Source: Bacteroidota bacterium (lineage in GTDB: Bacteria > Bacteroidota > Bacteroidia > Bacteroidales > VadinHA17). From it: a stretch of DNA of 60,218 nucleotides. Shown here piece after piece: positions 1 through 60,218 of this stretch. The translations under genes were made by a program, and so were the position numbers. The notes beneath the pieces are model-generated. The model ran no database searches, was not told the origin of the DNA, and saw only the letters and a program-made list of their open reading frames with translations. The stretch's first letter is position 1, and the number at the start of each line of letters is the position of its first letter. The stretch is taken from assembly GCA_011049175.1 (NCBI GenBank), contig DSCJ01000109.1:1-60218 (forward strand), in the 5' to 3' direction.

Positions 1-25
1 ATTTAATTTCCGTATTTTTACTCAT
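1..25 (-). CDS. 5' end of a divergently transcribed gene (partial)
   Basis: An ATG on the minus strand (complement of 23-25) opens a frame reading MSKNTEIK before the window ends. It follows an A-rich leader and a TAGATTTG box at 50-57, which has the spacing expected of a Bacteroidota -7 element. Eight codons are too few to name a product. The call rests on the start codon, the leader and the divergent orientation to the mevalonate operon; it could still be chance. Confidence 0.35.
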
Positions 26-49
26 GTTGTTGTTTGTTTCCGCAAAAAA

Positions 50-57
50 CAAATCTA
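50..57 (-). promoter_or_regulatory. Candidate -7 element for the leftward gene
   Basis: Read on the minus strand this is TAGATTTG, an exact match to the Bacteroidota -7 consensus TAnnTTTG, about 25 bases before the ATG at 25. No clear TTG is seen 19-21 bases further upstream, so the -33 element is missing or weak. Confidence 0.35.
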
Positions 58-155
58 CAACATGAAGGGGAAACCTCTGGGGAGTACCCTTCTCTTTATT
101 TTTTTAGTCGGACACTAATGTAAAAAAATGAAAAAAAAAAATACCCCAAAAGCCG

Positions 156-1466
156 TTGAAAGGTTTTTCTTCGCTCTCGCGGGAAGAAAAGCTCGATCAG
201 GTGGCCCGGTTATTCGATGATCCACAGGAATTCGTGAAAGAGCTAAACTCATTCAGGCATCCGAAGTACCGGGAATTGCTGGATGGATTCAGTGAAAATA
301 CCCTTACCCATTATCCCCTGCCGTACGGGGTGGTACCGAACGTAATAGTAAACGGTACATTATACATGGTGCCGGTGGTGACAGAAGAAAGCTCCGTGGT
401 GGCGGCCGCAGCGAAAAGTGCAGGGTTCTGGGCCGGGCGCGGCGGTTTCCATGCCCGGGTGATCTCCACCACCAAGGTGGGGCAGGTTCATTTCACCTGG
501 AAAGGGGATTTCCGTAAGCTGCAGGATCATTTCCCCGAACTGAAGGAAAAACTTTTGAAAAAAACTGCTCCGGTAACACAGAATATGGTGAAAAGGGGAG
601 GAGGGATCCGCAGCATCAGGCTGGTTGAAACGGCCCGTTCCATGGAGCATTATTACCAGCTGATGGCCGAATTTGAAACGGTCGATTCCATGGGGGCCAA
701 TTTTATCAATACCTGCATGGAAGAAATGGCCTCGGCCCTGGTGGAATACATGGGCGGTTCGGGTCATTTCCGTGGGGAGGAAAAGAACGTGCATGTGATC
801 ATGGCTATCCTGTCGAACTATACTCCCGATTGCCTGGTGGAATGCCGGGTGGAAACCGGAATCGGGGATCTGGGTGAGCAGGAGGGAGGACTGTCGCCTG
901 AAGACTTTGCCCGTAAGTTCGAACAGGCGGTGATGATTTCCCGGATGGATCCATACCGGGCTGCCACACACAACAAAGGCATTTTTAACGGCATCGACGC
1001 GGTGGCCCTGGCTACCGGCAACGATTTCCGGGCGATTGAGGCATGCGGGCATGCCTGGGCCGCCCGTTCAGGGAATTATTCGGGGCTTACCGATATCGAT
1101 CTCAGCAATCATATGTTCCGGTACAGTCTCACCCTGCCGCTGGCTCTGGGTACCGTAGGGGGTCTTACTTCCCTGCATCCCCTGGCAAAGCGCTCCCTCG
1201 GGATGCTGGGCAACCCGCGTGCAGAGGACCTGATGATGATTGCCGCCTCTGTGGGCCTGGCAAACAACTTCGGAGCCATCCGTTCACTGATCACCCGGGG
1301 CATTCAGGCAGGTCATATGAAAATGCACCTGTCGAATATACTGAACAGGCTGGAGGCAACTCCCACCGAAAAAGAAAAGGCAAAGGCCTATTTCAGCAAA
1401 AGGAAGGTAAGTTACCGTGCTGTGGAAACATTCCTGCTATCTTTGCGAAAACAACATCATTCATGA
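156..1466 (+). CDS. Hydroxymethylglutaryl-CoA reductase
   Basis: Reduces HMG-CoA to mevalonate, the committed step of the mevalonate route. At 436 residues it is close in length to the short class II (Pseudomonas mevalonii type) enzymes. Visible family features are PYGVVPN followed by VNGTLYMVPV, the catalytic glutamate in VTEESSVVAAA (near 77-78), the catalytic lysine in THNKGIFNG, the aspartate in ALATGNDFRA and the late histidine in QAGHMKMHLSN. It overlaps the next kinase gene by ATGA, so translation is probably coupled. The only in-frame start is TTG at 156. A better ATG at 128 is out of frame by one base across an 11-A run; with one A fewer the protein would begin MKKKIPQKPLKGFSS, so the true start may be 128 with a sequence error or slippage in the run. 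Confidence 0.93.
   Translation: MKGFSSLSREEKLDQVARLFDDPQEFVKELNSFRHPKYRELLDGFSENTLTHYPLPYGVVPNVIVNGTLYMVPVVTEESSVVAAAAKSAGFWAGRGGFHARVISTTKVGQVHFTWKGDFRKLQDHFPELKEKLLKKTAPVTQNMVKRGGGIRSIRLVETARSMEHYYQLMAEFETVDSMGANFINTCMEEMASALVEYMGGSGHFRGEEKNVHVIMAILSNYTPDCLVECRVETGIGDLGEQEGGLSPEDFARKFEQAVMISRMDPYRAATHNKGIFNGIDAVALATGNDFRAIEACGHAWAARSGNYSGLTDIDLSNHMFRYSLTLPLALGTVGGLTSLHPLAKRSLGMLGNPRAEDLMMIAASVGLANNFGAIRSLITRGIQAGHMKMHLSNILNRLEATPTEKEKAKAYFSKRKVSYRAVETFLLSLRKQHHS
1438..1445 (+). promoter_or_regulatory. Possible internal promoter before the GHMP kinase
   Basis: TATCTTTG followed by C, an exact TAnnTTTG match inside the 3' end of the reductase gene and 17 bases before the kinase ATG. The same octamer precedes nusB at 27782. 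No TTG is seen at the -33 position, and it may simply be coding sequence. Confidence 0.2.
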
Positions 1467-2395
1467 AATATTATTCCAACGGAAAGATCCTGCTTACCGC
1501 CGAATACATGGTGCTGTTCGGAGCCACTGCCCTGGCTATGCCAGTTCGCTTCGGCCAGTCGCTCGAGGTGAATGCTTTCCCGGGGGAGGAAGAACTGGAG
1601 TGGGAATCGGATGAGAACGGGGAACCCTGGTTCCGGGCTACCTTCCATACCCGAACCCTGGATGTGCTGTCTGCCACCGACGGGGATGTGGCCGCCAGGC
1701 TCAGAGACCACCTGCTGGGCGCCCGGGAGCTGAATCCTTCTTTCCTGACGGGAAACGGGGGGTATCTGGTGCGGACGGAGATTCAGTTCAACCGTTTCTG
1801 GGGGCTGGGCACCAGCTCTTCCCTTCTGTCGAATATTGCCTGGTGGGCTGGGGTCGATCCCTATGAGCTGCACCGGAGAGTTTCCAGAGGATCGGGTTTC
1901 GATATAGCCTGCGCCCGGAGCAACACCCCTCTTCTGTACTCTGTTACCGGGGGTAAACCCCGCGTGGTTCCCACATCCTTCTGTCCGCCTTTTAAAGACA
2001 ATATCTATTTTGTTTATCTGGGGAAAAAACAGAATTCGGAAGACAGCGTGCGGGAATTCCTCAGGAAGCATCCTCCCCGGGAAGAAACGGTCAATAAGAT
2101 CAGTGATCTGACCCACAGGATCCATACGGCCGGTGACCTCGGGGAGTTCGACCGGCTGATTGGCCAACATGAATCCATCCTTTCGGGTTTGAGCGGGGTG
2201 CCTTCCGTGAGGGAATCCCTGCTGGCCGATTTTCCCGGTGGGGTGAAATCGCTGGGGGCCTGGGGAGGCGATTTTATTATGGTAACCTGGGACGGTCCGT
2301 TCAGCCGGCTGCAGGAATTTCTGCGTGAGCATGGACTGGAAACGATCATTCTCTTCCGTGAGATGATCCTCAGGCCTGAAATGGCCCGGCCGTGA
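1463..2395 (+). CDS. GYDIA-family GHMP kinase (putative phosphomevalonate kinase step)
   Basis: A 310-residue GHMP-superfamily small-molecule kinase. The start is the ATG at 1463 that overlaps the reductase stop as ATGA; the much longer open frame upstream is a shadow of the reductase. Features are the N-terminal strand NGKILLTAEYMVLFGATALA, the ATP-binding loop WGLGTSSSLLSN, and GSGFDIACARSNTPLLY, the block that names the GYDIA family (here F replaces Y). The third GHMP motif is altered to LGAWGGDFIMV instead of the usual glycine-rich loop. It sits between the reductase and the decarboxylase, and mevalonate kinase is encoded two genes later, so phosphorylation of phosphomevalonate is the obvious open role. 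That substrate is inferred from position. Confidence 0.85.
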   Translation: MKYYSNGKILLTAEYMVLFGATALAMPVRFGQSLEVNAFPGEEELEWESDENGEPWFRATFHTRTLDVLSATDGDVAARLRDHLLGARELNPSFLTGNGGYLVRTEIQFNRFWGLGTSSSLLSNIAWWAGVDPYELHRRVSRGSGFDIACARSNTPLLYSVTGGKPRVVPTSFCPPFKDNIYFVYLGKKQNSEDSVREFLRKHPPREETVNKISDLTHRIHTAGDLGEFDRLIGQHESILSGLSGVPSVRESLLADFPGGVKSLGAWGGDFIMVTWDGPFSRLQEFLREHGLETIILFREMILRPEMARP

Positions 2396-2407
2396 AAATC
2401 ATGCTGC

Positions 2408-3448
2408 ATGATCATGCCGTGGAAAAACATATCCTGGGAAAGTCCTTCGAACATTGCGGTGATCAAATACTGGGGGAAATACGGCAACCAGTTGCCGATG
2501 AACCCTTCCCTCAGCATGACCCTGTCGAATTCCGTTACCCGCCTTCACCTGTACTACCGGCCGGCGCAGAGGAAACCGTCTTTTGCCTTCCGGTTTGCCG
2601 GCAAAGAGAAACCGGAATTCGGTCAGAGGATCCGGGATTATCTGAAGCGGCTGGAGACGGAACTCCCTTTCCTTCCAGGCCTGGATATTCGGATCGACAC
2701 GGAGAATACCTTTCCGCATTCGGCCGGAATAGCCTCTTCGGCTTCCAGCATGAGCGCCCTGGCGCTGGCTTTGGCCGATCTGGAAAGGATGTTCCGTCCG
2801 AAAAATCCGGAAGAAGAGTTTTTGCCCGGGGCAAGCCGGCTGGCCCGTCTTGCCTCGGGAAGCGCCTGCCGCTCGGTATATCCCGGGTGGGTGGAATGGG
2901 GTTACGATCCTGCGGTGCAGGGAAGCTCCGATGAATATGCCGTTCCGCTGAACCACCGGGTGCACCCACGATACCAGACCCTGTTCGATGCCGTTTTGAT
3001 CGTGGATCCGGGCAGAAAAAAAATATCCAGTTCGGCCGGTCATTTGGCCATGAACACCCATCCTTTCCGGGATGCCCGTATCGAACAGGCACGGGAAAAC
3101 ATGGGAAACCTGCTGAAATCCTTACAGAGGAACCACCGAAAATCATTCCGTACCATAACCGAATCCGAAGCGCTGACCCTTCATGCCCTGATGATGAGCG
3201 CCCGTTCCGGATTTTCTCTTCTGCATCCACGTACCCTGCTGATCATGGAAAAAATCCGGCAGAAAAGGGAACAAAATGGATGGGATATGTGTTTTACCCT
3301 CGATGCCGGACCCAATGTGCACCTGCTTTACCCGGAACATGAACGGGCCCAGGTGAAGGCTTTTATTCATGACGAACTGGCCGGTTTTTGTGAAGAAGGC
3401 CAATGGATCGATGATGTTACCGGCAGGGGCCCGGTAAAATTAGCATGA
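2408..3448 (+). CDS. mvaD: Diphosphomevalonate decarboxylase
   Basis: Converts mevalonate diphosphate with ATP to isopentenyl diphosphate, phosphate and CO2. The 346-residue protein carries the family opening SPSNIAVIKYWGK, the serine-rich loop HSAGIASSASSMSAL that binds nucleotide and substrate, GSACRSVYPGWVEW, and the late block DAGPNVHLLYP containing the catalytic aspartate. ATG codons at 2408 and 2414 are both usable. The gene follows the GHMP kinase by 12 bases and overlaps the mevalonate kinase start by ATGA. All family landmarks are intact. Confidence 0.95.
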   Translation: MIMPWKNISWESPSNIAVIKYWGKYGNQLPMNPSLSMTLSNSVTRLHLYYRPAQRKPSFAFRFAGKEKPEFGQRIRDYLKRLETELPFLPGLDIRIDTENTFPHSAGIASSASSMSALALALADLERMFRPKNPEEEFLPGASRLARLASGSACRSVYPGWVEWGYDPAVQGSSDEYAVPLNHRVHPRYQTLFDAVLIVDPGRKKISSSAGHLAMNTHPFRDARIEQARENMGNLLKSLQRNHRKSFRTITESEALTLHALMMSARSGFSLLHPRTLLIMEKIRQKREQNGWDMCFTLDAGPNVHLLYPEHERAQVKAFIHDELAGFCEEGQWIDDVTGRGPVKLA

Positions 3449-4419
3449 AGATGACGAGTATTTCAGATACGGTACATGCCAAAATTTTGTTGTTCGGAGA
3501 ATATACCGTTCTGCTGGGAGCCAGGGGGCTGACCATTCCTTTTTCCCATTTCAGCGGCCGTCTTGCCCTCCCAACCGGTGAACAGGTTACTGATCTGAAT
3601 TTTGCCCGGCGTTCGCACCATGATCTGGCCGGTTATATAAACTGGCTGGACCAATCAGTAGTTTCCGGTTCCCTTCTTCCGGTTCTCGACCTGCACCGCC
3701 TGCAAAAAGACCTCGGCAACGGCCTGTATTTTGAATCGACCATTCCGCCCGGCTACGGCCTGGGAAGCTCCGGCGCTCTGGTAGCAGCCCTGTACCGTAC
3801 GTATGCTATCGATCCCATAATTCCGGGCCACCGTTTGCCGCCCGGGGAGCTCAGCAAACTGAAGACCCTGTTTGCCGGAATGGAATCCTTCTTTCACGGT
3901 ACCAGCAGTGGACTCGATCCTCTGATCGGGTATACCGGGGTTCCGCTGCTTACGGAACAGGACGGGACGGTTATGCCGGTTGCCCTTCCTCAGCCGGGAG
4001 AAAATGCGAAAGGGGCATTTTTCCTGGTAAATACCGGTATGCCCAGAAAAACCGCCCCTCTGGTGGATCTGTTCATGGAACGGTGCAGGGATAAAACCTA
4101 TAAACAGAAAATCATGAAGGAACTGCTTTCCCTGAATGATGTATGTATTTCTCATGTAATGAACGGAATAACCGAAGGTTTCGAACGTGAAATGGAGAAA
4201 CTGTCGGCTTTTCAGCAGGAACACTTCAGGCCCATGATCCCGGGAATCTTTACCGAATACTGGGAAAACGGGCTGGATACCGGAGATTTTTACCTGAAAC
4301 TGCTGGGTGCTGGAGGAGGTGGTTATCTGCTGGGTTATGCCCGGGATTACAGCCGGGCGGTGATCCGATGGCAGGAACTGGGCCTGGATCCGGTTCCCGT
4401 TTATGGTATAAAGAAATAA
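3445..4419 (+). CDS. mvk: Mevalonate kinase
   Basis: Phosphorylates mevalonate at C5 using ATP. The 324-residue protein begins near HAKILLFGEYTVLLGARG, the first GHMP motif with its substrate-binding lysine and glutamate. It continues with PPGYGLGSSGALVAAL (phosphate-binding loop), SGLDPLIGYTG with the catalytic aspartate, and LLGAGGGGYLLGYA (third motif). The start ATG overlaps the stop of the decarboxylase as ATGA. It is the last of four tightly packed mevalonate genes. HMG-CoA synthase and isopentenyl diphosphate isomerase are not in the window. Confidence 0.9.
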   Translation: MKMTSISDTVHAKILLFGEYTVLLGARGLTIPFSHFSGRLALPTGEQVTDLNFARRSHHDLAGYINWLDQSVVSGSLLPVLDLHRLQKDLGNGLYFESTIPPGYGLGSSGALVAALYRTYAIDPIIPGHRLPPGELSKLKTLFAGMESFFHGTSSGLDPLIGYTGVPLLTEQDGTVMPVALPQPGENAKGAFFLVNTGMPRKTAPLVDLFMERCRDKTYKQKIMKELLSLNDVCISHVMNGITEGFEREMEKLSAFQQEHFRPMIPGIFTEYWENGLDTGDFYLKLLGAGGGGYLLGYARDYSRAVIRWQELGLDPVPVYGIKK

Positions 4420-4423
4420 AACG

Positions 4424-4431
4424 TATTTTTG
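4424..4431 (+). promoter_or_regulatory. Candidate -7 element before the prenyltransferase
   Basis: TATTTTTG, an exact TAnnTTTG match, lies in the short gap after mevalonate kinase and 20 bases before the ATG at 4452. No convincing -33 TTG is visible. If active, it would let the prenyltransferase be transcribed apart from the mevalonate genes. Confidence 0.35.
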
Positions 4432-4451
4432 TTTAACGAGTAAATGATGTG

Positions 4452-5411
4452 ATGATGGAAAAACAAGTCAAAAAATCCGTTTCTCTGGCTGCCTGGATGG
4501 CACAGGTACGTGGTCCTTTTCTTATTCTTGCTGTACTGCTGGTAGCTATCGGCCTGGCTTTTGCCTACCAGATCCCGGGACCCGCAGAAATAGAATTCAA
4601 CCTCTGGCATGCCCTGTTGCTGGTGACCGGAGTGGTTTCGGCGCACATTTCAGTAAACCTGTTCAACGAATATTCCGATCATAAAACCAGAATTGATGCC
4701 CATACGAAACGGACACCTTTCAGCGGGGGAAGCGGTATGATGCAGCAGGGTCTAACCACCCCGCGGCAGGTACTGGCAGTCGCCGTTACAACCCTGTTGC
4801 TGGCCTTTTCTATCGGAGTGTATTTTACCTTCGCATCCCACTGGTTCATTATGGTGCTTACCCTGATCGGGGGGGTGACCATCATTTCCTATACGGAAGG
4901 CCTGGCCAGGATCCAGCTGGGGGAACTTTTTGCAGGCCTGGCCCTGGGTTCGCTGGTGGTGATAGGCACCTACGTTGCGATGACCGCTACGCCCGGCATG
5001 CCTCTTTCCGGGATCCTGCCCCTGAAGGTGATTCTGGTATCCATTCCTCCGGGTATTCTTACGGCATTGCTTCTGCTGATCAATGAATTTCCCGATATGG
5101 AAGCAGACCGTGCCGGAGGCCGGCGGCACCTGGTGATCGTGCTGGGAAGGAAAAAGGCTGCTTACCTCTATGCTTTCGGTATGTTCCTTACCTTCGGCAC
5201 CATTCTTATTCTTCCGCTGGTGGGGTTGGCTTCTGCCTGGATTTACCTGGCCCTCATCCCCATGCCCCTGGGTATCCGGTCGAGTATTACCGCTATCCGG
5301 CACGGGGATGATATGCACAAAATGGTGCCGGCGCTGGGAACGAATGTGATCACTGTACTCGGCACCGACCTGCTTCTGGCTGTGGGGATCATTATTCCTC
5401 AGGGGTTTTGA
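4452..5411 (+). CDS. MenA/UbiA-family prenyltransferase
   Basis: An integral membrane aromatic prenyltransferase of about 319 residues with roughly eight hydrophobic segments. Two aspartate-rich sites fit the superfamily: NLFNEYSDHKTRID in the first half and NEFPDMEADRAGGRRHLV in the second, each expected to bind Mg2+ and the prenyl diphosphate. The spacing and the ADRAGGRRHLVIVLG block resemble 1,4-dihydroxy-2-naphthoate prenyltransferase (MenA), which makes demethylmenaquinone. Codons at 4449 (GTG), 4452 and 4455 (both ATG) could all start it; an ATG is preferred. Its place directly after the mevalonate genes suggests it uses their product, but the acceptor cannot be read from sequence. Confidence 0.8.
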   Translation: MMEKQVKKSVSLAAWMAQVRGPFLILAVLLVAIGLAFAYQIPGPAEIEFNLWHALLLVTGVVSAHISVNLFNEYSDHKTRIDAHTKRTPFSGGSGMMQQGLTTPRQVLAVAVTTLLLAFSIGVYFTFASHWFIMVLTLIGGVTIISYTEGLARIQLGELFAGLALGSLVVIGTYVAMTATPGMPLSGILPLKVILVSIPPGILTALLLLINEFPDMEADRAGGRRHLVIVLGRKKAAYLYAFGMFLTFGTILILPLVGLASAWIYLALIPMPLGIRSSITAIRHGDDMHKMVPALGTNVITVLGTDLLLAVGIIIPQGF

Positions 5412-5650
5412 CAAAAATTCTTATTCTGGAATAATATCTGCGGAAGAGTGGACAGGGAACCTGCTGAGCCGCATGCAATCCTTTTTCATGCATATCGCGG
5501 GCACGAGCCGCTTCATGCCCTGATTCCAGAACCCCCCGGTGCGATAGCACGGTGAATATCCATGGCGGTTCCAATAATCATTTTATGTCTCATTTTCAGT
5601 CACGGGTAAAATTGTAAGGGGAGTGATTTGTATTCAGGCATATTTTTAAA

Positions 5651-6652
5651 TCAGCCTTCCTTCCGGAGCATATCGGAAATGATTTTTTCCACCTCTTCGG
5701 CATAACGGGCTTCCATAAGCATGGCCCTTAAGCGGGCGGCGCCGTAGAACCCGTTGACGTAGATCTTGAAGAAGCGTTTCAGGATATCGAAATTTTTCCT
5801 GTCCTGCCAGGTATCACTGAAAAGCCGGGTGTGCTGCAACAGCAGGTCCGTTCTTTCACCGGGTGTGCGTTCTTTCTGTACGGGGTTGAATATCCATGGA
5901 TTGTGAAATACTCCCCTGCCTATCATGATCCCGTCAGTTCCCGTTTCTTCCGACCGCTCGTGTGCCTCTTCCAGGTTCATCACATCGCCGTTGCCCATCA
6001 TAACCACCCGGGGGTTGATTTCATTTTTCATGCGAACGGCCCGGGCAATTTCTTCCCAGTGAACAGGGCCTTCTGAGTCCGCCTTCTGTATCCTTCCGTG
6101 TACGCTCAGGGCAGATATGCCGGTTTCAAGCAGGTTCGCCATCCACTCTTCGGTTTGTATACGGTCGAATCCGATGCGTGTTTTGACACTTACCGGCAGA
6201 TCGGTTCCTTCCAGGGTGGCCTGAATGATCTCCCGGGCCAAAACAGGCTGTTTGATCAGGGCCGCACACGCTCCCTGCTTCACAATTTTCTTTACAGGGC
6301 ATCCCATGTTGATATCCAGCCCGTCAAAATCCATGTTACGGGTGATCATCCGGGCAGACCGGTAGAATGCTTCGGGATCGGTACCCCATATCTGGGCCAC
6401 CAGCCGTATGCCTTTCTGCTTCAGCAGCTTTCTTTCCGAAGGATTGACCAGCAGGCGTTCGATCACTTTTTCCCTTCCCTTCTCATGGCAAAGCCCGTCG
6501 GTGGAGGTAAATTCCGAGAAAACCACATGCAGGGCTCCCGGGGCCGATATATTCATGATCACTTCACGGAAAACGGTGTCGGTCACATCTTCCATGGGAG
6601 CCAGCGCCACAAAAGGTCGGGGAAGTGATGTCCAGAAATTTTCCCGGCTCAT
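5651..6652 (-). CDS. dus: tRNA-dihydrouridine synthase
   Basis: An FMN-dependent enzyme that reduces uridine to dihydrouridine in tRNA D-loops. The TIM-barrel start FVALAPMEDVTDTVFR and the catalytic block GLDINMGCPVKKIVKQGACA (Cys 118 as proton donor) are clear, as are VKTRIGFD and the phosphate-binding segment MGNGDV/GIMIGRG. Length (333) is normal. It ends a minus-strand group with the PflX-like gene 36 bases upstream and the exchanger before it. Which of the DusA, B or C subclasses it belongs to is not settled by eye. Confidence 0.9.
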   Translation of the reverse strand: MSRENFWTSLPRPFVALAPMEDVTDTVFREVIMNISAPGALHVVFSEFTSTDGLCHEKGREKVIERLLVNPSERKLLKQKGIRLVAQIWGTDPEAFYRSARMITRNMDFDGLDINMGCPVKKIVKQGACAALIKQPVLAREIIQATLEGTDLPVSVKTRIGFDRIQTEEWMANLLETGISALSVHGRIQKADSEGPVHWEEIARAVRMKNEINPRVVMMGNGDVMNLEEAHERSEETGTDGIMIGRGVFHNPWIFNPVQKERTPGERTDLLLQHTRLFSDTWQDRKNFDILKRFFKIYVNGFYGAARLRAMLMEARYAEEVEKIISDMLRKEG

Positions 6653-6688
6653 GATCCTGCGTTTTTACCGGGCAAAAATACACAAATT

Positions 6689-7648
6689 TCAGGAGCCGGT
6701 TTCGAATGGATGACCCCGGTCGAAATCGGGCCGGTAGTAACCGGTGCTTTCCAGGTCCTGTACCCAGCCTTTTCCGAAACCCATGGAATGGAATGCATCA
6801 ACCACCCGGGCATATTCTTCCCGGTAGAGGGTCCGTCCGGGAGCGGGCCGGCCGGTGGGGAAACCCGGCGGATAATATTGCGACATAAGGGAAATGGCCA
6901 CCCGGGGGGAGAGGTGGGAGGCAATGTATTCGAGCACCCGGATGCTTTCGTCGGCGTGGCCGGGAAGCACCAGGTGCCGGATGATCATGCCCGATACGGC
7001 CTGGCCCGCCTCGTCGGTTTGAAGGGTGGATCCTTTCTGTCGGTACATCTCTTTCACCACGGCACAGGCAACTTCCGGATAATCCCGTGCGCCTGAATAC
7101 TTTGCCGCCAGCTCCGGGGTAACATATTTCAGGTCGGGCAGGTAAACAGAGATCTTTCCTTCCAGGCGGGCAATACTCTCGGGATGCTCGTAGGCATTGG
7201 TGTTCCAAACGGTAACGGGTTTTTTGCCCGTTTTTTCCAGGGCACGAAGGATGGCCATAACCTGTGGATACACATGCGAGGGGGATACAAATCCAACCCC
7301 GTGGATACCCCGGTCGAGAATCCGGAGAATGGATTCCATTACCCCTTCCATGGAAAGAGCCGGGTGCTCGGCCGACGCCCGGGGATTGCTGATCTGGTAA
7401 TTCTGACAAAAACCACACTGCAGGTTGCATCCTGTGAAGAAAATATTGCAGATACCGTGTTTCCCGCTGATGGCGGGTTCCTCACCCCGGTGTATGCAGA
7501 TGGAGGATATGTGGATGCCGGCATCGGTTCCACAGATTCCTTCCCCTCCGGCCAAACGGTCAGCTCCGCATTCTCTGGGGCACAGGCGGCATGCGCGCAG
7601 CCACCCGATCTCCTCTGCTGTGTACCATCCGGGAATGGGTTCAGGCAT
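6689..7648 (-). CDS. PflX-like radical SAM protein
   Basis: A 319-residue radical SAM protein of the type once called pyruvate-formate-lyase-activating-like (PflX). The [4Fe-4S]/SAM motif is C74-x3-C78-x2-C81 in FTGCNLQCGFCQNYQ. An N-terminal cysteine set, C20, C23, C27 and C39 in RACRLCPRECGADRLAGG and GICG, may bind a second metal centre or zinc. The substrate of this family is not known to me. The start lies 6 bases after the stop of the exchanger gene, so the two are co-transcribed. The same N-terminal cysteine pattern occurs in the radical SAM protein at 14501. Confidence 0.8.
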   Translation of the reverse strand: MPEPIPGWYTAEEIGWLRACRLCPRECGADRLAGGEGICGTDAGIHISSICIHRGEEPAISGKHGICNIFFTGCNLQCGFCQNYQISNPRASAEHPALSMEGVMESILRILDRGIHGVGFVSPSHVYPQVMAILRALEKTGKKPVTVWNTNAYEHPESIARLEGKISVYLPDLKYVTPELAAKYSGARDYPEVACAVVKEMYRQKGSTLQTDEAGQAVSGMIIRHLVLPGHADESIRVLEYIASHLSPRVAISLMSQYYPPGFPTGRPAPGRTLYREEYARVVDAFHSMGFGKGWVQDLESTGYYRPDFDRGHPFETGS

Positions 7649-7654
7649 GAGTAC

Positions 7655-8614
7655 TCAGGGTTTTATGAAAATAAACACCAGGTATCCTGCGTAAAGCAGC
7701 AAAAACAATCCTCCTTCCGTACGGTGGAGTTTCCTGCCTTTTCCGGTAAATACAAAGATAAAGATCAGAAGGCTGATAAAAGCATTGAACAGCAGATCGG
7801 TTATGGCTCCGCCTGAAACAGTGACCGGACTGATTACGGCAGAGATCCCGAGAATAAAGAATACGTTGAAAATATTGGATCCCAGGATATTGCCCAGGGC
7901 TATGTCGGTATGCTTTCTGATTGCGGCCACAACCGATGTGGCCAGTTCGGGCAGGGAAGTGCCCAGCGAAACGATGGTGAGGGCAATGATTCTGTCGGGA
8001 ATGCCGGCCGTTGTTGCCAGGGAAGTTGCCGAACTGACAGTGATCTTTCCACCGGCGATCAGCAGGATCAGTCCTCCCAGAAACATCAGGATGCTTTTCC
8101 CGGCAGACAGGTCGCGGCCGGGGACAGGTTCGTCGGTGTTTCCTTTCACCGCCATCTGGATATTGTAGGCAATGAAGACGGTGAAGAACAGCAGCAGGAT
8201 CATCCCGTCGCTGCGGGATACGAGGGCTACCGTGTTCCCGTCAATTTTCTGGTCGCCTGCGAGTGCTAGGGCGGCCAGGGCTGACAGGAGGCAGAGGGGA
8301 ATCTCGAACCAGGTAGTGGTGGTTTTTACCGCCAGTGGAAAAATCAGGGTTGACAGGCCCAGGATTAGCAGGATGTTGAGGATGTTACTGCCGATCACAT
8401 TGCCCAGGACCATTTCGGAATTCCCCGACAGGGAAGCGAACAGATTTACCACAAATTCCGGCGAGGATGTGCCGAAAGCTACAATAGTCAGGCCGATGAC
8501 AATTCCCGGAACATTCAGCCGTCGTGCCAGCGAGGAGGCCCCGTCCACCAGCAGGACGGCGCCGGTAATGATACCTGCAAAGCCTGCAACCAGTAAAAGG
8601 ACCTGCCACATCAT
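7655..8614 (-). CDS. Calcium/sodium antiporter (CaCA family, YrbG-like)
   Basis: A 319-residue inner-membrane exchanger with two inverted repeats, each holding an alpha motif: GTSSPEFVVNLFASLSGN with GNVIGSNILN in the first half, and GTSLPELATSVVAA with GNILGSNIFN in the second. The acidic residue in each GTSxPE motif is the expected cation ligand. About ten hydrophobic segments are present. The family couples Na+ influx to Ca2+ export. It leads the minus-strand group with the PflX-like and Dus genes; the link looks positional, not functional. Confidence 0.9.
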   Translation of the reverse strand: MMWQVLLLVAGFAGIITGAVLLVDGASSLARRLNVPGIVIGLTIVAFGTSSPEFVVNLFASLSGNSEMVLGNVIGSNILNILLILGLSTLIFPLAVKTTTTWFEIPLCLLSALAALALAGDQKIDGNTVALVSRSDGMILLLFFTVFIAYNIQMAVKGNTDEPVPGRDLSAGKSILMFLGGLILLIAGGKITVSSATSLATTAGIPDRIIALTIVSLGTSLPELATSVVAAIRKHTDIALGNILGSNIFNVFFILGISAVISPVTVSGGAITDLLFNAFISLLIFIFVFTGKGRKLHRTEGGLFLLLYAGYLVFIFIKP

Positions 8615-8705
8615 GGGTTCTCAATTTATTTCTGAAATGGTTCCGTGGTCTTTCCGCCGGGCTATCACGACCTGTTGGGTTGGGTTCCGGGGATCTTGCC
8701 GGGCC

Positions 8706-10193
8706 CTATTCTTCATTAGCTATTCCCGTAAGGGATAAAAGGAGCAGTTTGGCGGCATCTTCCATGATTTCCGGGGTCAGCGAGTGTACATCGTCGCCCG
8801 GGAGGTGATAATACACCGGTTTCACCGGACGGGTGGTATACAGGCTCAAGGTGGGGATTCCTGCCTTTTCAAAATGGGCTGCGTCGCTGCGGGGGCGTCC
8901 GTAATGTGAACGTACTTCCGAGGATCCCATGGAACGGTGGAGGTATTTTTCATTGGCCGCCTCGAAATGTTTGAACACTTCGGGCCAGGTGCTTCCGCCC
9001 GCCAGGTGGAAACCCGTTCCGTTGCCTACCATATCGAGGTTGATGTAAGCCGCTACCTTTTTCCCTTCCTGCTTCAGCTTTCGGGCTACCAGCCCGCTGC
9101 CGACCAGCCCGGTTTCCTCTCCTCCGAAAAAGGCGAACAATACGCTGCGTTTCAGCGGAATTCCGGCAGCCGCCATGGCCCGTGCGGCACCCATAATATC
9201 CACGCAGCCGCTGGCGTTGTCCAGGGCTCCCGGCAGCAGCACCCCGCAATTTCCCACAGCATCCAGGTGGGCGCCCACCACTACCCATTCGTCCTTCAGG
9301 CCGGGATCGGTGCCGGGGATCATGCCCAGTACGTTACAGGCTTTTCCCTCATGCCAGGTAGTGCTGGCGCGTATGGTCATCATTTTCCCGGTGGGAAAGG
9401 AATGGGGCTTAAAGCTTTGGTCAATTTTACCCATTATTTCCCGGTAGGTATGCTTTTGCCCGGCAAACAGGTCGTTCAGCACTTCATCGCCTATCCCGCA
9501 CCATACGAAGCCGGGATGGTATGAGATGTTGGGGTTGGCATGCAGCCCGTCGATGTAGATCATGCCCGCCGCGCCGTGCTTCACCGCATTGTCCAGCTTG
9601 TAGTGGTGGTAGCAGTATTTCACCCATTTGGAGTATTCGGGATTGCGGGAATCTTTGTACGGCACATCGCGGCAGAACATAACGATCTTTCCCTGCACAT
9701 CCACTCCGGCATAATCGTCGTAATCCAGTTCGGGGGCTGTTACCCCGTAACCCACGAATACCACTTCGGCAGTCACTTCACCGCTTCCTGAGTTCATGCC
9801 CGGGAAATATCCGTCGGGGAAACGGTACTGTTTGATGATGGTGTCCCCTCCCTTTATGGGAATATGCAGGCTCAGGCCTCCCAGGTTGTGCACTTCGTTG
9901 TACCCGTGATCGAACCACTGAAAGTAAGTGCCTTCGTCGCCGGCCGGTTTTATTCCCCATTTTTCGAGATTCTCGGCCACCCAGGTGGTGGCTTTCACAA
10001 ATCCGGGCGATCCGGTCATCCTTCCGTTGAATTCAGGGGATGATAGGGTGGCGGCCCAGTTGAGCAAATCGTGGCTGGATATTGCGTGAAACTGTTCCAT
10101 CAGGGGGTCGCGACCGGGTTCCTGCCCTGTCAGACAAGGGGAAGTGCTGATAAAAACTCCTGTACACAGAATAAGGAATGCCTGTTTCATCAT
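8706..10193 (-). CDS. Exported M28-family zinc aminopeptidase with PA domain
   Basis: A 495-residue secreted peptidase. A signal peptide (MMKQAFLILCTGVFISTSPC) ends near residue 23. A protease-associated domain occupies roughly 130-250, followed by the di-zinc catalytic domain with ligands in VVVGAHLDAVG (His, Asp), PGALDNASG (Asp), FFGGEETGLVG (Glu pair), INLDMVGNG (Asp) and GDDVHSLTPE (His). It probably trims peptides in the periplasm or at the cell surface. The gene stands alone; its upstream side is the AT-rich spacer at 10194-10695. Specificity cannot be told from the sequence. Confidence 0.9.
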   Translation of the reverse strand: MMKQAFLILCTGVFISTSPCLTGQEPGRDPLMEQFHAISSHDLLNWAATLSSPEFNGRMTGSPGFVKATTWVAENLEKWGIKPAGDEGTYFQWFDHGYNEVHNLGGLSLHIPIKGGDTIIKQYRFPDGYFPGMNSGSGEVTAEVVFVGYGVTAPELDYDDYAGVDVQGKIVMFCRDVPYKDSRNPEYSKWVKYCYHHYKLDNAVKHGAAGMIYIDGLHANPNISYHPGFVWCGIGDEVLNDLFAGQKHTYREIMGKIDQSFKPHSFPTGKMMTIRASTTWHEGKACNVLGMIPGTDPGLKDEWVVVGAHLDAVGNCGVLLPGALDNASGCVDIMGAARAMAAAGIPLKRSVLFAFFGGEETGLVGSGLVARKLKQEGKKVAAYINLDMVGNGTGFHLAGGSTWPEVFKHFEAANEKYLHRSMGSSEVRSHYGRPRSDAAHFEKAGIPTLSLYTTRPVKPVYYHLPGDDVHSLTPEIMEDAAKLLLLSLTGIANEE

Positions 10194-10396
10194 GATGGTT
10201 TGTTTAAGGAAATTCTACCGTTTCCGGCGATATAAAATTAATGAAAGCGGCATAAATCCCGGAGAAAACAGAGGTGTTTTTCAATAGGCAGGATGAAAAA
10301 CCGCTAGAAGTACTTAAAGTAAAATATAATATTACGAAAAGTAAAAAATAAGTATTGATGCCAAAAAGCAATATAATAATATTAATATTGAATACA

Positions 10397-10441
10397 ACTA
10401 CGTAGATAACTACGTAGATAACTACGTAGAAAACTACGTAG
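10397..10441. repeat. Four 12-bp-phased copies of ACTACGTAG
   Basis: ACTACGTAG begins at 10397, 10409, 10421 and 10433, an exact 12-base period, with linkers ATA, ATA and AAA. Each core CTACGTAG is a perfect palindrome. The last copy extends to the 12-base palindrome AACTACGTAGTT (10432-10443). The same 12-mer occurs once more at 60092-60103. The period is close to one helical turn, so dimeric proteins bound here would lie almost on one face of the DNA. Confidence 0.85.
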
Positions 10442-10448
10442 TTGATAA

Positions 10449-10601
10449 ATGAAGTTGTCATCAACAGGGAATTTTCTTCCGGAAACCACGGATACAACCT
10501 GCGGGGCAACCGCCATGGTGATCCACGGCCTGAAATGGGCGGGCTTCCGTTATGAACGGGAGCGTACGGAAGGTTGGCGATGCATTATGGTACGTGTTTG
10601 A
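10449..10601 (+). CDS. Orphan 50-residue ORF or gene remnant
   Basis: ATG at 10449 to TGA at 10599-10601, directly after the palindromic repeats. The peptide starts MKLSSTGNFLPETTDTTCGA and ends EGWRCIMVRV. Its base composition is like that of neighbouring genes, unlike the AT-rich half of the spacer, which suggests a real or formerly real gene. I recognise no family. It could be a small protein or a fragment of a lost gene. Confidence 0.35.
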   Translation: MKLSSTGNFLPETTDTTCGATAMVIHGLKWAGFRYERERTEGWRCIMVRV

Positions 10602-10644
10602 ATAAATACACCGGCAGGAGGTTTAAGGGGAAAAGAGAAACAGG

Positions 10645-10676
10645 TTTGTGTTCTTTGAGGCATTATTCTATCTTTA
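10645..10676 (+). promoter_or_regulatory. Promoter of the MEMO1-AMMECR1 gene
   Basis: TTTG at 10645-10648, then 20 bases, then TATCTTTA at 10669-10676, one base off the TAnnTTTG consensus. The ATG follows 19 bases later. Both element and spacing fit the housekeeping sigma factor of Bacteroidota. Confidence 0.55.
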
Positions 10677-10695
10677 GGGGGGAAAAGTTCAGTCC

Positions 10696-12210
10696 ATGAA
10701 ATATACTCCATGGATTATTCCGGTGGCATGGCTTCTGTTGTGTACGGAACCTCCGGTTTCGGCACAGAGAGACCGTCAACCTGCCGTGGCCGGCAGCTTT
10801 TATCCGGCCCAGGAAGCCTTGTTGCGTGCTTCCCTGGAGGAATATTCCCGGATTGCCGGAAAGCCGGTATCCGAACACCCGGTCAGGGCTCTGATCGTTC
10901 CGCATGCGGGGTATGTTTATTCCGGACCGGTGGCTGCGGCAGCCTTCAGCCGGCTGGATCCTGAAACGGAATACCGCAATGTGTTTCTGATCGGTGTCAG
11001 CCATACGGCCATGTACCATGGAGCGGCCGTTTATGCTTCCGGTCATTTTATAACCCCCCTGGGGAAAGTACCGGTGAATGCATCCCTTGCCGCAGATCTG
11101 GTGAAGAATTGCCGCGAAATGCACGATCATGCTTCTCCCCATATGCAGGAACATTCCCTGGAAGTGGAGCTTCCTTTTCTGCAATACCGGCTCAAAAAGG
11201 ATTTTCAGATTGTCCCCATACTGATCGGTACCCGTGACCCGGGGAACCTCCGCGCCTTAGCCCGGTGCCTGGAGCCTTATTTTATCCCGGGGAACCTGTT
11301 TGTGATCAGTACCGATTTTTCCCATTATCCTTCTGCGGGAGATGCGGAAAAGGTTGACAGGAGTACTGCCGAGGCCGTGGCATCCAATGATCCGGAGCAA
11401 TTCTTGCAGGTTGTAAAAAAGAATGAGGCATCGGGAATCAAAGGGCTGGTAACAGCCATGTGTGGGTGGCCCGCCGTGTACTGTCTGCTGAACCTCACAC
11501 AGGGTGATCCCGGCCTGGAGTATTCCCTGGTAAGGTATGCCAATTCAGGCCAGGTGCCTCACGGCGATAAAAGCCGTGCCGTGGGATACTGGGCCATAGA
11601 ACTTATTGAGAAAGAAAAAGAACATAATACCGGAGGAAATACTTTTATGAATCTCACCGAGCTTGATAAAAAACACCTTCTGGAAATTGCCCGGCGAACG
11701 CTGGAAAGATTCCTTGACGACGAGACCCTGGTGGCATTCAATCCCGACAAGCTTTCTCCCAACCTGAAGCAGGAGGGAGGGGCCTTTGTCACCCTTACGA
11801 AAAACGGCGCTCTCAGGGGTTGTATCGGCCGTTTTGCCGATACCGACCCCCTGTACCTCACCGTGCAGAAAATGGCCGTTGCCGCCGCCATACAGGATTC
11901 ACGGTTCAAACCCGTTACCCGCGAAGAACTGGATGAACTGGAGATCGAAATTTCCGTGCTCAGTCCGCTGCAGCCCATCCAGTCGAAAGATGAAATTGTT
12001 TTGGGTAAGCACGGGATCTATATGCGGAAAGGGTTTTCCACCGGCACGTTCCTGCCTCAGGTAGGTGAAAAATACGGCTGGACCGTGGAAGAATTCCTGG
12101 GACGTTGTGCCCGCGACAAGGCCGGCATAGGATACTACGGATGGAAAGATGCCGAACTCTTTGTATTTGAGGCTACCGTATTCAGCGAGCACGAGCTTTC
12201 CGGCCGGTAA
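10696..12210 (+). CDS. AmmeMemoRadiSam protein B-A fusion (MEMO1 + AMMECR1), exported
   Basis: A 504-residue two-domain protein. Residues 1-24 look like a signal peptide (hydrophobic WIIPVAWLLL, cleavage near VSA/Q). The MEMO1 domain covers about 28-305, with histidines in VPHAGYVYSG (H70) and GVSHTAMYHG (H103, H108), DFSHYPSAGD, and C256 in MCGWPAVY; these resemble the metal-site residues of MEMO1. The AMMECR1 domain covers about 318-500 and has the hallmark LRGCIG (373-378). In the AmmeMemoRadiSam set these are proteins B and A, usually accompanied by the radical SAM protein found here at 14501. Their biochemical role is not settled. The junction has an in-frame ATG at 11647 preceded by GGAGG at 11632, so a free AMMECR1 domain might also be made. 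Confidence 0.88.
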   Translation: MKYTPWIIPVAWLLLCTEPPVSAQRDRQPAVAGSFYPAQEALLRASLEEYSRIAGKPVSEHPVRALIVPHAGYVYSGPVAAAAFSRLDPETEYRNVFLIGVSHTAMYHGAAVYASGHFITPLGKVPVNASLAADLVKNCREMHDHASPHMQEHSLEVELPFLQYRLKKDFQIVPILIGTRDPGNLRALARCLEPYFIPGNLFVISTDFSHYPSAGDAEKVDRSTAEAVASNDPEQFLQVVKKNEASGIKGLVTAMCGWPAVYCLLNLTQGDPGLEYSLVRYANSGQVPHGDKSRAVGYWAIELIEKEKEHNTGGNTFMNLTELDKKHLLEIARRTLERFLDDETLVAFNPDKLSPNLKQEGGAFVTLTKNGALRGCIGRFADTDPLYLTVQKMAVAAAIQDSRFKPVTREELDELEIEISVLSPLQPIQSKDEIVLGKHGIYMRKGFSTGTFLPQVGEKYGWTVEEFLGRCARDKAGIGYYGWKDAELFVFEATVFSEHELSGR

Positions 12211-12276
12211 ATCCCGCACCAAATTCGGCATGGTGTTTGCTTTCTTCCGGGGATAACCGGAAACATCATTTGGTTT

Positions 12277-14424
12277 ATGGGAGGGAACAGGAAAGCAACT
12301 TCCGGATTGCCCGAATACTGGCTGGTTGTGGCTATGGGATTTACTTCCATGTCGGCCCAGCTGATTCTGCTGCGCGATTTTCTGAAACTGTTCCAGGGGA
12401 ATGAGCTGGTCATCGGACTATTGTTGGCCTCCTGGATGTTTATCACGGCTCTCGGGGCCTGGACGGGCTATCGTTTCAGGCGGTTGCACCGCCACCTTAC
12501 CCTGCTCTTTCTGGTCCTGGCCTGGCTGCCTCCCCTGACGCATTTTCTGCTGGTATGGCTGCGGTATACTTTTTTCACTCCGGGGGTTATGACAGGCCTG
12601 CTTCCCGTATTGGTCTTTTCCTGGGCCGTGTTGCTTCCCTTCTGTTTTGTTTCGGGAATGTCCTTTCCCATTTTTTCCGGATCACTATCCGAACGTTCCG
12701 GATCAAATCATACCAACAGGATTTATTATCTGGAAGCATCGGGTTCACTGGCAGGGGGAGCCCTGTTTTCCTTTATCCTGGTATTTTTTTTCCCGCACTG
12801 GGCTGCCCTGTTCCTGATCCTGTTGCTCAATATGGGTGTACTGGCTATGGTGGCATGGAAAACGGGAAGGCGAAAGATCCTTGGATGGTCGGGTGTCAGC
12901 ATAGCCCTTACAGCATTCATTTTGTTTTTTACCGATCCCGGGAAACTGGAAAACCGGTGGCTTTTTCCGGGGCAGCAGGTGGTGATGCAGCAGGAATCTC
13001 CTTACGGCAGCCTGACTCTTACCCGCATGCACGAGCAGTGGCAGTTGTATGAGAACAATGAGTTGCTTTATTCAACCGGTAATCCTGCCCTGCAGGAAGA
13101 AAAAGTGCATTATCCCCTGAGCCAGCATCCCCGGCCCGATACCCTGCTGCTGGTATTCGGAAGCTGGAACGGCATGCTGCAGGAAATTTCCAAATACGAA
13201 CCTGCCGCCGTGGATGCCGTGGAAATCAATCCCGAGCTGGTGGAAATGCTGCAATCGGAATTTCCGGAAATTTCGGCCCACTGGCTGGCAATGCATTTCC
13301 AGGATCCTGTGATCTTTGTGAACAGGGCGGAAAACAAACGGTACGATGCCATTCTGGTGAATGCTCCTCCTCCCGACAATCTGCAAACCAACCGGTACTT
13401 TACCCGGGAATTTTTCGTGAGTTGCCGGGAATTGCTCAGTTCCGGAGGTGTTTTCTCCATATCCCTGCCGGCGTCGGGCAATTACCTGGGCGAGTCGGCC
13501 AGAAAGAACCATTCCATTCTGTATTTTACCCTGAAGGAAGTGTTTCCCCATGTGACCATTGTGCCGGGTGAAGAAGATTATTTCATTGCCTCTGACATGG
13601 AATTTGACTGGAACATTACCGGACTGATCACGGAAAAAGGGCTGGAGAACGACTACCTGAACCCCTGGTACATCAGCAATGATCTGATCCACCGGCGTGC
13701 CGAACGGATAATGGAAGACCTGACTCCGGATATCCGGCCGAATACCGGATTGTACCCTGTGGCTACTTACAGTCACTGGAAGCAGTGGCTGAGCCATTTC
13801 GACTGGTTGCACAGCCTGGCGCCCCTCATTTTCATGTTGTTTATCCTGCTCACCCTGGTCAGGATGAACCCCGTGCAGGTGGCCCTGTTTGCCGGAGGAT
13901 TTGCCTCGGCAGCCCTGGAAGTGATTCTTCTGCTGGCATTCCAGGTATTGTTCGGATATCTGTACCTTGCTACCGGTATGCTGATCACGGTGTTTATGCT
14001 GGGCCTGTATCTGGGATCGCGCATGGCAGAGCAAAGGAAGGGCAGCAAGGAAAAACCTTTTACCCGCCCGCTGGTTGGGCTGGCTACCATCCTTGCAGCC
14101 ATGCCGGTTCTGATTTTCCTGCTAAAGGATTCTTCTCTCAACGCCATTCTGGCTCCGGTCTTTATCGGATCAGTCACTCTGCTGACCGCTTTTCTGGTAG
14201 GGACCCTTTTTGCCCGGGGTACCCGCCTGTTGCAGACAGATATTTTCCGGTCGTCGGGCCGTTTGTACTCAGCCGACCTGATGGGTTCGGCGCTGGGCGC
14301 CATGCTGGTGAGCGCCGTGCTGATTCCTCTGACAGGAATCATTGTGACCTGCTTTCTGACAGCGGGTGTGGCCCTGGCCGGTATGGCCTGGTACCGTTAT
14401 TCCGTCACGGGAATTTCCGTGTGA
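12277..14424 (+). CDS. Multi-spanning membrane protein with spermidine-synthase-like domain
   Basis: A 715-residue protein in three parts: about six hydrophobic segments (residues 15-220), a soluble spermidine-synthase-like methyltransferase-fold domain (about 225-450), then another six or seven segments to the end. The soluble part keeps ESPYGSLTL and DAVEINPELVEM, but the glycine loop is FGSWNGML in place of the usual GGGDG. The catalytic aspartate loop (DSTDP in known enzymes) is VNAPPPD, with Asn 362 at the key place. Fused membrane/polyamine-synthase proteins are a known but poorly understood family. Here it sits between the two AmmeMemoRadiSam genes, 66 and 76 bases away, which suggests a shared membrane-linked process. 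Aminopropyl transfer itself looks doubtful. Confidence 0.8.
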   Translation: MGGNRKATSGLPEYWLVVAMGFTSMSAQLILLRDFLKLFQGNELVIGLLLASWMFITALGAWTGYRFRRLHRHLTLLFLVLAWLPPLTHFLLVWLRYTFFTPGVMTGLLPVLVFSWAVLLPFCFVSGMSFPIFSGSLSERSGSNHTNRIYYLEASGSLAGGALFSFILVFFFPHWAALFLILLLNMGVLAMVAWKTGRRKILGWSGVSIALTAFILFFTDPGKLENRWLFPGQQVVMQQESPYGSLTLTRMHEQWQLYENNELLYSTGNPALQEEKVHYPLSQHPRPDTLLLVFGSWNGMLQEISKYEPAAVDAVEINPELVEMLQSEFPEISAHWLAMHFQDPVIFVNRAENKRYDAILVNAPPPDNLQTNRYFTREFFVSCRELLSSGGVFSISLPASGNYLGESARKNHSILYFTLKEVFPHVTIVPGEEDYFIASDMEFDWNITGLITEKGLENDYLNPWYISNDLIHRRAERIMEDLTPDIRPNTGLYPVATYSHWKQWLSHFDWLHSLAPLIFMLFILLTLVRMNPVQVALFAGGFASAALEVILLLAFQVLFGYLYLATGMLITVFMLGLYLGSRMAEQRKGSKEKPFTRPLVGLATILAAMPVLIFLLKDSSLNAILAPVFIGSVTLLTAFLVGTLFARGTRLLQTDIFRSSGRLYSADLMGSALGAMLVSAVLIPLTGIIVTCFLTAGVALAGMAWYRYSVTGISV

Positions 14425-14500
14425 GTAAGCTGAAGACTCTGTCTGCCCTCATTCCGTTTATTATTTGGCAAAGCATAACGGAAATGTTTAATTTTACAGA

Positions 14501-15652
14501 ATGAGCCCGGAAGAAGAAAAACTGTCCAAACGCGAGTTTATCAGAAAAAGCCTGCTGGGTGCGGGAGGAATGGTTTGCTGCCCCTTTCTGCTCCGGGGGA
14601 ATTCCGGGCAGAATGTTCATTTCCGGGATGGGAAACCCTGGAAATGGAGCCGGGAAGCCATGCACTATATTTCCACTCCCCGGGGGATCAAATGCCGTAC
14701 CTGCCCCAATGAATGTGATATCAAAGAGGGTGAGGCGGGCGATTGCCGTACCAAAGAAGTGGTGGGTGGCAAATTGTACACCATTGCCTACGGCAATCCC
14801 TGTTCGGTGAATATAGACCCCATGGAGAAGAAGCCTCTCCATCATTTTCATCCCGGCACCCGGGTGTTATCCATTGCCACCGCAGGGTGCAACCTGGCCT
14901 GCCTGAATTGTCAGAACTGGGAGATATCCCAGCGGAGTCCCAGGGAGACGCGGAATTACGACCTGATGCCACCGAAAGTGGTGGAACTGGCCATTCAGGA
15001 AAACTGCCCTTCCATTGCATATACCTATTCCGATCCGGTGGCGTTTTATGAATACACACTGGATACTTCCATACTGGCCCGGCAGGCAGGCCTGGGCAAT
15101 GTGATCGTTTCGGCGGGATTCATCAATCCCCGGCCGTTGAAAGACCTGTGCCGTGTGATCGACGCAGCCAACATCGACCTGAAGAGTTTCAGCGATGATA
15201 TCTATGCCATGCTGAATGCCGGAAAATTGCAACCGGTGCTGGATACCCTGCTTACCCTGAAGGAAGAAGGGGTATGGCTGGAAATTACCAACCTGCTGGT
15301 TCCTACCTGGACCGATGATATGAAAATGATCGGGGAAATGTGCCGCTGGCTGGTAAAGAACGGTTTTGCCGATACTCCCCTCCATTTCAGCCGGTTTCAG
15401 CCCATGTACAAGCTGAACCGGCTGGCCCCCACTCCGGTGAGCACGCTGGATCAGGCCAGAAAAACAGCGCTGGATGAAGGAATGCATTTTGTATATGTGG
15501 GGAATGTGCCGGGGCATCCGGCCCAGGATACCCTTTGTCCGAACTGCGGAAAAACCCTGGTGGTGAGAAAAGGATACCAGGTATCCATGCCATTGCTGAA
15601 AAACGGCAAATGTGCTTCCTGCGGGAAGTCCATCCCCGGAGTGTGGGATTAA
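14501..15652 (+). CDS. AmmeMemoRadiSam system radical SAM enzyme with Tat-like leader
   Basis: A 383-residue radical SAM protein. The cluster motif is C130-x3-C134-x2-C137 in TAGCNLACLNCQNWE. Ahead of it is a cysteine set C65, C68, C72, C82 (CRTCPNECD and DCRT), and the C-terminus ends in a zinc-ribbon-like pair, CPNC and CASC. The N-terminus SKREFIRKSLLGAGG followed by a short hydrophobic stretch resembles a twin-arginine leader with Lys-Arg in place of Arg-Arg, so export of a folded, cluster-loaded enzyme is possible. It belongs with the MEMO1-AMMECR1 fusion at 10696. The substrate is unknown. Confidence 0.87.
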   Translation: MSPEEEKLSKREFIRKSLLGAGGMVCCPFLLRGNSGQNVHFRDGKPWKWSREAMHYISTPRGIKCRTCPNECDIKEGEAGDCRTKEVVGGKLYTIAYGNPCSVNIDPMEKKPLHHFHPGTRVLSIATAGCNLACLNCQNWEISQRSPRETRNYDLMPPKVVELAIQENCPSIAYTYSDPVAFYEYTLDTSILARQAGLGNVIVSAGFINPRPLKDLCRVIDAANIDLKSFSDDIYAMLNAGKLQPVLDTLLTLKEEGVWLEITNLLVPTWTDDMKMIGEMCRWLVKNGFADTPLHFSRFQPMYKLNRLAPTPVSTLDQARKTALDEGMHFVYVGNVPGHPAQDTLCPNCGKTLVVRKGYQVSMPLLKNGKCASCGKSIPGVWD

Positions 15653-15700
15653 GGTTTTCCCTGTTCACCGATTTTTTTCCCGCGTTTACCGAAAAACTGT

Positions 15701-15730
15701 TTGAACCGGTGCTGTGCGTTCCTATTTTTG
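15701..15730 (+). promoter_or_regulatory. Promoter of the LiaF-like/two-component operon
   Basis: TTG at 15701-15703, 19 bases, then TATTTTTG at 15723-15730, an exact match to TAnnTTTG with consensus spacing. It lies between the radical SAM stop and the ATG at 15772, giving a leader of about 35 bases. Confidence 0.65.
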
Positions 15731-15771
15731 GGGTGTTTGTCACGCGTTATTATTCACTAAAAAACAAAAAG

Positions 15772-16479
15772 ATGGAACGCAGTCGTTTTCACCGCAGTGC
15801 CGTTGTCGGACTGATCTTTATTTTCGCCGGTTTGTTTCTGATAGCCGGCAATATGAATCTTATCCACTATCCTCTCAGGCATATTCTGTTTTCGTGGCCC
15901 ATGCTGCTGGTAGCACTGGGAGTGATTTTTCTTGCCAGCCGGGAAGGATCGCTTACCGGTTGGATATTGCTGATCATTGGTGGGTTTTTCCTGGTTCCCC
16001 GGATATTTCCGGGTGTGCATTTTGAGTTTCACCTTTTCTTCTGGCCGGTGCTGCTCATCGGGCTGGGATTGGTGATGATCTTTCGTTTTGCCGGTCACAA
16101 CGGGAAGATGATCCATCGCACCGAGGTCAATGACGAAGATTACCTGGATGATGTGGCTATTTTCGGCGGAGGAAAGAAAATGTTCACCTCACAGAATTTT
16201 CAGGGGGGTAAGATCACAGCCATTTTCGGAGGATCGGAGATCGATCTGAGGCAGGCAAAAATGGCCAAGGGAAAGGTTTATGTTGATTATTTTGCCATGT
16301 TTGGCGGGACCAAGCTTTTTGTGCCCGGCGACTGGGATGTGAAAGTGGAGGTGAGCTCTATTTTCGGTGGATTTTCCGATAAGCGGGCTGCCGATCCCCG
16401 CATCGTGAGAGATCCTTCCAAGCAGCTTATTATAAAAGGAGTGGCTATCTTTGGGGGAGGTGACCTGGTAGATTTCTGA
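15772..16479 (+). CDS. LiaF-like membrane protein (TM domain plus LiaF-type C-terminal domain)
   Basis: A 235-residue protein starting MERSRFHRSAV. Residues 8-110 hold four hydrophobic segments of the LiaF transmembrane / DUF5668 type. The rest is a soluble beta-rich domain with recurring IFGG/MFGG turns (AIFGGGKK, AIFGGSEI, AMFGGTKL, SIFGGFSD, AIFGGGDL), as in LiaF-family C-termini. LiaF in Firmicutes restrains a sensor kinase of the cell-envelope stress response. Here the next two genes, 4 bases away, encode a kinase and regulator, so the same type of role is likely. The longer frame upstream to 15535 overlaps the previous gene and is rejected because the promoter lies inside it. Confidence 0.82.
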   Translation: MERSRFHRSAVVGLIFIFAGLFLIAGNMNLIHYPLRHILFSWPMLLVALGVIFLASREGSLTGWILLIIGGFFLVPRIFPGVHFEFHLFFWPVLLIGLGLVMIFRFAGHNGKMIHRTEVNDEDYLDDVAIFGGGKKMFTSQNFQGGKITAIFGGSEIDLRQAKMAKGKVYVDYFAMFGGTKLFVPGDWDVKVEVSSIFGGFSDKRAADPRIVRDPSKQLIIKGVAIFGGGDLVDF

Positions 16480-16483
16480 GCCT

Positions 16484-17545
16484 ATGGACAACAGCCGGCA
16501 TCCTTTTCTGGTTAGCAGAAAGAATATTCTTTTGTACGCATCCACGTGGATCCTCCTGGCGGGGGTTCACGTGATGCTGCTGTTGTGGCGGGGGGACTTT
16601 CCCCTGTATGTTACCATCAATGAGGCACTGATCTCCACTTTTTTTCTGGCCCTGCTGGGACTGGCCCTGTGGTATCCTGTCAGGTTTATGGATACCGGTA
16701 GAAACCATCTGCTTTTTATTCTGGCAGGGTATGGCATGTCAGGTGCGGTGATGCTCCTTCTCTGGCTCACACTTACGCATTTCTTCCTGCGAAATTTTTT
16801 CCCGGGCATACAGGGTTATCATGTGTATTTGAATGAATCGGTGGGCTGGAAGGTGGTTGGCGGGGCACTGGTATATCTCATTATTCTTCTGGTTTATTAC
16901 CTTACAATGACATGGCACCGCCTGCGGGAAAAAGACAGGCAGGAAGCCAGGCTGGAAACCCTGATAAAGGAATCGGAGCTGAAAATGCTGCGTTCTCAGA
17001 TCAATCCTCATTTCTTATTCAACAGCCTGAACAGTATCAGCGCCCTTACACTGACCGATCCTGGAAAAGCAAGGGATATGGTGGTCAGGCTGTCGGAGTT
17101 TTTCAGGTATTCCCTCGACCATAAGATGGAAGACGAGTCTACCCTGGAGGAGGAACTGCATCACATTGAAAATTACCTTGCCATGGAACAGGTAAGGTTT
17201 GGGGAACGTTTGGTGTTTACCAGGGAGATTCCCGGAAGGTGCATAAAAATGAAATTACCCAACCTGATCCTGCAGCCTCTGTTTGAAAATGCTGTCAAGC
17301 ACGGGGTGTACCAGAGTACGGAACAGGTGGAGATCAGATTAACGGCCCGGTGTGATGAAAACCGGCTCCGGCTTATGCTCAGCAACCATTATGACCCTGA
17401 TGTTCCTGCAGCCGGACGCCGGGGTATCGGGCTGAGCAATATCGCCCAGCGACTGGAACTGAAATACGGTCAGGAAGGGTTGATGGGCATTGAAAAAGAT
17501 GAACGGATATTTACAGTCACATTGCTGATACCCCAATCTTCATGA
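16484..17545 (+). CDS. LytS-type sensor histidine kinase
   Basis: A 353-residue inner-membrane kinase of the His_kinase (LytS/YehU) family. Four hydrophobic segments occupy about 12-145 and a short coiled stretch follows. The phospho-acceptor block is SQINPHFLFNSLNSISAL. The ATPase part is reduced, with the N-box FENAVKHG and the G-box GRRGIGLSNIAQRLELKYG. No periplasmic sensing domain is visible, so the signal is probably sensed in the membrane, perhaps through the LiaF-like partner encoded immediately upstream. It overlaps the regulator gene by ATGA. Confidence 0.9.
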   Translation: MDNSRHPFLVSRKNILLYASTWILLAGVHVMLLLWRGDFPLYVTINEALISTFFLALLGLALWYPVRFMDTGRNHLLFILAGYGMSGAVMLLLWLTLTHFFLRNFFPGIQGYHVYLNESVGWKVVGGALVYLIILLVYYLTMTWHRLREKDRQEARLETLIKESELKMLRSQINPHFLFNSLNSISALTLTDPGKARDMVVRLSEFFRYSLDHKMEDESTLEEELHHIENYLAMEQVRFGERLVFTREIPGRCIKMKLPNLILQPLFENAVKHGVYQSTEQVEIRLTARCDENRLRLMLSNHYDPDVPAAGRRGIGLSNIAQRLELKYGQEGLMGIEKDERIFTVTLLIPQSS

Positions 17546-18300
17546 AAACGGAAAGAAAACTCACAACCCTGATCATCGACGATGAAGCCCCTGCCAGGGA
17601 TATCATCAGGCATTACCTGCGCAATCATCCTTCTGTGGAAATTATTGGGGAGTATGCCGACGGTTTTACCGGATTAAAGGCCATTCAGGACCTCAGGCCC
17701 GATCTGGTGATCCTGGATATTCAAATGCCCAGGCTCACCGGACTGGAAATACTGGAGCTGCTGGATGAATGGCCGGCCGTGATTTTTGTAACAGCCTACG
17801 ACCGGTATGCTATCCGGGCTTTTGAACTGAGCGCGGTGGATTACCTGCTGAAACCTTTTTCGGAGGAACGTTTGAAGGAGGCGGTGGATAAAGCCGTGAA
17901 GCGCACCGGCGGCCGGAATGCCGGCGATGAGGTGCAGGCCTTGATGAATGCGGCCAGGGAACAGGTTAAGCATATTGAACGGTTGGTGGTGAAGGCAGGA
18001 TCGCGTATTCATATACTTTCACTCGACGATATCCGGTATTTTGAAGCGGTGGACGATTATGTGAAGATACATACCGAGAAGGAACGGTACATGAAAAAAA
18101 TGACCATGAAATACCTGGAAGATCGCCTGGACGGGAAGGAATTCATCCGCATACACCGGTCGTATATTGTGGCTGTAAAGGAAATCCGGAGCATTGAAAA
18201 GTACGGCAGGGAGAGCTATCTGGCCCTGCTGCACGGAGGAGAGAAGCTCAGCATGAGCCAGGGGGGAATGGAAAGGCTGAAGGAAGCCATGATGTTATAG
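17542..18300 (+). CDS. LytTR-family response regulator
   Basis: A 252-residue regulator. The receiver domain (1-120) has the acidic pair in LIIDDEAPARD, the phospho-acceptor aspartate in LVILDIQMPRLTG, Thr in FVTAYDRYA and Lys in LLKPFSEERL. The C-terminal LytTR DNA-binding domain (about 145-245) includes HILSLDDIRYFEAVDDYVKI and FIRIHRSYIVAVKEI. It is translationally coupled to the kinase. The target genes are not evident, but the operon's own promoter at 15701 is a natural candidate. Confidence 0.92.
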   Translation: MKTERKLTTLIIDDEAPARDIIRHYLRNHPSVEIIGEYADGFTGLKAIQDLRPDLVILDIQMPRLTGLEILELLDEWPAVIFVTAYDRYAIRAFELSAVDYLLKPFSEERLKEAVDKAVKRTGGRNAGDEVQALMNAAREQVKHIERLVVKAGSRIHILSLDDIRYFEAVDDYVKIHTEKERYMKKMTMKYLEDRLDGKEFIRIHRSYIVAVKEIRSIEKYGRESYLALLHGGEKLSMSQGGMERLKEAMML

Positions 18301-18355
18301 CCGGCGTGGATGGCGAATCATTTTTTTTTCTTAACTGACTTTTCAAAAGCGCTCC

Positions 18356-18844
18356 ATGAAAGATGCCTTATCGTCTGAATCCTGCTGGTTCTCCCATGTG
18401 GACCGGCGTAATGAAGATCCACTGCAAAGACATTTACATCAGGCTACCGGGATTGCCGGCGGAACCGGTCCCACGGGCAGCATCAGGGCCCGTTCCAAAC
18501 AGGTTTTGATTCCCCGCTGCCGTTTTGCCTCGCGTGTGCATAAAACCGGGACCATCCTCAGGGTGGCATTTTTGTGTATCGCCGTTTTCTGGCTGATCAT
18601 GGACCTGCTGGCTGATAATGCTGAAAGTGGGATTGTGGCATTTCTCCTGATTATCGTGGCAGGAAGCCTGTTGATGCACTTCCTTTACCGGCTGGCAGGT
18701 GTCAGGTCAAAAGCTTCGGTTTACAGAAAACATCCGCAGATTCGTTCCCTGATCCGGGAAGGATACCGGCCCGGTTCACATCCTGTTTTCTCCACCACCC
18801 CTTTCGGATGGATATGGATGGCTATGAAAAGAACTTTGATCTGA
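18356..18844 (+). CDS. Hypothetical small membrane protein
   Basis: A 162-residue open frame 55 bases after the regulator. Two adjacent hydrophobic segments at about residues 67-107 (ILRVAFLCIAVFWLIMDLL, then IVAFLLIIVAGSLLMHFLY) flank a short acidic turn. The first 60 residues are low in hydrophobicity and look unlike a leader, so translation may begin later, for instance at the GTG near 18536. I recognise no family. A minus-strand frame lies opposite, but the paired helices favour this strand. Confidence 0.5.
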   Translation: MKDALSSESCWFSHVDRRNEDPLQRHLHQATGIAGGTGPTGSIRARSKQVLIPRCRFASRVHKTGTILRVAFLCIAVFWLIMDLLADNAESGIVAFLLIIVAGSLLMHFLYRLAGVRSKASVYRKHPQIRSLIREGYRPGSHPVFSTTPFGWIWMAMKRTLI

Positions 18845-18913
18845 AGATATTTATTTGTTTTAATAAAAGAATGGTTTCCGGTAAAACCGGGACAACAGGA
18901 TAAGAGGCTGTTC

Positions 18914-19390
18914 TCAGAGCAGGGCTTTTATGAAATAGTAGGTCATGGCAAGGGAAGCGGCCAGCTTAAGGCCGATTCCCAGGAAGAAGCCCATCAGTGA
19001 TCCCATGCCCGCCACAATGGATTGACGGCCATCGGCTCCGCGTATGGCTTCACCGGCAATAGCCCCGATCAGGGGCCCCAGGATCAGGCCAATAGGAGGG
19101 AAAAAGAATATTCCCACCACCATACCGATGGTGGCTCCCCACATTCCCGCCTTGGTGCCTCCGAAACGTTTGGTCCCCCATATAGGAACGATGTAATCGA
19201 GCACTGTTACCACAACGGCTATCATGGCCATGATCACCAGAAAGCGGGAGCTGAAATCGACCCAGCGGGTGAAGTGAACCAGGAGCAAACCAATGTAACT
19301 GAGGGGAGGGCCGGGAAGGACTGGCAACACACATCCCAGCAATCCCACGATCATCAGTGCGATGGCCAGAGCAAGAAGAACATAGTCCAT
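18914..19390 (-). CDS. DUF456 family membrane protein
   Basis: A 158-residue protein made almost wholly of hydrophobic helices, with the glycine-rich patterns of DUF456: LLGCVLPVLPGPPLSYIGLL near the start, VLDYIVPIWGTKRFGGTKAG in the middle, and FPPIGLILGPLIGAIAGE in the second half. The function of the family is not known. It faces the hypothetical gene ending at 18844 and is separated by 52 bases from the PepSY-type gene upstream, so it may be last in the minus-strand group. Confidence 0.85.
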   Translation of the reverse strand: MDYVLLALAIALMIVGLLGCVLPVLPGPPLSYIGLLLVHFTRWVDFSSRFLVIMAMIAVVVTVLDYIVPIWGTKRFGGTKAGMWGATIGMVVGIFFFPPIGLILGPLIGAIAGEAIRGADGRQSIVAGMGSLMGFFLGIGLKLAASLAMTYYFIKALL

Positions 19391-19442
19391 GTGTGAATGT
19401 ATTTGAAAGGGAAAGATAGGGATTTTCTCTGTATGTCCCCCC

Positions 19443-20000
19443 TTAAAGATAGATCAGCAAAAATGCAAGAGGTATGAGTATTCCCACGGCGGTAAGCCAG
19501 GCTCCCCTGCCGGTAATTCCTTTTTTCCCTTTGATCATGAAAAGTCCGGTCACGGCCAGAACAATCAGGGCCCCTGCGAACAGATCGGAAAACCAGGTCC
19601 ACAGCCTGGCCGGATTGTAGTGGAGAAAATTCACTTCGTGAAATACGGGTCTTCTCCTGATGCTTTCCAGAATCCCCTGCCCGGTTTCCAGGTTAAACAG
19701 GACCGATCCGCCCCGGATAAAGACTTTCATCGACTGATCATCGGGGAAATAGAAATTCTTAAAATTCCTTTCTTCCCCGATCTGTGCCATGATGTCCTGC
19801 ACGTCGTCGCGCGACAGCCCGTACACATTTTCCGGGAATTTCACCTGCACAGCCCGGTTCTCGATAATATAGTTTGGATTCCATTCATCCAGGTGATTCA
19901 GGGCAATGCCCGATAATCCATAGACAATGGTGGTCCCGAAAAAAAGATAACCGAAATCACGGTGGATGACCCGGATCCATTTTCTCCAGTTGAATTTCAT
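19443..20000 (-). CDS. PepSY-associated transmembrane protein
   Basis: A 185-residue protein. Residues 1-35 (KWIRVIHRDFGYLFFGTTIV) resemble the first helix of PepSY-associated TM proteins, with RxxHRDFGY-type residues. A soluble loop of about 90 residues follows, and two more hydrophobic helices (about 128-150 and 163-185) close the protein. The family is often found near TonB receptors and iron or copper handling genes and may act in ferric reduction, though no activity is proven here. The next gene upstream, an OB-fold lipoprotein, ends 9 bases before this start. Confidence 0.75.
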   Translation of the reverse strand: MKFNWRKWIRVIHRDFGYLFFGTTIVYGLSGIALNHLDEWNPNYIIENRAVQVKFPENVYGLSRDDVQDIMAQIGEERNFKNFYFPDDQSMKVFIRGGSVLFNLETGQGILESIRRRPVFHEVNFLHYNPARLWTWFSDLFAGALIVLAVTGLFMIKGKKGITGRGAWLTAVGILIPLAFLLIYL

Positions 20001-20009
20001 ACCGGTGGT

Positions 20010-20603
20010 TTATTCTTCAATTTCCCTGTATTCCAGACAAGTAACAGAATAAAATGACAGGTGATCGCTGCCGCTTTGAGCCAGTTGTTCCCGGTACCGG
20101 GCAATCTGCTCCTTTGCTGCGGTATGGGTTCCCTGGTCGGCAGCTTCTCCCAGCTGGCTGCTCTCGTCATGCGAGCCGGCCGAATCGCCTCCGGTGTGGA
20201 TTTTTTTATCCCCGGCCAGCTTCTCGCCCGATGTGATCTCTTTTTCCCATTGCCGCAGGTAGGTTTCGTCAATCCGCAGTACTTTCATTTCTCCGATCAC
20301 TTCCACTGTGCTTCCTTCCAGTTCCACAGGGAAAGTTCCCATGTCAGGGTTCACATCGATGCGGATCCGGTTTTCGGGAGTCCGGTCAATGAGGAACATT
20401 CTTTTGCCTGTTTCCTTGCAGACATGCTGGACCATTCCGGTGATCTTCACCGTATTGCCCACATACTGATCGGCCTGAGCCAGAAGATCGGGGATACTTA
20501 CTTCCGTAACCTTCTGACCGGCGGTTTCATTTTTCTTTTCCCTGTTCTGGCAGGCGGCGCCGAAAACCAGGCTAAGCAGAGCGAATGCAACTATTTTTTT
20601 CAT
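20010..20603 (-). CDS. OB-fold-like lipoprotein
   Basis: A 197-residue predicted lipoprotein with lipobox FGAAC (Cys 19). The central part, about 35-115, has the pattern of a small beta-barrel: VGNTVKITGMVQHVCKETGK, then MFLIDRTPENRIRIDV and STVEVIGEMKVLRIDETYL. This resembles OB-fold nucleic-acid-binding-like domains reused in periplasmic proteins. The C-terminal third is polar, rich in Gly, Ser, His and Gln, and ends with one cysteine. It may carry or sense metal for the group it sits in, but no function is established. Confidence 0.65.
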   Translation of the reverse strand: MKKIVAFALLSLVFGAACQNREKKNETAGQKVTEVSIPDLLAQADQYVGNTVKITGMVQHVCKETGKRMFLIDRTPENRIRIDVNPDMGTFPVELEGSTVEVIGEMKVLRIDETYLRQWEKEITSGEKLAGDKKIHTGGDSAGSHDESSQLGEAADQGTHTAAKEQIARYREQLAQSGSDHLSFYSVTCLEYREIEE

Positions 20604-20634
20604 GGTTTCAGATTTTGTGGTTTGAATGGATAAA

Positions 20635-20642
20635 CAAATATA
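20635..20642 (-). promoter_or_regulatory. Candidate -7 element for the OB-fold lipoprotein gene
   Basis: Minus-strand TATATTTG, an exact TAnnTTTG match, between the HMA gene stop and the lipoprotein ATG 31 bases away. No -33 TTG at the right distance, so activity is uncertain. Confidence 0.35.
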
Positions 20643-20650
20643 TTCAATCT

Positions 20651-21010
20651 TCAGGTTTTTTCCGGAGTATCCTGGTTATCCGGATCCTTTTCCTTTTCCT
20701 TTTCCTTTTCTTTCACCTCCTCTGCCTTGAAACCCGTTTCCAGGATCACTTTCCTGAGCTTGCCGGGATCGGTTTTCCAGTTTTTGTACTCGATGGTAAT
20801 GAGGTTTTTTTCCAGGTCAAATTTCAGGTCGGTTACTCCTTTTTCGAAAGCCAGGCTTTTGGTAAGGGTGTGCACGCAATCTTCGCAATGCATACTGGAG
20901 TGGAAAGTAACGGTAAGCTTTTCCTTCAGGGGTTTCTGTGCATACCCGGGCAGAGAGAGCAAAAGAAGGGTTGCTGCCAGTGAGAACCTTGCAATGAATC
21001 CTTTTTTCAT
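20651..21010 (-). CDS. Exported heavy-metal-associated (HMA) domain protein
   Basis: A 119-residue protein. The signal peptide is MKKGFIARFSLAATLLLLSL, ending near GYA/Q. The HMA fold follows, with the metal-binding CxxC in SSMHCEDCVHTL and the strands TVTFHS, LKFDLE and LITIEY. The tail is a highly charged Lys/Glu stretch encoded by a short imperfect repeat. An ATG eight codons upstream is possible, but this start gives the better signal peptide. It probably binds Cu+ or a similar soft metal in the periplasm, next to the TonB receptor that ends 45 bases upstream. Confidence 0.85.
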   Translation of the reverse strand: MKKGFIARFSLAATLLLLSLPGYAQKPLKEKLTVTFHSSMHCEDCVHTLTKSLAFEKGVTDLKFDLEKNLITIEYKNWKTDPGKLRKVILETGFKAEEVKEKEKEKEKDPDNQDTPEKT

Positions 21011-21055
21011 GTCGAATGGTTTTTTGGTTAACATTATGAAACGTTTTCCGCTGGA

Positions 21056-23275
21056 TTATCGGTCAATATTGATCCGGATCCCCGCATATATTTTTCTGCC
21101 TTCAATGGGTCCCCATACCATGGAGGCATCGAAGTAAGGACCGAACGGATCATCCCATGCCAGTATGGGATCTTTCTGGCGGAAATTTCCCAGGTTTTCC
21201 GTTCCGAGATAAATATTCCAGTAACGGAACCGCCGGGTGATTTGTGCGTTGATAACGGAATAGGGATTGAACAGGTCGGGGCGCCGGTATTCGGGTGGAA
21301 ACCCGCCGGTGGGTGTCAGCCTGCCTCCCCCGTTGTACTGCCAGGTGAAGTCGAACTGCCATTTGCTCAGGCGGGTGGCATAGCTCAGGTTCACCAGTCC
21401 TTTGTGCCGGTTTACCAGGGGTTTCTCCACCAGTTCCTCATTGATTGTGGTTTTTACGTCGTTCAGCCGGTATCCCAGCACCACATCGAATCGTTTAACC
21501 GGTGTGGCATTGAGGTTAAGCTGCAGGCTGTTGGACCAGGAAGGGCCCTGTAGATTATAAATGTAGATAGCATACGGATCCCGGTACACATCCACAACAA
21601 CCTGGCTCTGGAAGTCGGTCCGGTGGTATTCCGCACTGAAAACCCATTCGGTTCCCAGTACAGGGAAGCGCCGGGTGAGGGTGAGTCCGTAGTTCCAGGC
21701 TTTTTCCTGTTTGGGTTCTTCCAGCACCTCCACCGTTCTGGAGCTGGCCAGCAGGAATGAGTGCTCAGCAAACACATTGGCTGTGCGGAATCCCCGGCCT
21801 GCCGACACCCTGAGTGTGGTGGAAGGAGTAATTTCTGTTCTGAGATGGATTCTGGGAGTATAAAACACTCCCCATCGATTATGCCAGTCGGCCCGGATAC
21901 CTGTCATGAGGGTAAAGTCTTCCCGGGGCTTCCAGGTGTACTGAAAAAATATCCCAGGAATGGTCTCCGTGCGTTGATACGGATCATGGTTCACTTTTTC
22001 GTCGAACCGGTCGTTCATCAGGCTGATGCCGGTACGGTATTCATGCCGGGTATCGCCGATGAACGACTGATAGATCATGTTCATATACAGGCTGTTTTGC
22101 CAGCCTTCGTAGGTATTGGATCCATAGAGGGATGACTGGCGGTGGTGGCTGTAGTGGGTAATGAAACCCAGGCTGGTGGCCGGTTTGTTCTGAAATACAA
22201 ATCCGGTTTTATTGTAACCTTCCACCCGCAGGGTATTCAGACTGATTCCGTATCCGTTGGCCGGTGTGGAAGGCAGTTCAGAGTTGTAACGGAGTTCACC
22301 CCCGGTTCTTTCTTCACCGAGTACGGAAAAACCAAACCGGGTTTCCAGCCCTCGGGTTCCCTGGTATTTCCAGCGGTTCATCAGGTTATACTGTTTCATC
22401 AGGGGCATATCGATGAACCCGTCGCCGTTGATGTCGGAGGAGTGGTCCTTCCATTCTCCGTGGGCAAGGACCATGGTACTCCATTTATCCGTCAGCTTTA
22501 CAGAGGAGTTCAGGTTGGCTTCGGCTTTGCGGAAATGGTTGGCGTAGAAATTCAGGAAGAGTTTTTCGCTGTCTTCCGGTTTTTTATACTCGATATTGAT
22601 CTGCCCGGTAACCGATTCGAAGCCGTTAACCACCGAAGAAGTCCCTTTAGACACCTGAATGGATTCCATCCAGCTTCCGGGCACATAGGCCAGTCCGAAG
22701 GTGCTGCTCAGTCCCCTCAGATTCGGGATGTTTTCGGTCATCATCTGCGAATACACGCCGGCCAGGCCCAGCAGTTCGATTTGTTTGGCCCCGGTCAGGG
22801 CGTCGGTATAGTTCACATCGACCGTGGCGCTGTTTTCAAAGCTTTCAGAAAGGTTGCAACATGCTGCCTGTTGCAGTCCGGCCCCATTGATCACCTGGGT
22901 GTGAATGGGACTCATCCTGTCCAGATGGCTTCCTTTCTGTTTTCCGTGGATGGTGACTTCATCGAGGGAAAGCTCGTTGAGCAGGTATATTTCGATGGGT
23001 TCGAAAGGTTCGTGAACATGCACCGTGTCGGAAATGTAGCCCACATAGCTGAAAACCAGCATATGGTCGTGAGCGCCTTCCTTCAGTATCTCAAAATAAC
23101 CGTTTTTATCGGTTACGGTTCCCCGGGTGGTATTCATCCAGTAAACGTTAACCCCAGGCAGGGGAACGGGCTTTTCTTTTTCCGTTTTTTCAAAGATATA
23201 TCCTGTAACGGATTGTCCGTTACTGAGCGTGTTGGTCCCTATCAGCAGAAGGGATATCAGTATTCTGAAATTCAT
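21056..23275 (-). CDS. TonB-dependent outer-membrane receptor (metal-linked)
   Basis: A 739-residue receptor. Signal peptide 1-20, carboxypeptidase-regulatory-like beta domain about 22-105 (PGVNVYWMNTTRGTVTDKNG), plug domain about 120-235 (QIELLGLAGVYSQMMTENIP and IQVSKGTSSVVNGFESVTGQ), then the 22-strand barrel. An unusual cysteine pair sits in the plug (QQAACCNLSESF). Neighbours on both sides are metal proteins (HMA domain, HYC_CC_PP-type, FeoAB), so import of a metal or metal chelate such as copper is more likely than a sugar. No SusD partner is present. The substrate itself is an inference. Confidence 0.88.
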   Translation of the reverse strand: MNFRILISLLLIGTNTLSNGQSVTGYIFEKTEKEKPVPLPGVNVYWMNTTRGTVTDKNGYFEILKEGAHDHMLVFSYVGYISDTVHVHEPFEPIEIYLLNELSLDEVTIHGKQKGSHLDRMSPIHTQVINGAGLQQAACCNLSESFENSATVDVNYTDALTGAKQIELLGLAGVYSQMMTENIPNLRGLSSTFGLAYVPGSWMESIQVSKGTSSVVNGFESVTGQINIEYKKPEDSEKLFLNFYANHFRKAEANLNSSVKLTDKWSTMVLAHGEWKDHSSDINGDGFIDMPLMKQYNLMNRWKYQGTRGLETRFGFSVLGEERTGGELRYNSELPSTPANGYGISLNTLRVEGYNKTGFVFQNKPATSLGFITHYSHHRQSSLYGSNTYEGWQNSLYMNMIYQSFIGDTRHEYRTGISLMNDRFDEKVNHDPYQRTETIPGIFFQYTWKPREDFTLMTGIRADWHNRWGVFYTPRIHLRTEITPSTTLRVSAGRGFRTANVFAEHSFLLASSRTVEVLEEPKQEKAWNYGLTLTRRFPVLGTEWVFSAEYHRTDFQSQVVVDVYRDPYAIYIYNLQGPSWSNSLQLNLNATPVKRFDVVLGYRLNDVKTTINEELVEKPLVNRHKGLVNLSYATRLSKWQFDFTWQYNGGGRLTPTGGFPPEYRRPDLFNPYSVINAQITRRFRYWNIYLGTENLGNFRQKDPILAWDDPFGPYFDASMVWGPIEGRKIYAGIRINIDR

Positions 23276-23327
23276 TGTGATTTTTTCCTTCAGTAATGAA
23301 TAAGTGAAACATACAACAAAGCCGGAG

Positions 23328-23344
23328 TTCCTGCGATGCAGGAA
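23328..23344 (-). terminator. Hairpin between the HYC-type gene and the TonB receptor
   Basis: TTCCTGC, loop GAT, GCAGGAA: a perfect 7-base-pair stem just after the stop of the HYC-type gene on the minus strand. There is no U-tract, so it may be a partial terminator or an RNA-processing site instead of a full stop. Confidence 0.35.
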
Positions 23345-23347
23345 TGC

Positions 23348-23815
23348 TTATGCTGCTGAAGGGGAAGGGATCTTTGGCTGACGCATGAAGAGTACGAGTT
23401 TCCGCCCGCTCAGCCTGGGCGGAGATTCGCTGATGAAAAGGGTTTGATATAAGTGGCCGGTATGTTTGTCCTGCGGGGAAAACGCTATCCGCAGGATCAT
23501 TCCCTGTGAGGCGGGATGTACAGTTTGGTCTGACCGGGACGTATCATATTCGGTATCCAGAACCAGATATACCGGGTAGGTTGAGCAGCAGGGAATGGGA
23601 CTGAAAACCGTTTGATCATCGGTGGGACCGGTGGCCGGTTCTTCCGTACAGCATGATCCGTGGTGATTGCAGCAGTTTTCTTCCGGATATTCCCGGAGAA
23701 TGGATGTTTGTTGCAGGTTACGGCAGTGGTGGGCATAAAAAAAGCTTCCTGCAGTAGCTGCTGTAAGGAACAGTGCTATCACCAGAGACAGGATATGCCG
23801 GAATATTTTCATCAT
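23348..23815 (-). CDS. HYC_CC_PP-type exported protein
   Basis: A 155-residue protein with an N-terminal hydrophobic leader (ILSLVIALFLTAATAGSFFY). It shows the order of marks that gives the family its name: a His-Cys mark (AHHC, in place of HYC), several Cys pairs (ENCCNHHGSCC and IPCCSTYP), and a Pro pair late in the chain (ESPPRLSG). Such proteins are found in Bacteroidota beside TonB receptors and HMA proteins, as here. The Cys and His content suggests metal binding. The family has no proven function that I know of. Confidence 0.72.
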   Translation of the reverse strand: MMKIFRHILSLVIALFLTAATAGSFFYAHHCRNLQQTSILREYPEENCCNHHGSCCTEEPATGPTDDQTVFSPIPCCSTYPVYLVLDTEYDTSRSDQTVHPASQGMILRIAFSPQDKHTGHLYQTLFISESPPRLSGRKLVLFMRQPKIPSPSAA

Positions 23816-23839
23816 GGTGCCGGTAAAAATATAAAAAAA

Positions 23840-24103
23840 TTAAAATCCGGCATTATGTTGGGGCGGCCATTCCGGAATGTTCCTGAAAAAAGAATGTTTT
23901 TTGTTTTTTCTGTTGTCAGACAGTAAATGCCGGCAATGTGAACAGGTTCCGCACAGTTCCCGTCCATGAACCGTTGTTTTTCCGGGTACAAACAGCATAA
24001 TCAATTTATACAGGCTGTATATTGCGGCTGCGGCGACAAGCACCAGGGTAATTCCTTCCTGAAAAGAAACGGTATGAACAAAAATTATTTCTGCGATGCA
24101 CAT
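23840..24103 (-). CDS. Small Cys-rich membrane protein, FeoB-associated type
   Basis: An 87-residue protein starting MCIAEIIFVHTVSFQ. One hydrophobic helix (GITLVLVAAAAIYSLYKLIM) is followed by a CxxCxxC cluster (LCGTCSHCRHLL) and a basic tail. This matches the FeoB-associated Cys-rich membrane proteins that follow feoB in many bacteria. Its start lies 13 bases after the feoAB stop. An in-frame ATG 48 bases upstream would overlap feoB and is less likely. It may help hand over or sense ferrous iron. Confidence 0.75.
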   Translation of the reverse strand: MCIAEIIFVHTVSFQEGITLVLVAAAAIYSLYKLIMLFVPGKTTVHGRELCGTCSHCRHLLSDNRKNKKHSFFRNIPEWPPQHNAGF

Positions 24104-24116
24104 GTTTTTTCTCTGT

Positions 24117-26579
24117 TCAGAAGATCCATTGACCCATTTGATATACTGCAAACGAAACCAGCCAGGCCAGGCTTGTGGTGTATACGATCATGAACAAAGC
24201 CCACTGCCATTTTCCGGTTTCTTTTTTCACTGCTGCCACCACGGCCACACAGGGGAAATAGATCAGGATGAACAAAAGGAATGACAGGGCGGATAATGGA
24301 TTGTACACCTTTTCTCCTTTTTGGGGACCGGATTCATATCTTTCTTCCTGCAGTTTGCTGATGAGGGTTTCATAATCGGATCCTTCCTGGGTTTCGGTCT
24401 GGTGCAGCACGCCCAGTGTGCTGACCACCACTTCCTTGGCGGCGATGCCGGTTAGCAGGCTGACGCCCATTTTCCAGTTGAATCCCAGGGGGCGCAGCGC
24501 AGGTTCAATGAAATGCCCGATTCTGACAATATAAGATTCTGCATTTTTTTCTGTACTTCCGGGAATATGGTCCGCTTCGCCGGTTTTTCTTTCCTGTGGC
24601 ATGGTCACGGCCGTTTGGGTGGCCACTATGCCGCCGGTTGTTTCTGAGGGTTCCGGGGGGCGTGGATAATATCCCAGTGCCCAGATCAGTATGGATGCCA
24701 CCAGGATTACCCCTCCCATTTTTTTCAGGTATTGTTGTCCCTTGTGCCACATATGTTTCAGCAGGCTGCGGATGGTCGGGACCCGGTAGGGTGGAAGTTC
24801 CATGACAAACGGGGCTTCCTGGCTCCGGAAGAGGGTTTTGTTGAACAGTACGGCTGTTCCTGCAGCCATGATAATCCCGGTAAGGTAGATAGCAAAGAGC
24901 ATCAGGCCGGGAAACTGAGGGAAAAAGGCTCCGATCAGCAGGATATACACCGGCAGGCGCGCACTGCACGACATAAACGGGTTGATGAGGATAGTCAGCA
25001 GCCGGTTCTTGGGGTCTTCAATGGTTCGGGTAGCCATGATGGCGGGCACGTTGCAGCCAAAGCCCATGATGAGGGGGATGAACGATTTGCCGTGCAGTCC
25101 GATGCGGTGCATGATCTTATCCATGATAAAGGCTGCCCGGGCCATATAGCCGGTGTCTTCCATTAATGAGATGAAAAAGAAAAGGATCAGGATGTTTGGG
25201 AGGAACACAATCACACTGCCCACTCCTCCAATGATTCCGTCGATCAGCAGGTCGTGCAGAGGACCTGCCGCCATATGCCTGTCAATGAAGTTTCCAATGA
25301 AGGAAACCAGACTGTCGATCCATTGCATGGGGTACTCTCCCAACCTGAAAGTACTGAAAAAGGTGATGAACATGAACAACAGAAAAAACGGGAATCCCAG
25401 GATCCGATGGGTGAGGATACGGTCTATTCCTTCAGTGATCCTGTTATGGCTCAGCAAGGGCTGGCGCAGGGTTTCCCTCAGGGCGCCGGTAATGAATCCG
25501 TAGCGGGCATCGGCAATGATGGTTTCCGTATCTTCTCTGAAAACCTTCCTGAGCCGTTCCATTTCTTCAACGGCAGTTTTTCTGATTTCCTGATAATTCG
25601 GAAAGGGAGTCAGGTTGATGAATACCGACCGGTCGTTTTCAAGCAGCTTAATGGCGTAAAACCGGGAGGAAACCCGGTCGGTCAAATTTTTGTTTTCCCG
25701 TATTTTATCCTGGACTTTTTTCAGGGAGGCTTCCACTTCCTGGCCGTAATGGATGTGAACGTGCCTTACCACCGGGTCTTCGTCGGAATATACCTCAATG
25801 ATCCTGTCGAACAGATTCCTGATACCCCTGCCGCGCGAAGCTACGGTAGGAACGATGGGGATGCCCAGGAGTTTTCCCAGGGCTTCATGATCCAGCCTGG
25901 CTCCCCTTCTGGCCATATCGTCGTACATATTCAGGGCCATGATGGTGCGCACGTCCATGTCGATGAGCTGGGTGGTGAGGTACAGGTTTCTTTCCAGGTT
26001 GGAAGCATCCACCACGTTGATCACGATATCGGGCATTTCGTGCAGAATATGCTTCCGCACAAACAGTTCTTCGGGAGAATAGGCCGAAAGGGAATAGGTT
26101 CCCGGCAGGTCGGTAATATGAAAAGTATATCCCCTGTGGCGAAAAACAGCTGTTTTGGAATCCACCGTAACTCCCCCGTAGTTCCCCACCCTCTCCCTTG
26201 AGCTGGAGGCATAGTTGAACAGGGTGGTTTTTCCCGAGTTTGGGTTGCCTACCAGGGCTACCTGTATGTTTTTTCCTTTTTCGCGTGCCGAACTTCTGAG
26301 GTGTTCTTCGGTAAACACCCCGTTAAAGGGAGTGAGGTGTTCTTCACGGGCTTCTTTTTCTGTAATTACCTCAATCAGGGAGGCTTCGCTTCTGCGGAGG
26401 GAGACTTCATAGTCCATGATCCGGTATTCTACCGGATCATTCAGGGGTGCGTTTCGTACAACTTTCACTTTCTTTCCCCTGACAAACCCCATTTCAATGA
26501 TCCTTTTGCGAAAAGTTCCCCGTCCTTTCACCTTGACTATGATCCCTTCTTCTTCTACCTTAAGATCCGACAGCTTCAT
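24117..26579 (-). CDS. feoB: FeoA-FeoB fusion, ferrous iron transporter
   Basis: An 820-residue fusion. Residues 1-75 are the SH3-like FeoA domain (GRGTFRKRIIEMGFVRGKKV). The FeoB G domain follows with G1 GNPNSGKTT (111-119), G3 DLPGTYSL and the NxxD-type ALNMYDD, then the helical regulatory domain. Membrane gates lie in GCNVPAIMATRTI and SCSARLPVYILLIGAFF. It imports Fe2+ through the inner membrane. An insertion rich in Thr and Glu (about 655-690) splits the late membrane part. The Cys-rich partner gene follows, and a full promoter lies upstream at 26610-26640. Confidence 0.95.
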   Translation of the reverse strand: MKLSDLKVEEEGIIVKVKGRGTFRKRIIEMGFVRGKKVKVVRNAPLNDPVEYRIMDYEVSLRRSEASLIEVITEKEAREEHLTPFNGVFTEEHLRSSAREKGKNIQVALVGNPNSGKTTLFNYASSSRERVGNYGGVTVDSKTAVFRHRGYTFHITDLPGTYSLSAYSPEELFVRKHILHEMPDIVINVVDASNLERNLYLTTQLIDMDVRTIMALNMYDDMARRGARLDHEALGKLLGIPIVPTVASRGRGIRNLFDRIIEVYSDEDPVVRHVHIHYGQEVEASLKKVQDKIRENKNLTDRVSSRFYAIKLLENDRSVFINLTPFPNYQEIRKTAVEEMERLRKVFREDTETIIADARYGFITGALRETLRQPLLSHNRITEGIDRILTHRILGFPFFLLFMFITFFSTFRLGEYPMQWIDSLVSFIGNFIDRHMAAGPLHDLLIDGIIGGVGSVIVFLPNILILFFFISLMEDTGYMARAAFIMDKIMHRIGLHGKSFIPLIMGFGCNVPAIMATRTIEDPKNRLLTILINPFMSCSARLPVYILLIGAFFPQFPGLMLFAIYLTGIIMAAGTAVLFNKTLFRSQEAPFVMELPPYRVPTIRSLLKHMWHKGQQYLKKMGGVILVASILIWALGYYPRPPEPSETTGGIVATQTAVTMPQERKTGEADHIPGSTEKNAESYIVRIGHFIEPALRPLGFNWKMGVSLLTGIAAKEVVVSTLGVLHQTETQEGSDYETLISKLQEERYESGPQKGEKVYNPLSALSFLLFILIYFPCVAVVAAVKKETGKWQWALFMIVYTTSLAWLVSFAVYQMGQWIF

Positions 26580-26609
26580 GTTTGACCGGGTTACCCATCA
26601 TCGAAAGTG

Positions 26610-26640
26610 CAAACGTACAGATTCTGTTTATTTTCCCCAA
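26610..26640 (-). promoter_or_regulatory. Promoter of feoAB
   Basis: On the minus strand: TTG (complement of 26638-26640), 20 bases, then TACGTTTG (complement of 26610-26617) followed by C. Both elements and the spacing match the Bacteroidota consensus exactly. The start codon lies about 30 bases downstream. No obvious Fur box was noticed. Confidence 0.65.
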
Positions 26641-26759
26641 TACCTATTTATAATGATTTTAATCAGGTTCTGCCGGAAGGAAGGAATTTCAGGCGGGGCC
26701 GGTTTTCTATTTTGATGAGAAAATTAACTACATTGAACACTGAACCAAACATAGTGCAA

Positions 26760-27059
26760 ATGAAAGATCAGGTAAATGCCGCTTTTCAGATTATTCCCGG
26801 GCCCGGGAACCCGGACATGTACCGGCTGATCGACAGGGCCATTTCAGTGATTATCACCTCGGGGATGCGCTATCGTGTATGTCCGTTTGAAACCGTGGTG
26901 GAAGGACCCCTGGATAAGGTATTGCAACTGGTACCTGAAATACTGGAGGCGCTGTATTCCGAAGGGGTGGAAGATGTGCTGAGCTTTGTGAAGATACAGT
27001 CGCGAAAGCAGGGGAGGGTGACCATCGAAGAAAAGATGGCCGCTTATGATGCAGAGTAA
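26760..27059 (+). CDS. Thiamine-binding-type protein (MTH1187/YkoF-like family)
   Basis: A 99-residue cytoplasmic protein of the DUF77 / thiamine-binding family. Marks are the strand AAFQIIP, the helix MYRLIDRAISVIITSG and the block YRVCPFETVVEGPLDKVLQL, then KIQSRK. Members bind thiamine or related pyrimidines in tetramers, though many are untested. The ATG at 26760 gives the usual length. An earlier ATG at 26715 directly follows a TATTTTG promoter-like box and is rejected. A hairpin follows the stop. Confidence 0.8.
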   Translation: MKDQVNAAFQIIPGPGNPDMYRLIDRAISVIITSGMRYRVCPFETVVEGPLDKVLQLVPEILEALYSEGVEDVLSFVKIQSRKQGRVTIEEKMAAYDAE

Positions 27060-27062
27060 AAC

Positions 27063-27089
27063 ATTCCACAGATTTTTAATCCGTGGAAT
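27063..27089. terminator. Bidirectional terminator-like hairpin
   Basis: ATTCCACAGATT and AATCCGTGGAAT pair with one mismatch around a TTT loop, a 12-base stem 4 bases after the thiamine-binding gene stop. It lies between that gene and the convergent DUF3276 gene, so it could serve both. There is no long U-tract on either strand. Confidence 0.5.
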
Positions 27090-27179
27090 ACCCGGAAACA
27101 GGACATAACACACCTCTCCCGGAAGACCTGTCTTCAGGAATATAGTGTTCTGAGAATCGGGCGAAATGCCGGAGAGATC

Positions 27180-27584
27180 CTATTCCTTTCGGTCCTCCAG
27201 GTCGTCGAATTCAACGTTGGTGTAGTTTTCGGTCAGGGCAGTTTCTTTTTCCTCATCCTGCCTTTCTGCCGGTTTTCTCGGTTCCCGTTCCACAGGTTCG
27301 GGGCGGTTTTCCTTGATGTACTCCACCGTTTCCGTCAGGGCATCGGCAAACTTGTCGAAGTCCTCCTTGTATAGGAATACCTTGTGTTTTTCATAAAATG
27401 ATTTTCCGTCCCGGTTGAACCTCTTTTTGCTTTCCGTGATGGTAAGGTAGTAATCATCATTTCGGGTGGCCTTCACATCAAAGAAATACGTTCTCTTTCC
27501 GGCACGCACAACTTTCGAATAAATCTCTTCCTGCTGGTGGTGGTTTTCAAATCCTTCTTTTTTCTCAGTTCCTTCTTCCATCAT
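27180..27584 (-). CDS. PUR-type DUF3276 family nucleic-acid-binding protein
   Basis: A 134-residue protein. The core, about 18-95, has the PUR repeat pattern: EEIYSKVVRAGKRTYFFDVK, YYLTITESKKRF, and HKVFLYKEDFDKFADALTE. The C-terminal 40 residues are acidic and probably disordered. The Bacteroidota and spirochaete versions fold like a PUR-alpha domain and bind single-stranded DNA or RNA. It is transcribed alone, with a -7 box upstream at 27620. The cellular role is unknown. Confidence 0.85.
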   Translation of the reverse strand: MMEEGTEKKEGFENHHQQEEIYSKVVRAGKRTYFFDVKATRNDDYYLTITESKKRFNRDGKSFYEKHKVFLYKEDFDKFADALTETVEYIKENRPEPVEREPRKPAERQDEEKETALTENYTNVEFDDLEDRKE

Positions 27585-27619
27585 TGAAATATTTTGTGGT
27601 CCTATACTTTAGTTGAAAC

Positions 27620-27627
27620 CAAATGTA
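27620..27627 (-). promoter_or_regulatory. Candidate -7 element of the DUF3276 gene
   Basis: Minus-strand TACATTTG, an exact TAnnTTTG match, 35 bases before the start codon at 27584. The -33 position lacks a TTG. Confidence 0.4.
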
Positions 27628-27781
27628 TAAAAATATTTTTGATATGATTGTCTCTCTCCCGGTAAAATTGGGATAAATTTTGCGGAACAGGTTTTTTTTT
27701 AGAATGTATATAAATTATTACGGCTTACCACCGTATTCAACAAATTGGGATATGCGGGTTTTAAATCAGCCAATTTTACGC

Positions 27782-27789
27782 TATCTTTG
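27782..27789 (+). promoter_or_regulatory. Candidate -7 element of nusB
   Basis: TATCTTTG followed by C, an exact TAnnTTTG match, 31 bases before the ATG at 27821. It lies inside the longer open frame that starts at 27680, which argues for the shorter gene. The -33 region has GTTTTAA instead of TTG. Confidence 0.45.
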
Positions 27790-27820
27790 CCCCCTGACTG
27801 AGAAAAAAACCGTTCTTTTC

Positions 27821-28771
27821 ATGTATAGCAGAAGGTTATTAAGGATCAAGGTGATGCAGGTGCTTTATGCCTATCTGAAAACCGAATCGCCCTCACTTTC
27901 TCACTCTGAGAAAGAATTGTTGCACAGCGTTAAGAAAAGTTATGACCTGTATCATTACCTTTTGCTGCTGGTCATTGAAGTAAAAAATTACGCACTGGAA
28001 CGTATTGCCCTGGCCAGAAACAAGAAAAGGCCCACCCACCAGGACCTTCACCCCAATACCCGTTTTGTTGATAACCGGATTATCCACCAGCTTGAAGAAA
28101 GCAACGAATTAAGAAAGTATACCGGGCATACCGGAATGAGCTGGGTACAGTATCCCGAACTGATCAGGAAACTGTACCGGGATATGCTGGATAAAGACTG
28201 GTACCGGAAATATATGGACGGTGACGAACCGGATTATGCTAAAGACCGGGAACTGGTTGTTCATTTTTATCACGACCTGGTACTTGGTTCCGAGGAATTG
28301 TCGGGCGACCTGGAAGAGCAAAGCATTTACTGGAATGATGAACTGGAATTTGTGGTGGGGATGATCATAAAAACCATCCAAAAATTCAGAGCGGCACAGG
28401 GCGAAAACATCCGGCTGATGCCCATGTATAAAAGTTCAGACGATGCGGAGTTTACAATACGGTTATTCAGAAAATGCCTGGTGCATTATGATGAATACCT
28501 CAAGCTGATTGAAGCCTATTCCCATAACTGGGATGTAGAGAGGATCGCTTTTATGGACAACCTGCTAATGGTAATGGCCATAACCGAGATGACAGAATTT
28601 CCCGAAATACCGGTCAGGGTAACCTTTGATGAATACATTGAAATGGCAAAATATTACAGTACGGAGCGCAGCAGCCATTTTGTCAACGGGGTGCTTGATA
28701 AGATCATTCAACACCTTCGCGGGGAAAAGAAAATTATCAAGAAAGGCCGGGGCCTGATAGGCGAAGCATGA
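27821..28771 (+). CDS. nusB: Transcription antitermination factor NusB (long form)
   Basis: A 316-residue protein whose C-terminal 140 residues match NusB (DVERIAFMDNLLMVMAITEM, then EIPVRVTFDEYIEMAKYYST and FVNGVLDKIIQHL). The N-terminus SRRLLRIKVMQVLYAYLKTE is also NusB-like and is separated from the rest by a long charged helical insertion. Most NusB proteins have about 140-160 residues; the long form is common in Bacteroidota. NusB acts with NusE in rRNA antitermination. DUF1573, yajC and YbbR genes follow on the same strand. Confidence 0.88.
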   Translation: MYSRRLLRIKVMQVLYAYLKTESPSLSHSEKELLHSVKKSYDLYHYLLLLVIEVKNYALERIALARNKKRPTHQDLHPNTRFVDNRIIHQLEESNELRKYTGHTGMSWVQYPELIRKLYRDMLDKDWYRKYMDGDEPDYAKDRELVVHFYHDLVLGSEELSGDLEEQSIYWNDELEFVVGMIIKTIQKFRAAQGENIRLMPMYKSSDDAEFTIRLFRKCLVHYDEYLKLIEAYSHNWDVERIAFMDNLLMVMAITEMTEFPEIPVRVTFDEYIEMAKYYSTERSSHFVNGVLDKIIQHLRGEKKIIKKGRGLIGEA

Positions 28772-28782
28772 TAAAATCCGGG

Positions 28783-28813
28783 TTGCTGGGATATGAAAAA
28801 TGTATTTACTTTG
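28783..28813 (+). promoter_or_regulatory. Promoter candidate of the DUF1573 lipoprotein gene
   Basis: TTG at 28783-28785, 21 bases, then TACTTTG at 28807-28813, one base short of TAnnTTTG. It favours the ATG at 28838 over the one at 28793, which would lie inside the promoter. Confidence 0.35.
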
Positions 28814-28837
28814 CAGAGATTCAATGATGCTCAGACC

Positions 28838-29251
28838 ATGCGATCTGTTGTCTTTTTCCTGTTGATTTTGTTGAGCTACTCCTGCTTTCGGGCAGAAGGT
28901 GGAAAAGGCGGGGAAAATACAAACGGTGAAACAAAACCGCCTGTGCTCGAATTTACCAGGCTTACCCACCATTTCGGAGACGTGAGCCAGGGGGAAAAGG
29001 TGGCATGCCGGTTTACTTACCGGAATGCAGGCGGGAACGATCTGGTGATACACAGTGCCGTTGCCAGCTGCGGTTGCACCGTCCCTTCCTTCAGCAGGGA
29101 ACCTCTTCCACCAGGTGGGGAAGAATCCATGGAAGTGGTATTCGATACTGCCGGAAGATCGGGGAAGCAGGTGAAAACCATTTATGTAAGAAGTAATTCT
29201 TCGAATAATCCGGTGGTTCTGACCATTCACGCCAATGTGGTTTTGAAGTAA
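28838..29251 (+). CDS. DUF1573 lipoprotein
   Basis: A 137-residue predicted lipoprotein. The leader MRSVVFFLLILLSYSC ends in a lipobox-like SYSC. The DUF1573 domain follows, an immunoglobulin-like fold of the ASPM/SPD-2/Hydin type: FTRLTHHFGDVSQGE, CRFTYRNAGGNDLVI, the conserved ASCGCTVPSF, and QVKTIYVRSNSSNNPVVL. The function of the family is unknown; surface or periplasmic location is likely. yajC follows 37 bases downstream, an order seen widely in Bacteroidota. Confidence 0.82.
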   Translation: MRSVVFFLLILLSYSCFRAEGGKGGENTNGETKPPVLEFTRLTHHFGDVSQGEKVACRFTYRNAGGNDLVIHSAVASCGCTVPSFSREPLPPGGEESMEVVFDTAGRSGKQVKTIYVRSNSSNNPVVLTIHANVVLK

Positions 29252-29288
29252 GCAGATAAATCAAATATTCACCAAATCATAAAAAGAA

Positions 29289-29615
29289 ATGATCCATCAA
29301 GTTTTTAGCATGTTGTTATTTGCTCCGACTACCGAGGAGCAGAACCCTTTCATGACATTTTTGCCGTTGTTGCTGATTATCCTGGTATTCTATTTTTTCA
29401 TGATACGCCCTCAGGTAAAAAGGCAGAAGGAGCTGCGCAGTTACCGTGAATCACTGAAGAAGGGAGACCGTATCGTTACAACCGGCGGGATATACGGAAA
29501 AATTGCAGATATCAACGGGAATGAGATCCTGGTTGAGGTGGCCGACAAGGTGAAGATCAAGATTGATAAGAGCGCCATCCTGAAAGATCCTTCGGATATC
29601 GGCGCCCAGAAATAA
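29289..29615 (+). CDS. yajC: Preprotein translocase subunit YajC
   Basis: A 108-residue protein with a single N-terminal membrane helix (FLPLLLIILVFYFFMIRPQ) and a small cytoplasmic beta domain with GDRIVTTGGIYGKI and DKVKIKIDKSAI. These are the standard YajC marks. It associates with SecDF in the Sec translocon. The spacing to the YbbR gene is 33 bases. Confidence 0.95.
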   Translation: MIHQVFSMLLFAPTTEEQNPFMTFLPLLLIILVFYFFMIRPQVKRQKELRSYRESLKKGDRIVTTGGIYGKIADINGNEILVEVADKVKIKIDKSAILKDPSDIGAQK

Positions 29616-29648
29616 TTCATTCCGGTTGTCGGAAAGGGACCATCGGTT

Positions 29649-30647
29649 ATGTCGGGATCTTCAGTGCTTAAGAAAACATTCAGGTATTTCCTGAAAGTCA
29701 GGCAACGGAAACTCAATCAAAAGGTATTGATTTTCGGTTTTTTCCTGGTGTTAAGCACGGTGTTCTGGTTTCTCAATGAATTGAACCAGGTTGCGGTGAC
29801 AGAGCTCAGTTTTCCGGTGAAATACATCAACATGCCCCGCGACAGGGTACTGGTGAACGATCTTCCCCACGAACTCCGTTTACAGGTGCAGGCTCCGGGA
29901 TATACCCTGCTGAGGTATAAACTGAGCAAGCGCCAGGTACCCATCACCATCAATCTCGACAACTACAATTTCAGGTACCAATCAGGAACCGAACCGCCCA
30001 GGTATTATCTTCTTTCAAGAACCATCAGGGAAAGCCTTTCCAGGCAAATGCTTCGGGAGGGGAACATCCTGAACGTGGCTCCCGATACGCTGTTCTTTAC
30101 TTTCGACGATATTGTGCTTAAAAAAGTACCTGTTTTCCCTGTGCTCGATATCCGGTATGCACGGCAATTTCAACTCAGCGGGGAAATATCATGTACGCCT
30201 GATAGTGTGACAGTTTCAGGGCCCGGGGCAGTGATCGATACCTTCCGTATGGCGCGGACCCGGCCTGTACAAATGACCGACATTGATCAAACAGTGGAGA
30301 AAACCCTGCCCCTCGAGGAAGTCCCGAATGTAAGGCTCTCACATCGCAGGGTGACCTTACGGATTCCGGTGGAACAGTTTACCGAGAGCAGTGTTCAGGT
30401 GCCTATCCATACGGAAGGGATTCCCGACAGTTTAACCCTGAAGGTTTTTCCTTCCCGTGTGAACATTACCTTCATGGTGGCTCTCAGCAATTTCAGCAAG
30501 GTGCAGCCTTCTCTGTTCAGGGCGGCCGTGTTTTTTCCCGAAGAGCCTGTTGAGAAGCTCAAAGTGCAACTGCTGAGATATCCCGATTACATCCGTTCAG
30601 TGAAATTCTCTCCCGAACAGGTGGAATATATTATTGAGAAAAACTGA
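29649..30647 (+). CDS. YbbR-domain (CdaR-like) membrane-anchored protein
   Basis: A 332-residue protein. One membrane helix near residues 27-42 (VLIFGFFLVLSTVFWFLNEL) is followed by YbbR-type beta repeats outside the membrane (FPVKYINMPRDRVLVNDLP, LRLQVQAPGYTLL, PVTISGPGAVIDT-like segments). In Firmicutes CdaR proteins of this fold regulate diadenylate cyclase; no cdaA is present here, so only the fold is supported. Its TGA overlaps the coaE ATG by one base. Confidence 0.75.
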   Translation: MSGSSVLKKTFRYFLKVRQRKLNQKVLIFGFFLVLSTVFWFLNELNQVAVTELSFPVKYINMPRDRVLVNDLPHELRLQVQAPGYTLLRYKLSKRQVPITINLDNYNFRYQSGTEPPRYYLLSRTIRESLSRQMLREGNILNVAPDTLFFTFDDIVLKKVPVFPVLDIRYARQFQLSGEISCTPDSVTVSGPGAVIDTFRMARTRPVQMTDIDQTVEKTLPLEEVPNVRLSHRRVTLRIPVEQFTESSVQVPIHTEGIPDSLTLKVFPSRVNITFMVALSNFSKVQPSLFRAAVFFPEEPVEKLKVQLLRYPDYIRSVKFSPEQVEYIIEKN

Positions 30648-31246
30648 TGCTGAAAGTCGGTCTGACCGGTGGAATTGGGAGCGGCAAGTCGTTGGTTGCC
30701 AGGATATTTACTATTCTCGGGATTCCCGTATTCGATGCCGATACCGAAGCAAAAACTCTGATGGAAACAGACCCTGTTCTGAAGGCTCAGTTGAAAGATG
30801 CCTTTGGTGAGGATGTCTACCTGAACGGAATGCTCCGGCGTAAAAAACTGGCGGAAATGGTTTTCCCTGATGAGGGCAAACTCAGATTACTGAACAACCT
30901 GGTGCATCCAAAAGTGCGTGCTGCATTCCTTGAATGGGTTGGCCGTCATGCAGAAGCTCCCTATGTGATCCAAGAGGCTGCCATACTCCTGGAAAGCGGA
31001 TGGGCATCCCTGTTCGACAGGGTGATTGCCGTGGAAGCGCCGGAACCTCTTCGTATCAGGCGGGTAATGGAACGTGACGGAACATCGGCCGGAGAGGTCA
31101 GAAGCCGGATGGAAAGGCAATGGACGGATGAGGAACGAAGAAAACATGCCGACCATGTGCTGGTAAACGATGAAAAGGAGCTGCTGATACCCGCGATTCT
31201 TGAACTGCACCGCTTGTTCCTGAATGAAAACCAAAATACGCAGTGA
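30647..31246 (+). CDS. coaE: Dephospho-CoA kinase
   Basis: Last step of coenzyme A synthesis: ATP-dependent phosphorylation of dephospho-CoA. The 199-residue P-loop kinase has GLTGGIGSGKSLVARIF, the substrate-binding VFDADTEAK, the CoE region LVHPKVRAAFLEW, and a lid-like RMERQWTDEERRKHADHVL ending in VNDEKE. Length is typical. It is coupled by a one-base overlap to the YbbR gene and followed 3 bases later by the TerB/DnaJ gene. Confidence 0.95.
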   Translation: MLKVGLTGGIGSGKSLVARIFTILGIPVFDADTEAKTLMETDPVLKAQLKDAFGEDVYLNGMLRRKKLAEMVFPDEGKLRLLNNLVHPKVRAAFLEWVGRHAEAPYVIQEAAILLESGWASLFDRVIAVEAPEPLRIRRVMERDGTSAGEVRSRMERQWTDEERRKHADHVLVNDEKELLIPAILELHRLFLNENQNTQ

Positions 31247-31249
31247 ATT

Positions 31250-31969
31250 ATGGGGAAATTTGGCAAATGGATAGGTGGAGGTCTGGGATGGGTGCTTTTT
31301 GGTCCCCTGGGGGGGCTGGCAGGATTTGCCCTGGGGGCTATCTTTGACAATGCCGATGTACAGTCTCTTCAGCAGGAGGGGCAGACAACCCGGGGTGATT
31401 TTGTGGTGAGTTTTCTCGTGCTGGTGGCGGCAATGATGAAAGCCGACGGTAAGGTGCTGCGCTCTGAACTGGATTACGTGAAGAAATACCTGGTAACGGC
31501 TTTTGGTACGGAAGCAGCCCGTGAAGCTCTTGCCATGCTGCGTGACCTGCTGCGCCAGGATATACCGCTCCGCCAGGTAAGTATGCAGATCAGGCAAAAC
31601 ATGGATTATTCCTCCCGGTTGCAGCTTCTGCAGATGTTGCACGGAATATCTGCCGCCGACGGGCAGGTACACCCGGAAGAGATCCGGGTCATCAGGCTGG
31701 TGGCACAGTATATGGGGATCAGCCAGAAAGATATGGATTCGATTATGGCTGTGTATGTAGCCGATACCGACTGGGCATATAAGGTGCTGGGAATCGACCG
31801 GTCAGCGGGTGATGAGGAGGTAAAGAAAGCCTACCGGAAAATGGCCATGAAATACCATCCCGATAAGGTGAGTTATCTGGGGGAAGATTTTCAGAAGATT
31901 GCCCATGAAAAGTTCCGGAAGGTGAATGAAGCCTATGAACAGATTAAAAAAGAGAGGAATATGGTTTAA
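31250..31969 (+). CDS. TerB/DjlA-like J-domain protein
   Basis: A 239-residue co-chaperone-like protein. A glycine-rich N-terminal stretch ([20 protein letters not shown]) may insert in or touch the membrane. A TerB-like helical domain spans about 45-165 ([20 protein letters not shown] and [20 protein letters not shown]). The J domain is at the C-terminus ([20 protein letters not shown]) with the HPD motif in KYHPDKV. It probably recruits DnaK to a membrane-linked client. The layout matches DjlA, which is shorter here. Confidence 0.88.
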
Positions 31970-31983
31970 TCCGGGAGATGACT

Positions 31984-32013
31984 TTTGCAATCTGTCATTT
32001 AGTATTATTTTTG
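31984..32013 (+). promoter_or_regulatory. Promoter of the DUF5606 gene
   Basis: TTTG at 31984-31987, 18 bases, then TATTTTTG at 32006-32013, an exact TAnnTTTG match. The ATG is 22 bases downstream. Confidence 0.6.
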
Positions 32014-32035
32014 TCTTTTCATAAACAGTTCAACC

Positions 32036-32605
32036 ATGGAATTCAAAGACATATTGGCTATATCGGGATATCCCGGATTATACCGGTTTGTTGCTCAGGC
32101 AAAAAACGGGATTATTGTGGAATCTTTTGATACCGGCAAACGAATGCATGCCGGGGCTCATCTGAAGGTTAGTTCCATGGATGATATCGCGGTTTTTATG
32201 CATGAAGGGGAAGCCCGGCTGATTGAAATCTTCCGTAAGATATCCGAACTGGAGAACGGAGGTGAGGCGCCGGATCCGAAATCGGAGAAAGACGCCCTGT
32301 TTGCCTATTTTGAGAAGGTATTGCCGGAATTTGACCGATCCAGGGTGTACCAGTCCGACATCAAGAAGATCCTGCAATGGTACAATATCCTTCTGAAGCA
32401 TAACCTGCTGAATCTCGAAGAACCGGAGAAGGAGGAACAGAAGAAAGAAGCGGCGGAGAAGGACAAGGCTCAGCCCAGGACTTCCCAGCCTGCAGGTTCT
32501 GCAGCAAAAAAATCCACCCCGAAAAAGACTTCTTCCCAGGGGCAGAAGATCGCTTCTGCAGGCGGCGGACAGAAACGGATGTCTGTTTCCACCAAGAACA
32601 AGTAA
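32036..32605 (+). CDS. DUF5606 family protein
   Basis: A 189-residue protein. The first 130 residues match DUF5606 (MEFKDILAISGYPGLYRFVA, then FDTGKRMHAGAHLKVSSMDD and DIKKILQWYNILLKHNLL). The remaining 55 residues form a low-complexity Lys/Ala/Ser/Gln tail that is likely disordered and basic, as in nucleic-acid-binding proteins. The family is typical of Bacteroidota and has no known function. The oligopeptidase gene follows 10 bases later. Confidence 0.85.
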   Translation: MEFKDILAISGYPGLYRFVAQAKNGIIVESFDTGKRMHAGAHLKVSSMDDIAVFMHEGEARLIEIFRKISELENGGEAPDPKSEKDALFAYFEKVLPEFDRSRVYQSDIKKILQWYNILLKHNLLNLEEPEKEEQKKEAAEKDKAQPRTSQPAGSAAKKSTPKKTSSQGQKIASAGGGQKRMSVSTKNK

Positions 32606-32615
32606 AGGAGAATGC

Positions 32616-34334
32616 ATGGATAACAGGTATTCCCCGGGTCAGCGTGCTTTTCTTCCACCTGACAGGAAGGTGGAATCGTGGGAGTCGGTCAGGCCTTATT
32701 TCGACGAGCTGGCGAAACGGAAAATAGCCACACCCGTTCACCTGGAACGGTGGCTGGTCGACCGCAGTACCCTGCTTTCCTGGATGGAAGAGGAGCTTGC
32801 ATGGAGGTACATCCGCATGAACTGTGATACTACCCGTAAGGAACTGGCCCGTCATTATGAGCAGTTCATCACGGGAATCGAGCCGCATATTCACCGGTAT
32901 ACCCATCTGTTCGATAAAAAACTGGTCAACAGCCCCCATCTGGCCCGGCTCGATCAAAAAAAATACGCTGTACTGATCAGAGCTGCCAGAAAAAGAATGG
33001 AGCTTTTCCGGGAAAAGAACATCCCCCTGTTGGCCGAATTGCAGGTGGAGGAGCAGGAGTACGGGAAGATGATCAGTGAGCTTACCGTGTTTTACCGTGA
33101 CCGGGAATATACCCTTCAGCAGGCGGCGAATTTTTTACGGAATCCCAACCGTGAGGTAAGGGAGACGGTATACAGGCTGATACAGGAACAGAGAATTTCG
33201 AAGGCATTTCCCCTGCAGGATCTGTTTACCCGGCTGGTCCGGAAAAGATACAAGATTGCACTGAATGCAGGTTACCATAATTTCCGGGATTATCAGTTCG
33301 ACAATCTGGGCAGGTTTGATTACCGTCCGGAAGATTGCATGCAGTTCCATGAATCGGTGCAGAACGAAGTGATGCCTTTGGTGGACCGGTTGTTTGACCG
33401 GAGGGAAGAACAGCTTCGGCTGAACGAACTCAGGCCCTGGGATCTGGATGTGGATCCTGACGGAAAACCGCCCCTGGTTCCTGCTTCCGGATCGGAGGAG
33501 CTGTTGCAGAAAACCATCGTATGTTTTTCTCGGGTTCGTGAAAAATACGGTTCGATGCTGAAGCAACTGGCCGGAAGAGGATTTCTCGACCTGGATTCGA
33601 GAAAGGGAAAAGCCCCTGGAGGATTCAATTACCCGCTGTATGAGTCGAATGTTCCCTTCATCTTCATGAATGCCGCCGGGAATCTGCGTGATCTGGAAAC
33701 CCTGGTGCATGAAGGCGGGCATGCCATTCATTCGATCATGACGTCAGGTCTCGAACTGATCGATTTTAAGGAATTGCCTGCCGAAGTAGCCGAGCTGGCT
33801 TCCATGTCGATGGAACTCATCAGCATGGAACACTGGGATGTGTTCTTCGCCGACGAGAGTGACCTGCGCAGGGCCAGGATCCATCAGCTCGAGGGAATAG
33901 TGCAGGTGCTGCCCTGGATTGCCGCGGTGGATCATTTTCAGCACTGGGTGTACCTGAATCCTGAGCATCAGGAAAAGGAAAGACTGGCGGCCTGGAACAG
34001 GATATACCGCCGTTTCAGTTCCGACAGGATCAACTGGAACGGAATGGAAGAGCATTTTGTGTACAGCTGGCAACGGCAGCTGCATATTTTTGAATTGCCT
34101 TTTTACTATATTGAATACGGCATGGCACAACTGGGAGCCATTGCCCTGTGGATGCATTATAAAAACGACCCGGAAAACACCCTGGATCGTTTCGAATCGG
34201 CCCTGCGACTGGGATATACTGCTACCATTCCCGAGATTTATGCCACGGCCGGGGTACGGTTCGATTTTTCGCCGGAGTATATCCGCACTTTGCTTGAATT
34301 TGTCTGGAAGGAACTGCAATCACTCTATCTCTGA
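32616..34334 (+). CDS. M3-family oligoendopeptidase (PepF-like)
   Basis: A 572-residue cytoplasmic zinc metallopeptidase. The catalytic motif is HEGGH in LETLVHEGGHAIHSIM, with the third ligand glutamate in PAEVAELASM. The early half is helical, and YPLYESNVPFIFMNAAGN just before the motif is typical for PepF. No signal peptide is seen, so it likely trims peptides inside the cell. The end overlaps the convergent mazG gene by 15 bases. Confidence 0.93.
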   Translation: MDNRYSPGQRAFLPPDRKVESWESVRPYFDELAKRKIATPVHLERWLVDRSTLLSWMEEELAWRYIRMNCDTTRKELARHYEQFITGIEPHIHRYTHLFDKKLVNSPHLARLDQKKYAVLIRAARKRMELFREKNIPLLAELQVEEQEYGKMISELTVFYRDREYTLQQAANFLRNPNREVRETVYRLIQEQRISKAFPLQDLFTRLVRKRYKIALNAGYHNFRDYQFDNLGRFDYRPEDCMQFHESVQNEVMPLVDRLFDRREEQLRLNELRPWDLDVDPDGKPPLVPASGSEELLQKTIVCFSRVREKYGSMLKQLAGRGFLDLDSRKGKAPGGFNYPLYESNVPFIFMNAAGNLRDLETLVHEGGHAIHSIMTSGLELIDFKELPAEVAELASMSMELISMEHWDVFFADESDLRRARIHQLEGIVQVLPWIAAVDHFQHWVYLNPEHQEKERLAAWNRIYRRFSSDRINWNGMEEHFVYSWQRQLHIFELPFYYIEYGMAQLGAIALWMHYKNDPENTLDRFESALRLGYTATIPEIYATAGVRFDFSPEYIRTLLEFVWKELQSLYL

Positions 34335-35141
34335 GCTTCCTGCCTGAGGGTTCTTCGGGTGCGGGTTTTTTTTGGCCTCTTCCCACAGAAGATCCATGTC
34401 ATCCGGTGTCATATCTTTCAGGGATTTTCCCTGTTCCCTGGCTTTTTCCTCCAGCATGGTAAAACGCTGTATGAATTTCTGGTTGGTTCGTTCCAGGGCG
34501 TTTTCCGGATTGATACCATACAGCCTGGCAGCATTGATCAGGGAGAAAAACAGGTCTCCGAATTCTTCTTCCAGCCTATCATGGTGGCCCGATCCGATTT
34601 CTGACCTGACTTCGGATATTTCCTCCATAACTTTTTCCCATACATCTTCCCGTTCTTTCCAGTCGAACCCCACTCCCCTTACCTTGTCCTGGATACGGAA
34701 AGCCTTGATCATGGCCGGAAGGCTCCCGGGAACACCGCCCAGCACTTTCCTGTTTCCGTTTTTATCTTCGCTGATCTTCAGATGTTCCCAGTTTTCCTTC
34801 ACTTCATCCGATCCGTTTACCCGGGTATCTCCAAATACATGAGGATGACGGTATATCAGCTTTTTACTGATGGAACGGGCCACATCACCGATATTGAAAA
34901 GATTTTTTTCCTCGCCGATTTTAGCATAGAATACGATATGCAGCAGCAGGTCGCCAAGTTCCTTTTTTACCTCTTCGTAATTGTTATCCAGGATGGCATC
35001 GGCCAGTTCATAAGTTTCCTCAATGGTCAGCGTACGCAGGGTTTCCATTGTTTGTTCCCTGTCCCACGGGCATTTCACCCGGAGTTCGTCCATAATATCC
35101 AGCAGTTCCTCCAGGGCGTTCAGTTTTTCTTTCTTCTCCAT
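34320..35141 (-). CDS. mazG: Nucleoside triphosphate pyrophosphohydrolase MazG
   Basis: Hydrolyses NTPs and dNTPs to monophosphates and pyrophosphate. The 273-residue protein has two MazG helical domains. The first carries the metal site EETYELADAI with EEVKKELGDLLLHIVFYA; the second has the sequence RLEEEFGDLFFSLINAARL. The opening ELLDIMDELRVKCPWDREQT is a family signature. It overlaps the oligopeptidase end by 15 bases, and lies 6 bases after the SAM hydrolase gene, with which it is probably co-transcribed. Confidence 0.95.
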   Translation of the reverse strand: MEKKEKLNALEELLDIMDELRVKCPWDREQTMETLRTLTIEETYELADAILDNNYEEVKKELGDLLLHIVFYAKIGEEKNLFNIGDVARSISKKLIYRHPHVFGDTRVNGSDEVKENWEHLKISEDKNGNRKVLGGVPGSLPAMIKAFRIQDKVRGVGFDWKEREDVWEKVMEEISEVRSEIGSGHHDRLEEEFGDLFFSLINAARLYGINPENALERTNQKFIQRFTMLEEKAREQGKSLKDMTPDDMDLLWEEAKKNPHPKNPQAGSSEIE

Positions 35142-35147
35142 GATTTT

Positions 35148-35939
35148 TCACATTTTCCTGTCAGAAAACCTGACACGTACCGTAGAGCCGACCTTAAGGT
35201 TCAGCAATTCGCTGGCATTTCCGTTGTGAATGGCAATTTCCAGTAATCCCAGGCTGTTGAACAGGGCGAGCATTTCCCCTTCCGGGGCATCGGAATAGGT
35301 TTTACTGACCGTTTTGATCTTGAAATAATTGCTTTGAACGAGTATTTCATAGGGGCGCTCTTTGCTCACCCGTCTGAACAGTTCTTCCGATATATTGGTA
35401 ATGGCATTCCGGTAAGAATCAACATAGATCACACTTCCGTTGATGACCGATTCGTCAATGGTGGCCCGCATGGGGGTGCGTTTTTCAAAGCTTTCCACCA
35501 CTTCTCCCAATATGGCAGGATCAGTCCCTTTCATCAACTCACAGGCATAACCGGTCAGTTCAAGTACCTGTTCCAGGGGGGATTTATCGGGAGGATCGTT
35601 TACAGGTATCATGACCACCTTTTCCGGCTCATTATGGAGCAGCAGTCCGAAGATTCCGTTGTCAGCCGAAAGAAAGAAATGTCCTCCTGCACGGACGATG
35701 AGAAAGCCTTTTCCCGGTTCGGGCAAGGCCTGAACCCCAATCAGATGCACCGTTCCGGGAGGGAAATGGAAACAGGAATTCCTCAGCACAAAGGCTGCCT
35801 GCGAAAGGTTGAAAGGCTGGATCTGATGGGAGATATCCACTACAGTAGCATCCGGGCAGGATGTCAGAATTTTGCCTTTTACCGCTCCTGTATAATAATC
35901 TTGCTGGTTCCAGTCGGTTGTGAGGGTGAGGACAGGCAT
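35148..35939 (-). CDS. SAM hydroxide adenosyltransferase (DUF62 family)
   Basis: A 263-residue protein of the chlorinase/fluorinase-like family, whose common members hydrolyse S-adenosylmethionine to adenosine and methionine. Features are the start VLTLTTDWNQQDYYTGAVKG, VVDISHQIQPFNLSQAAFVL, and the C-terminal beta domain with NGSVIYVDSYRNAITNIS. The residues needed for chlorination cannot be judged by eye, and the hydrolase role is the default. It precedes mazG by 6 bases on the same strand. Confidence 0.9.
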   Translation of the reverse strand: MPVLTLTTDWNQQDYYTGAVKGKILTSCPDATVVDISHQIQPFNLSQAAFVLRNSCFHFPPGTVHLIGVQALPEPGKGFLIVRAGGHFFLSADNGIFGLLLHNEPEKVVMIPVNDPPDKSPLEQVLELTGYACELMKGTDPAILGEVVESFEKRTPMRATIDESVINGSVIYVDSYRNAITNISEELFRRVSKERPYEILVQSNYFKIKTVSKTYSDAPEGEMLALFNSLGLLEIAIHNGNASELLNLKVGSTVRVRFSDRKM

Positions 35940-36034
35940 TCAGATAAAAAAATATTGGTTTTTGTTTTAAATGGTTCGGAAAAATGATCTTATTTTGCAG
36001 AAGCCAAAATTAATGAATTATATCGAATTCTTTT

Positions 36035-37015
36035 ATGATGGAGAGAATCATATATCTTGAGGGGGTGGATCCGGTGCAGGTGTTCGGGGTGAATAATACC
36101 CTGCTGGGAAAGATCACGGATTATTTTCCCCGGATACGCATCATTGCCCGGGGAAGCGAGATCAAAGCTGTGGGGGAGCAGGAGGAACTGGACCGTTTCG
36201 AGGAAAAGATACAGGAACTGATCGATTATTTGCACCAACATAATCAGTTGACAGCGGAGGAACTCGATATGCTGATGCTCGAAAACATCCCGCGTACTCC
36301 GGCAGGAAAAGCGGCAGATGATGTGCTGTTGTACAATACTACTGGCAAGCCGATCAGGGCGCGTACTCCCAACCAGGAGGTACTGATCAGGGCTTACGCG
36401 GAAAACGATCTGATTCTGGCCGTGGGTCCGGCAGGTACCGGGAAAACCTATACTTCCATTGCTCTGGCGGTGAGAGCCCTGAAGAACAGGGAAGTAAAAC
36501 GCATCATCCTTACCCGCCCGGCAGTGGAAACCGGTGAACACCTGGGATTCCTGCCGGGTGATATGAAAGAAAAGCTGGATCCCTACCTTCAGCCTCTGTA
36601 TGACGCCCTGAATGATATGATCCCTTTCCGTAAACTGGCCGGATACCTGGAAGATTCCACCATTCAGATCGCACCCCTGGCTTTTATGAGGGGAAGGACC
36701 CTGGAAAATGCGTTTGTTATTCTCGATGAAGGGCAGAATGCCACCGTGAAACAGGTAAAGATGTTCCTGACACGCATGGGACAGCACTCCAAGTTCATTA
36801 TTACGGGGGATATTACCCAGATAGACCTGCCCGACAAACAACGATCGGGTTTGCTGCAGGCAATGAAAATCCTGATGAACATCCCCGGAATCACTACGGT
36901 GAAGTTCGGGCAGGAGGATATCGTGCGGCATCCCCTGGTACGGCACATCGTCAGAGCATATGACGATCTGGATAAAAAAGAAAGCGGTGAAAAATCAAAA
37001 CCCGGAAAGAACTGA
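36035..37015 (+). CDS. phoH: PhoH-family ATPase
   Basis: A 326-residue P-loop protein. The N-terminal 100 residues resemble the KH-like part of PhoH ([20 protein letters not shown]). Walker A is [13 protein letters not shown], followed by [20 protein letters not shown], Walker B-like [13 protein letters not shown] and [13 protein letters not shown]. These are canonical PhoH blocks. The family is linked to ribosome and RNA metabolism. purC follows 22 bases after the stop. Confidence 0.95.
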
Positions 37016-37037
37016 TTCCCCCTTTAAACGGAAAATT

Positions 37038-37988
37038 ATGGAAAAAGCACTGATTACTACGGAATTCAAACTTCCCGGACAAAAAAGTTTTTACAAAGGC
37101 AAGGTGCGGGATGTTTACAATGTGAACGACCGCTTTCTGGTGATGGTGGTTACCGACAGGATTTCTGCCTTCGATGTGGTGCTGCCCCGCGGGATACCGT
37201 ATAAGGGGCAGGTGCTGAATCAGATAGCCGATAGGTATCTGGATGCTACCGCCGATATTGTACCAAACTGGAAAATCGGGGTGCCTGACCCCAATGTGAC
37301 CATAGGCCATTTCGTCCAGCCATTTAAGGTGGAAATGGTTATCAGGGGCTATCTGTCCGGACATGCCTGGAGGGAATACCGGGCAGGAAAACGGGAATTA
37401 TCCGGAGTGCCTTTGCCGGATGGCCTGAGAGAAAACGATCCTTTTCCGGAACCCATCATTACCCCCACCACCAAGGCCGAATTCGGACACGATCTGGATA
37501 TTTCCAGGGAAGAGATCCTGAAACAGGGCCTGGTCAGTGAAGAGGAATATGATCTGCTCGAAGTGTATACACGGCAGTTGTATGAGCGGGGCAGCGAAAT
37601 GGCTGCCCAACGGGGACTTGTACTGGTAGATACGAAATATGAATTCGGGAAAAAAGACGGATTGATTTACCTGATTGACGAAATCCACACCCCTGATTCA
37701 TCGAGGTTTTTTTATGCCGAGGGATACCGGGAACGTCAGGAGAAGGGGGAACCCCAGCGTCAGCTTTCCAAGGAGTTCGTGAGGGAATGGCTTATGGAAA
37801 ACGGATTTCAGGGCAAAGACGGGCAGACCGTACCCGAAATGCCCGATGCGTTTGTCAGGCAGGTTTCTGATCGATACATCGAGCTGTACGAAAATCTCAC
37901 CGGCGAATCGTTTATCAGGGAAGATACCACCCACATTGAGAAAAGAATAGAAGATCGTATTCTGGCTTTTCTGCGTGAGCAGCAGTGA
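37038..37988 (+). CDS. purC: Phosphoribosylaminoimidazole-succinocarboxamide synthase
   Basis: Joins CAIR and aspartate using ATP to give SAICAR in purine synthesis. The 316-residue protein belongs to the longer class found in yeast and many Bacteroidota. Marks are [58 protein letters not shown], and [20 protein letters not shown]. The ATG at 37038 is used; the frame extends upstream into phoH, but that part is not purC-like. It converges on the next gene with a 4-base gap. Confidence 0.95.
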
Positions 37989-37992
37989 TTCA

Positions 37993-39060
37993 TCATGAGT
38001 CGGTCCGGCCGCTTTCACAGTACTTGTCAACAATGTGACGCAGGTGGTCGTGCAGCAGGGGCATTTCGGTGAATGGCCGCTGCGAGAAACGTTTTTTCTC
38101 CTGTACCTCCGCCAGGGTTTCCGCGTCACCGGGTTTGAAGTGTAGCTGCTTATGGGTTACTTTCAGGAGCAGTGGCATTTCTTCAAAGACAAAACCGTAT
38201 ATTTCCCTGAGTAGTTTTTCCTGCTGATCGTCCAGTTCGAGGATCTTCAGGGCTTCGCGGAATGCCTCGGTATGTTCGAATCCCCTTTCTTTTCTGAAGT
38301 ACAGGTCTTTTCGCTCGTGGAACTGATGGATCAGCATGGGATCGAGCACCCGGGCCATATCCAGGGTGAATTCCATGAGGCGGTGAAAAAGGTATTCCGA
38401 GGCTCCCGGCCGGGTATCGCTGAGCCGGGCCAGCAGGGCCCTGGTGCGATGCCACTTCCTTAGTTTCCTGATGTGCTGGAACCGTTCCATGCCGGGATGC
38501 AGCAGTCCGGCTGCCCGGTCAAGTACGTGCATGGCTTCGGTCTCGTCCCCGCGGTCAATGTGTATTTCTGCTGCCTTGGTCAGCAGGTCGAAATCCACCA
38601 TGCCGGGATGCTCATGGTTTAAATGATCCGTAATATATTTCAGGGCGGTTTCCCGGTCACGTTCTTCCAGCAGGTCGGCCATGGTCAGATGCAGGTTTCT
38701 GAAATAGTCATCATGCAGGGGAGCCTGTTTGATAATGCCTTGCAGGTAGTTATGGGTTTCTTCCCATGATATTCCGGGCTCTCTCCGCATGTAGGGGATC
38801 AGTTTGTTCATGCAGGTTACCAGGGCGGTATTACCGGCTTCCAGGTATTCCCCGGCGAGTTTCTTCAGAAAACCAATGGCTGCTGCGTATCCCTGTTTCC
38901 TCCTGATCCGGGTGGCTTCGATCATCAGCTGATGGACATCGGTGTCGGGAAGATTGGTCATATCCCTGTCGGGATGACGGATTCCCAGATCCAGTATGCC
39001 CTGCGAGCGGGATCTTTTTCCGCTTCTTTTTCTGAATAATTTTCTTAAGAAGGAGATCAT
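37993..39060 (-). CDS. Helical-repeat hypothetical protein
   Basis: A 355-residue protein taken to start at MISFLRKLFRKRSGKRSRSQ; an ATG 28 codons upstream is also open. It is strongly helical with alternating short helices, such as YAAAIGFLKKLAGEYLEAGN, ETALKYITDHLNHEHPG and ETEAMHVLDRAAGLLHPG, which resembles a TPR-like solenoid. The basic N-terminus could contact nucleic acid or membrane. I recognise no named family. It stands alone between purC and the NuoE-like operon. Confidence 0.7.
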   Translation of the reverse strand: MISFLRKLFRKRSGKRSRSQGILDLGIRHPDRDMTNLPDTDVHQLMIEATRIRRKQGYAAAIGFLKKLAGEYLEAGNTALVTCMNKLIPYMRREPGISWEETHNYLQGIIKQAPLHDDYFRNLHLTMADLLEERDRETALKYITDHLNHEHPGMVDFDLLTKAAEIHIDRGDETEAMHVLDRAAGLLHPGMERFQHIRKLRKWHRTRALLARLSDTRPGASEYLFHRLMEFTLDMARVLDPMLIHQFHERKDLYFRKERGFEHTEAFREALKILELDDQQEKLLREIYGFVFEEMPLLLKVTHKQLHFKPGDAETLAEVQEKKRFSQRPFTEMPLLHDHLRHIVDKYCESGRTDS

Positions 39061-39260
39061 CGATAGGTTTTGTTGGATCACCTGAGGCAATTTAGTAAAA
39101 AATAGTATTCCTGCAATAAGTCGTTTTAAAGTGGGGTGTTTCAACAGGTAAAATAATCTATATTCTTTTTAAATTAACCGGAGAATCCTGTTTTTCCCGC
39201 TTTTTTCACTCAGAGTCATACCCTGTTGAAAGGGAGGTATGTTGTATAAAACTACCGGAA

Positions 39261-39310
39261 AAAATCAATGGTTTGGTAATTTATATATTTTTAACCACCA
39301 AAATCAATGG
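39261..39310. repeat. Direct repeat AAAATCAATGG upstream of the NuoE-like operon
   Basis: AAAATCAATGG occurs at 39261-39271 and again at 39300-39310, 39 bases apart (about four helical turns), in the AT-rich leader of the operon that begins at 39354. It could be a regulator binding site; no other copies were noticed. Confidence 0.4.
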
Positions 39311-39353
39311 ATTTCTGGACAATTAGTCCTTTTGAAACATTAAACAGCCTGTT

Positions 39354-39899
39354 ATGAGGGTTCAGCGTATACCATCTCCCCATGCAGAGAAAATACAGGA
39401 ACCGGAAGTGGACCTGAGCCTGCTTGATCCCCTGATCAGCAAATACCGGGACAAAAAGGGGAATATGATCCCGCTTTTGCAGGGTGCGCAGTCCATATAC
39501 GGTTTTATACCACGGGGGGCCTTTCTCAAAATTGCCCGGGAAACCGGTCTGCTGCTGAGTGAAATGTACGGCGTGGCCACTTTTTACGCTCAGTTCAGGC
39601 TTCAGCCGGTGGGCAAATACATTATCCGGGTTTGTCACGGTACTGCCTGCCATGTGCAAAATGCGGGTTCTATTACCGATGCCCTGAAGGAAGCCCTGGA
39701 AGTGAACGACGGAGAAACCACTGCCGACGGAATGTTTACCCTGGAATCCGTTGCCTGCCTGGGATGCTGTTCCCTGGCTCCGGTAATGATGATCGGAGAA
39801 GAGACCTACGGCAAACTAACCGGCAGCGACGCGGTAAAAGTGATCAGGGAGATCCGGATCAGGGAAAGCCGGGGAACCGATAAAAGCAAGCAGCCATGA
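39354..39899 (+). CDS. NuoE-like [2Fe-2S] thioredoxin-fold subunit
   Basis: A 181-residue protein with the NuoE/HydC fold. The helical start LLDPLISKYRDKKGNMIPLL leads to the [2Fe-2S] site, with cysteines in RVCHGTACHVQNAG and VACLGCCSLAPVMMI. It normally passes electrons to or from the FMN-bearing NuoF-type partner. The following NuoF-like gene overlaps its end by ATGA. No membrane complex I subunits are nearby, so this belongs to a soluble complex. Confidence 0.9.
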   Translation: MRVQRIPSPHAEKIQEPEVDLSLLDPLISKYRDKKGNMIPLLQGAQSIYGFIPRGAFLKIARETGLLLSEMYGVATFYAQFRLQPVGKYIIRVCHGTACHVQNAGSITDALKEALEVNDGETTADGMFTLESVACLGCCSLAPVMMIGEETYGKLTGSDAVKVIREIRIRESRGTDKSKQP

Positions 39900-41680
39900 C
39901 CACAGATCAGCCAAGGGTAATCGTTGGACTGGGCAGCTGCGGAATTGCAGCGGGTGCTGCCCGGGTATATGAGAAAATCAGGAATTTCAGGAATGCGGAA
40001 CATCTTTCCTTCAGCCTGGAAAAAACCAGTTGTGTCGGCATGTGTTACCGGGAACCCCTGGTCGAGATCATTGACGAAACGGGTTCTTACCTTTATGGCA
40101 ATATCGACGAAAACAGGGCCCTGGAAGTGATCGAACGGCACATCGTGCGTCATGACCCGGTAAGGGAATATATGGTCAGAACCGATCTGTTTCGTACAGT
40201 CGATCTGGATTTTCTGGAAGGTCAGGTGAAAATCGCTTTGCGAAATTGCGGTTTGATCGATCCGGAAGATATTACACAGTATGAAAACCGTGGGGGGTAC
40301 GAAGCCATCGCGAAAATTTCCCGGGAAAAGATTTCTCCGGAAAAAGTGATCGGCGAGATCATGGATTCGGGCTTGAGGGGCAGGGGAGGAGGAGGATTCC
40401 CTACCGGCCTCAAATGGAGGTTTGCCAGAAATAACCCGGGGGATGTGAAATACATCATTTGCAATGCCGATGAGGGCGACCCGGGTGCTTTCATGGATCG
40501 TTCCCTGCTTGAAGGAGATCCGCATTCCGTGCTGGAAGGAATGATTATCGGGGCTTATGCCATTGGCGCCTGTGAAGGGGTGATATACTGCCGTGCCGAA
40601 TACCCTCTGGCTATCAAGCGCTTGAATATTGCCCTGGCCAGGGCAAGGGAGAACGGGTACCTTGGGAAAAATATTGCCGGGATAGACGGATTCGATTTCG
40701 ATATCATGGTTAAGGAAGGTGCCGGAGCTTTTGTGTGTGGGGAGGAAACCGCTTTGATCGCTTCCGTGGAAGGAAAAAGGGGCATGCCGCGCAAACGTCC
40801 TCCTTTCCCGGCCGAATCGGGTTTATGGAAAAGCCCTACCAATATCAACAATGTGGAGACATGGGCCAATGTGCCCTGGATCATTAACCACGGGGCGGCT
40901 GAATATGCAGCCTACGGTACGGAAAAAAGCAAGGGTACCAAGGTATTTGCCCTCACCGGGAAGATTAACCGCGGCGGACTGGTGGAAGTTCCCATGGGAA
41001 TCACTATCAATGACATTATCTATAAGCTGGGCGGGGGAATACAGGAAGGGAAAAAATTCAAGGCGGTTCAGCTGGGCGGACCTTCCGGAGGATGTATCCC
41101 GGCATATCTTGGCGATACCCCGGTGGATTATGAATCAGTCAATGCCACCGGCGCCATTATGGGATCGGGAGGCATGGTGGTGATGGACGAAACCACCTGT
41201 ATGGTTGATATGGCAAGGTTCTTTCTCGATTTTACCCGCAAAGAGTCGTGTGGTAAATGCACCATGTGCCGCATCGGAACCAAACGCATGCTGGAGATAC
41301 TGGAACGGATTACCGAAGGAAAAGGAGAAGAAGGGGACATTGAAAAGCTTGAGGAACTGGCCCATCTGGTGAAAGAAGGTTCCCTGTGCGGCCTGGGGCA
41401 AACGGCACCGAATCCCGTACTGACCACCATCCGGTATTTCCGTGATGAATACGAAGCACACATCCGGGAAAAAAAATGCCCTGCCAAAAGCTGCAAGGCA
41501 CTTCTTACGTACACTGTCGATCCGGAAAAATGCACGGGATGCTTGGTGTGTGCCAAGAATTGCCCGGTGAATGCCATCAGCGGGGAACGAAAGCAGCCCC
41601 ATTTTATCGATCAGGAGTTATGCATAAAGTGCGGGGTGTGTTATGCCAAGTGTAAATTCGATGCCATTCTGCTCGATTGA
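39896..41680 (+). CDS. NuoF/HydB-like NADH-binding flavoprotein
   Basis: A 594-residue subunit. Residues 1-120 are an extra thioredoxin-like [2Fe-2S] domain (VGLGSCGIAAGAARVYEKI and TSCVGMCYREPLVE). The NuoF core has the FMN/NADH site GLRGRGGGGFPTGLKW, CNADEGDPGAFMDRS and CGEETALIASVEG, a SLBB domain, and a [4Fe-4S] site ESCGKCTMCRIGTKRM with GSLCGLGQ. Two more [4Fe-4S] clusters close the chain (CTGCLVCAKNCPV and CIKCGVCYAKCKF). This order is that of HydB in bifurcating hydrogenases and related NAD-linked complexes. No hydrogenase is present. Confidence 0.92.
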   Translation: MTTDQPRVIVGLGSCGIAAGAARVYEKIRNFRNAEHLSFSLEKTSCVGMCYREPLVEIIDETGSYLYGNIDENRALEVIERHIVRHDPVREYMVRTDLFRTVDLDFLEGQVKIALRNCGLIDPEDITQYENRGGYEAIAKISREKISPEKVIGEIMDSGLRGRGGGGFPTGLKWRFARNNPGDVKYIICNADEGDPGAFMDRSLLEGDPHSVLEGMIIGAYAIGACEGVIYCRAEYPLAIKRLNIALARARENGYLGKNIAGIDGFDFDIMVKEGAGAFVCGEETALIASVEGKRGMPRKRPPFPAESGLWKSPTNINNVETWANVPWIINHGAAEYAAYGTEKSKGTKVFALTGKINRGGLVEVPMGITINDIIYKLGGGIQEGKKFKAVQLGGPSGGCIPAYLGDTPVDYESVNATGAIMGSGGMVVMDETTCMVDMARFFLDFTRKESCGKCTMCRIGTKRMLEILERITEGKGEEGDIEKLEELAHLVKEGSLCGLGQTAPNPVLTTIRYFRDEYEAHIREKKCPAKSCKALLTYTVDPEKCTGCLVCAKNCPVNAISGERKQPHFIDQELCIKCGVCYAKCKFDAILLD

Positions 41681-41720
41681 TAATTCTTTTCATTACGGTG
41701 AATGAAAACGGCTTGAATTC

Positions 41721-44700
41721 ATGGAAGAGATCAACGTCATACTGAACAACAAACCCGTAAAGGCCCGGGAGGGCATGTCGGTTCTGGAGCTGGCCCGTGA
41801 AAACGGATATACTGTTCCCACTCTCTGTCACGATCCACGCCTGGAACCGTTCTCATCCTGCTTCCTCTGTGTGGTGGAAATTGAAGGGATGAAGGGCCTT
41901 CAGCCATCCTGTTCTACCCGGGTGAAGGAAGGCATGGTGATTGTCACCGATAATGAAAAGATCAGGAAGGCGCGCCGAACGGTGCTTGAGCTAATGCTCA
42001 GCAATCATTTTGCCGATTGTGTGGCTCCCTGCAAGCAAAACTGCCCTGCAGGCGTAGATGTGCAGGGGTATATTTCCCTGATTGAAAAAGGCCTTTACCG
42101 GGAAGCCATTGCCCTGATCAAGGAAGTGAATCCCCTGCCGGCCATTTGCGGACGTGTTTGCGTGAGACCCTGTGAACTGGCCTGCCGGCGAAACCTGCTC
42201 GGTGAGGGAGCACCTGTGGGGATCGATTACCTGAAACGGTTTGCTGCCGACCGCGATCTGGAAAGCTCGGGCCATTTCCGGCCTCCTGTGGCTCCTGCTA
42301 CCGGGAAAAAAGTGGCCGTCATAGGTGCAGGCCCCGGCGGTCTTTCGTGTGCTTACTTTCTGCAGCAAAAAGGCCATCAATGTGATATTTATGAAGCCGC
42401 CCCAAAACCGGGAGGCTGGCTCCGCTACGGTATACCGGAATACCGGCTTCCGAACGATGTGCTCGACAGTGAAATAGCGACCATCACAGAACTGGGCGTT
42501 CAGATATTCTGTAACCGGAAACTGGGAGAAGATCTTACTTACGAAAGTCTGCAGAAGGAATACGATGCCGTGATCCTGACCATCGGTTCACAGAAAGGAA
42601 CCCTGGTAGGCTGTGAGGGAGAAGATGCCCTGAATGTGTTCCCGGGCATCGAGTTTCTCAGGAACATGGAAATGACCGGGCAACGGGTGGATCTGAGGGG
42701 GAAAACCGTAGCCGTGGTGGGAGGGGGGAATACTGCCATGGATTGCTGCCGGACCTCGGTAAGGTGCGGAGCCGATAAGGTGTATGTGATATACCGCCGT
42801 ACCGAAAAGGAAATGCCTGCTAACCCTATCGAAGTACATGAATCAAAACTCGAAGGGGTGGAATACCTTTTCCTGACAAATCCCAAAAAGATCAATAAGA
42901 ATGAAAAAGGTAAGGTCCAATCTGTCACCTGCCTGAAAATGAAACTGGGCGAGCCCGATGCATCGGGACGCCGGCGGCCTTTGCCCATTGAAGGATCGGA
43001 GTTTGATATACCGGTGGATTATATCCTGGCAGCCATCGGACAGAAAACCGATGTGGCTTTCATTGACGAAGTAAACCGGGTGGCTCCCCAGCCCCTGAAG
43101 ATCGACCGCTGGGGCAATATAGAAGCCGATCCGCAGACCCTGCAAACGAATATCCCTTCGGTTTTTGCTGCCGGCGACGGTGTGACCGGTCCCGCTACCA
43201 TTATAGAAGCCATTGCCCAGGCGGGAAAAGCCAGCCGGTCGTGCCACCAGTTCCTGACTGGCGAACCGGTCGAACCGCCCAGGGCAGAATTCATCAGCCG
43301 GAAAGAGAATTTTCGTGCCCTGGTTCCGGAAGATCTGGCAGGGAAATATGTGAAGCATAAGCGGAACGAAATGCCTACCCTTAGTCCCGACCGGAGGATG
43401 AATTTTACCGAAGTGGAGCTGGGATATCCCGATGAAAAGGTAGCTGCCGATGAAGCATCCCGCTGCCTGGAATGTGGCTGTACGGAATATTTTTCTTGCG
43501 ACCTGAAAAAATATGCTACCGAATACGGTGCCGTACAGAAAACATACACGGGTGAGTTCCGTGAATACGAGGTGGATTTTTCACATCCCTTTATTGAAAT
43601 AGATAACAACAAATGCATCCTGTGTGCGCGTTGTGTAAGGATATGCCACGAAGTGGCGGGAGCCGATGCGCTGGGTCTGATAAACAGGGGATTCGACACC
43701 CTGGTGGTTCCCAGCATGGGAGAATCGCTTAACAATACCTTATGCGAGAGCTGCGGTCTGTGTGTTTCCTCCTGTCCCACCGGCGCTATAACAGAAAATA
43801 AACCCTTCAAGCCCGGACCGGTAAAAACCGAAACCTATACCATGATATGCCCATACTGTTCGGTAGGGTGTACCCTGGATGTGCATCATCGCGGAGGGTT
43901 CGTCATGGGGGTGGATGGAGGGGAAGGACCGTCCAATCCCGAAGGAAATATTTGCCGGTACGGCCGGTTCGGATATCAGTACATGAACGATCAGGAACGG
44001 ATCACCACTCCGCTGCTCCGCCAGGGTAACGAATGGAAACCCATTGGTTTTTCCGAGGCATTCCGCCTTATCGCTGAAAAAGTGAAGGAACATGCCCCGG
44101 AAAAAACGATTCTGATGGGCGGGGCCCGGTTATCGAACGAAGAACAGTACCTGATCCAGAAACTCGGAAGAGCCGGCGTCGGAACCCCGCATAACGGCAG
44201 TTTTCATTACCTGGGTACTCCGCCTGAAACGGGGGGACTTGTGCGGGGGATCACTCCGTTTGAAGAGCTGAAGAATGCCGGGAAAATATACCTCATCGGA
44301 AGTGAACTGAACCGCGATCATCCCGTGGTGGGGTTTATGGTCAATCAGGAAAAGGTGCTGCACAATAAACCCGTGATACTCTGCACCCAACGGGAAAACA
44401 GCCCTATGAAGCACAAGGTGCACAGGCAGTACCGTATCCATTCCTATCTGCATTTTCTGAGAGCACTGAACTACATGATCCTTGATAAGGGATGGGAGAA
44501 CAGACTATTCCTTAATGATCGGTGCACCGGACTGGAAACCTACAGGCGAGAACTGCTCAGGCAGGATTTTAACGCATTGCTTGAAAAGTCGGGTTTTCAA
44601 AAGAAGGAAGACCTGGAAGCATTTGTCGATGAATACATCAGAGAACAGCATGCGGTGGTTATCGGTTCTGAAAATGAATGTTCTCCGGCCGCCCTCATGG

Positions 44701-45419
44701 AAATGAAAAACCTGACCCTGCTTACGGGAAAGTGCGGAAAAACGGGCAGCGGCCTGATCCTGCTGAATGAAAAGAACAACAGTCAGGGGTTGTTCGATAT
44801 GGGATTGCATCCGGGACTCCTGCCCGGGAATGTCGCTGAAAACAACAGCAGTCATCTGAAAAGAATTCTGGAAAAATGGAAGGTGAAAGATATTCCCCGG
44901 AATAACGGGACGGATGCGCGTGATATATTTATGAAAGGTGGGTTCAGGAACATGCTGGTGTTCGGGGAAGATCCGGTAGGCTGTGCCGCTGATCCCGGAA
45001 AGATCAGGAAACAGCTCGGCCAGCTGGCTTTTCTGGCCGTTCAGGATTATACCCTCACCGAAACCGCCCGGATGGCGCAACTGGTGCTACCCGCATCGCT
45101 GCCGCATGAAACGGGCGGATCGTATACCAGCGCCGGACACCGTATTCAGGAGTTTTCCCGCTACAGGGATCCGGTTTCCGGCCTGGATAACGTGGCCCAG
45201 CTACTGGAGCTGATGAAAGAATTCGGCCTGAACACTCCCCGAGATGCTGAGGAGGTGAAAAGCGAATGGATGTCTTTGCTTTCTGAAAAGGGCGAGCAAA
45301 AAATCAGCCTCATATTTGCCCGTGAAGATAACGTACGCGATTTCCGGTACGGAGTGGATGCGGTAACAAAAAATTTTGAAGACCGCTTTACGCTTCTGGA
45401 TAAAAATCACCTATTTTAA
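41721..45419 (+). CDS. Ferredoxin-GltD-FdhA-like fusion subunit of a soluble electron-transfer complex
   Basis: A 1232-residue fusion. Residues 1-80: [2Fe-2S] ferredoxin (C36, C47, C50, C64). About 95-190: GltD-type helical [4Fe-4S] domain (CVAPCKQNCPAG, CGRVCVRPCELAC). About 195-515: FAD/NAD(P)H oxidoreductase with VIGAGPGGLSC and VVGGGNTAMD, as in NfnB and small glutamate synthase. About 580-700: Cys-rich part with CILCARCVRIC and CESCGLCVSSCP. From 708: formate-dehydrogenase-like domain beginning CPYCSVGC with a fourth Cys at 745. In that part the segment where FdhA has its catalytic Cys/Sec reads VGTPHNGSFHYLGTPP, and the C-terminal cofactor domain appears missing. With the NuoE/NuoF subunits it probably links NADH, NADPH and ferredoxin. 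Confidence 0.85.
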   Translation: MEEINVILNNKPVKAREGMSVLELARENGYTVPTLCHDPRLEPFSSCFLCVVEIEGMKGLQPSCSTRVKEGMVIVTDNEKIRKARRTVLELMLSNHFADCVAPCKQNCPAGVDVQGYISLIEKGLYREAIALIKEVNPLPAICGRVCVRPCELACRRNLLGEGAPVGIDYLKRFAADRDLESSGHFRPPVAPATGKKVAVIGAGPGGLSCAYFLQQKGHQCDIYEAAPKPGGWLRYGIPEYRLPNDVLDSEIATITELGVQIFCNRKLGEDLTYESLQKEYDAVILTIGSQKGTLVGCEGEDALNVFPGIEFLRNMEMTGQRVDLRGKTVAVVGGGNTAMDCCRTSVRCGADKVYVIYRRTEKEMPANPIEVHESKLEGVEYLFLTNPKKINKNEKGKVQSVTCLKMKLGEPDASGRRRPLPIEGSEFDIPVDYILAAIGQKTDVAFIDEVNRVAPQPLKIDRWGNIEADPQTLQTNIPSVFAAGDGVTGPATIIEAIAQAGKASRSCHQFLTGEPVEPPRAEFISRKENFRALVPEDLAGKYVKHKRNEMPTLSPDRRMNFTEVELGYPDEKVAADEASRCLECGCTEYFSCDLKKYATEYGAVQKTYTGEFREYEVDFSHPFIEIDNNKCILCARCVRICHEVAGADALGLINRGFDTLVVPSMGESLNNTLCESCGLCVSSCPTGAITENKPFKPGPVKTETYTMICPYCSVGCTLDVHHRGGFVMGVDGGEGPSNPEGNICRYGRFGYQYMNDQERITTPLLRQGNEWKPIGFSEAFRLIAEKVKEHAPEKTILMGGARLSNEEQYLIQKLGRAGVGTPHNGSFHYLGTPPETGGLVRGITPFEELKNAGKIYLIGSELNRDHPVVGFMVNQEKVLHNKPVILCTQRENSPMKHKVHRQYRIHSYLHFLRALNYMILDKGWENRLFLNDRCTGLETYRRELLRQDFNALLEKSGFQKKEDLEAFVDEYIREQHAVVIGSENECSPAALMEMKNLTLLTGKCGKTGSGLILLNEKNNSQGLFDMGLHPGLLPGNVAENNSSHLKRILEKWKVKDIPRNNGTDARDIFMKGGFRNMLVFGEDPVGCAADPGKIRKQLGQLAFLAVQDYTLTETARMAQLVLPASLPHETGGSYTSAGHRIQEFSRYRDPVSGLDNVAQLLELMKEFGLNTPRDAEEVKSEWMSLLSEKGEQKISLIFAREDNVRDFRYGVDAVTKNFEDRFTLLDKNHLF

Positions 45420-45429
45420 TCCAAAAAAA

Positions 45430-45885
45430 ATGAAAACTTTTCAGGATATCGATGAGGTGCTCCGGTTTGCCATGAATGAGGAGCAAAAGGCAGTGGATTT
45501 TTATACCATCCTGGCAAAAGAGGCCAGAACGGAGGATATGAAGAAAATATTCGAACAGTTTGCCAGGGAGGAAGTGGGTCATAAAGCCCGCCTCAAGCGT
45601 ATTAAAGAGGAAGGAAGCTTTACTTTTCATCAGGGGCAGGTTACTGATTTGAAAATAGGCGATTACCTGGTGGATGTGGAACCCTCACCTGACATGGGCT
45701 ACCGGGATGCCCTGGTCGTGGCTATGAAAAAAGAACAGGCCGCCCAAAAGCTGTATATGGACCTGTCAGAACGTGCTCCTGAAGGGGACCTGAAAACGGT
45801 ATTCCTCGACCTTGCCAGAGAGGAATCAAAACATAAACTCAGGTTTGAGCAGGAGTACGATGATTACGTGTTAAAAGAGAACTGA
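45430..45885 (+). CDS. Ferritin-like diiron protein (rubrerythrin-type, no rubredoxin domain)
   Basis: A 151-residue four-helix protein. Iron ligands are expected in MNEEQKAVDFY, AREEVGHKARL, KKEQAAQKLYMDL and REESKHKLRFE, giving the paired Glu and ExxH pattern of ferritin-like diiron sites. No rubredoxin CxxC pairs are present. It follows the big fusion gene by 10 bases and may serve peroxide removal or iron handling for it. The ATG at 45430 is preferred to the longer frame that overlaps the previous gene. Confidence 0.88.
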   Translation: MKTFQDIDEVLRFAMNEEQKAVDFYTILAKEARTEDMKKIFEQFAREEVGHKARLKRIKEEGSFTFHQGQVTDLKIGDYLVDVEPSPDMGYRDALVVAMKKEQAAQKLYMDLSERAPEGDLKTVFLDLAREESKHKLRFEQEYDDYVLKEN

Positions 45886-45919
45886 AGTCTGCATGGGGCT
45901 GAATGTTTTTCCATCCCCG

Positions 45920-45937
45920 GCCGGAACAATTTCCGGC
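45920..45937 (+). terminator. Hairpin after the ferritin-like gene
   Basis: GCCGGAA, loop CAAT, TTCCGGC: a perfect 7-base stem 35 bases after the stop. There is no U-tract. It may end or trim the 39354-45885 transcript. Confidence 0.4.
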
Positions 45938-46017
45938 ATAACATGGAATTGTTGGAGACAGATACCCCGGGTGCCGGAAAATTTTACTAATTTGCGGGCC
46001 TAACAAGGGTATTCCGC

Positions 46018-48060
46018 ATGAACTTTCACCTGCCCGAGAAAGGACCGAAAAATATGAGGCAAGTATTGTCTTTGCTGATGCTGGCGTTCCTGTTACTTCC
46101 TGCCATGTCCCAGGTGGAACCTGTCCGGGTGGAAAAATCGGCGAACAGGGTGATGATCGACGGAAAACCTTATTACATTCATATCGTCAGGCCCGGAGAA
46201 ACCCTGTATTCCATCAGCCGGGCGTATGAGGTTTCCCAGGTGGAGATATCAAGGGAAAACCCCATGATCATGATGGGCCTGAAAGCAGACATGGTTCTGA
46301 AGATCCCTCTGATACATTCCGAACCCGATCCCAGGCAGGCATATCAGGACAGCCTGGCTAATTTTATATACCACCGGATGGAACCCGGCCAGACCGTATT
46401 TTATCTGTCAAGGGAATATCAGGTTACTGTTGACGATATTATTCACTACAATCCCGATCTGTCGGTTGATGATATACCGGTGGGGCAGGTTATTCGCATT
46501 CCCAGGAAGACTTTTCAGTCACCGGTGGAGGATTTCAGCAGGCAGTTTCCCGAATACCTTTATCACCGGGTTGAGCGTAGGGAAACTCTTTCTTCGCTCA
46601 GCCGGAAATATCATGTGCCGGTAAGGCTGATCAGGCAGGCAAACAACGGATTACCCGGTGGATTACGCACCGGTATGGTTATACGGATTCCCCGGGAGGA
46701 ACCGGTTACAGGAACCATGATTGGGGTTACCGGGGTGGACTCGGCAGCGGTGGATTCTGTTTTTACCGAACCGGGACTGAGAAGTGATTACGAAGAATTG
46801 ATGCTGATCAGGGAATGCCGGGCGCAGAGCACGGCACCGGTAAGAGAAAGAGTGAATGTTGCCCTATTTCTGCCATTTTATCTCGAAGCCAATGATGAGC
46901 GTTCCTACATTGATTCTTCGGAGGTGAACCCGCGCGGGGAAAAAATATACAGGACCATTGAACGCGATCCCTACTGGATTTATCCTCGCTCCTATAATTA
47001 CATTGAGTTTTACGAGGGGGCCCTGCTGGCAGTAAGCCGGCTGGTGGAAAAGGGCCTTTCAGTGAATCTGCATGTTTACGATACGGAGCGTGACAGCGCA
47101 ACGGTAAGGGCTGTACTCGACCGGCGGGATATGAGGAATATGGACCTGATCATAGGACCGGTTTTTACCTCCTATCCATCCAATTTACAGATGGTGGCCC
47201 GTTTCGCCGGAGATCACCGGATCCCGGTAGTCTCGCCCCTCTCATCCAATAACCAGGTGTTACGGGGGAATCCTTACGTGTTTCAGGTGCAAACTACCCT
47301 CACCAGTGAACTGGACATGCTGGCAAGGTACCTGGCGGAATTCAGGAATACCAACCTGGTACTGGTGCACGGAGGTGACAGCCTCAGGAGGTACCAGGTG
47401 GAATATTTCAAGCGAAACCTGTTCAACCGCCTTTCATTCCAGTCCTTTGCCCACGAAATCCCTTTTAAGGAAGTACAGTACGAGCGTCGGCATCCTGCCC
47501 TCGATACGGTCAATACCTTAGAACATGCCCTGTCATCGCAGATGGAAAATGTGGTGCTGGTTCTTTCAGAGGATGAGCCCTTTGTTACCCGTGTAGTCAG
47601 TAATCTTCACAACCTGTCGAAGGAGTATGGTATCAAACTGGTGGGAATGTCTGCATGGCAGCGATTCGAGAATATCGACCTGGATGCGTTCTTTGAACTT
47701 CAGCTGAGGCTTTTCAGCAGTAATTTCATCGACCTGAATGAGCGTGATGTACTTGAATTTCTGGCCGCATTCCGCGAAAGATACCATACCGAACCACCTC
47801 CTTTTAGTTTTGCCTGGGATGGATACGATATCATGAGTTATTTCCTTTCTTCTTTCCTGAAATACGGAGAAGGCTGCTATTATTGCCTGCCTACCCATGA
47901 GGAGGACCTCCTGCATACGGAATACCATTTTACCCGCCAGGATCTTTCCGATGGCTTTGAAAACAGGAAATTCTGGCTGCTGCAGTATACTCCTGAACTG
48001 ACTATCCGGAAGCTGGACTGGGAACCGGAAGATATCAGGTTCATTCTTCCCAGATACTGA
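46018..48060 (+). CDS. LysM repeat protein with periplasmic ligand-binding domain
   Basis: A 680-residue exported protein. A hydrophobic leader (VLSLLMLAFLLLPAMSQ) lies at residues 15-32; the ATG at 46054 would make it shorter and more typical. Three LysM repeats follow at about 50-97 (HIVRPGETLYSISRAYEVSQ), 115-165 (HRMEPGQTVFYLSREYQVTV) and 180-225 (HRVERRETLSSLSRKYHVPV). The rest, from about 280 (VNVALFLPFYLE), resembles a Leu/Ile/Val-type periplasmic binding fold (DLIIGPVFTSYPS, IPVVSPLSSNN). It probably binds peptidoglycan and a small ligand. This pairing is common in Bacteroidota but uncharacterised as far as I know. Confidence 0.85.
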   Translation: MNFHLPEKGPKNMRQVLSLLMLAFLLLPAMSQVEPVRVEKSANRVMIDGKPYYIHIVRPGETLYSISRAYEVSQVEISRENPMIMMGLKADMVLKIPLIHSEPDPRQAYQDSLANFIYHRMEPGQTVFYLSREYQVTVDDIIHYNPDLSVDDIPVGQVIRIPRKTFQSPVEDFSRQFPEYLYHRVERRETLSSLSRKYHVPVRLIRQANNGLPGGLRTGMVIRIPREEPVTGTMIGVTGVDSAAVDSVFTEPGLRSDYEELMLIRECRAQSTAPVRERVNVALFLPFYLEANDERSYIDSSEVNPRGEKIYRTIERDPYWIYPRSYNYIEFYEGALLAVSRLVEKGLSVNLHVYDTERDSATVRAVLDRRDMRNMDLIIGPVFTSYPSNLQMVARFAGDHRIPVVSPLSSNNQVLRGNPYVFQVQTTLTSELDMLARYLAEFRNTNLVLVHGGDSLRRYQVEYFKRNLFNRLSFQSFAHEIPFKEVQYERRHPALDTVNTLEHALSSQMENVVLVLSEDEPFVTRVVSNLHNLSKEYGIKLVGMSAWQRFENIDLDAFFELQLRLFSSNFIDLNERDVLEFLAAFRERYHTEPPPFSFAWDGYDIMSYFLSSFLKYGEGCYYCLPTHEEDLLHTEYHFTRQDLSDGFENRKFWLLQYTPELTIRKLDWEPEDIRFILPRY

Positions 48061-48078
48061 ACGGAAAACATACCTGAA

Positions 48079-48906
48079 TTATACTCCTGTACGTAAGAAA
48101 GCGTTGAAGAACTGGATTCGTGCCAGGATTTCCGATACAGCCGCCAGGATAAAGGCCAGTGTCGGCAGAAGAATGATTCCATGTATCTTTATCCCCTGCG
48201 TCGATTGGGAAAAAGCGAGGTACAGGTAAAGGATCCCTGCCAGGGCTCCCGTCAGTGCCCCGATCATAAAAAGGGGGTTACTGAACCCAGCCATGCCCGG
48301 CCAGGTAATTTGATTTATCAGGCTCAGCAGGATCAGGACAAACGCTGCCGATGAAAAAACCCTTCCCCAGGTGGTCTGTGGCTCGGGAATCAGGCCGGTG
48401 AACAGAACGAAACCCGCTCCGGCCAGCAGGGATGTGATCACGAATGCCGACGGGGTGTGCAAGGTATTCCATGCGGGGACGGTTTCCAGCATGTACAGTT
48501 TTGACATGGAGGCAAGAAGAAATAAGGCCGACAGGGTGCATCCAGCCCTGAGTATAATAATATGGGCCAGTGGTATTTTGTGTGCAAAATACCCGGTGAG
48601 GTTTACCAGAACAAGAAAGAAGAGGAAAAACGAGAGCGCCAGAATTTCGCGGCTGAGCCAGGAACTTCCCAGATTGTTCAGGGCATGAAAAAAATGCCGC
48701 GGAGTTCCCAGATGGAAAAAAGAGACGACCAGGGAAACCATCAGAAGGATGAATACGGTAAGGTAGATTTTCCTGACCAGCTGCTCTGTTTCCTGAGTCA
48801 CAGCAAAAGATGGGGTCAGCAGGATCAGCTCAGTTGTCAGCCAGATTCCTGCTCCCGACTGGGCGAGCAGCCCGAATACCACCAGACTCCAGATGTGCTT
48901 ATCCAA
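48079..48906 (-). CDS. DmsC-like membrane anchor subunit
   Basis: A 275-residue hydrophobic protein with about eight helices, matching DmsC (FHLGTPRHFFHALNNLGSSW and LSREILALSFFLFFL are family marks). It anchors the DmsAB pair and oxidises menaquinol. The start is taken as the TTG at 48904-48906, because AGGAGG lies 6 bases upstream on this strand and the protein then begins MDKHIWSLVVFGLL like other DmsC. The open frame extends further up inside dmsB. It overlaps the dmsB stop by 8 bases. Confidence 0.82.
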   Translation of the reverse strand: MDKHIWSLVVFGLLAQSGAGIWLTTELILLTPSFAVTQETEQLVRKIYLTVFILLMVSLVVSFFHLGTPRHFFHALNNLGSSWLSREILALSFFLFFLVLVNLTGYFAHKIPLAHIIILRAGCTLSALFLLASMSKLYMLETVPAWNTLHTPSAFVITSLLAGAGFVLFTGLIPEPQTTWGRVFSSAAFVLILLSLINQITWPGMAGFSNPLFMIGALTGALAGILYLYLAFSQSTQGIKIHGIILLPTLAFILAAVSEILARIQFFNAFLRTGV

Positions 48907-49522
48907 TTCCCACCTCCTCCCTGTTGATGATGTGCGGGTTTCTGTTCGTGCCCTGACCATGAGCCGGATGTGGGTGCACGATCAGACGGGGCCTGGTAAT
49001 TTCCGGATCGGGCAGGGGATAAATATTTTCCTGATCCCCGTATTTTTCCAGAAGGTCTTCGTACCGGCCAAAATCAAGCGCTCTCATGGGGCAGGAACTG
49101 ACACATACCGGCATCTTTCCCTGATCAATATAGTCACAGCACATGTCACATTTGCCCATCAGCCCCTTTTCTTCATCGAAACGGGGTGAGCCGTATGGAC
49201 AGGCCCATTCGCAGTACCGGCAGCCCATGCATTTTTTCTGGTCGATCCGTACTATGCCGTCTTCCCTTTTTTCAATGGCCCCGGTGGGACATACACGAAG
49301 ACAGATGGGGTCGTCGCAGTGGTTGCACGACAAAGACAGATTGTAGGCAAAAATATCAGGAACCCAGGCTTTCCCCTCTTTTTTCCAGGTTCCTCCACCG
49401 ATTTCGTAAACCCTCCTCCACAGGATACCCGGCCCCAGATCGTTCTTGTCTTTGCAGGCTACCTGGCATGTTTTGCAGCCTGAACAGTACTGTGAATCGA
49501 AATAAAATGCCAGTTGCTTCAT
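48899..49522 (-). CDS. DmsB-like four-cluster ferredoxin subunit
   Basis: A 207-residue iron-sulfur protein starting MKQLAFYFDSQYC. It has four cysteine groups for [4Fe-4S] clusters: CSGCKTCQVAC, CNHCDDPICLRVCP, CMGCRYCEWACPYG, and CDMCCDYIDQGKMPVCVSSC. It carries electrons from the membrane anchor to the catalytic subunit. Its ATG overlaps the dmsA stop as ATGA, and its C-terminal stretch ends HIINREEVGIG. The frame upstream of 49522 is within dmsA and is not DmsB-like. Confidence 0.93.
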   Translation of the reverse strand: MKQLAFYFDSQYCSGCKTCQVACKDKNDLGPGILWRRVYEIGGGTWKKEGKAWVPDIFAYNLSLSCNHCDDPICLRVCPTGAIEKREDGIVRIDQKKCMGCRYCEWACPYGSPRFDEEKGLMGKCDMCCDYIDQGKMPVCVSSCPMRALDFGRYEDLLEKYGDQENIYPLPDPEITRPRLIVHPHPAHGQGTNRNPHIINREEVGIG

Positions 49523-51915
49523 GCTGTATATTTTTCCATTTCCACCATGATGGTATGCTGTGCGTTTCCGAAAGCCAGGGGAGTCCATCTTTCACTGGTC
49601 AACACGTTGATACATCCTCCGTGGTCGAGCCCGTTCTCATCAGGATTCCACCAGGCACCCTGCGGAATGTCAACCACCCCGGGCATGATACGCTGGGTAA
49701 TGCGGCATGGCAGCACCAGCGCACCCCGCTCGTTGTAAACTTTTACCCGGTCGCCGTTGCGTATGCCCCTGGCTTCTGCGTCCAGAGGGTTGATAAATAC
49801 TCGCTGGGGGAAGGCTTCACTGGTCCATTCATTGTTTGCATGTGTGGAATGTACCCGCGGCATGTAATGATGACCCATGGCTTGCAGGGGGAATTTCCTG
49901 CTTTCGGGCCCGAACGGACTCTCCCATTCCTGGATGTACTTGGGTACGGCCGGGATTTCTGTCGGATTGTTCATACGGAAAAGTCTTTTGGAAAAAATTT
50001 CAATCTTTCCTGTAGGAGTGTTCAGCGGATGATTTGCGGGATCTTTCCGGAAATCTTTAAAAGCAACAGCGGGGTCGGTTACGGGTTTTGAGTATACCCC
50101 TCTGTTATCCTTCAGAAGGGCATCCAGTGCGGGGATGTCGGGAAAACGGGTGTTTCTGTACTGTTCAATGCACCATGCGATCCAGTCGCGTTCCGTTCTT
50201 CCTTCGGTATACAGGTCTTTAACCCCCAGTTTTTCGGCCACTCCGGTGCATATTTCATAATCGGATTTGCATTCTCCCGGAGGATCCAGGATTTTCGGCA
50301 TAATCATCGCTTCGTCACCGTATTTCCAGCCATCTTCCACTCCCCAGGTTTCGAACTGGGTGCTTACAGGCAACACCAGGTCGGCAAACCGGGCCGAGGG
50401 GGTAAGGAACTGGTCCTGTACCGCAATAAATTCCACCAGGGAAGGATCGCTCAGGATCCGGGCCGACCTGTTCACATGGCTGTGCTGATTGATAAGAATA
50501 TTCGATGCAACAGCCCAGATCAGCTTGATGTTGGCATGCAGTTTTTCAGCCCCCCGAACACCGTCTTCCGGCCCCATATCTTTACCGCGGAGAATGGCCT
50601 CCGTCCAGAGAAAAACGGGTATGGTGGCTTTCACCGGGTTCGTTCCGGTGGGAAACAGGTTCCAGAAAGGTCCTCCGTCGGGAGCCTGCAACCCCATGCC
50701 GCTGGCCCATCCGCCCTGTATACCGAAATTACCGGTAATGGCTGCGAGCACACAGCCGGCCAGTACCGGTTGCTCCCCGTAAGCCCTTCGCTGCATGCCA
50801 TACCCCTGGTACAGCATGGCCGGTTTTATGGTAGCATACTCCCTGGCTATCCGCACAATGGTGTTGGCCGGGATACCGGTCAGTGCCGAGGCCCATTCGG
50901 GGGTTTTTTCCGTCCCGTCCCGTGTTCCCAGGATATAATCCTCATAACTTTCTTCCTTTTCACAACCCGGCGGCATATGATCCTTGTCAAAGCCCACACA
51001 GTAAGTATTAATGAACGAACGGTCGATCAGCCTTTCCCTGATCATCACCCACGCCATTGCGCTCATCATGGCTACATCGGTTCCGGGTCTGATGGGGATC
51101 CATTCGTCGGCAAGGGCTACTGCGCTCAGGGTCATTCGCGGGTCGATACATACCACCCTGGCCCCGTTTTCACGGGCTTTCCTGATAAAATATTCGCTGT
51201 TGGTGCCGTCGCGCATCTCGGCCGGGTTCCATCCCCACATCAGGATGTATTTCGAATGAAGCCAGTCCTGCCGCTGATTTCCCGTAATGTTTGTACCGTA
51301 GATATAGGGTGTGGCCTGGCTGATACAGGCCCAGGAATAACTGTTGTAATACCCCAGGCTGCCCCCAACCAGGTTCATCAGCCTTACAGCTGTTTGCCGT
51401 CCGTTAATCTGGTTGTAACTTCCGGTTCCGTATGGAATCAGGATGGATTCATTACCGTAGGCGCCCTTCACCCTTAGGATCTCTGCGGCCAGCATATCCA
51501 GGGCCTCCTCCCAGCCGATGCGTTCGAACCTGCCCTCCCCGCGCCGGCCGGTTCTCTTCATCGGGTATAACAGGCGGCCGGGGTGATCCTGCCTTTTGCG
51601 GTATGCTCTTCCCCTGATACAGGCCCTCAATTGCGGATCTTCGGGAATATCAGGCCGCTCATCTGTTTCTATGCGAATGATTTTGTTGTTTTTTACATAA
51701 ACCCTGAGCAGGCAGCGTCCACCGCAATTGTGGGCCGGACAGCCTGCCCTGATCATTTTTACACCGTCGTCAAACGAAACCACTTCGGCCGGTTCTCCTT
51801 TCTTCCCTCCCAGGCAGCCCAGAAATCCTCCGGCGGCCAGCAACGAACTGCCTGACAGGGCACTGAGCCGGATGAAACATCTCCGGTTGAGCGTTTTGCC
51901 GTACATAGAATACAT
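49519..51915 (-). CDS. DmsA-like molybdopterin oxidoreductase, Tat-exported
   Basis: A 798-residue catalytic subunit of the DMSO-reductase superfamily. A twin-arginine leader (LNRRCFIRLSALSGSSLLAA) opens the protein, with GFLGC near its end. The [4Fe-4S] site is CPAHNCGGRC with a later RACIRG. The molybdenum ligand is probably the serine in NSYSWACISQATP, as in DmsA. Substrate could be DMSO, an N-oxide or a related compound; the cofactor pocket does not decide it. dmsB and dmsC follow with overlaps, but no DmsD-type chaperone gene is nearby. Confidence 0.9.
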   Translation of the reverse strand: MYSMYGKTLNRRCFIRLSALSGSSLLAAGGFLGCLGGKKGEPAEVVSFDDGVKMIRAGCPAHNCGGRCLLRVYVKNNKIIRIETDERPDIPEDPQLRACIRGRAYRKRQDHPGRLLYPMKRTGRRGEGRFERIGWEEALDMLAAEILRVKGAYGNESILIPYGTGSYNQINGRQTAVRLMNLVGGSLGYYNSYSWACISQATPYIYGTNITGNQRQDWLHSKYILMWGWNPAEMRDGTNSEYFIRKARENGARVVCIDPRMTLSAVALADEWIPIRPGTDVAMMSAMAWVMIRERLIDRSFINTYCVGFDKDHMPPGCEKEESYEDYILGTRDGTEKTPEWASALTGIPANTIVRIAREYATIKPAMLYQGYGMQRRAYGEQPVLAGCVLAAITGNFGIQGGWASGMGLQAPDGGPFWNLFPTGTNPVKATIPVFLWTEAILRGKDMGPEDGVRGAEKLHANIKLIWAVASNILINQHSHVNRSARILSDPSLVEFIAVQDQFLTPSARFADLVLPVSTQFETWGVEDGWKYGDEAMIMPKILDPPGECKSDYEICTGVAEKLGVKDLYTEGRTERDWIAWCIEQYRNTRFPDIPALDALLKDNRGVYSKPVTDPAVAFKDFRKDPANHPLNTPTGKIEIFSKRLFRMNNPTEIPAVPKYIQEWESPFGPESRKFPLQAMGHHYMPRVHSTHANNEWTSEAFPQRVFINPLDAEARGIRNGDRVKVYNERGALVLPCRITQRIMPGVVDIPQGAWWNPDENGLDHGGCINVLTSERWTPLAFGNAQHTIMVEMEKYTA

Positions 51916-52021
51916 ATAAGTTCAAATCCTGAAAATAGAAAAAAAACACGGTTTATGGTCTTTTTCTCCTTTTAAGGCATTTTTTTCTTATTTTGTTATG
52001 GAAACCAGAATGGATATCGAA

Positions 52022-52768
52022 ATGAAAAAAATTACTATCTGTTTTATGATCGTCGCTCTGGGTATTTCCTCTACCCGGGCACAGAATGATTTCGAAGTAA
52101 AATTCCTGGAATTTTCGAGGAATGATGCCGGACTGGCTTACAACTTCTGTCTGGGAGAGGATGCCGAAAGGTTTGCCACGACCATTGACGGGTTCGGTTC
52201 GGGATTTATGTTCGATGCCTTTACGGGCAGATATTCCGTTGACATGATCTCTGTTGGTTTTGAACGTGCCCGCATCAGCCTTGGGGCCGGTGTTGCCATC
52301 AATAAGTACCGGTTCAGGGAAAACCTGGTGTTTGTAAAATTGCTCGGGAATGTGGTAGTTATGGAAGATCCAGCACCCAACCGCGATTATGTCAATACTT
52401 TTTTCGGGTACGGGAAAAGTAAGCTGGTGTACGGATCATTTTATTTTCCACTGGATCTGACTTTCAGAGTGGGTCCCATGATGATTTCAGGCGGGGCTTT
52501 TGTTGACCAGTACCTGAGCGGTAAATACAAAATGAAATACCTGGAAGACGGTGAGAAGATGAAAGAAGTGATACGGAACAAAGACTGGAGGGAATACAAT
52601 CTGCAGAAAACAAAATGGGGAGTGAATGCCATGATAGCCCACACTCCCAGCGGCATAGGAGTGAGTTTTGCCTATATGCTGACACCCTTTTTCACCGGTA
52701 GTAACGATCCCGTAATACACGAGGCGAGAATATCCCTTTTCCACAGGTTCGGGATTATGGAGAGATAA
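52022..52768 (+). CDS. Hypothetical exported protein
   Basis: A 248-residue protein starting MKKITICFMIVALGISSTRA, a clean signal peptide with cleavage near TRA/Q. The mature part has alternating strands rich in aromatic residues (FGSGFMFDAFTGRYSVDMIS, MMISGGAFVDQYLSG) and ends IHEARISLFHRFGIM, which is compatible with a small outer-membrane beta-barrel. I recognise no family. An ATG eight codons earlier is possible but spoils the leader. Confidence 0.7.
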   Translation: MKKITICFMIVALGISSTRAQNDFEVKFLEFSRNDAGLAYNFCLGEDAERFATTIDGFGSGFMFDAFTGRYSVDMISVGFERARISLGAGVAINKYRFRENLVFVKLLGNVVVMEDPAPNRDYVNTFFGYGKSKLVYGSFYFPLDLTFRVGPMMISGGAFVDQYLSGKYKMKYLEDGEKMKEVIRNKDWREYNLQKTKWGVNAMIAHTPSGIGVSFAYMLTPFFTGSNDPVIHEARISLFHRFGIMER

Positions 52769-52878
52769 GGGAAGAAAGGATTGCCGCCTGTCCTTATGTT
52801 CACTGATATGTTTTCATTCCGGCTGTAATCTTTTACCTACTTATCCGTCTTATGGTTGGTAACAATTACTTAAAGGCC

Positions 52879-53370
52879 ATGAAAACACGCATAATTGCCC
52901 TCTTCCTCTTTGCCGCCACACTGCCGGCTCTTGCCGGAGGCGATGGATTTTCAAAGCTGTACAGAAAATATGCAGGCGTAGAGGGGGTCACCTCCTTCAG
53001 GATCCCCCGTATTGTGTTAAGAATCGCTCTGCTGGCGGGAGATATGGAGGAGCCGGAAAGGGAGTTGATCAGGAATATGGACCGGATGTGGATACTGGTA
53101 GTGGAAGACCCGGTTCTCAACAGCAGGATTAATTTTATAGATGAATCGGCAGGATGGATCCGGTCGGGTGAGTATGAGGAGATCATGAGGGTGAATGAAA
53201 AAAATGAAAAGGTATGTATCCTGATAAAAGAAACAGGAGACATGATCAATGAAATGCTGATTGTAGTCAGCGGAGAAGAAAATGTGATGGTCAGAATTCA
53301 GGGCAATTTTTACCCTTCCCAGATAGGAGAACTTGCTTCTCAGGCAAGAAAGACTGCTTCCGGTGGCTGA
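52879..53370 (+). CDS. DUF4252 family exported protein
   Basis: A 163-residue protein with signal peptide MKTRIIALFLFAATLPALAG. The mature part has the DUF4252 layout: FSKLYRKYAGVEGVTSFRI near the start, a central MRVNEKNEKVCILIKETG, and the closing IVVSGEENVMVRIQGNFYPS with a short helix. The family is common in Bacteroidota, usually encoded beside ECF sigma factors; none is seen here. Function unknown. Confidence 0.78.
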   Translation: MKTRIIALFLFAATLPALAGGDGFSKLYRKYAGVEGVTSFRIPRIVLRIALLAGDMEEPERELIRNMDRMWILVVEDPVLNSRINFIDESAGWIRSGEYEEIMRVNEKNEKVCILIKETGDMINEMLIVVSGEENVMVRIQGNFYPSQIGELASQARKTASGG

Positions 53371-53394
53371 CAGACGTGACGGGGTTATTCGACT

Positions 53395-53409
53395 CTGGCG
53401 CTTCGCCGG
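53395..53409 (+). terminator. Short hairpin after the DUF4252 gene
   Basis: CTGGCG, loop CTT, CGCCGG (one G-T pair) lies 24 bases after the stop and before the next promoter. There is no U-tract; it may be a weak terminator. Confidence 0.25.
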
Positions 53410-53424
53410 TTCGACAATAATGAT

Positions 53425-53432
53425 TACTTTTG
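53425..53432 (+). promoter_or_regulatory. Candidate -7 element of the glycosidase-like gene
   Basis: TACTTTTG, an exact TAnnTTTG match, 42 bases before the ATG at 53475. It overlaps the earlier in-frame ATG at 53430, which supports the later start. No TTG is seen at -33. Confidence 0.35.
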
Positions 53433-53474
53433 AGCGGATACGGCCCGGAGACATGGGCTGATCGGGTCAACAGA

Positions 53475-56078
53475 ATGAAAAAGTGGCTCCGTGTTTTTTT
53501 TTGCCTCTGGTTTACCCTGTCTTTTCCCAGGCAGGGTATGTCGGTTGGTGGAAGGGTGGTTGACCAGAACGGGCAGGGAGTGGCCCATGCCCGTCTGAAG
53601 TTTACGGCCGGGAATGATGCCTCTGAGGTCTATGTGGTATACAGCAACCAGGATGGCTATTACCGCGTGGATTTGCCCGTACTGACCCCCGGATCACAGG
53701 AAGGTCCTGAACTGTTTGATTTTTATCCCAATCCATTTTCGGTTTTTGTTTCAGGCTGGATGCACCTGCCGGCTCAGGCCCAGGTGCAGGTAAGGGTCAT
53801 ATCCCTTGCGGGGAAAACCGTCAGAATCCTTCTGCAGGGTGAAGTTCCGCCCGGATTGTATGAAATTTCATGGGACGGAAGGAATGAACGGGGCAGCCCC
53901 ATGGCGCCGGGAGTCTATTTTATTCAGACCGTTGCCGGCAACCTTTTCCAAACAAACCGGGTGGTTTATCATCCCTCTGCATCAGCAGGTTACCCTGCCG
54001 GATGGTTCCTTAACAGGCCCACCGGAAGAAATCCGGTATATTACCGTGTGGAGATCACCGGAGAAGATATCCGCGACTTCCGGGCTGATTCGGTCCGTTT
54101 TGATGAACAGGCTTCCTGTGATTTTACCGTGCATCGGATCATTTCGGTACCCTTTGCTGCCGTGGGTGAAGAAATCGGGGTCTGGAACGGGACAGGATAC
54201 GATCCGGTTTTTCTCAGGGGTGTGAACCTGGGAGCAACGGTGCCGGGGACTTTTCCCGGCGAGCTGGCCATTACGCGCGAACAGTACCGCCACTGGCTGG
54301 AAAGGATGGCACAGGCCGGATTCAATGCCGTCAGGATATACACCCTCCATTATCCGCGCTTTTACGAAGAATTTCTGGCCTATAACCTGGCTCATCCGGA
54401 TAATCCGCTGTATCTGATCCAGGGAGTGTGGCTCAATGAAGAGGTGCCCGGGCTGGATTTTTATAATCTCACCGCCGAGTTCGATCAGGAGATCAGCGAA
54501 GTGGTTGATTGTGTTCACGGAAACGGGGAGATTCCCGTAAGGTATGGTAAAGCTTACGGGGAATTCACGGCAGATGTTTCGGAATGGGTGCTGGCATACA
54601 TTATTGGAAGAGAGATACATCCCAACGAAGTACTGACTACCGATGCTGCCCATGGCAGTCCGGCTTCGTTTTCCGGAGAAGCTTTCAGCCTTCCCTCCGG
54701 AAGTCCTGTCGAGGCCTGGATCACTTCCCGGCTGAACAGGGTGGTTGTCTATGAGAGGGATTCCTATTTCACGCAAAGGCCGGTAAGTTTTTCAAGCTGG
54801 CCTACCATGGATCCCCTGGATCATCCCACCGAGCTGCCCACTGAAACACAGGAAGATGTTGCCTCATTCGATATGACCCGTGTCGTGCCCGTTGAAGCTC
54901 CGGCCGGCCTGTTTGTGAGTTACCATGCCTACCCGTACTATCCCGATTTTATCAGTGAAGATCCGGAATACCAGACCTTTTCGGATCCTTCAGGGCCCAA
55001 CAGTTACGTGGGTTATCTGAACGACCTGCGGGACCACTATAACGGGCTTCCTCTGATCATTGGCGAATACGGTGTTCCTTCAAGCTGGGGAAACGCACAT
55101 TTTTCCCACAGCGGGATGGATCATGGCCACCACGATGAGGAGGCCCAGGGACAGTATTTTGTACGTCAGCTCAATAATATCTATTCGGCAGGGGGAGCCG
55201 GGGCCATTCTTTTTTCATGGACTGATGAGTGGTTTAAAAATACCTGGATTACCGAACCTTTTGATTCCGATCCCTGGCGAAGGCCTTTCTGGCAGAATAT
55301 TACCGGACCGGAGCAAAATTTCGGACTCCTGGGCTTTGATCCCGAGCCACCCGATTTCGAACTGTGGCCTGAGGTAACCGGAGGGTGTGAAATTGCCCGG
55401 GTGCAAGCGGCTGTTTCCCGCTCCTTTTTTCATGTACGGATCGAATTTGCCACTGCTCCCGATGTAACCGACCTGATCAGGATCGCTTTTGATACCTACC
55501 GGCCCGATCTGGGGGAAGCCATTCTTCCCGGGGGCGAAGTGCTGATTAACCGGGCTGAATTTTACCTGGAAATGGATTTTAGCGGATATGCTCAGCTGTT
55601 CGTTACCGAAGCATACGACCTGTTCGGTATATGGCACGGGATTTCGGGCCCTGAACAGTTATTCCACAGCATTCCCTCCGATGGGAGTCCATGGATGCCG
55701 GTACGCTGGAAAAACAACCGGTATGAAGAGGCCGTTCATCCGGTGGGAGCCCTGCAAACAACGGTGGGGGAAGGGTTCTCTTCCAGTTTGGATGCTGCCT
55801 TTTTGAACGGGAATATCATGGAAATCCGCATTCCGTGGAGCCTGCTTCAGTTTACCGACCCACTGTGCCGGGAAGTAATGGATGATGACCGTTCCACCCC
55901 GGAGAGGGAAGTGACACCCAGCGACGGCATTGCCATGACACTTTTATTTCATGGCTGCCGGGTGGAAACTCCGCGTTTTCTGTGGGAGGAGATGGATCCT
56001 CTTCCGGTTGTTACGGAAAGGGAAAAGGCATGCTTTGAAATGGTAAAACAGGCCTTGCAGGGATTTTTCAACAGATGA
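53475..56078 (+). CDS. Secreted glycoside-hydrolase-like protein with FlgD-like Ig module
   Basis: An 867-residue exported protein starting MKKWLRVFFCLWFTLSF. Modules in order: a carboxypeptidase-regulatory-like beta domain (about 25-70, GGRVVDQNGQGVAHARLK); a FlgD-like Ig module (about 75-155, FYPNPFS then YEISWDGRNERGSPMAPGVY); a TIM-barrel-like region (about 240-570) with GVNLGATVPG, GFNAVRIYTLHYPRFYEEFL and LIIGEYGVPSSWG, where the Glu is a candidate nucleophile; and a beta-rich C-terminal part. The barrel resembles GH2/GH5-type folds in outline. FlgD-like modules are usually at the C-terminus of secreted Bacteroidota proteins; here the module is near the start. Substrate unknown. Confidence 0.72.
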   Translation: MKKWLRVFFCLWFTLSFPRQGMSVGGRVVDQNGQGVAHARLKFTAGNDASEVYVVYSNQDGYYRVDLPVLTPGSQEGPELFDFYPNPFSVFVSGWMHLPAQAQVQVRVISLAGKTVRILLQGEVPPGLYEISWDGRNERGSPMAPGVYFIQTVAGNLFQTNRVVYHPSASAGYPAGWFLNRPTGRNPVYYRVEITGEDIRDFRADSVRFDEQASCDFTVHRIISVPFAAVGEEIGVWNGTGYDPVFLRGVNLGATVPGTFPGELAITREQYRHWLERMAQAGFNAVRIYTLHYPRFYEEFLAYNLAHPDNPLYLIQGVWLNEEVPGLDFYNLTAEFDQEISEVVDCVHGNGEIPVRYGKAYGEFTADVSEWVLAYIIGREIHPNEVLTTDAAHGSPASFSGEAFSLPSGSPVEAWITSRLNRVVVYERDSYFTQRPVSFSSWPTMDPLDHPTELPTETQEDVASFDMTRVVPVEAPAGLFVSYHAYPYYPDFISEDPEYQTFSDPSGPNSYVGYLNDLRDHYNGLPLIIGEYGVPSSWGNAHFSHSGMDHGHHDEEAQGQYFVRQLNNIYSAGGAGAILFSWTDEWFKNTWITEPFDSDPWRRPFWQNITGPEQNFGLLGFDPEPPDFELWPEVTGGCEIARVQAAVSRSFFHVRIEFATAPDVTDLIRIAFDTYRPDLGEAILPGGEVLINRAEFYLEMDFSGYAQLFVTEAYDLFGIWHGISGPEQLFHSIPSDGSPWMPVRWKNNRYEEAVHPVGALQTTVGEGFSSSLDAAFLNGNIMEIRIPWSLLQFTDPLCREVMDDDRSTPEREVTPSDGIAMTLLFHGCRVETPRFLWEEMDPLPVVTEREKACFEMVKQALQGFFNR

Positions 56079-56109
56079 CAAAAGGATGTGTCTTTCATAA
56101 ATAAACCCG

Positions 56110-57291
56110 ATGAGCCCGCCGGTTCGTTATGATTATGATGTGATCATCCTGGGAGGCGGCCCCGCCGGGTTGGCCTGTGCACTGGGCCTGGGAGGGACGG
56201 GATGGCATGTGGCCCTGTTTGAGAAGGATTCGTATCCCAGGGACAAAATCTGTGGAGATGCGCTGGGTCCCGATGTGCTGAATATGCTGAAACGACTTCC
56301 GGCCCACGTATATCCTTCCCTGTTACAGCTTGAGGGGAAACATCCGGTGTATGGTATGCAGCTATGGTATCCCCCTTCCCATTCCTTTTCCTTTGATTTC
56401 AGGGATCGGTTCGGAAATGAACCGGCCGGATATATCCTTCCCCGTAAAGATTTTGACATGATGCTGTGGCAGTGCCTGAAAATATATGAGAATATTGAGG
56501 TGTTCACCGGCAGGCATGTTGATTCGGCAGGTGCACATCCCGACGCTTTCAGTATATCGGTTGCAGGCAGAACGTATACCGCCAGTATGGGAGTGGTTGC
56601 TACCGGAGCCTCCTCTTCCCTTACACGGAAATTTGCCGGATGGACATCGTTACCCCATACCTTTGCCCTGGCGGTAAGATCTTATTTCAGGGGGCTCAGG
56701 ACTGAAGGCCCGGGTGATCGGCTGTATTTTTATTTTTTAAAGGAAACCCTTCCGGGGTATTTCTGGATTTTTCCGGCCGGTTCGGGAACCTACAACGTGG
56801 GCATGGGTTTGCCCCTGAAAGAGATCGAACGAAGAAGAATGAGCCTGAAAAAGGATTTTATGGCGCTCACCGGGCAACATCCTGTGCTGGAACCCATTTT
56901 CCGGAAAGCGGTACAGGCAGCCCCTGTTTTGGGACATCCCCTGCCTTATTCGGGATTTTGTTATCCTCTTTCCGGCAACAGGTATCTGCTGGCAGGCGAT
57001 GCGGCCGGGGTAGTGAATCCGCTTACAGGCGAAGGAGTAGCAAATGCTTTGCGCACCGGCCTGCTCGCTGCCGGTCATATTGCACAATGTTTCGACGCCG
57101 GGGATTTTTGTGCCGGGCGGAACAAACTTTACGACCGGATGGTAAAACAAAGAATATCCCGTGGATTGACACTGGGGAAAAAATTGCAGAAACTGGCCTC
57201 GCATGAAAAAACGGTGAATCTGTTTTTCCATGTGGCTGCGTTTTTTCCCCCTCTGAAAAGATGGATGAAAGGAATGATCCACCGGATGTAG
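56110..57291 (+). CDS. Geranylgeranyl-reductase-family FAD oxidoreductase
   Basis: A 393-residue flavoprotein. The FAD-binding start is DVIILGGGPAGLACALGLGG with FEKDSYPRDKICGDALGP, a strong signature of the geranylgeranyl reductase family. The second FAD block is RYLLAGDAAGVVNPLTGEGV. Members reduce double bonds of isoprenoid chains in chlorophylls, archaeal lipids or menaquinone. Given the mevalonate and MenA-like genes at the other end of the window, saturation of a menaquinone side chain is a reasonable guess. Bacteroidota also have relatives with other roles, so substrate is open. Confidence 0.8.
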   Translation: MSPPVRYDYDVIILGGGPAGLACALGLGGTGWHVALFEKDSYPRDKICGDALGPDVLNMLKRLPAHVYPSLLQLEGKHPVYGMQLWYPPSHSFSFDFRDRFGNEPAGYILPRKDFDMMLWQCLKIYENIEVFTGRHVDSAGAHPDAFSISVAGRTYTASMGVVATGASSSLTRKFAGWTSLPHTFALAVRSYFRGLRTEGPGDRLYFYFLKETLPGYFWIFPAGSGTYNVGMGLPLKEIERRRMSLKKDFMALTGQHPVLEPIFRKAVQAAPVLGHPLPYSGFCYPLSGNRYLLAGDAAGVVNPLTGEGVANALRTGLLAAGHIAQCFDAGDFCAGRNKLYDRMVKQRISRGLTLGKKLQKLASHEKTVNLFFHVAAFFPPLKRWMKGMIHRM

Positions 57292-57355
57292 ACATTAAAC
57301 CCTCTTGGCAGCCAGGGATAAACGAACAAAAATATCCGGTAAGGAACTTGGTTAT

Positions 57356-57805
57356 TCAGGGTCGTGGCAGCCCGGCCATTCGCATCAGGTTTTCATATTC
57401 TTTGACCTGAAAACCCCTGCTGTGGGCCAGTACGATACCACCGGGCGATGCCACAATGCTCCGGGGCACTTTCCCGGTAGCGAACATACCGTATATGTTT
57501 CGGCCGGGATCGGGAGCCAGGGGCAGGTGGTATTGTTTTTTATCCCTGAAAACCCTGAGATCTTCTGTCTCGTGGTCGCGACCGATGGCAAGAAAGCGGA
57601 AGGGCAGGACAGGGATTTTTTCGAACGCAGCATTCAGAAATTTGAGCCCCTCACGGCAGTGCGGACAGGAAAGTATGAAGAAGTAGATCCACCGGTTTGT
57701 GCCTGCGGGGTTCTCTGAATCAAACACCTCTCCGTCAATGGTGGTCACCCGGAAAGCAGGAAGCCGGTCACCCGGTTTTACATAGGCATACAGGTCCATA
57801 GGCAT
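57356..57805 (-). CDS. Thioredoxin-like redox protein
   Basis: A 149-residue protein with no signal peptide. The start VKPGDRLPAFRVTTIDGEVF and the active-site-like CPHC in FFILSCPHCREGLKFL fit the TlpA/AhpC-TSA redoxin group. Later marks are LAIGRDHETED and GKVPRSIVASPGGIVLAHSR, with the cis-proline in the usual place. It is likely a thiol-disulfide oxidoreductase in the cytoplasm. It is convergent with the reductase gene and stands alone. Confidence 0.8.
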   Translation of the reverse strand: MPMDLYAYVKPGDRLPAFRVTTIDGEVFDSENPAGTNRWIYFFILSCPHCREGLKFLNAAFEKIPVLPFRFLAIGRDHETEDLRVFRDKKQYHLPLAPDPGRNIYGMFATGKVPRSIVASPGGIVLAHSRGFQVKEYENLMRMAGLPRP

Positions 57806-57964
57806 GAAAAAGTTCGGAGATGCAGGTCTCTGATTTGGGTTGGTTGTTTCCGGTAATTATATCTATTTTTATCGATAACAGAAATTCAACCCGGTATGTT
57901 GTTTTTTCCCGGGCAGAAAATCCTGAAAAATAAAAATACGGCCAATTCAAAACAAAGACAACTC

Positions 57965-60028
57965 ATGAGAACAAGTTTATCGTTTCTTTTTACATTTTTC
58001 CTTCTGCTTACGGCGTCATGTAACCGCATACCTCACGAAACACACATTATTTATGATAGCTGGGGAGTGCCTCATATTTATGCTTCTTCAGATACAGCCT
58101 TGTTCCGGGCCATCGGTTATTCACAGATGGAACATCATGCCGGTCTGATCCTGAAGCTATATGGGACGGCCCGGGGGAAAGCAGCAGAGTACTGGGGACC
58201 CGGTTTTCTCGGGTCGGACAGGCTGATATGGAAAGCTTATGTGCCCGATATAGCCAAAAAATGGGCCCGTGCACAGGAACCCGGTTTTGCGTCTCTTCTG
58301 GAAAGTTTTGTTTCGGGAATGAATGAATATGCAGCCCGGCATCCGGAACAGGTACCCGATTCCCTGAAACAGGTTTTGCCGGTCAGCGTGGAAGATGTGA
58401 TGGCCCATGCATACCGCACGGTACAACTTTCTTTTGTTGCAGGAGCCACTGAAAGAACGGTAAGGCAGTGGAAAAATCAAAGGGAGGCAGGCTCGAACGC
58501 CTGGGCCATTGCTCCTTCCCGTTCGGAGAGCGGCAATGCCCTGTTGCTGATCAATCCGCACCTTCCGTGGGAAGGTCCGTATACCTGGTTTGAGATGCAC
58601 CTGAATGCACCCGGAATTCACTCTTACGGGGCTGCCCTGGTAGGATTCCCTGTTATAACAGTGGGATTCAATGATCATCTGGGATGGACTCATACGGTGA
58701 ATGTTTCCGACGGGTGGGATGTGTATGAACTGAATCTGCAGGGGAAGGGTTATCGGTACAACGGAAAGGTGTTTCCTTTCGAATCCGATACGGTCAGGTT
58801 GAAAATAAAACATGAAGGGGGCAAAGTCGTTGAATACCCGCTGGTAAGAAAACGTTCGGTTCACGGCCCGGTGATGGAAGAAAGCGGGAACAGGGCCCTG
58901 GCTGTCCGGATCGTGGGTGATGACAAACCCCTGATGGCGGAACAATACTGGAAGATGATCCGGAGCCGCACCCTGCACGAGTTCACAAAGTGTCTGGCAG
59001 AATTGCATATTCCAACATTCAATGTAATATATGCCGACCGGGACGGGAACATTATGTACTGGCTCGGCGGACAGGTTCCCAGGCGTAAAACGGGTGACCG
59101 GAATACCTGGCAGGGCATTGTGCCGGGCGATACCTCCCTTTACATGTGGGAAGGGTATCATGCCTGGGATGAGCTCCCGCTGGTGGTAAACCCTGCTACG
59201 GGATGGGTACAGAATGCCAACGATCCGCCGTGGTTTGCCACTTTCCCCGGCGGCCCTGCTCCCGACTCCTTTCCTGCATATTTGTCAGGCAGGGGGCTTT
59301 CATTCAGGGCCCAGAGGTCGGCTACCATGCTGATGGACGATCATTCCGTGTCGTTTGAGGAACTGGTGATCTACAAGCACAGTACCCGTTCCCTGCTGGC
59401 CGACCGGATTATGGACGATATGGAGATGCTGGACCTTACACACAGGAGCGATTCCGTGTGGAAAGCCATGGAGATACTTGCTTTCTGGGACCATTTTACG
59501 GAACATGACAGCCGGGGTGCTGTTTTGTTTGATCGATGGGTGAATCTAATGGGCAACAGGTTGTTCGATATTTCCTGGGATGAACGCTATCCGTTTACCA
59601 CACCCGACGGGCTCAGTGATTCCGAACATGCCCTGGACGCCCTGGAAAAAACCTACCTTGACCTCCTTTCCTCGGCAGGTGATGCGTCGGTGGCCTGGGG
59701 CGACCTTTACCGCCTCAGAATGGGTGATAAGGATTATCCGTCCAATGGAGGTCCCGGTTATCTGGGCATTTTTCGGGTGATGAATTACCTGCCGGAATCC
59801 GATGGGAAATGCAGACAGTATCATGGAGATTCTTTTGTAGCTGCCGTGGAGTTTGGGGATGAACCCCGGGCCGAAGTTGCCCTGTATTACGGCAATGCCT
59901 CTCAACCCGGTCATCCGCACCGTGGCGACCAGCTGGAACTGTTCCGCGACAAGCGCCTGCGACCGGTCTTGCTTACGCGAAAGGAAGTGAAAAAAGCTTT
60001 GGAAAGAACGGTGTTTCTGGATGAGTAG
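57965..60028 (+). CDS. Penicillin-acylase-family Ntn hydrolase, lipoprotein
   Basis: A 687-residue protein starting MRTSLSFLFTFFLLLTASC, a lipoprotein leader with lipobox TASC. The family pattern is clear: HIIYDSWGVPHIYASSDTAL near the start, then REAGSNAWAIAPSRSESGNA, where the Ser is the expected N-terminal nucleophile after self-cleavage. Further marks are GAALVGFPVITVGFNDHLGW and GHPHRGDQLELF-like residues near the end. Natural substrates are probably N-acyl compounds such as acyl-homoserine lactones or other amides; none is proven here. The ATG at 57896 would add a non-leader stretch and is not favoured. Confidence 0.88.
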   Translation: MRTSLSFLFTFFLLLTASCNRIPHETHIIYDSWGVPHIYASSDTALFRAIGYSQMEHHAGLILKLYGTARGKAAEYWGPGFLGSDRLIWKAYVPDIAKKWARAQEPGFASLLESFVSGMNEYAARHPEQVPDSLKQVLPVSVEDVMAHAYRTVQLSFVAGATERTVRQWKNQREAGSNAWAIAPSRSESGNALLLINPHLPWEGPYTWFEMHLNAPGIHSYGAALVGFPVITVGFNDHLGWTHTVNVSDGWDVYELNLQGKGYRYNGKVFPFESDTVRLKIKHEGGKVVEYPLVRKRSVHGPVMEESGNRALAVRIVGDDKPLMAEQYWKMIRSRTLHEFTKCLAELHIPTFNVIYADRDGNIMYWLGGQVPRRKTGDRNTWQGIVPGDTSLYMWEGYHAWDELPLVVNPATGWVQNANDPPWFATFPGGPAPDSFPAYLSGRGLSFRAQRSATMLMDDHSVSFEELVIYKHSTRSLLADRIMDDMEMLDLTHRSDSVWKAMEILAFWDHFTEHDSRGAVLFDRWVNLMGNRLFDISWDERYPFTTPDGLSDSEHALDALEKTYLDLLSSAGDASVAWGDLYRLRMGDKDYPSNGGPGYLGIFRVMNYLPESDGKCRQYHGDSFVAAVEFGDEPRAEVALYYGNASQPGHPHRGDQLELFRDKRLRPVLLTRKEVKKALERTVFLDE

Positions 60029-60091
60029 ACCGTGCACTCTGTCTCCTGTATTCCACAGAAAAACAAAACGTTCACCGGAAAGAATTAAAAC

Positions 60092-60103
60092 AACTACGTA
60101 GTT
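60092..60103. repeat. Second copy of the palindrome AACTACGTAGTT
   Basis: A perfect 12-base palindrome, identical to the end of the tandem array at 10432-10443, in the leader of the gene starting at 60162. A second small palindrome, GTTAAC, overlaps its right edge. It may be an operator. Confidence 0.6.
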
Positions 60104-60139
60104 AACTGGCTTTGTTATGATATAATCAGCAATTATTTG

Positions 60140-60147
60140 TATATTTG
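60140..60147 (+). promoter_or_regulatory. Candidate -7 element of the last gene
   Basis: TATATTTG, an exact TAnnTTTG match, 14 bases before the ATG at 60162. A TTTG at 60111 is 25 bases away, longer than usual for a -33 element. Confidence 0.4.
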
Positions 60148-60161
60148 AAAAAAATGCTGTT

Positions 60162-60218
60162 ATGGAATTGTCAGAAATTAAACAGGCTATTGAAAAACTC
60201 AGTGAAGAGGAGCGTCAA
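60162..60218 (+). CDS. 5' end of a small gene, possibly antitoxin-like (partial)
   Basis: ATG at 60162 opens 19 codons that run off the window: MELSEIKQAIEKLSEEERQ. A short helix ending in SEEER is common in antitoxins of toxin-antitoxin pairs and in other small helical proteins, so this is only a hint. The leader contains the palindrome at 60092, which would suit self-regulation. The partner gene would lie beyond the window. Confidence 0.45.
   Translation, partial: MELSEIKQAIEKLSEEERQ

Follow-up and report, generated by a model that had tools for sequence, protein, structure and literature searches.

A three-gene locus with predicted export signals

The window, a stretch of 60,218 nucleotides from a Bacteroidota genome, carries between positions 10,696 and 15,652 three open reading frames that are separated by gaps of only 66 and 76 bases. 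Their order, common strand and coordinates are all as given in the first-pass annotation of this DNA, and their features are as follows.

10696..12210, plus strand: Memo-AMMECR1 fusion (amrB-amrA type), predicted exported, 504 aa (PF01875, PF01871, TIGR04336, TIGR04335)
10696..10764, plus strand: putative signal peptide of the fusion, residues 1-23, MKYTPWIIPVAWLLLCTEPPVSA, with an uncharged 12-residue stretch of mean hydropathy 2.07
12277..14424, plus strand: 715-residue membrane protein, predicted MFS-type fold with an inserted spermidine-synthase-fold domain (PF01564, AF2 model, VIA-align)
12310..12930, plus strand: N-terminal seven predicted TM helices, residues 12-218 (AF2 helices, hydropathy, positive-inside counts)
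12931..13812, plus strand: spermidine-synthase-fold domain, residues 219-512, predicted on the outer face (positive-inside rule, kept acids)
13813..14421, plus strand: C-terminal seven predicted TM helices, residues 513-715 (AF2, hydropathy, positive-inside rule)
14501..15652, plus strand: AmmeMemoRadiSam radical SAM enzyme (amrS type) with a predicted export leader, 383 aa (TIGR04337, AF2, Foldseek)
14525..14593, plus strand: putative Tat-type leader SKREFIRKSLLGAGGMVCCPFLL, residues 9-31, pattern conserved in relatives
14888..14911, plus strand: CxxxCxxC cluster motif, C130/C134/C137, invariant in 36/36 rows, leadered and leaderless alike

The first protein joins a Memo domain (PF01875, 191.8 bits, residues 28-299) to an AMMECR1 domain (PF01871, 167.8 bits, residues 329-496) and exceeds both NCBI cut-offs (TIGR04336, 239.5 against 26; TIGR04335, 168.2 against 99). 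Together with the hydrophobic N-terminal stretch, these matches bear out its initial description as a MEMO1-AMMECR1 fusion with a signal peptide, the cleavage site of which we judged by eye. Lipoprotein-like cysteines are visible by eye at the N-terminus of some relatives, and predicted export of the fusion via a Sec or lipoprotein signal is well supported. Human MEMO1 binds iron, with H49, H81 and C244 as ligands, according to an excerpt of its description (PMC11081632). These residues correspond to H70, H103 and C256 of the fusion (alignment counted by hand, offset 3), which are invariant in 7/7 rows.

The radical SAM enzyme scores 360.3 bits against TIGR04337 (cut-off 220). Because this match begins only at residue 63, the first 62 residues, which include SKREFIRKSLLGAGGMVCCPFLL, are an extra part. 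They contain the motif SKREFIR, a K-R-x-hydrophobic pattern that conforms to the Tat motif, followed by an uncharged stretch of mean hydropathy 1.87, so that the earlier claim of a Tat-like leader on a radical SAM enzyme holds. Tat motifs of the KR type can be Tat-active (PMC1182353), and the genome encodes TatC. Of the curated Tat models, PF10518 matches 4/36 rows at E 1 or better, the window protein not being among them, and TIGR01409 does not appear among the families listed. The AF2 model of the enzyme (pLDDT 92.3) has as its best Foldseek match the pyruvate formate-lyase activating enzyme 3cb8 (E 4.7e-14, TMt 0.79). It is well supported, as far as leader and motif conservation can tell, that the enzyme would leave the cytoplasm folded, with its iron-sulphur cluster, by Tat.

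A near-identical genome (locus L081) shows the same architecture, with 94% identity in the radical SAM protein and dN/dS values of 0.13-0.15 for the three genes. The set is also found in relatives from several phyla, many of which have RR leaders. Clustering of neighbours around 87 loci and 35 lone membrane-protein loci revealed no other gene that widely accompanies it and therefore gave no hint at a substrate; the largest clusters at the 87 loci, named by eye, were a response-regulator-like group in 11 and an RND-transporter-like group in 9.

Export leaders among the relatives

The same genome contains a second, leaderless set of Memo and radical SAM genes, so that export is the mark of a sub-family; in the stretch read, this conventional set also lacks a membrane partner. 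In Mangrovibacterium marinum DSM 28823, by contrast, the genome search gave a single TIGR04337 match over cut-off, which has the leader and lies next to the membrane gene; the Memo ORF of this strain is incomplete near the contig start. Our survey of the window's phylum covered 296 genomes and, after two duplicates were dropped, 77 distinct radical SAM rows. All seven leadered rows lie beside the membrane protein (7/7), whereas none of the leaderless ones does (0/66). The remaining four rows have unreadable N-termini and are likewise without the membrane protein: L187 (scored 'none' by the script, but starting at a contig end and hence counted as unreadable), L202, L224 and L226. The leadered L070 is a contig-end fragment that may form one gene with L224, and L225 and L226 seem to be a single gene split in two.

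Among 80 named loci, the script called a Tat leader in 58 (45 with the membrane protein), a Sec or TM leader in four (none with it) and no leader in 18 (seven with it). Counts throughout are the script's unless marked as made by eye or by hand; by eye, L094, L099, L116, L143, L273, L274, L278 and L340, all scored 'none', are Tat-like, and the calls for L101, L124 and L158 are doubtful. The lenient Tat rule also fires on 52/804 neighbouring ORFs (6.5%), compared with 58/80 relatives. The leader pattern is thus found in relatives more often than by chance, both by this measure and by the 7/7 against 0/66 rows. A test of leader against membrane protein by independent pairs on the tree yielded just three pairs on starred branches.

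The Memo protein follows the radical SAM enzyme in this respect. At loci with a Memo gene, and with radical SAM leader labels curated by hand, a Memo signal peptide is present in 36, absent in 5 and cut in 1 of those with an exported radical SAM enzyme, versus 5, 20 and 1 of those with a leaderless one. Scored as absent in the former group are L100, L102 and L158, which are signal-peptide-like with a charged residue, and L084 and L150, which are incomplete or fragments; the Memo of L075, scored as present, looks mis-started.

Might the leaders merely anchor the proteins, or be mis-called, with the usual AmmeMemoRadiSam reaction taking place in the cytosol? The window protein has KR rather than RR, curated Tat models are mostly silent, the Tat rule has its 6.5% background, and the membrane protein also lies next to leaderless radical SAM genes in some relatives (L117, L129, L133, L142 and L152 among the named loci). 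We nevertheless consider this very improbable, given that RR occurs in 28/58 called leaders, that a few relatives carry Sec-type leaders instead, that Memo signal peptides keep step with the radical SAM leader, that the same genome holds a leaderless paralogue, and that the membrane protein's soluble domain, too, is predicted to face outward (see below). Export of the whole TIGR04337 family was considered and rejected, since 66/77 first-phylum rows are leaderless and the leadered ones form a sub-family in the tree. The expectation that orthologues would generally carry leaders thus fails for the family as a whole in this phylum and holds only for that sub-family.

The membrane protein: fold, residues and distribution

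The middle protein was modelled with AF2 (pLDDT 89.6, pTM 0.90). On this predicted model, VIA-align finds VMAT1 (8tgn) as the closest MFS chain (Z 28.4, rmsd 3.7, 344 aligned residues, range 7..714), and the two six-helix halves that define the MFS fold can be recognised, although no MFS Pfam entry matches at E 0.001. Reading the long helices 43-99 and 656-714 as two TM helices each gives seven per half. The inserted domain matches PF01564 (49.8 bits, residues 273-395), and spermidine synthase 1uir aligns to the model with Z 28.0. By the positive-inside rule, charge places this domain on the outer face in 38/38 relatives. The prediction, accordingly, is of an MFS-type transporter with 14 helices and an outward-directed domain of spermidine synthase fold. 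The first-pass annotation had proposed the middle protein as a membrane partner; a soluble domain predicted to face outward goes beyond that proposal.

Is this domain a polyamine synthase, as its initial label implied? The nucleoside-binding acids are kept (E316 in 38/38, D343 in 37/38 rows), as are E274 (38/38) and H278 (37/38). We take the acids of the GGGDG and D-x-x-DP motifs to be catalytic in aminopropyltransferases, and all three catalytic-type acids are missing from the window protein: its degenerate glycine loop reads FGSWNG, and NAPPP stands for D-x-x-DP. In control spermidine-synthase-domain proteins both acids are kept in 22/22. These acids are largely changed in relatives and entirely so in the window protein. 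The spermidine-synthase-like domain claimed earlier therefore stands as a fold (PF01564, 1uir), but the window protein has other residues in place of the presumed catalytic acids, and an MFS-type protein with a spermidine-synthase-fold insert fits better than the polyamine synthase label. The best score against a curated aminopropyltransferase NCBIfam is below cut-off (102.2 against 472) and the match to NF037959 (MFS_SpdSyn) is weak (27.2 bits against 40). Our literature search returned no paper on a fused MFS/spermidine synthase.

Conceivably, the protein might still be an extracytoplasmic aminopropyl or aminocarboxypropyl transferase, or a polyamine carrier, by which a polyamine-like group would be added to an envelope molecule. 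The clear spermidine synthase fold and the four kept residues agree with such a role. So does residue 365, where the DP motif has its acid: it is D or E in 32/38 rows and P in the window protein, and residue 362 is D in 10/38. Set against this are N at residue 362 in 18/38 rows, a GGGDG acid in just 3/38 by pattern (an acid in the glycine loop of six by eye), the intact controls and the loss of all three acids in the window protein. Loss of transferase chemistry is not general, because residue 365 is acidic in 32 rows and six rows have a glycine-loop acid; the former count makes this reading slightly more likely. We judge it rather improbable all the same, and the acid changes, compared with the intact controls, place a polyamine synthase role behind SAM export.

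In a second phylum, 118 genomes were surveyed, of which 50 encode the membrane protein. At least two radical SAM copies are found in 44/50 genomes with it versus 7/68 without (counted by hand; Fisher p 2e-18), and a script-called Tat copy in 32/50 versus 1/40 of those read without, the reading being uneven between the groups. Within 6 kb of the 54 membrane-protein genes, a radical SAM gene is found in 19 cases and missing in 35; in L248, L251, L253 and L256 the nearby radical SAM gene is leaderless. In 12 of the 33 genomes with lone membrane genes no Tat copy was called, some through unreadable N-termini. As a consistent neighbour, the membrane protein thus holds up in the first phylum (7/7) and as a genome-level link in the second, but not as a gene within 6 kb there. 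Two stronger proposals were rejected: the membrane protein is not exclusive to the AmmeMemoRadiSam system, because 35/54 copies are lone and the linked copies are not monophyletic (14 changes), and the residue changes are not special to linked copies, because lone ones show them too. A corollary is that the membrane family may do something wider.

In an otherwise identical exported system, the MFS protein might move a substrate or product, or retrieve adenosine products (5'-deoxyadenosine, MTA), with SAM arriving otherwise. An MFS and a nucleoside-binding fold alone tell neither direction nor cargo, and members of the family are also found away from radical SAM genes; conversely, the tendency of genomes with the membrane protein to carry a leadered radical SAM copy suggests a need linked to that enzyme, whatever the cargo. 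We regard this arrangement as unlikely.

A proposed extracytoplasmic system and its relation to known ones

The first reading of the locus held that two of the three proteins may act outside the cytoplasm. Conserved leaders, Memo signal peptides and the linked membrane protein uphold this for a sub-family only. Extracytoplasmic localisation of the set is well supported by its sequence features, and all three proteins probably face the periplasm.

How might they act together? We envision that a Sec or lipoprotein signal directs the export of the fusion, that the radical SAM enzyme crosses folded via Tat, and that the middle protein would be an inner-membrane MFS-type transporter of 14 helices with its domain on the outer face. 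We hypothesise that this membrane protein supplies SAM: its domain might bind the adenosine part of SAM without aminopropyl transfer, and the transporter might export SAM and hand it to the exported radical enzyme. A 5'-deoxyadenosyl radical formed outside the cytoplasm could then activate some envelope substrate, a step in which AMMECR1 and the iron-bearing Memo would also have a part. As the radical SAM proteins of a few relatives (L071, L072, L149 and L274) contain a CxxCH motif, respiratory c-type cytochromes may be the electron source. We give roughly even chances to the mechanism as a whole, namely an extracytoplasmic AmmeMemoRadiSam form in which the MFS protein exports SAM to an exported radical SAM enzyme. 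More tentatively, and with somewhat less than an even chance, radical SAM chemistry might be wholly extracytoplasmic, comprising a Tat-exported enzyme, an exported Memo-AMMECR1 iron protein, a SAM-exporting MFS protein with an outward SAM-binding domain and, in some relatives, electron entry through c-haem. The literature searched contained no description of such an exported system.

To our knowledge, radical SAM enzymes are treated as cytoplasmic, given their dependence on SAM, on electrons of low potential and on shielding from oxygen. If an exported form is conserved across several phyla, both SAM and reducing power would have to be available beyond the inner membrane. The set hints at an undescribed process there, beside a transporter-like protein. 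If true, this would define a new compartment for radical SAM chemistry and a new class of SAM transporter, and for Memo and AMMECR1, two unsolved families with human members, there would be a setting with a testable location, partner and cofactor.

What appears to be new here is an exported version of the known, normally intracellular AmmeMemoRadiSam set. In common with that system, for which we know of no biochemical function, the locus has all three components over cut-off in one cluster (TIGR04335 amrA, TIGR04336 amrB and TIGR04337 amrS, all typed hypoth_equivalog at NCBI) and an intact radical SAM motif. It differs in that Memo and AMMECR1 are fused behind a predicted signal peptide, that the radical SAM enzyme has an export leader, and that an MFS/spermidine-synthase-fold protein is its partner. 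Residues 27-293 of the fusion align to human MEMO1 (7kq8), with H49, H81 and C244 conserved; MEMO1 works inside human cells, whereas the window protein bears a signal peptide and the AMMECR1 fusion. The pyruvate formate-lyase activating enzyme (3cb8) is the closest solved fold of the radical SAM model, yet belongs to a different family by cut-off (PFLA, 43.9 bits against 231.75), and the window enzyme has in addition an export leader and extra cysteine pairs at both ends. Finally, the polyamine aminopropyltransferases (PRK03612 and the fused MFS/spermidine synthase NF037959) share the fold and the nucleoside-binding acids with the membrane protein, which in contrast stays below their cut-offs (102.2 against 472; 27.2 against 40), has its catalytic-type acids replaced and is predicted to hold the domain between two transporter halves of 14 helices altogether.

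The three-gene cluster and its genome

The first-pass annotation had described a set of three genes, and ORF calling and family models confirm its order, strand and identities. The genes are closely spaced on the + strand, and by family models and coordinates the observation of the cluster is sound:

10696-12210, +, Memo-AMMECR1 fusion (profile matches)
12277-14424, +, membrane protein of 715 residues (PF01564 domain)
14501-15652, +, radical SAM protein (TIGR04337)

Within the radical SAM protein, the TIGR04337 match begins at residue 63. Upstream of it lies SKREFIRKSLLGAGGMVCCPFLL, a predicted Tat-type leader with K-R replacing R-R; the TatP paper (PMC1182353) describes lysine in place of the first arginine in natural (TtrB) and mutant Tat signals. 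A TatC gene is present in the genome. Two Memo genes and a second TIGR04337 copy, apparently split across two contig ends (L034/L035), also occur there, and the genes of this second Memo/radical SAM set lack leaders, making it an internal control within the genome. Despite these two Memo genes and two TIGR04337-family copies, the sole AMMECR1 domain found is that of the exported fusion; an AMMECR1 gene for the second set, should it need one, could lie in an assembly gap.

An unrelated radical SAM protein (6689-7648, -; just 23.9 bits to TIGR04337) is encoded about 3 kb upstream on the opposite strand. Directly downstream of the cluster are a LiaF-like protein and then a sensor kinase/response regulator pair, the latter named by eye (15535-18300, +).

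Co-variation of leaders and partner among relatives

Among 296 genomes of the same phylum (the first phylum), TIGR04337 scored over the cut-off in 66 and a full-length membrane-protein relative reached at least 200 bits in 7. Dropping duplicates L178 and L199 reduced 79 loci to 77, namely 75 radical SAM copies over the cut-off (the window copy included) and two below-cut-off contig-end pieces, with weaker matches left out. Seven loci have a Tat-type leader (RR in L071 and L072, KR in the remaining five) together with the membrane protein and a Memo-AMMECR1 fusion, though L070 among them is a contig-end fragment; 66 have neither leader nor membrane protein, and in four the N-terminus is unreadable and the membrane protein is absent too. 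The membrane protein is a neighbour of all seven leadered copies of this phylum; in a second phylum, a radical SAM gene is near only 19 of 54 membrane-gene places.

This second survey (118 genomes, centred on that of L123, Desulfobacteraceae bacterium Eth-SRB1) found the membrane protein in 50 genomes, at those 54 places, and TIGR04337 in 112, both at E 1e-50. Adjacency, counted within 6 kb or before a contig end, falls short of that in the first phylum; the 19 linked places comprise 12 Tat leaders by script, three more by eye and four leaderless copies. Two or more radical SAM copies occur in 44 of the 50 genomes with the membrane protein versus 7 of the 68 without (hand count; Fisher p 2e-18). 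A script-called Tat copy lies elsewhere in 21 of the 33 genomes with lone membrane genes (60 of 77 radical SAM matches read), and overall in 32 of the 50. As a control, single copies from 40 of the 62 genomes with TIGR04337 but without the membrane protein gave 38 leaderless, one Tat (L299) and one Sec/TM (L314, a possible start artefact), a comparison that is uneven because more copies were read per membrane-protein genome and the search there used an alignment of leadered proteins.

The lone MFS-like membrane proteins with a spermidine-synthase fold form a wide family (35 of the 54 loci, within L247-L295) that has no radical SAM neighbour and mostly retains the nucleoside acids. No neighbouring gene is widely shared across these 35 loci.

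Six leadered proteins were aligned and used to scan genome contigs, which gave 584 relatives. The best 80, ranked by similarity to the window protein and hence favouring leadered copies, were classed by script as Tat (58), Sec/TM (4) or none (18), and the membrane protein is present in 45, 0 and 7 of these loci, respectively, flanks being short at some. Motifs in the 58 Tat-called leaders are RR (28), KR (24), RK (5) and one out of register (L149, TRRRF); the rule fires on 52 of 804 neighbour ORFs as background. By record title, Tat loci with the membrane protein come from Bacteroidota, Ignavibacteria, Desulfobacterota/Deltaproteobacteria, Omnitrophota (L146), Chloroflexi (L149), Acidobacteriota (L153) and Aminicenantes (L135), where single labels may be wrong because the genomes are mostly MAGs.

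Leaders on Memo and radical SAM proteins vary together. Across 153 hand-curated loci (L094, L099, L116 and L143 labelled Tat; L101 and L124 undecided), Memo beside an exported radical SAM protein has a signal peptide in 36 cases, lacks one in 5 and is cut in 1; beside a leaderless one the counts are 5, 20 and 1. In a quick tree of these loci, with L094 and L143 set to Tat beforehand and long-branch joins flagged, one starred set of 89 holds all 66 Tat and 4 Sec loci plus 19 scored leaderless, and the remaining 64 are all leaderless. Membrane-protein ORFs of 1212 aa (L142:4026-7664) and 1593 aa (L152:2938-7719) adjoin leaderless radical SAM genes and signal-peptide-bearing Memo-AMMECR1 fusions.

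Predicted topology and active-site residues

The AF2 model of the membrane protein (38 relatives; pLDDT 89.6, pTM 0.90) suggests a central domain resembling spermidine synthases, with the rest resembling MFS transporters (VMAT1 8tgn, Z 28.4 over 344 residues; also G6PT1, SotB and NarK; both by Foldseek and VIA-align). Its helices read as seven plus seven flanking the domain, if the long helices 43-99 and 656-714 are counted double. These would be two beyond the twelve of MFS, one on each side of the insert, which would therefore lie on the outer side. The distribution of positive charge agrees with such a placement: lysines and arginines average 18.8 per protein in N-terminal-side loops versus 1.8 in domain-side loops (23 versus 2 in the window protein), in the same direction in 38/38.

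In the inserted domain, E316 (38/38) and D343 (37/38), which correspond to the nucleoside-binding acids of spermidine synthase, are conserved. The GGGDG acid is found in 3 of 38 by pattern and six by eye (L123, L132, L133, L134, L147 and L160); at residue 362, where D-x-x-DP has its first Asp, 10 proteins have D and 18 have N; and 32 have D or E at residue 365, the acid preceding the proline. All three are missing in the window protein. Spermidine-synthase-domain proteins of the first phylum, taken for comparison, retain both the acid of the glycine loop and Asp at residue 362 in 22/22 (fragment L049 excluded). Lone members of the membrane family show the same changes as linked ones.

The radical SAM motif is invariant (36/36), pyruvate formate-lyase activating enzyme is the best match of the enzyme model, and the window Memo retains the three iron-binding residues of human MEMO1. 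Four leadered radical SAM proteins carry CxxCH, the c-type haem motif, in a short N-terminal insert directly before the first cysteine cluster:

L071:10068-11312, leadered radical SAM protein with CxxCH
L072:9839-11080, leadered radical SAM protein with CxxCH
L149:3108-4475, leadered radical SAM protein with CxxCH
L274:2822-4063, leadered radical SAM protein with CxxCH

The insert could be a c-haem site or, alternatively, a metal site. Attachment of c-haem takes place outside the cytoplasm, so the motif, if haem-bearing, would itself show export.

A probable exported branch of AmmeMemoRadiSam

How might such a system work? The sequence-based parts of the case, namely leaders, partner, predicted topology and residue pattern, are established as such, and an extracytoplasmic location is likely. 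We envision a scenario whereby the membrane transporter would supply SAM to the exported radical SAM enzyme, the spermidine-synthase-fold domain would pass it on, and the radical would act on an envelope substrate. Against this scenario stand the membrane protein beside leaderless radical SAM genes at some loci, the lone membrane-protein genes, and the acid at residue 365 retained in most relatives.

Phrases for a periplasmic, exported or secreted radical SAM enzyme were not found in open-licence PMC full texts, and none of the titles and abstract starts among the matches listed there pointed to the cluster itself, to export of SAM or to any exported radical SAM enzyme, some of the matches looking like mentions of 'periplasmic samples'; subscription papers and preprints fall largely outside both searches. 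In the passages retrieved from that literature, 'AmmeMemoRadiSam' appears only within gene-name lists, and a radical SAM gene is mentioned in a neighbouring-gene list (PMC10924467). The reading of the cluster as an exported branch of the known AmmeMemoRadiSam system, itself of unsolved function, joined by a new membrane partner, is well supported by sequence.
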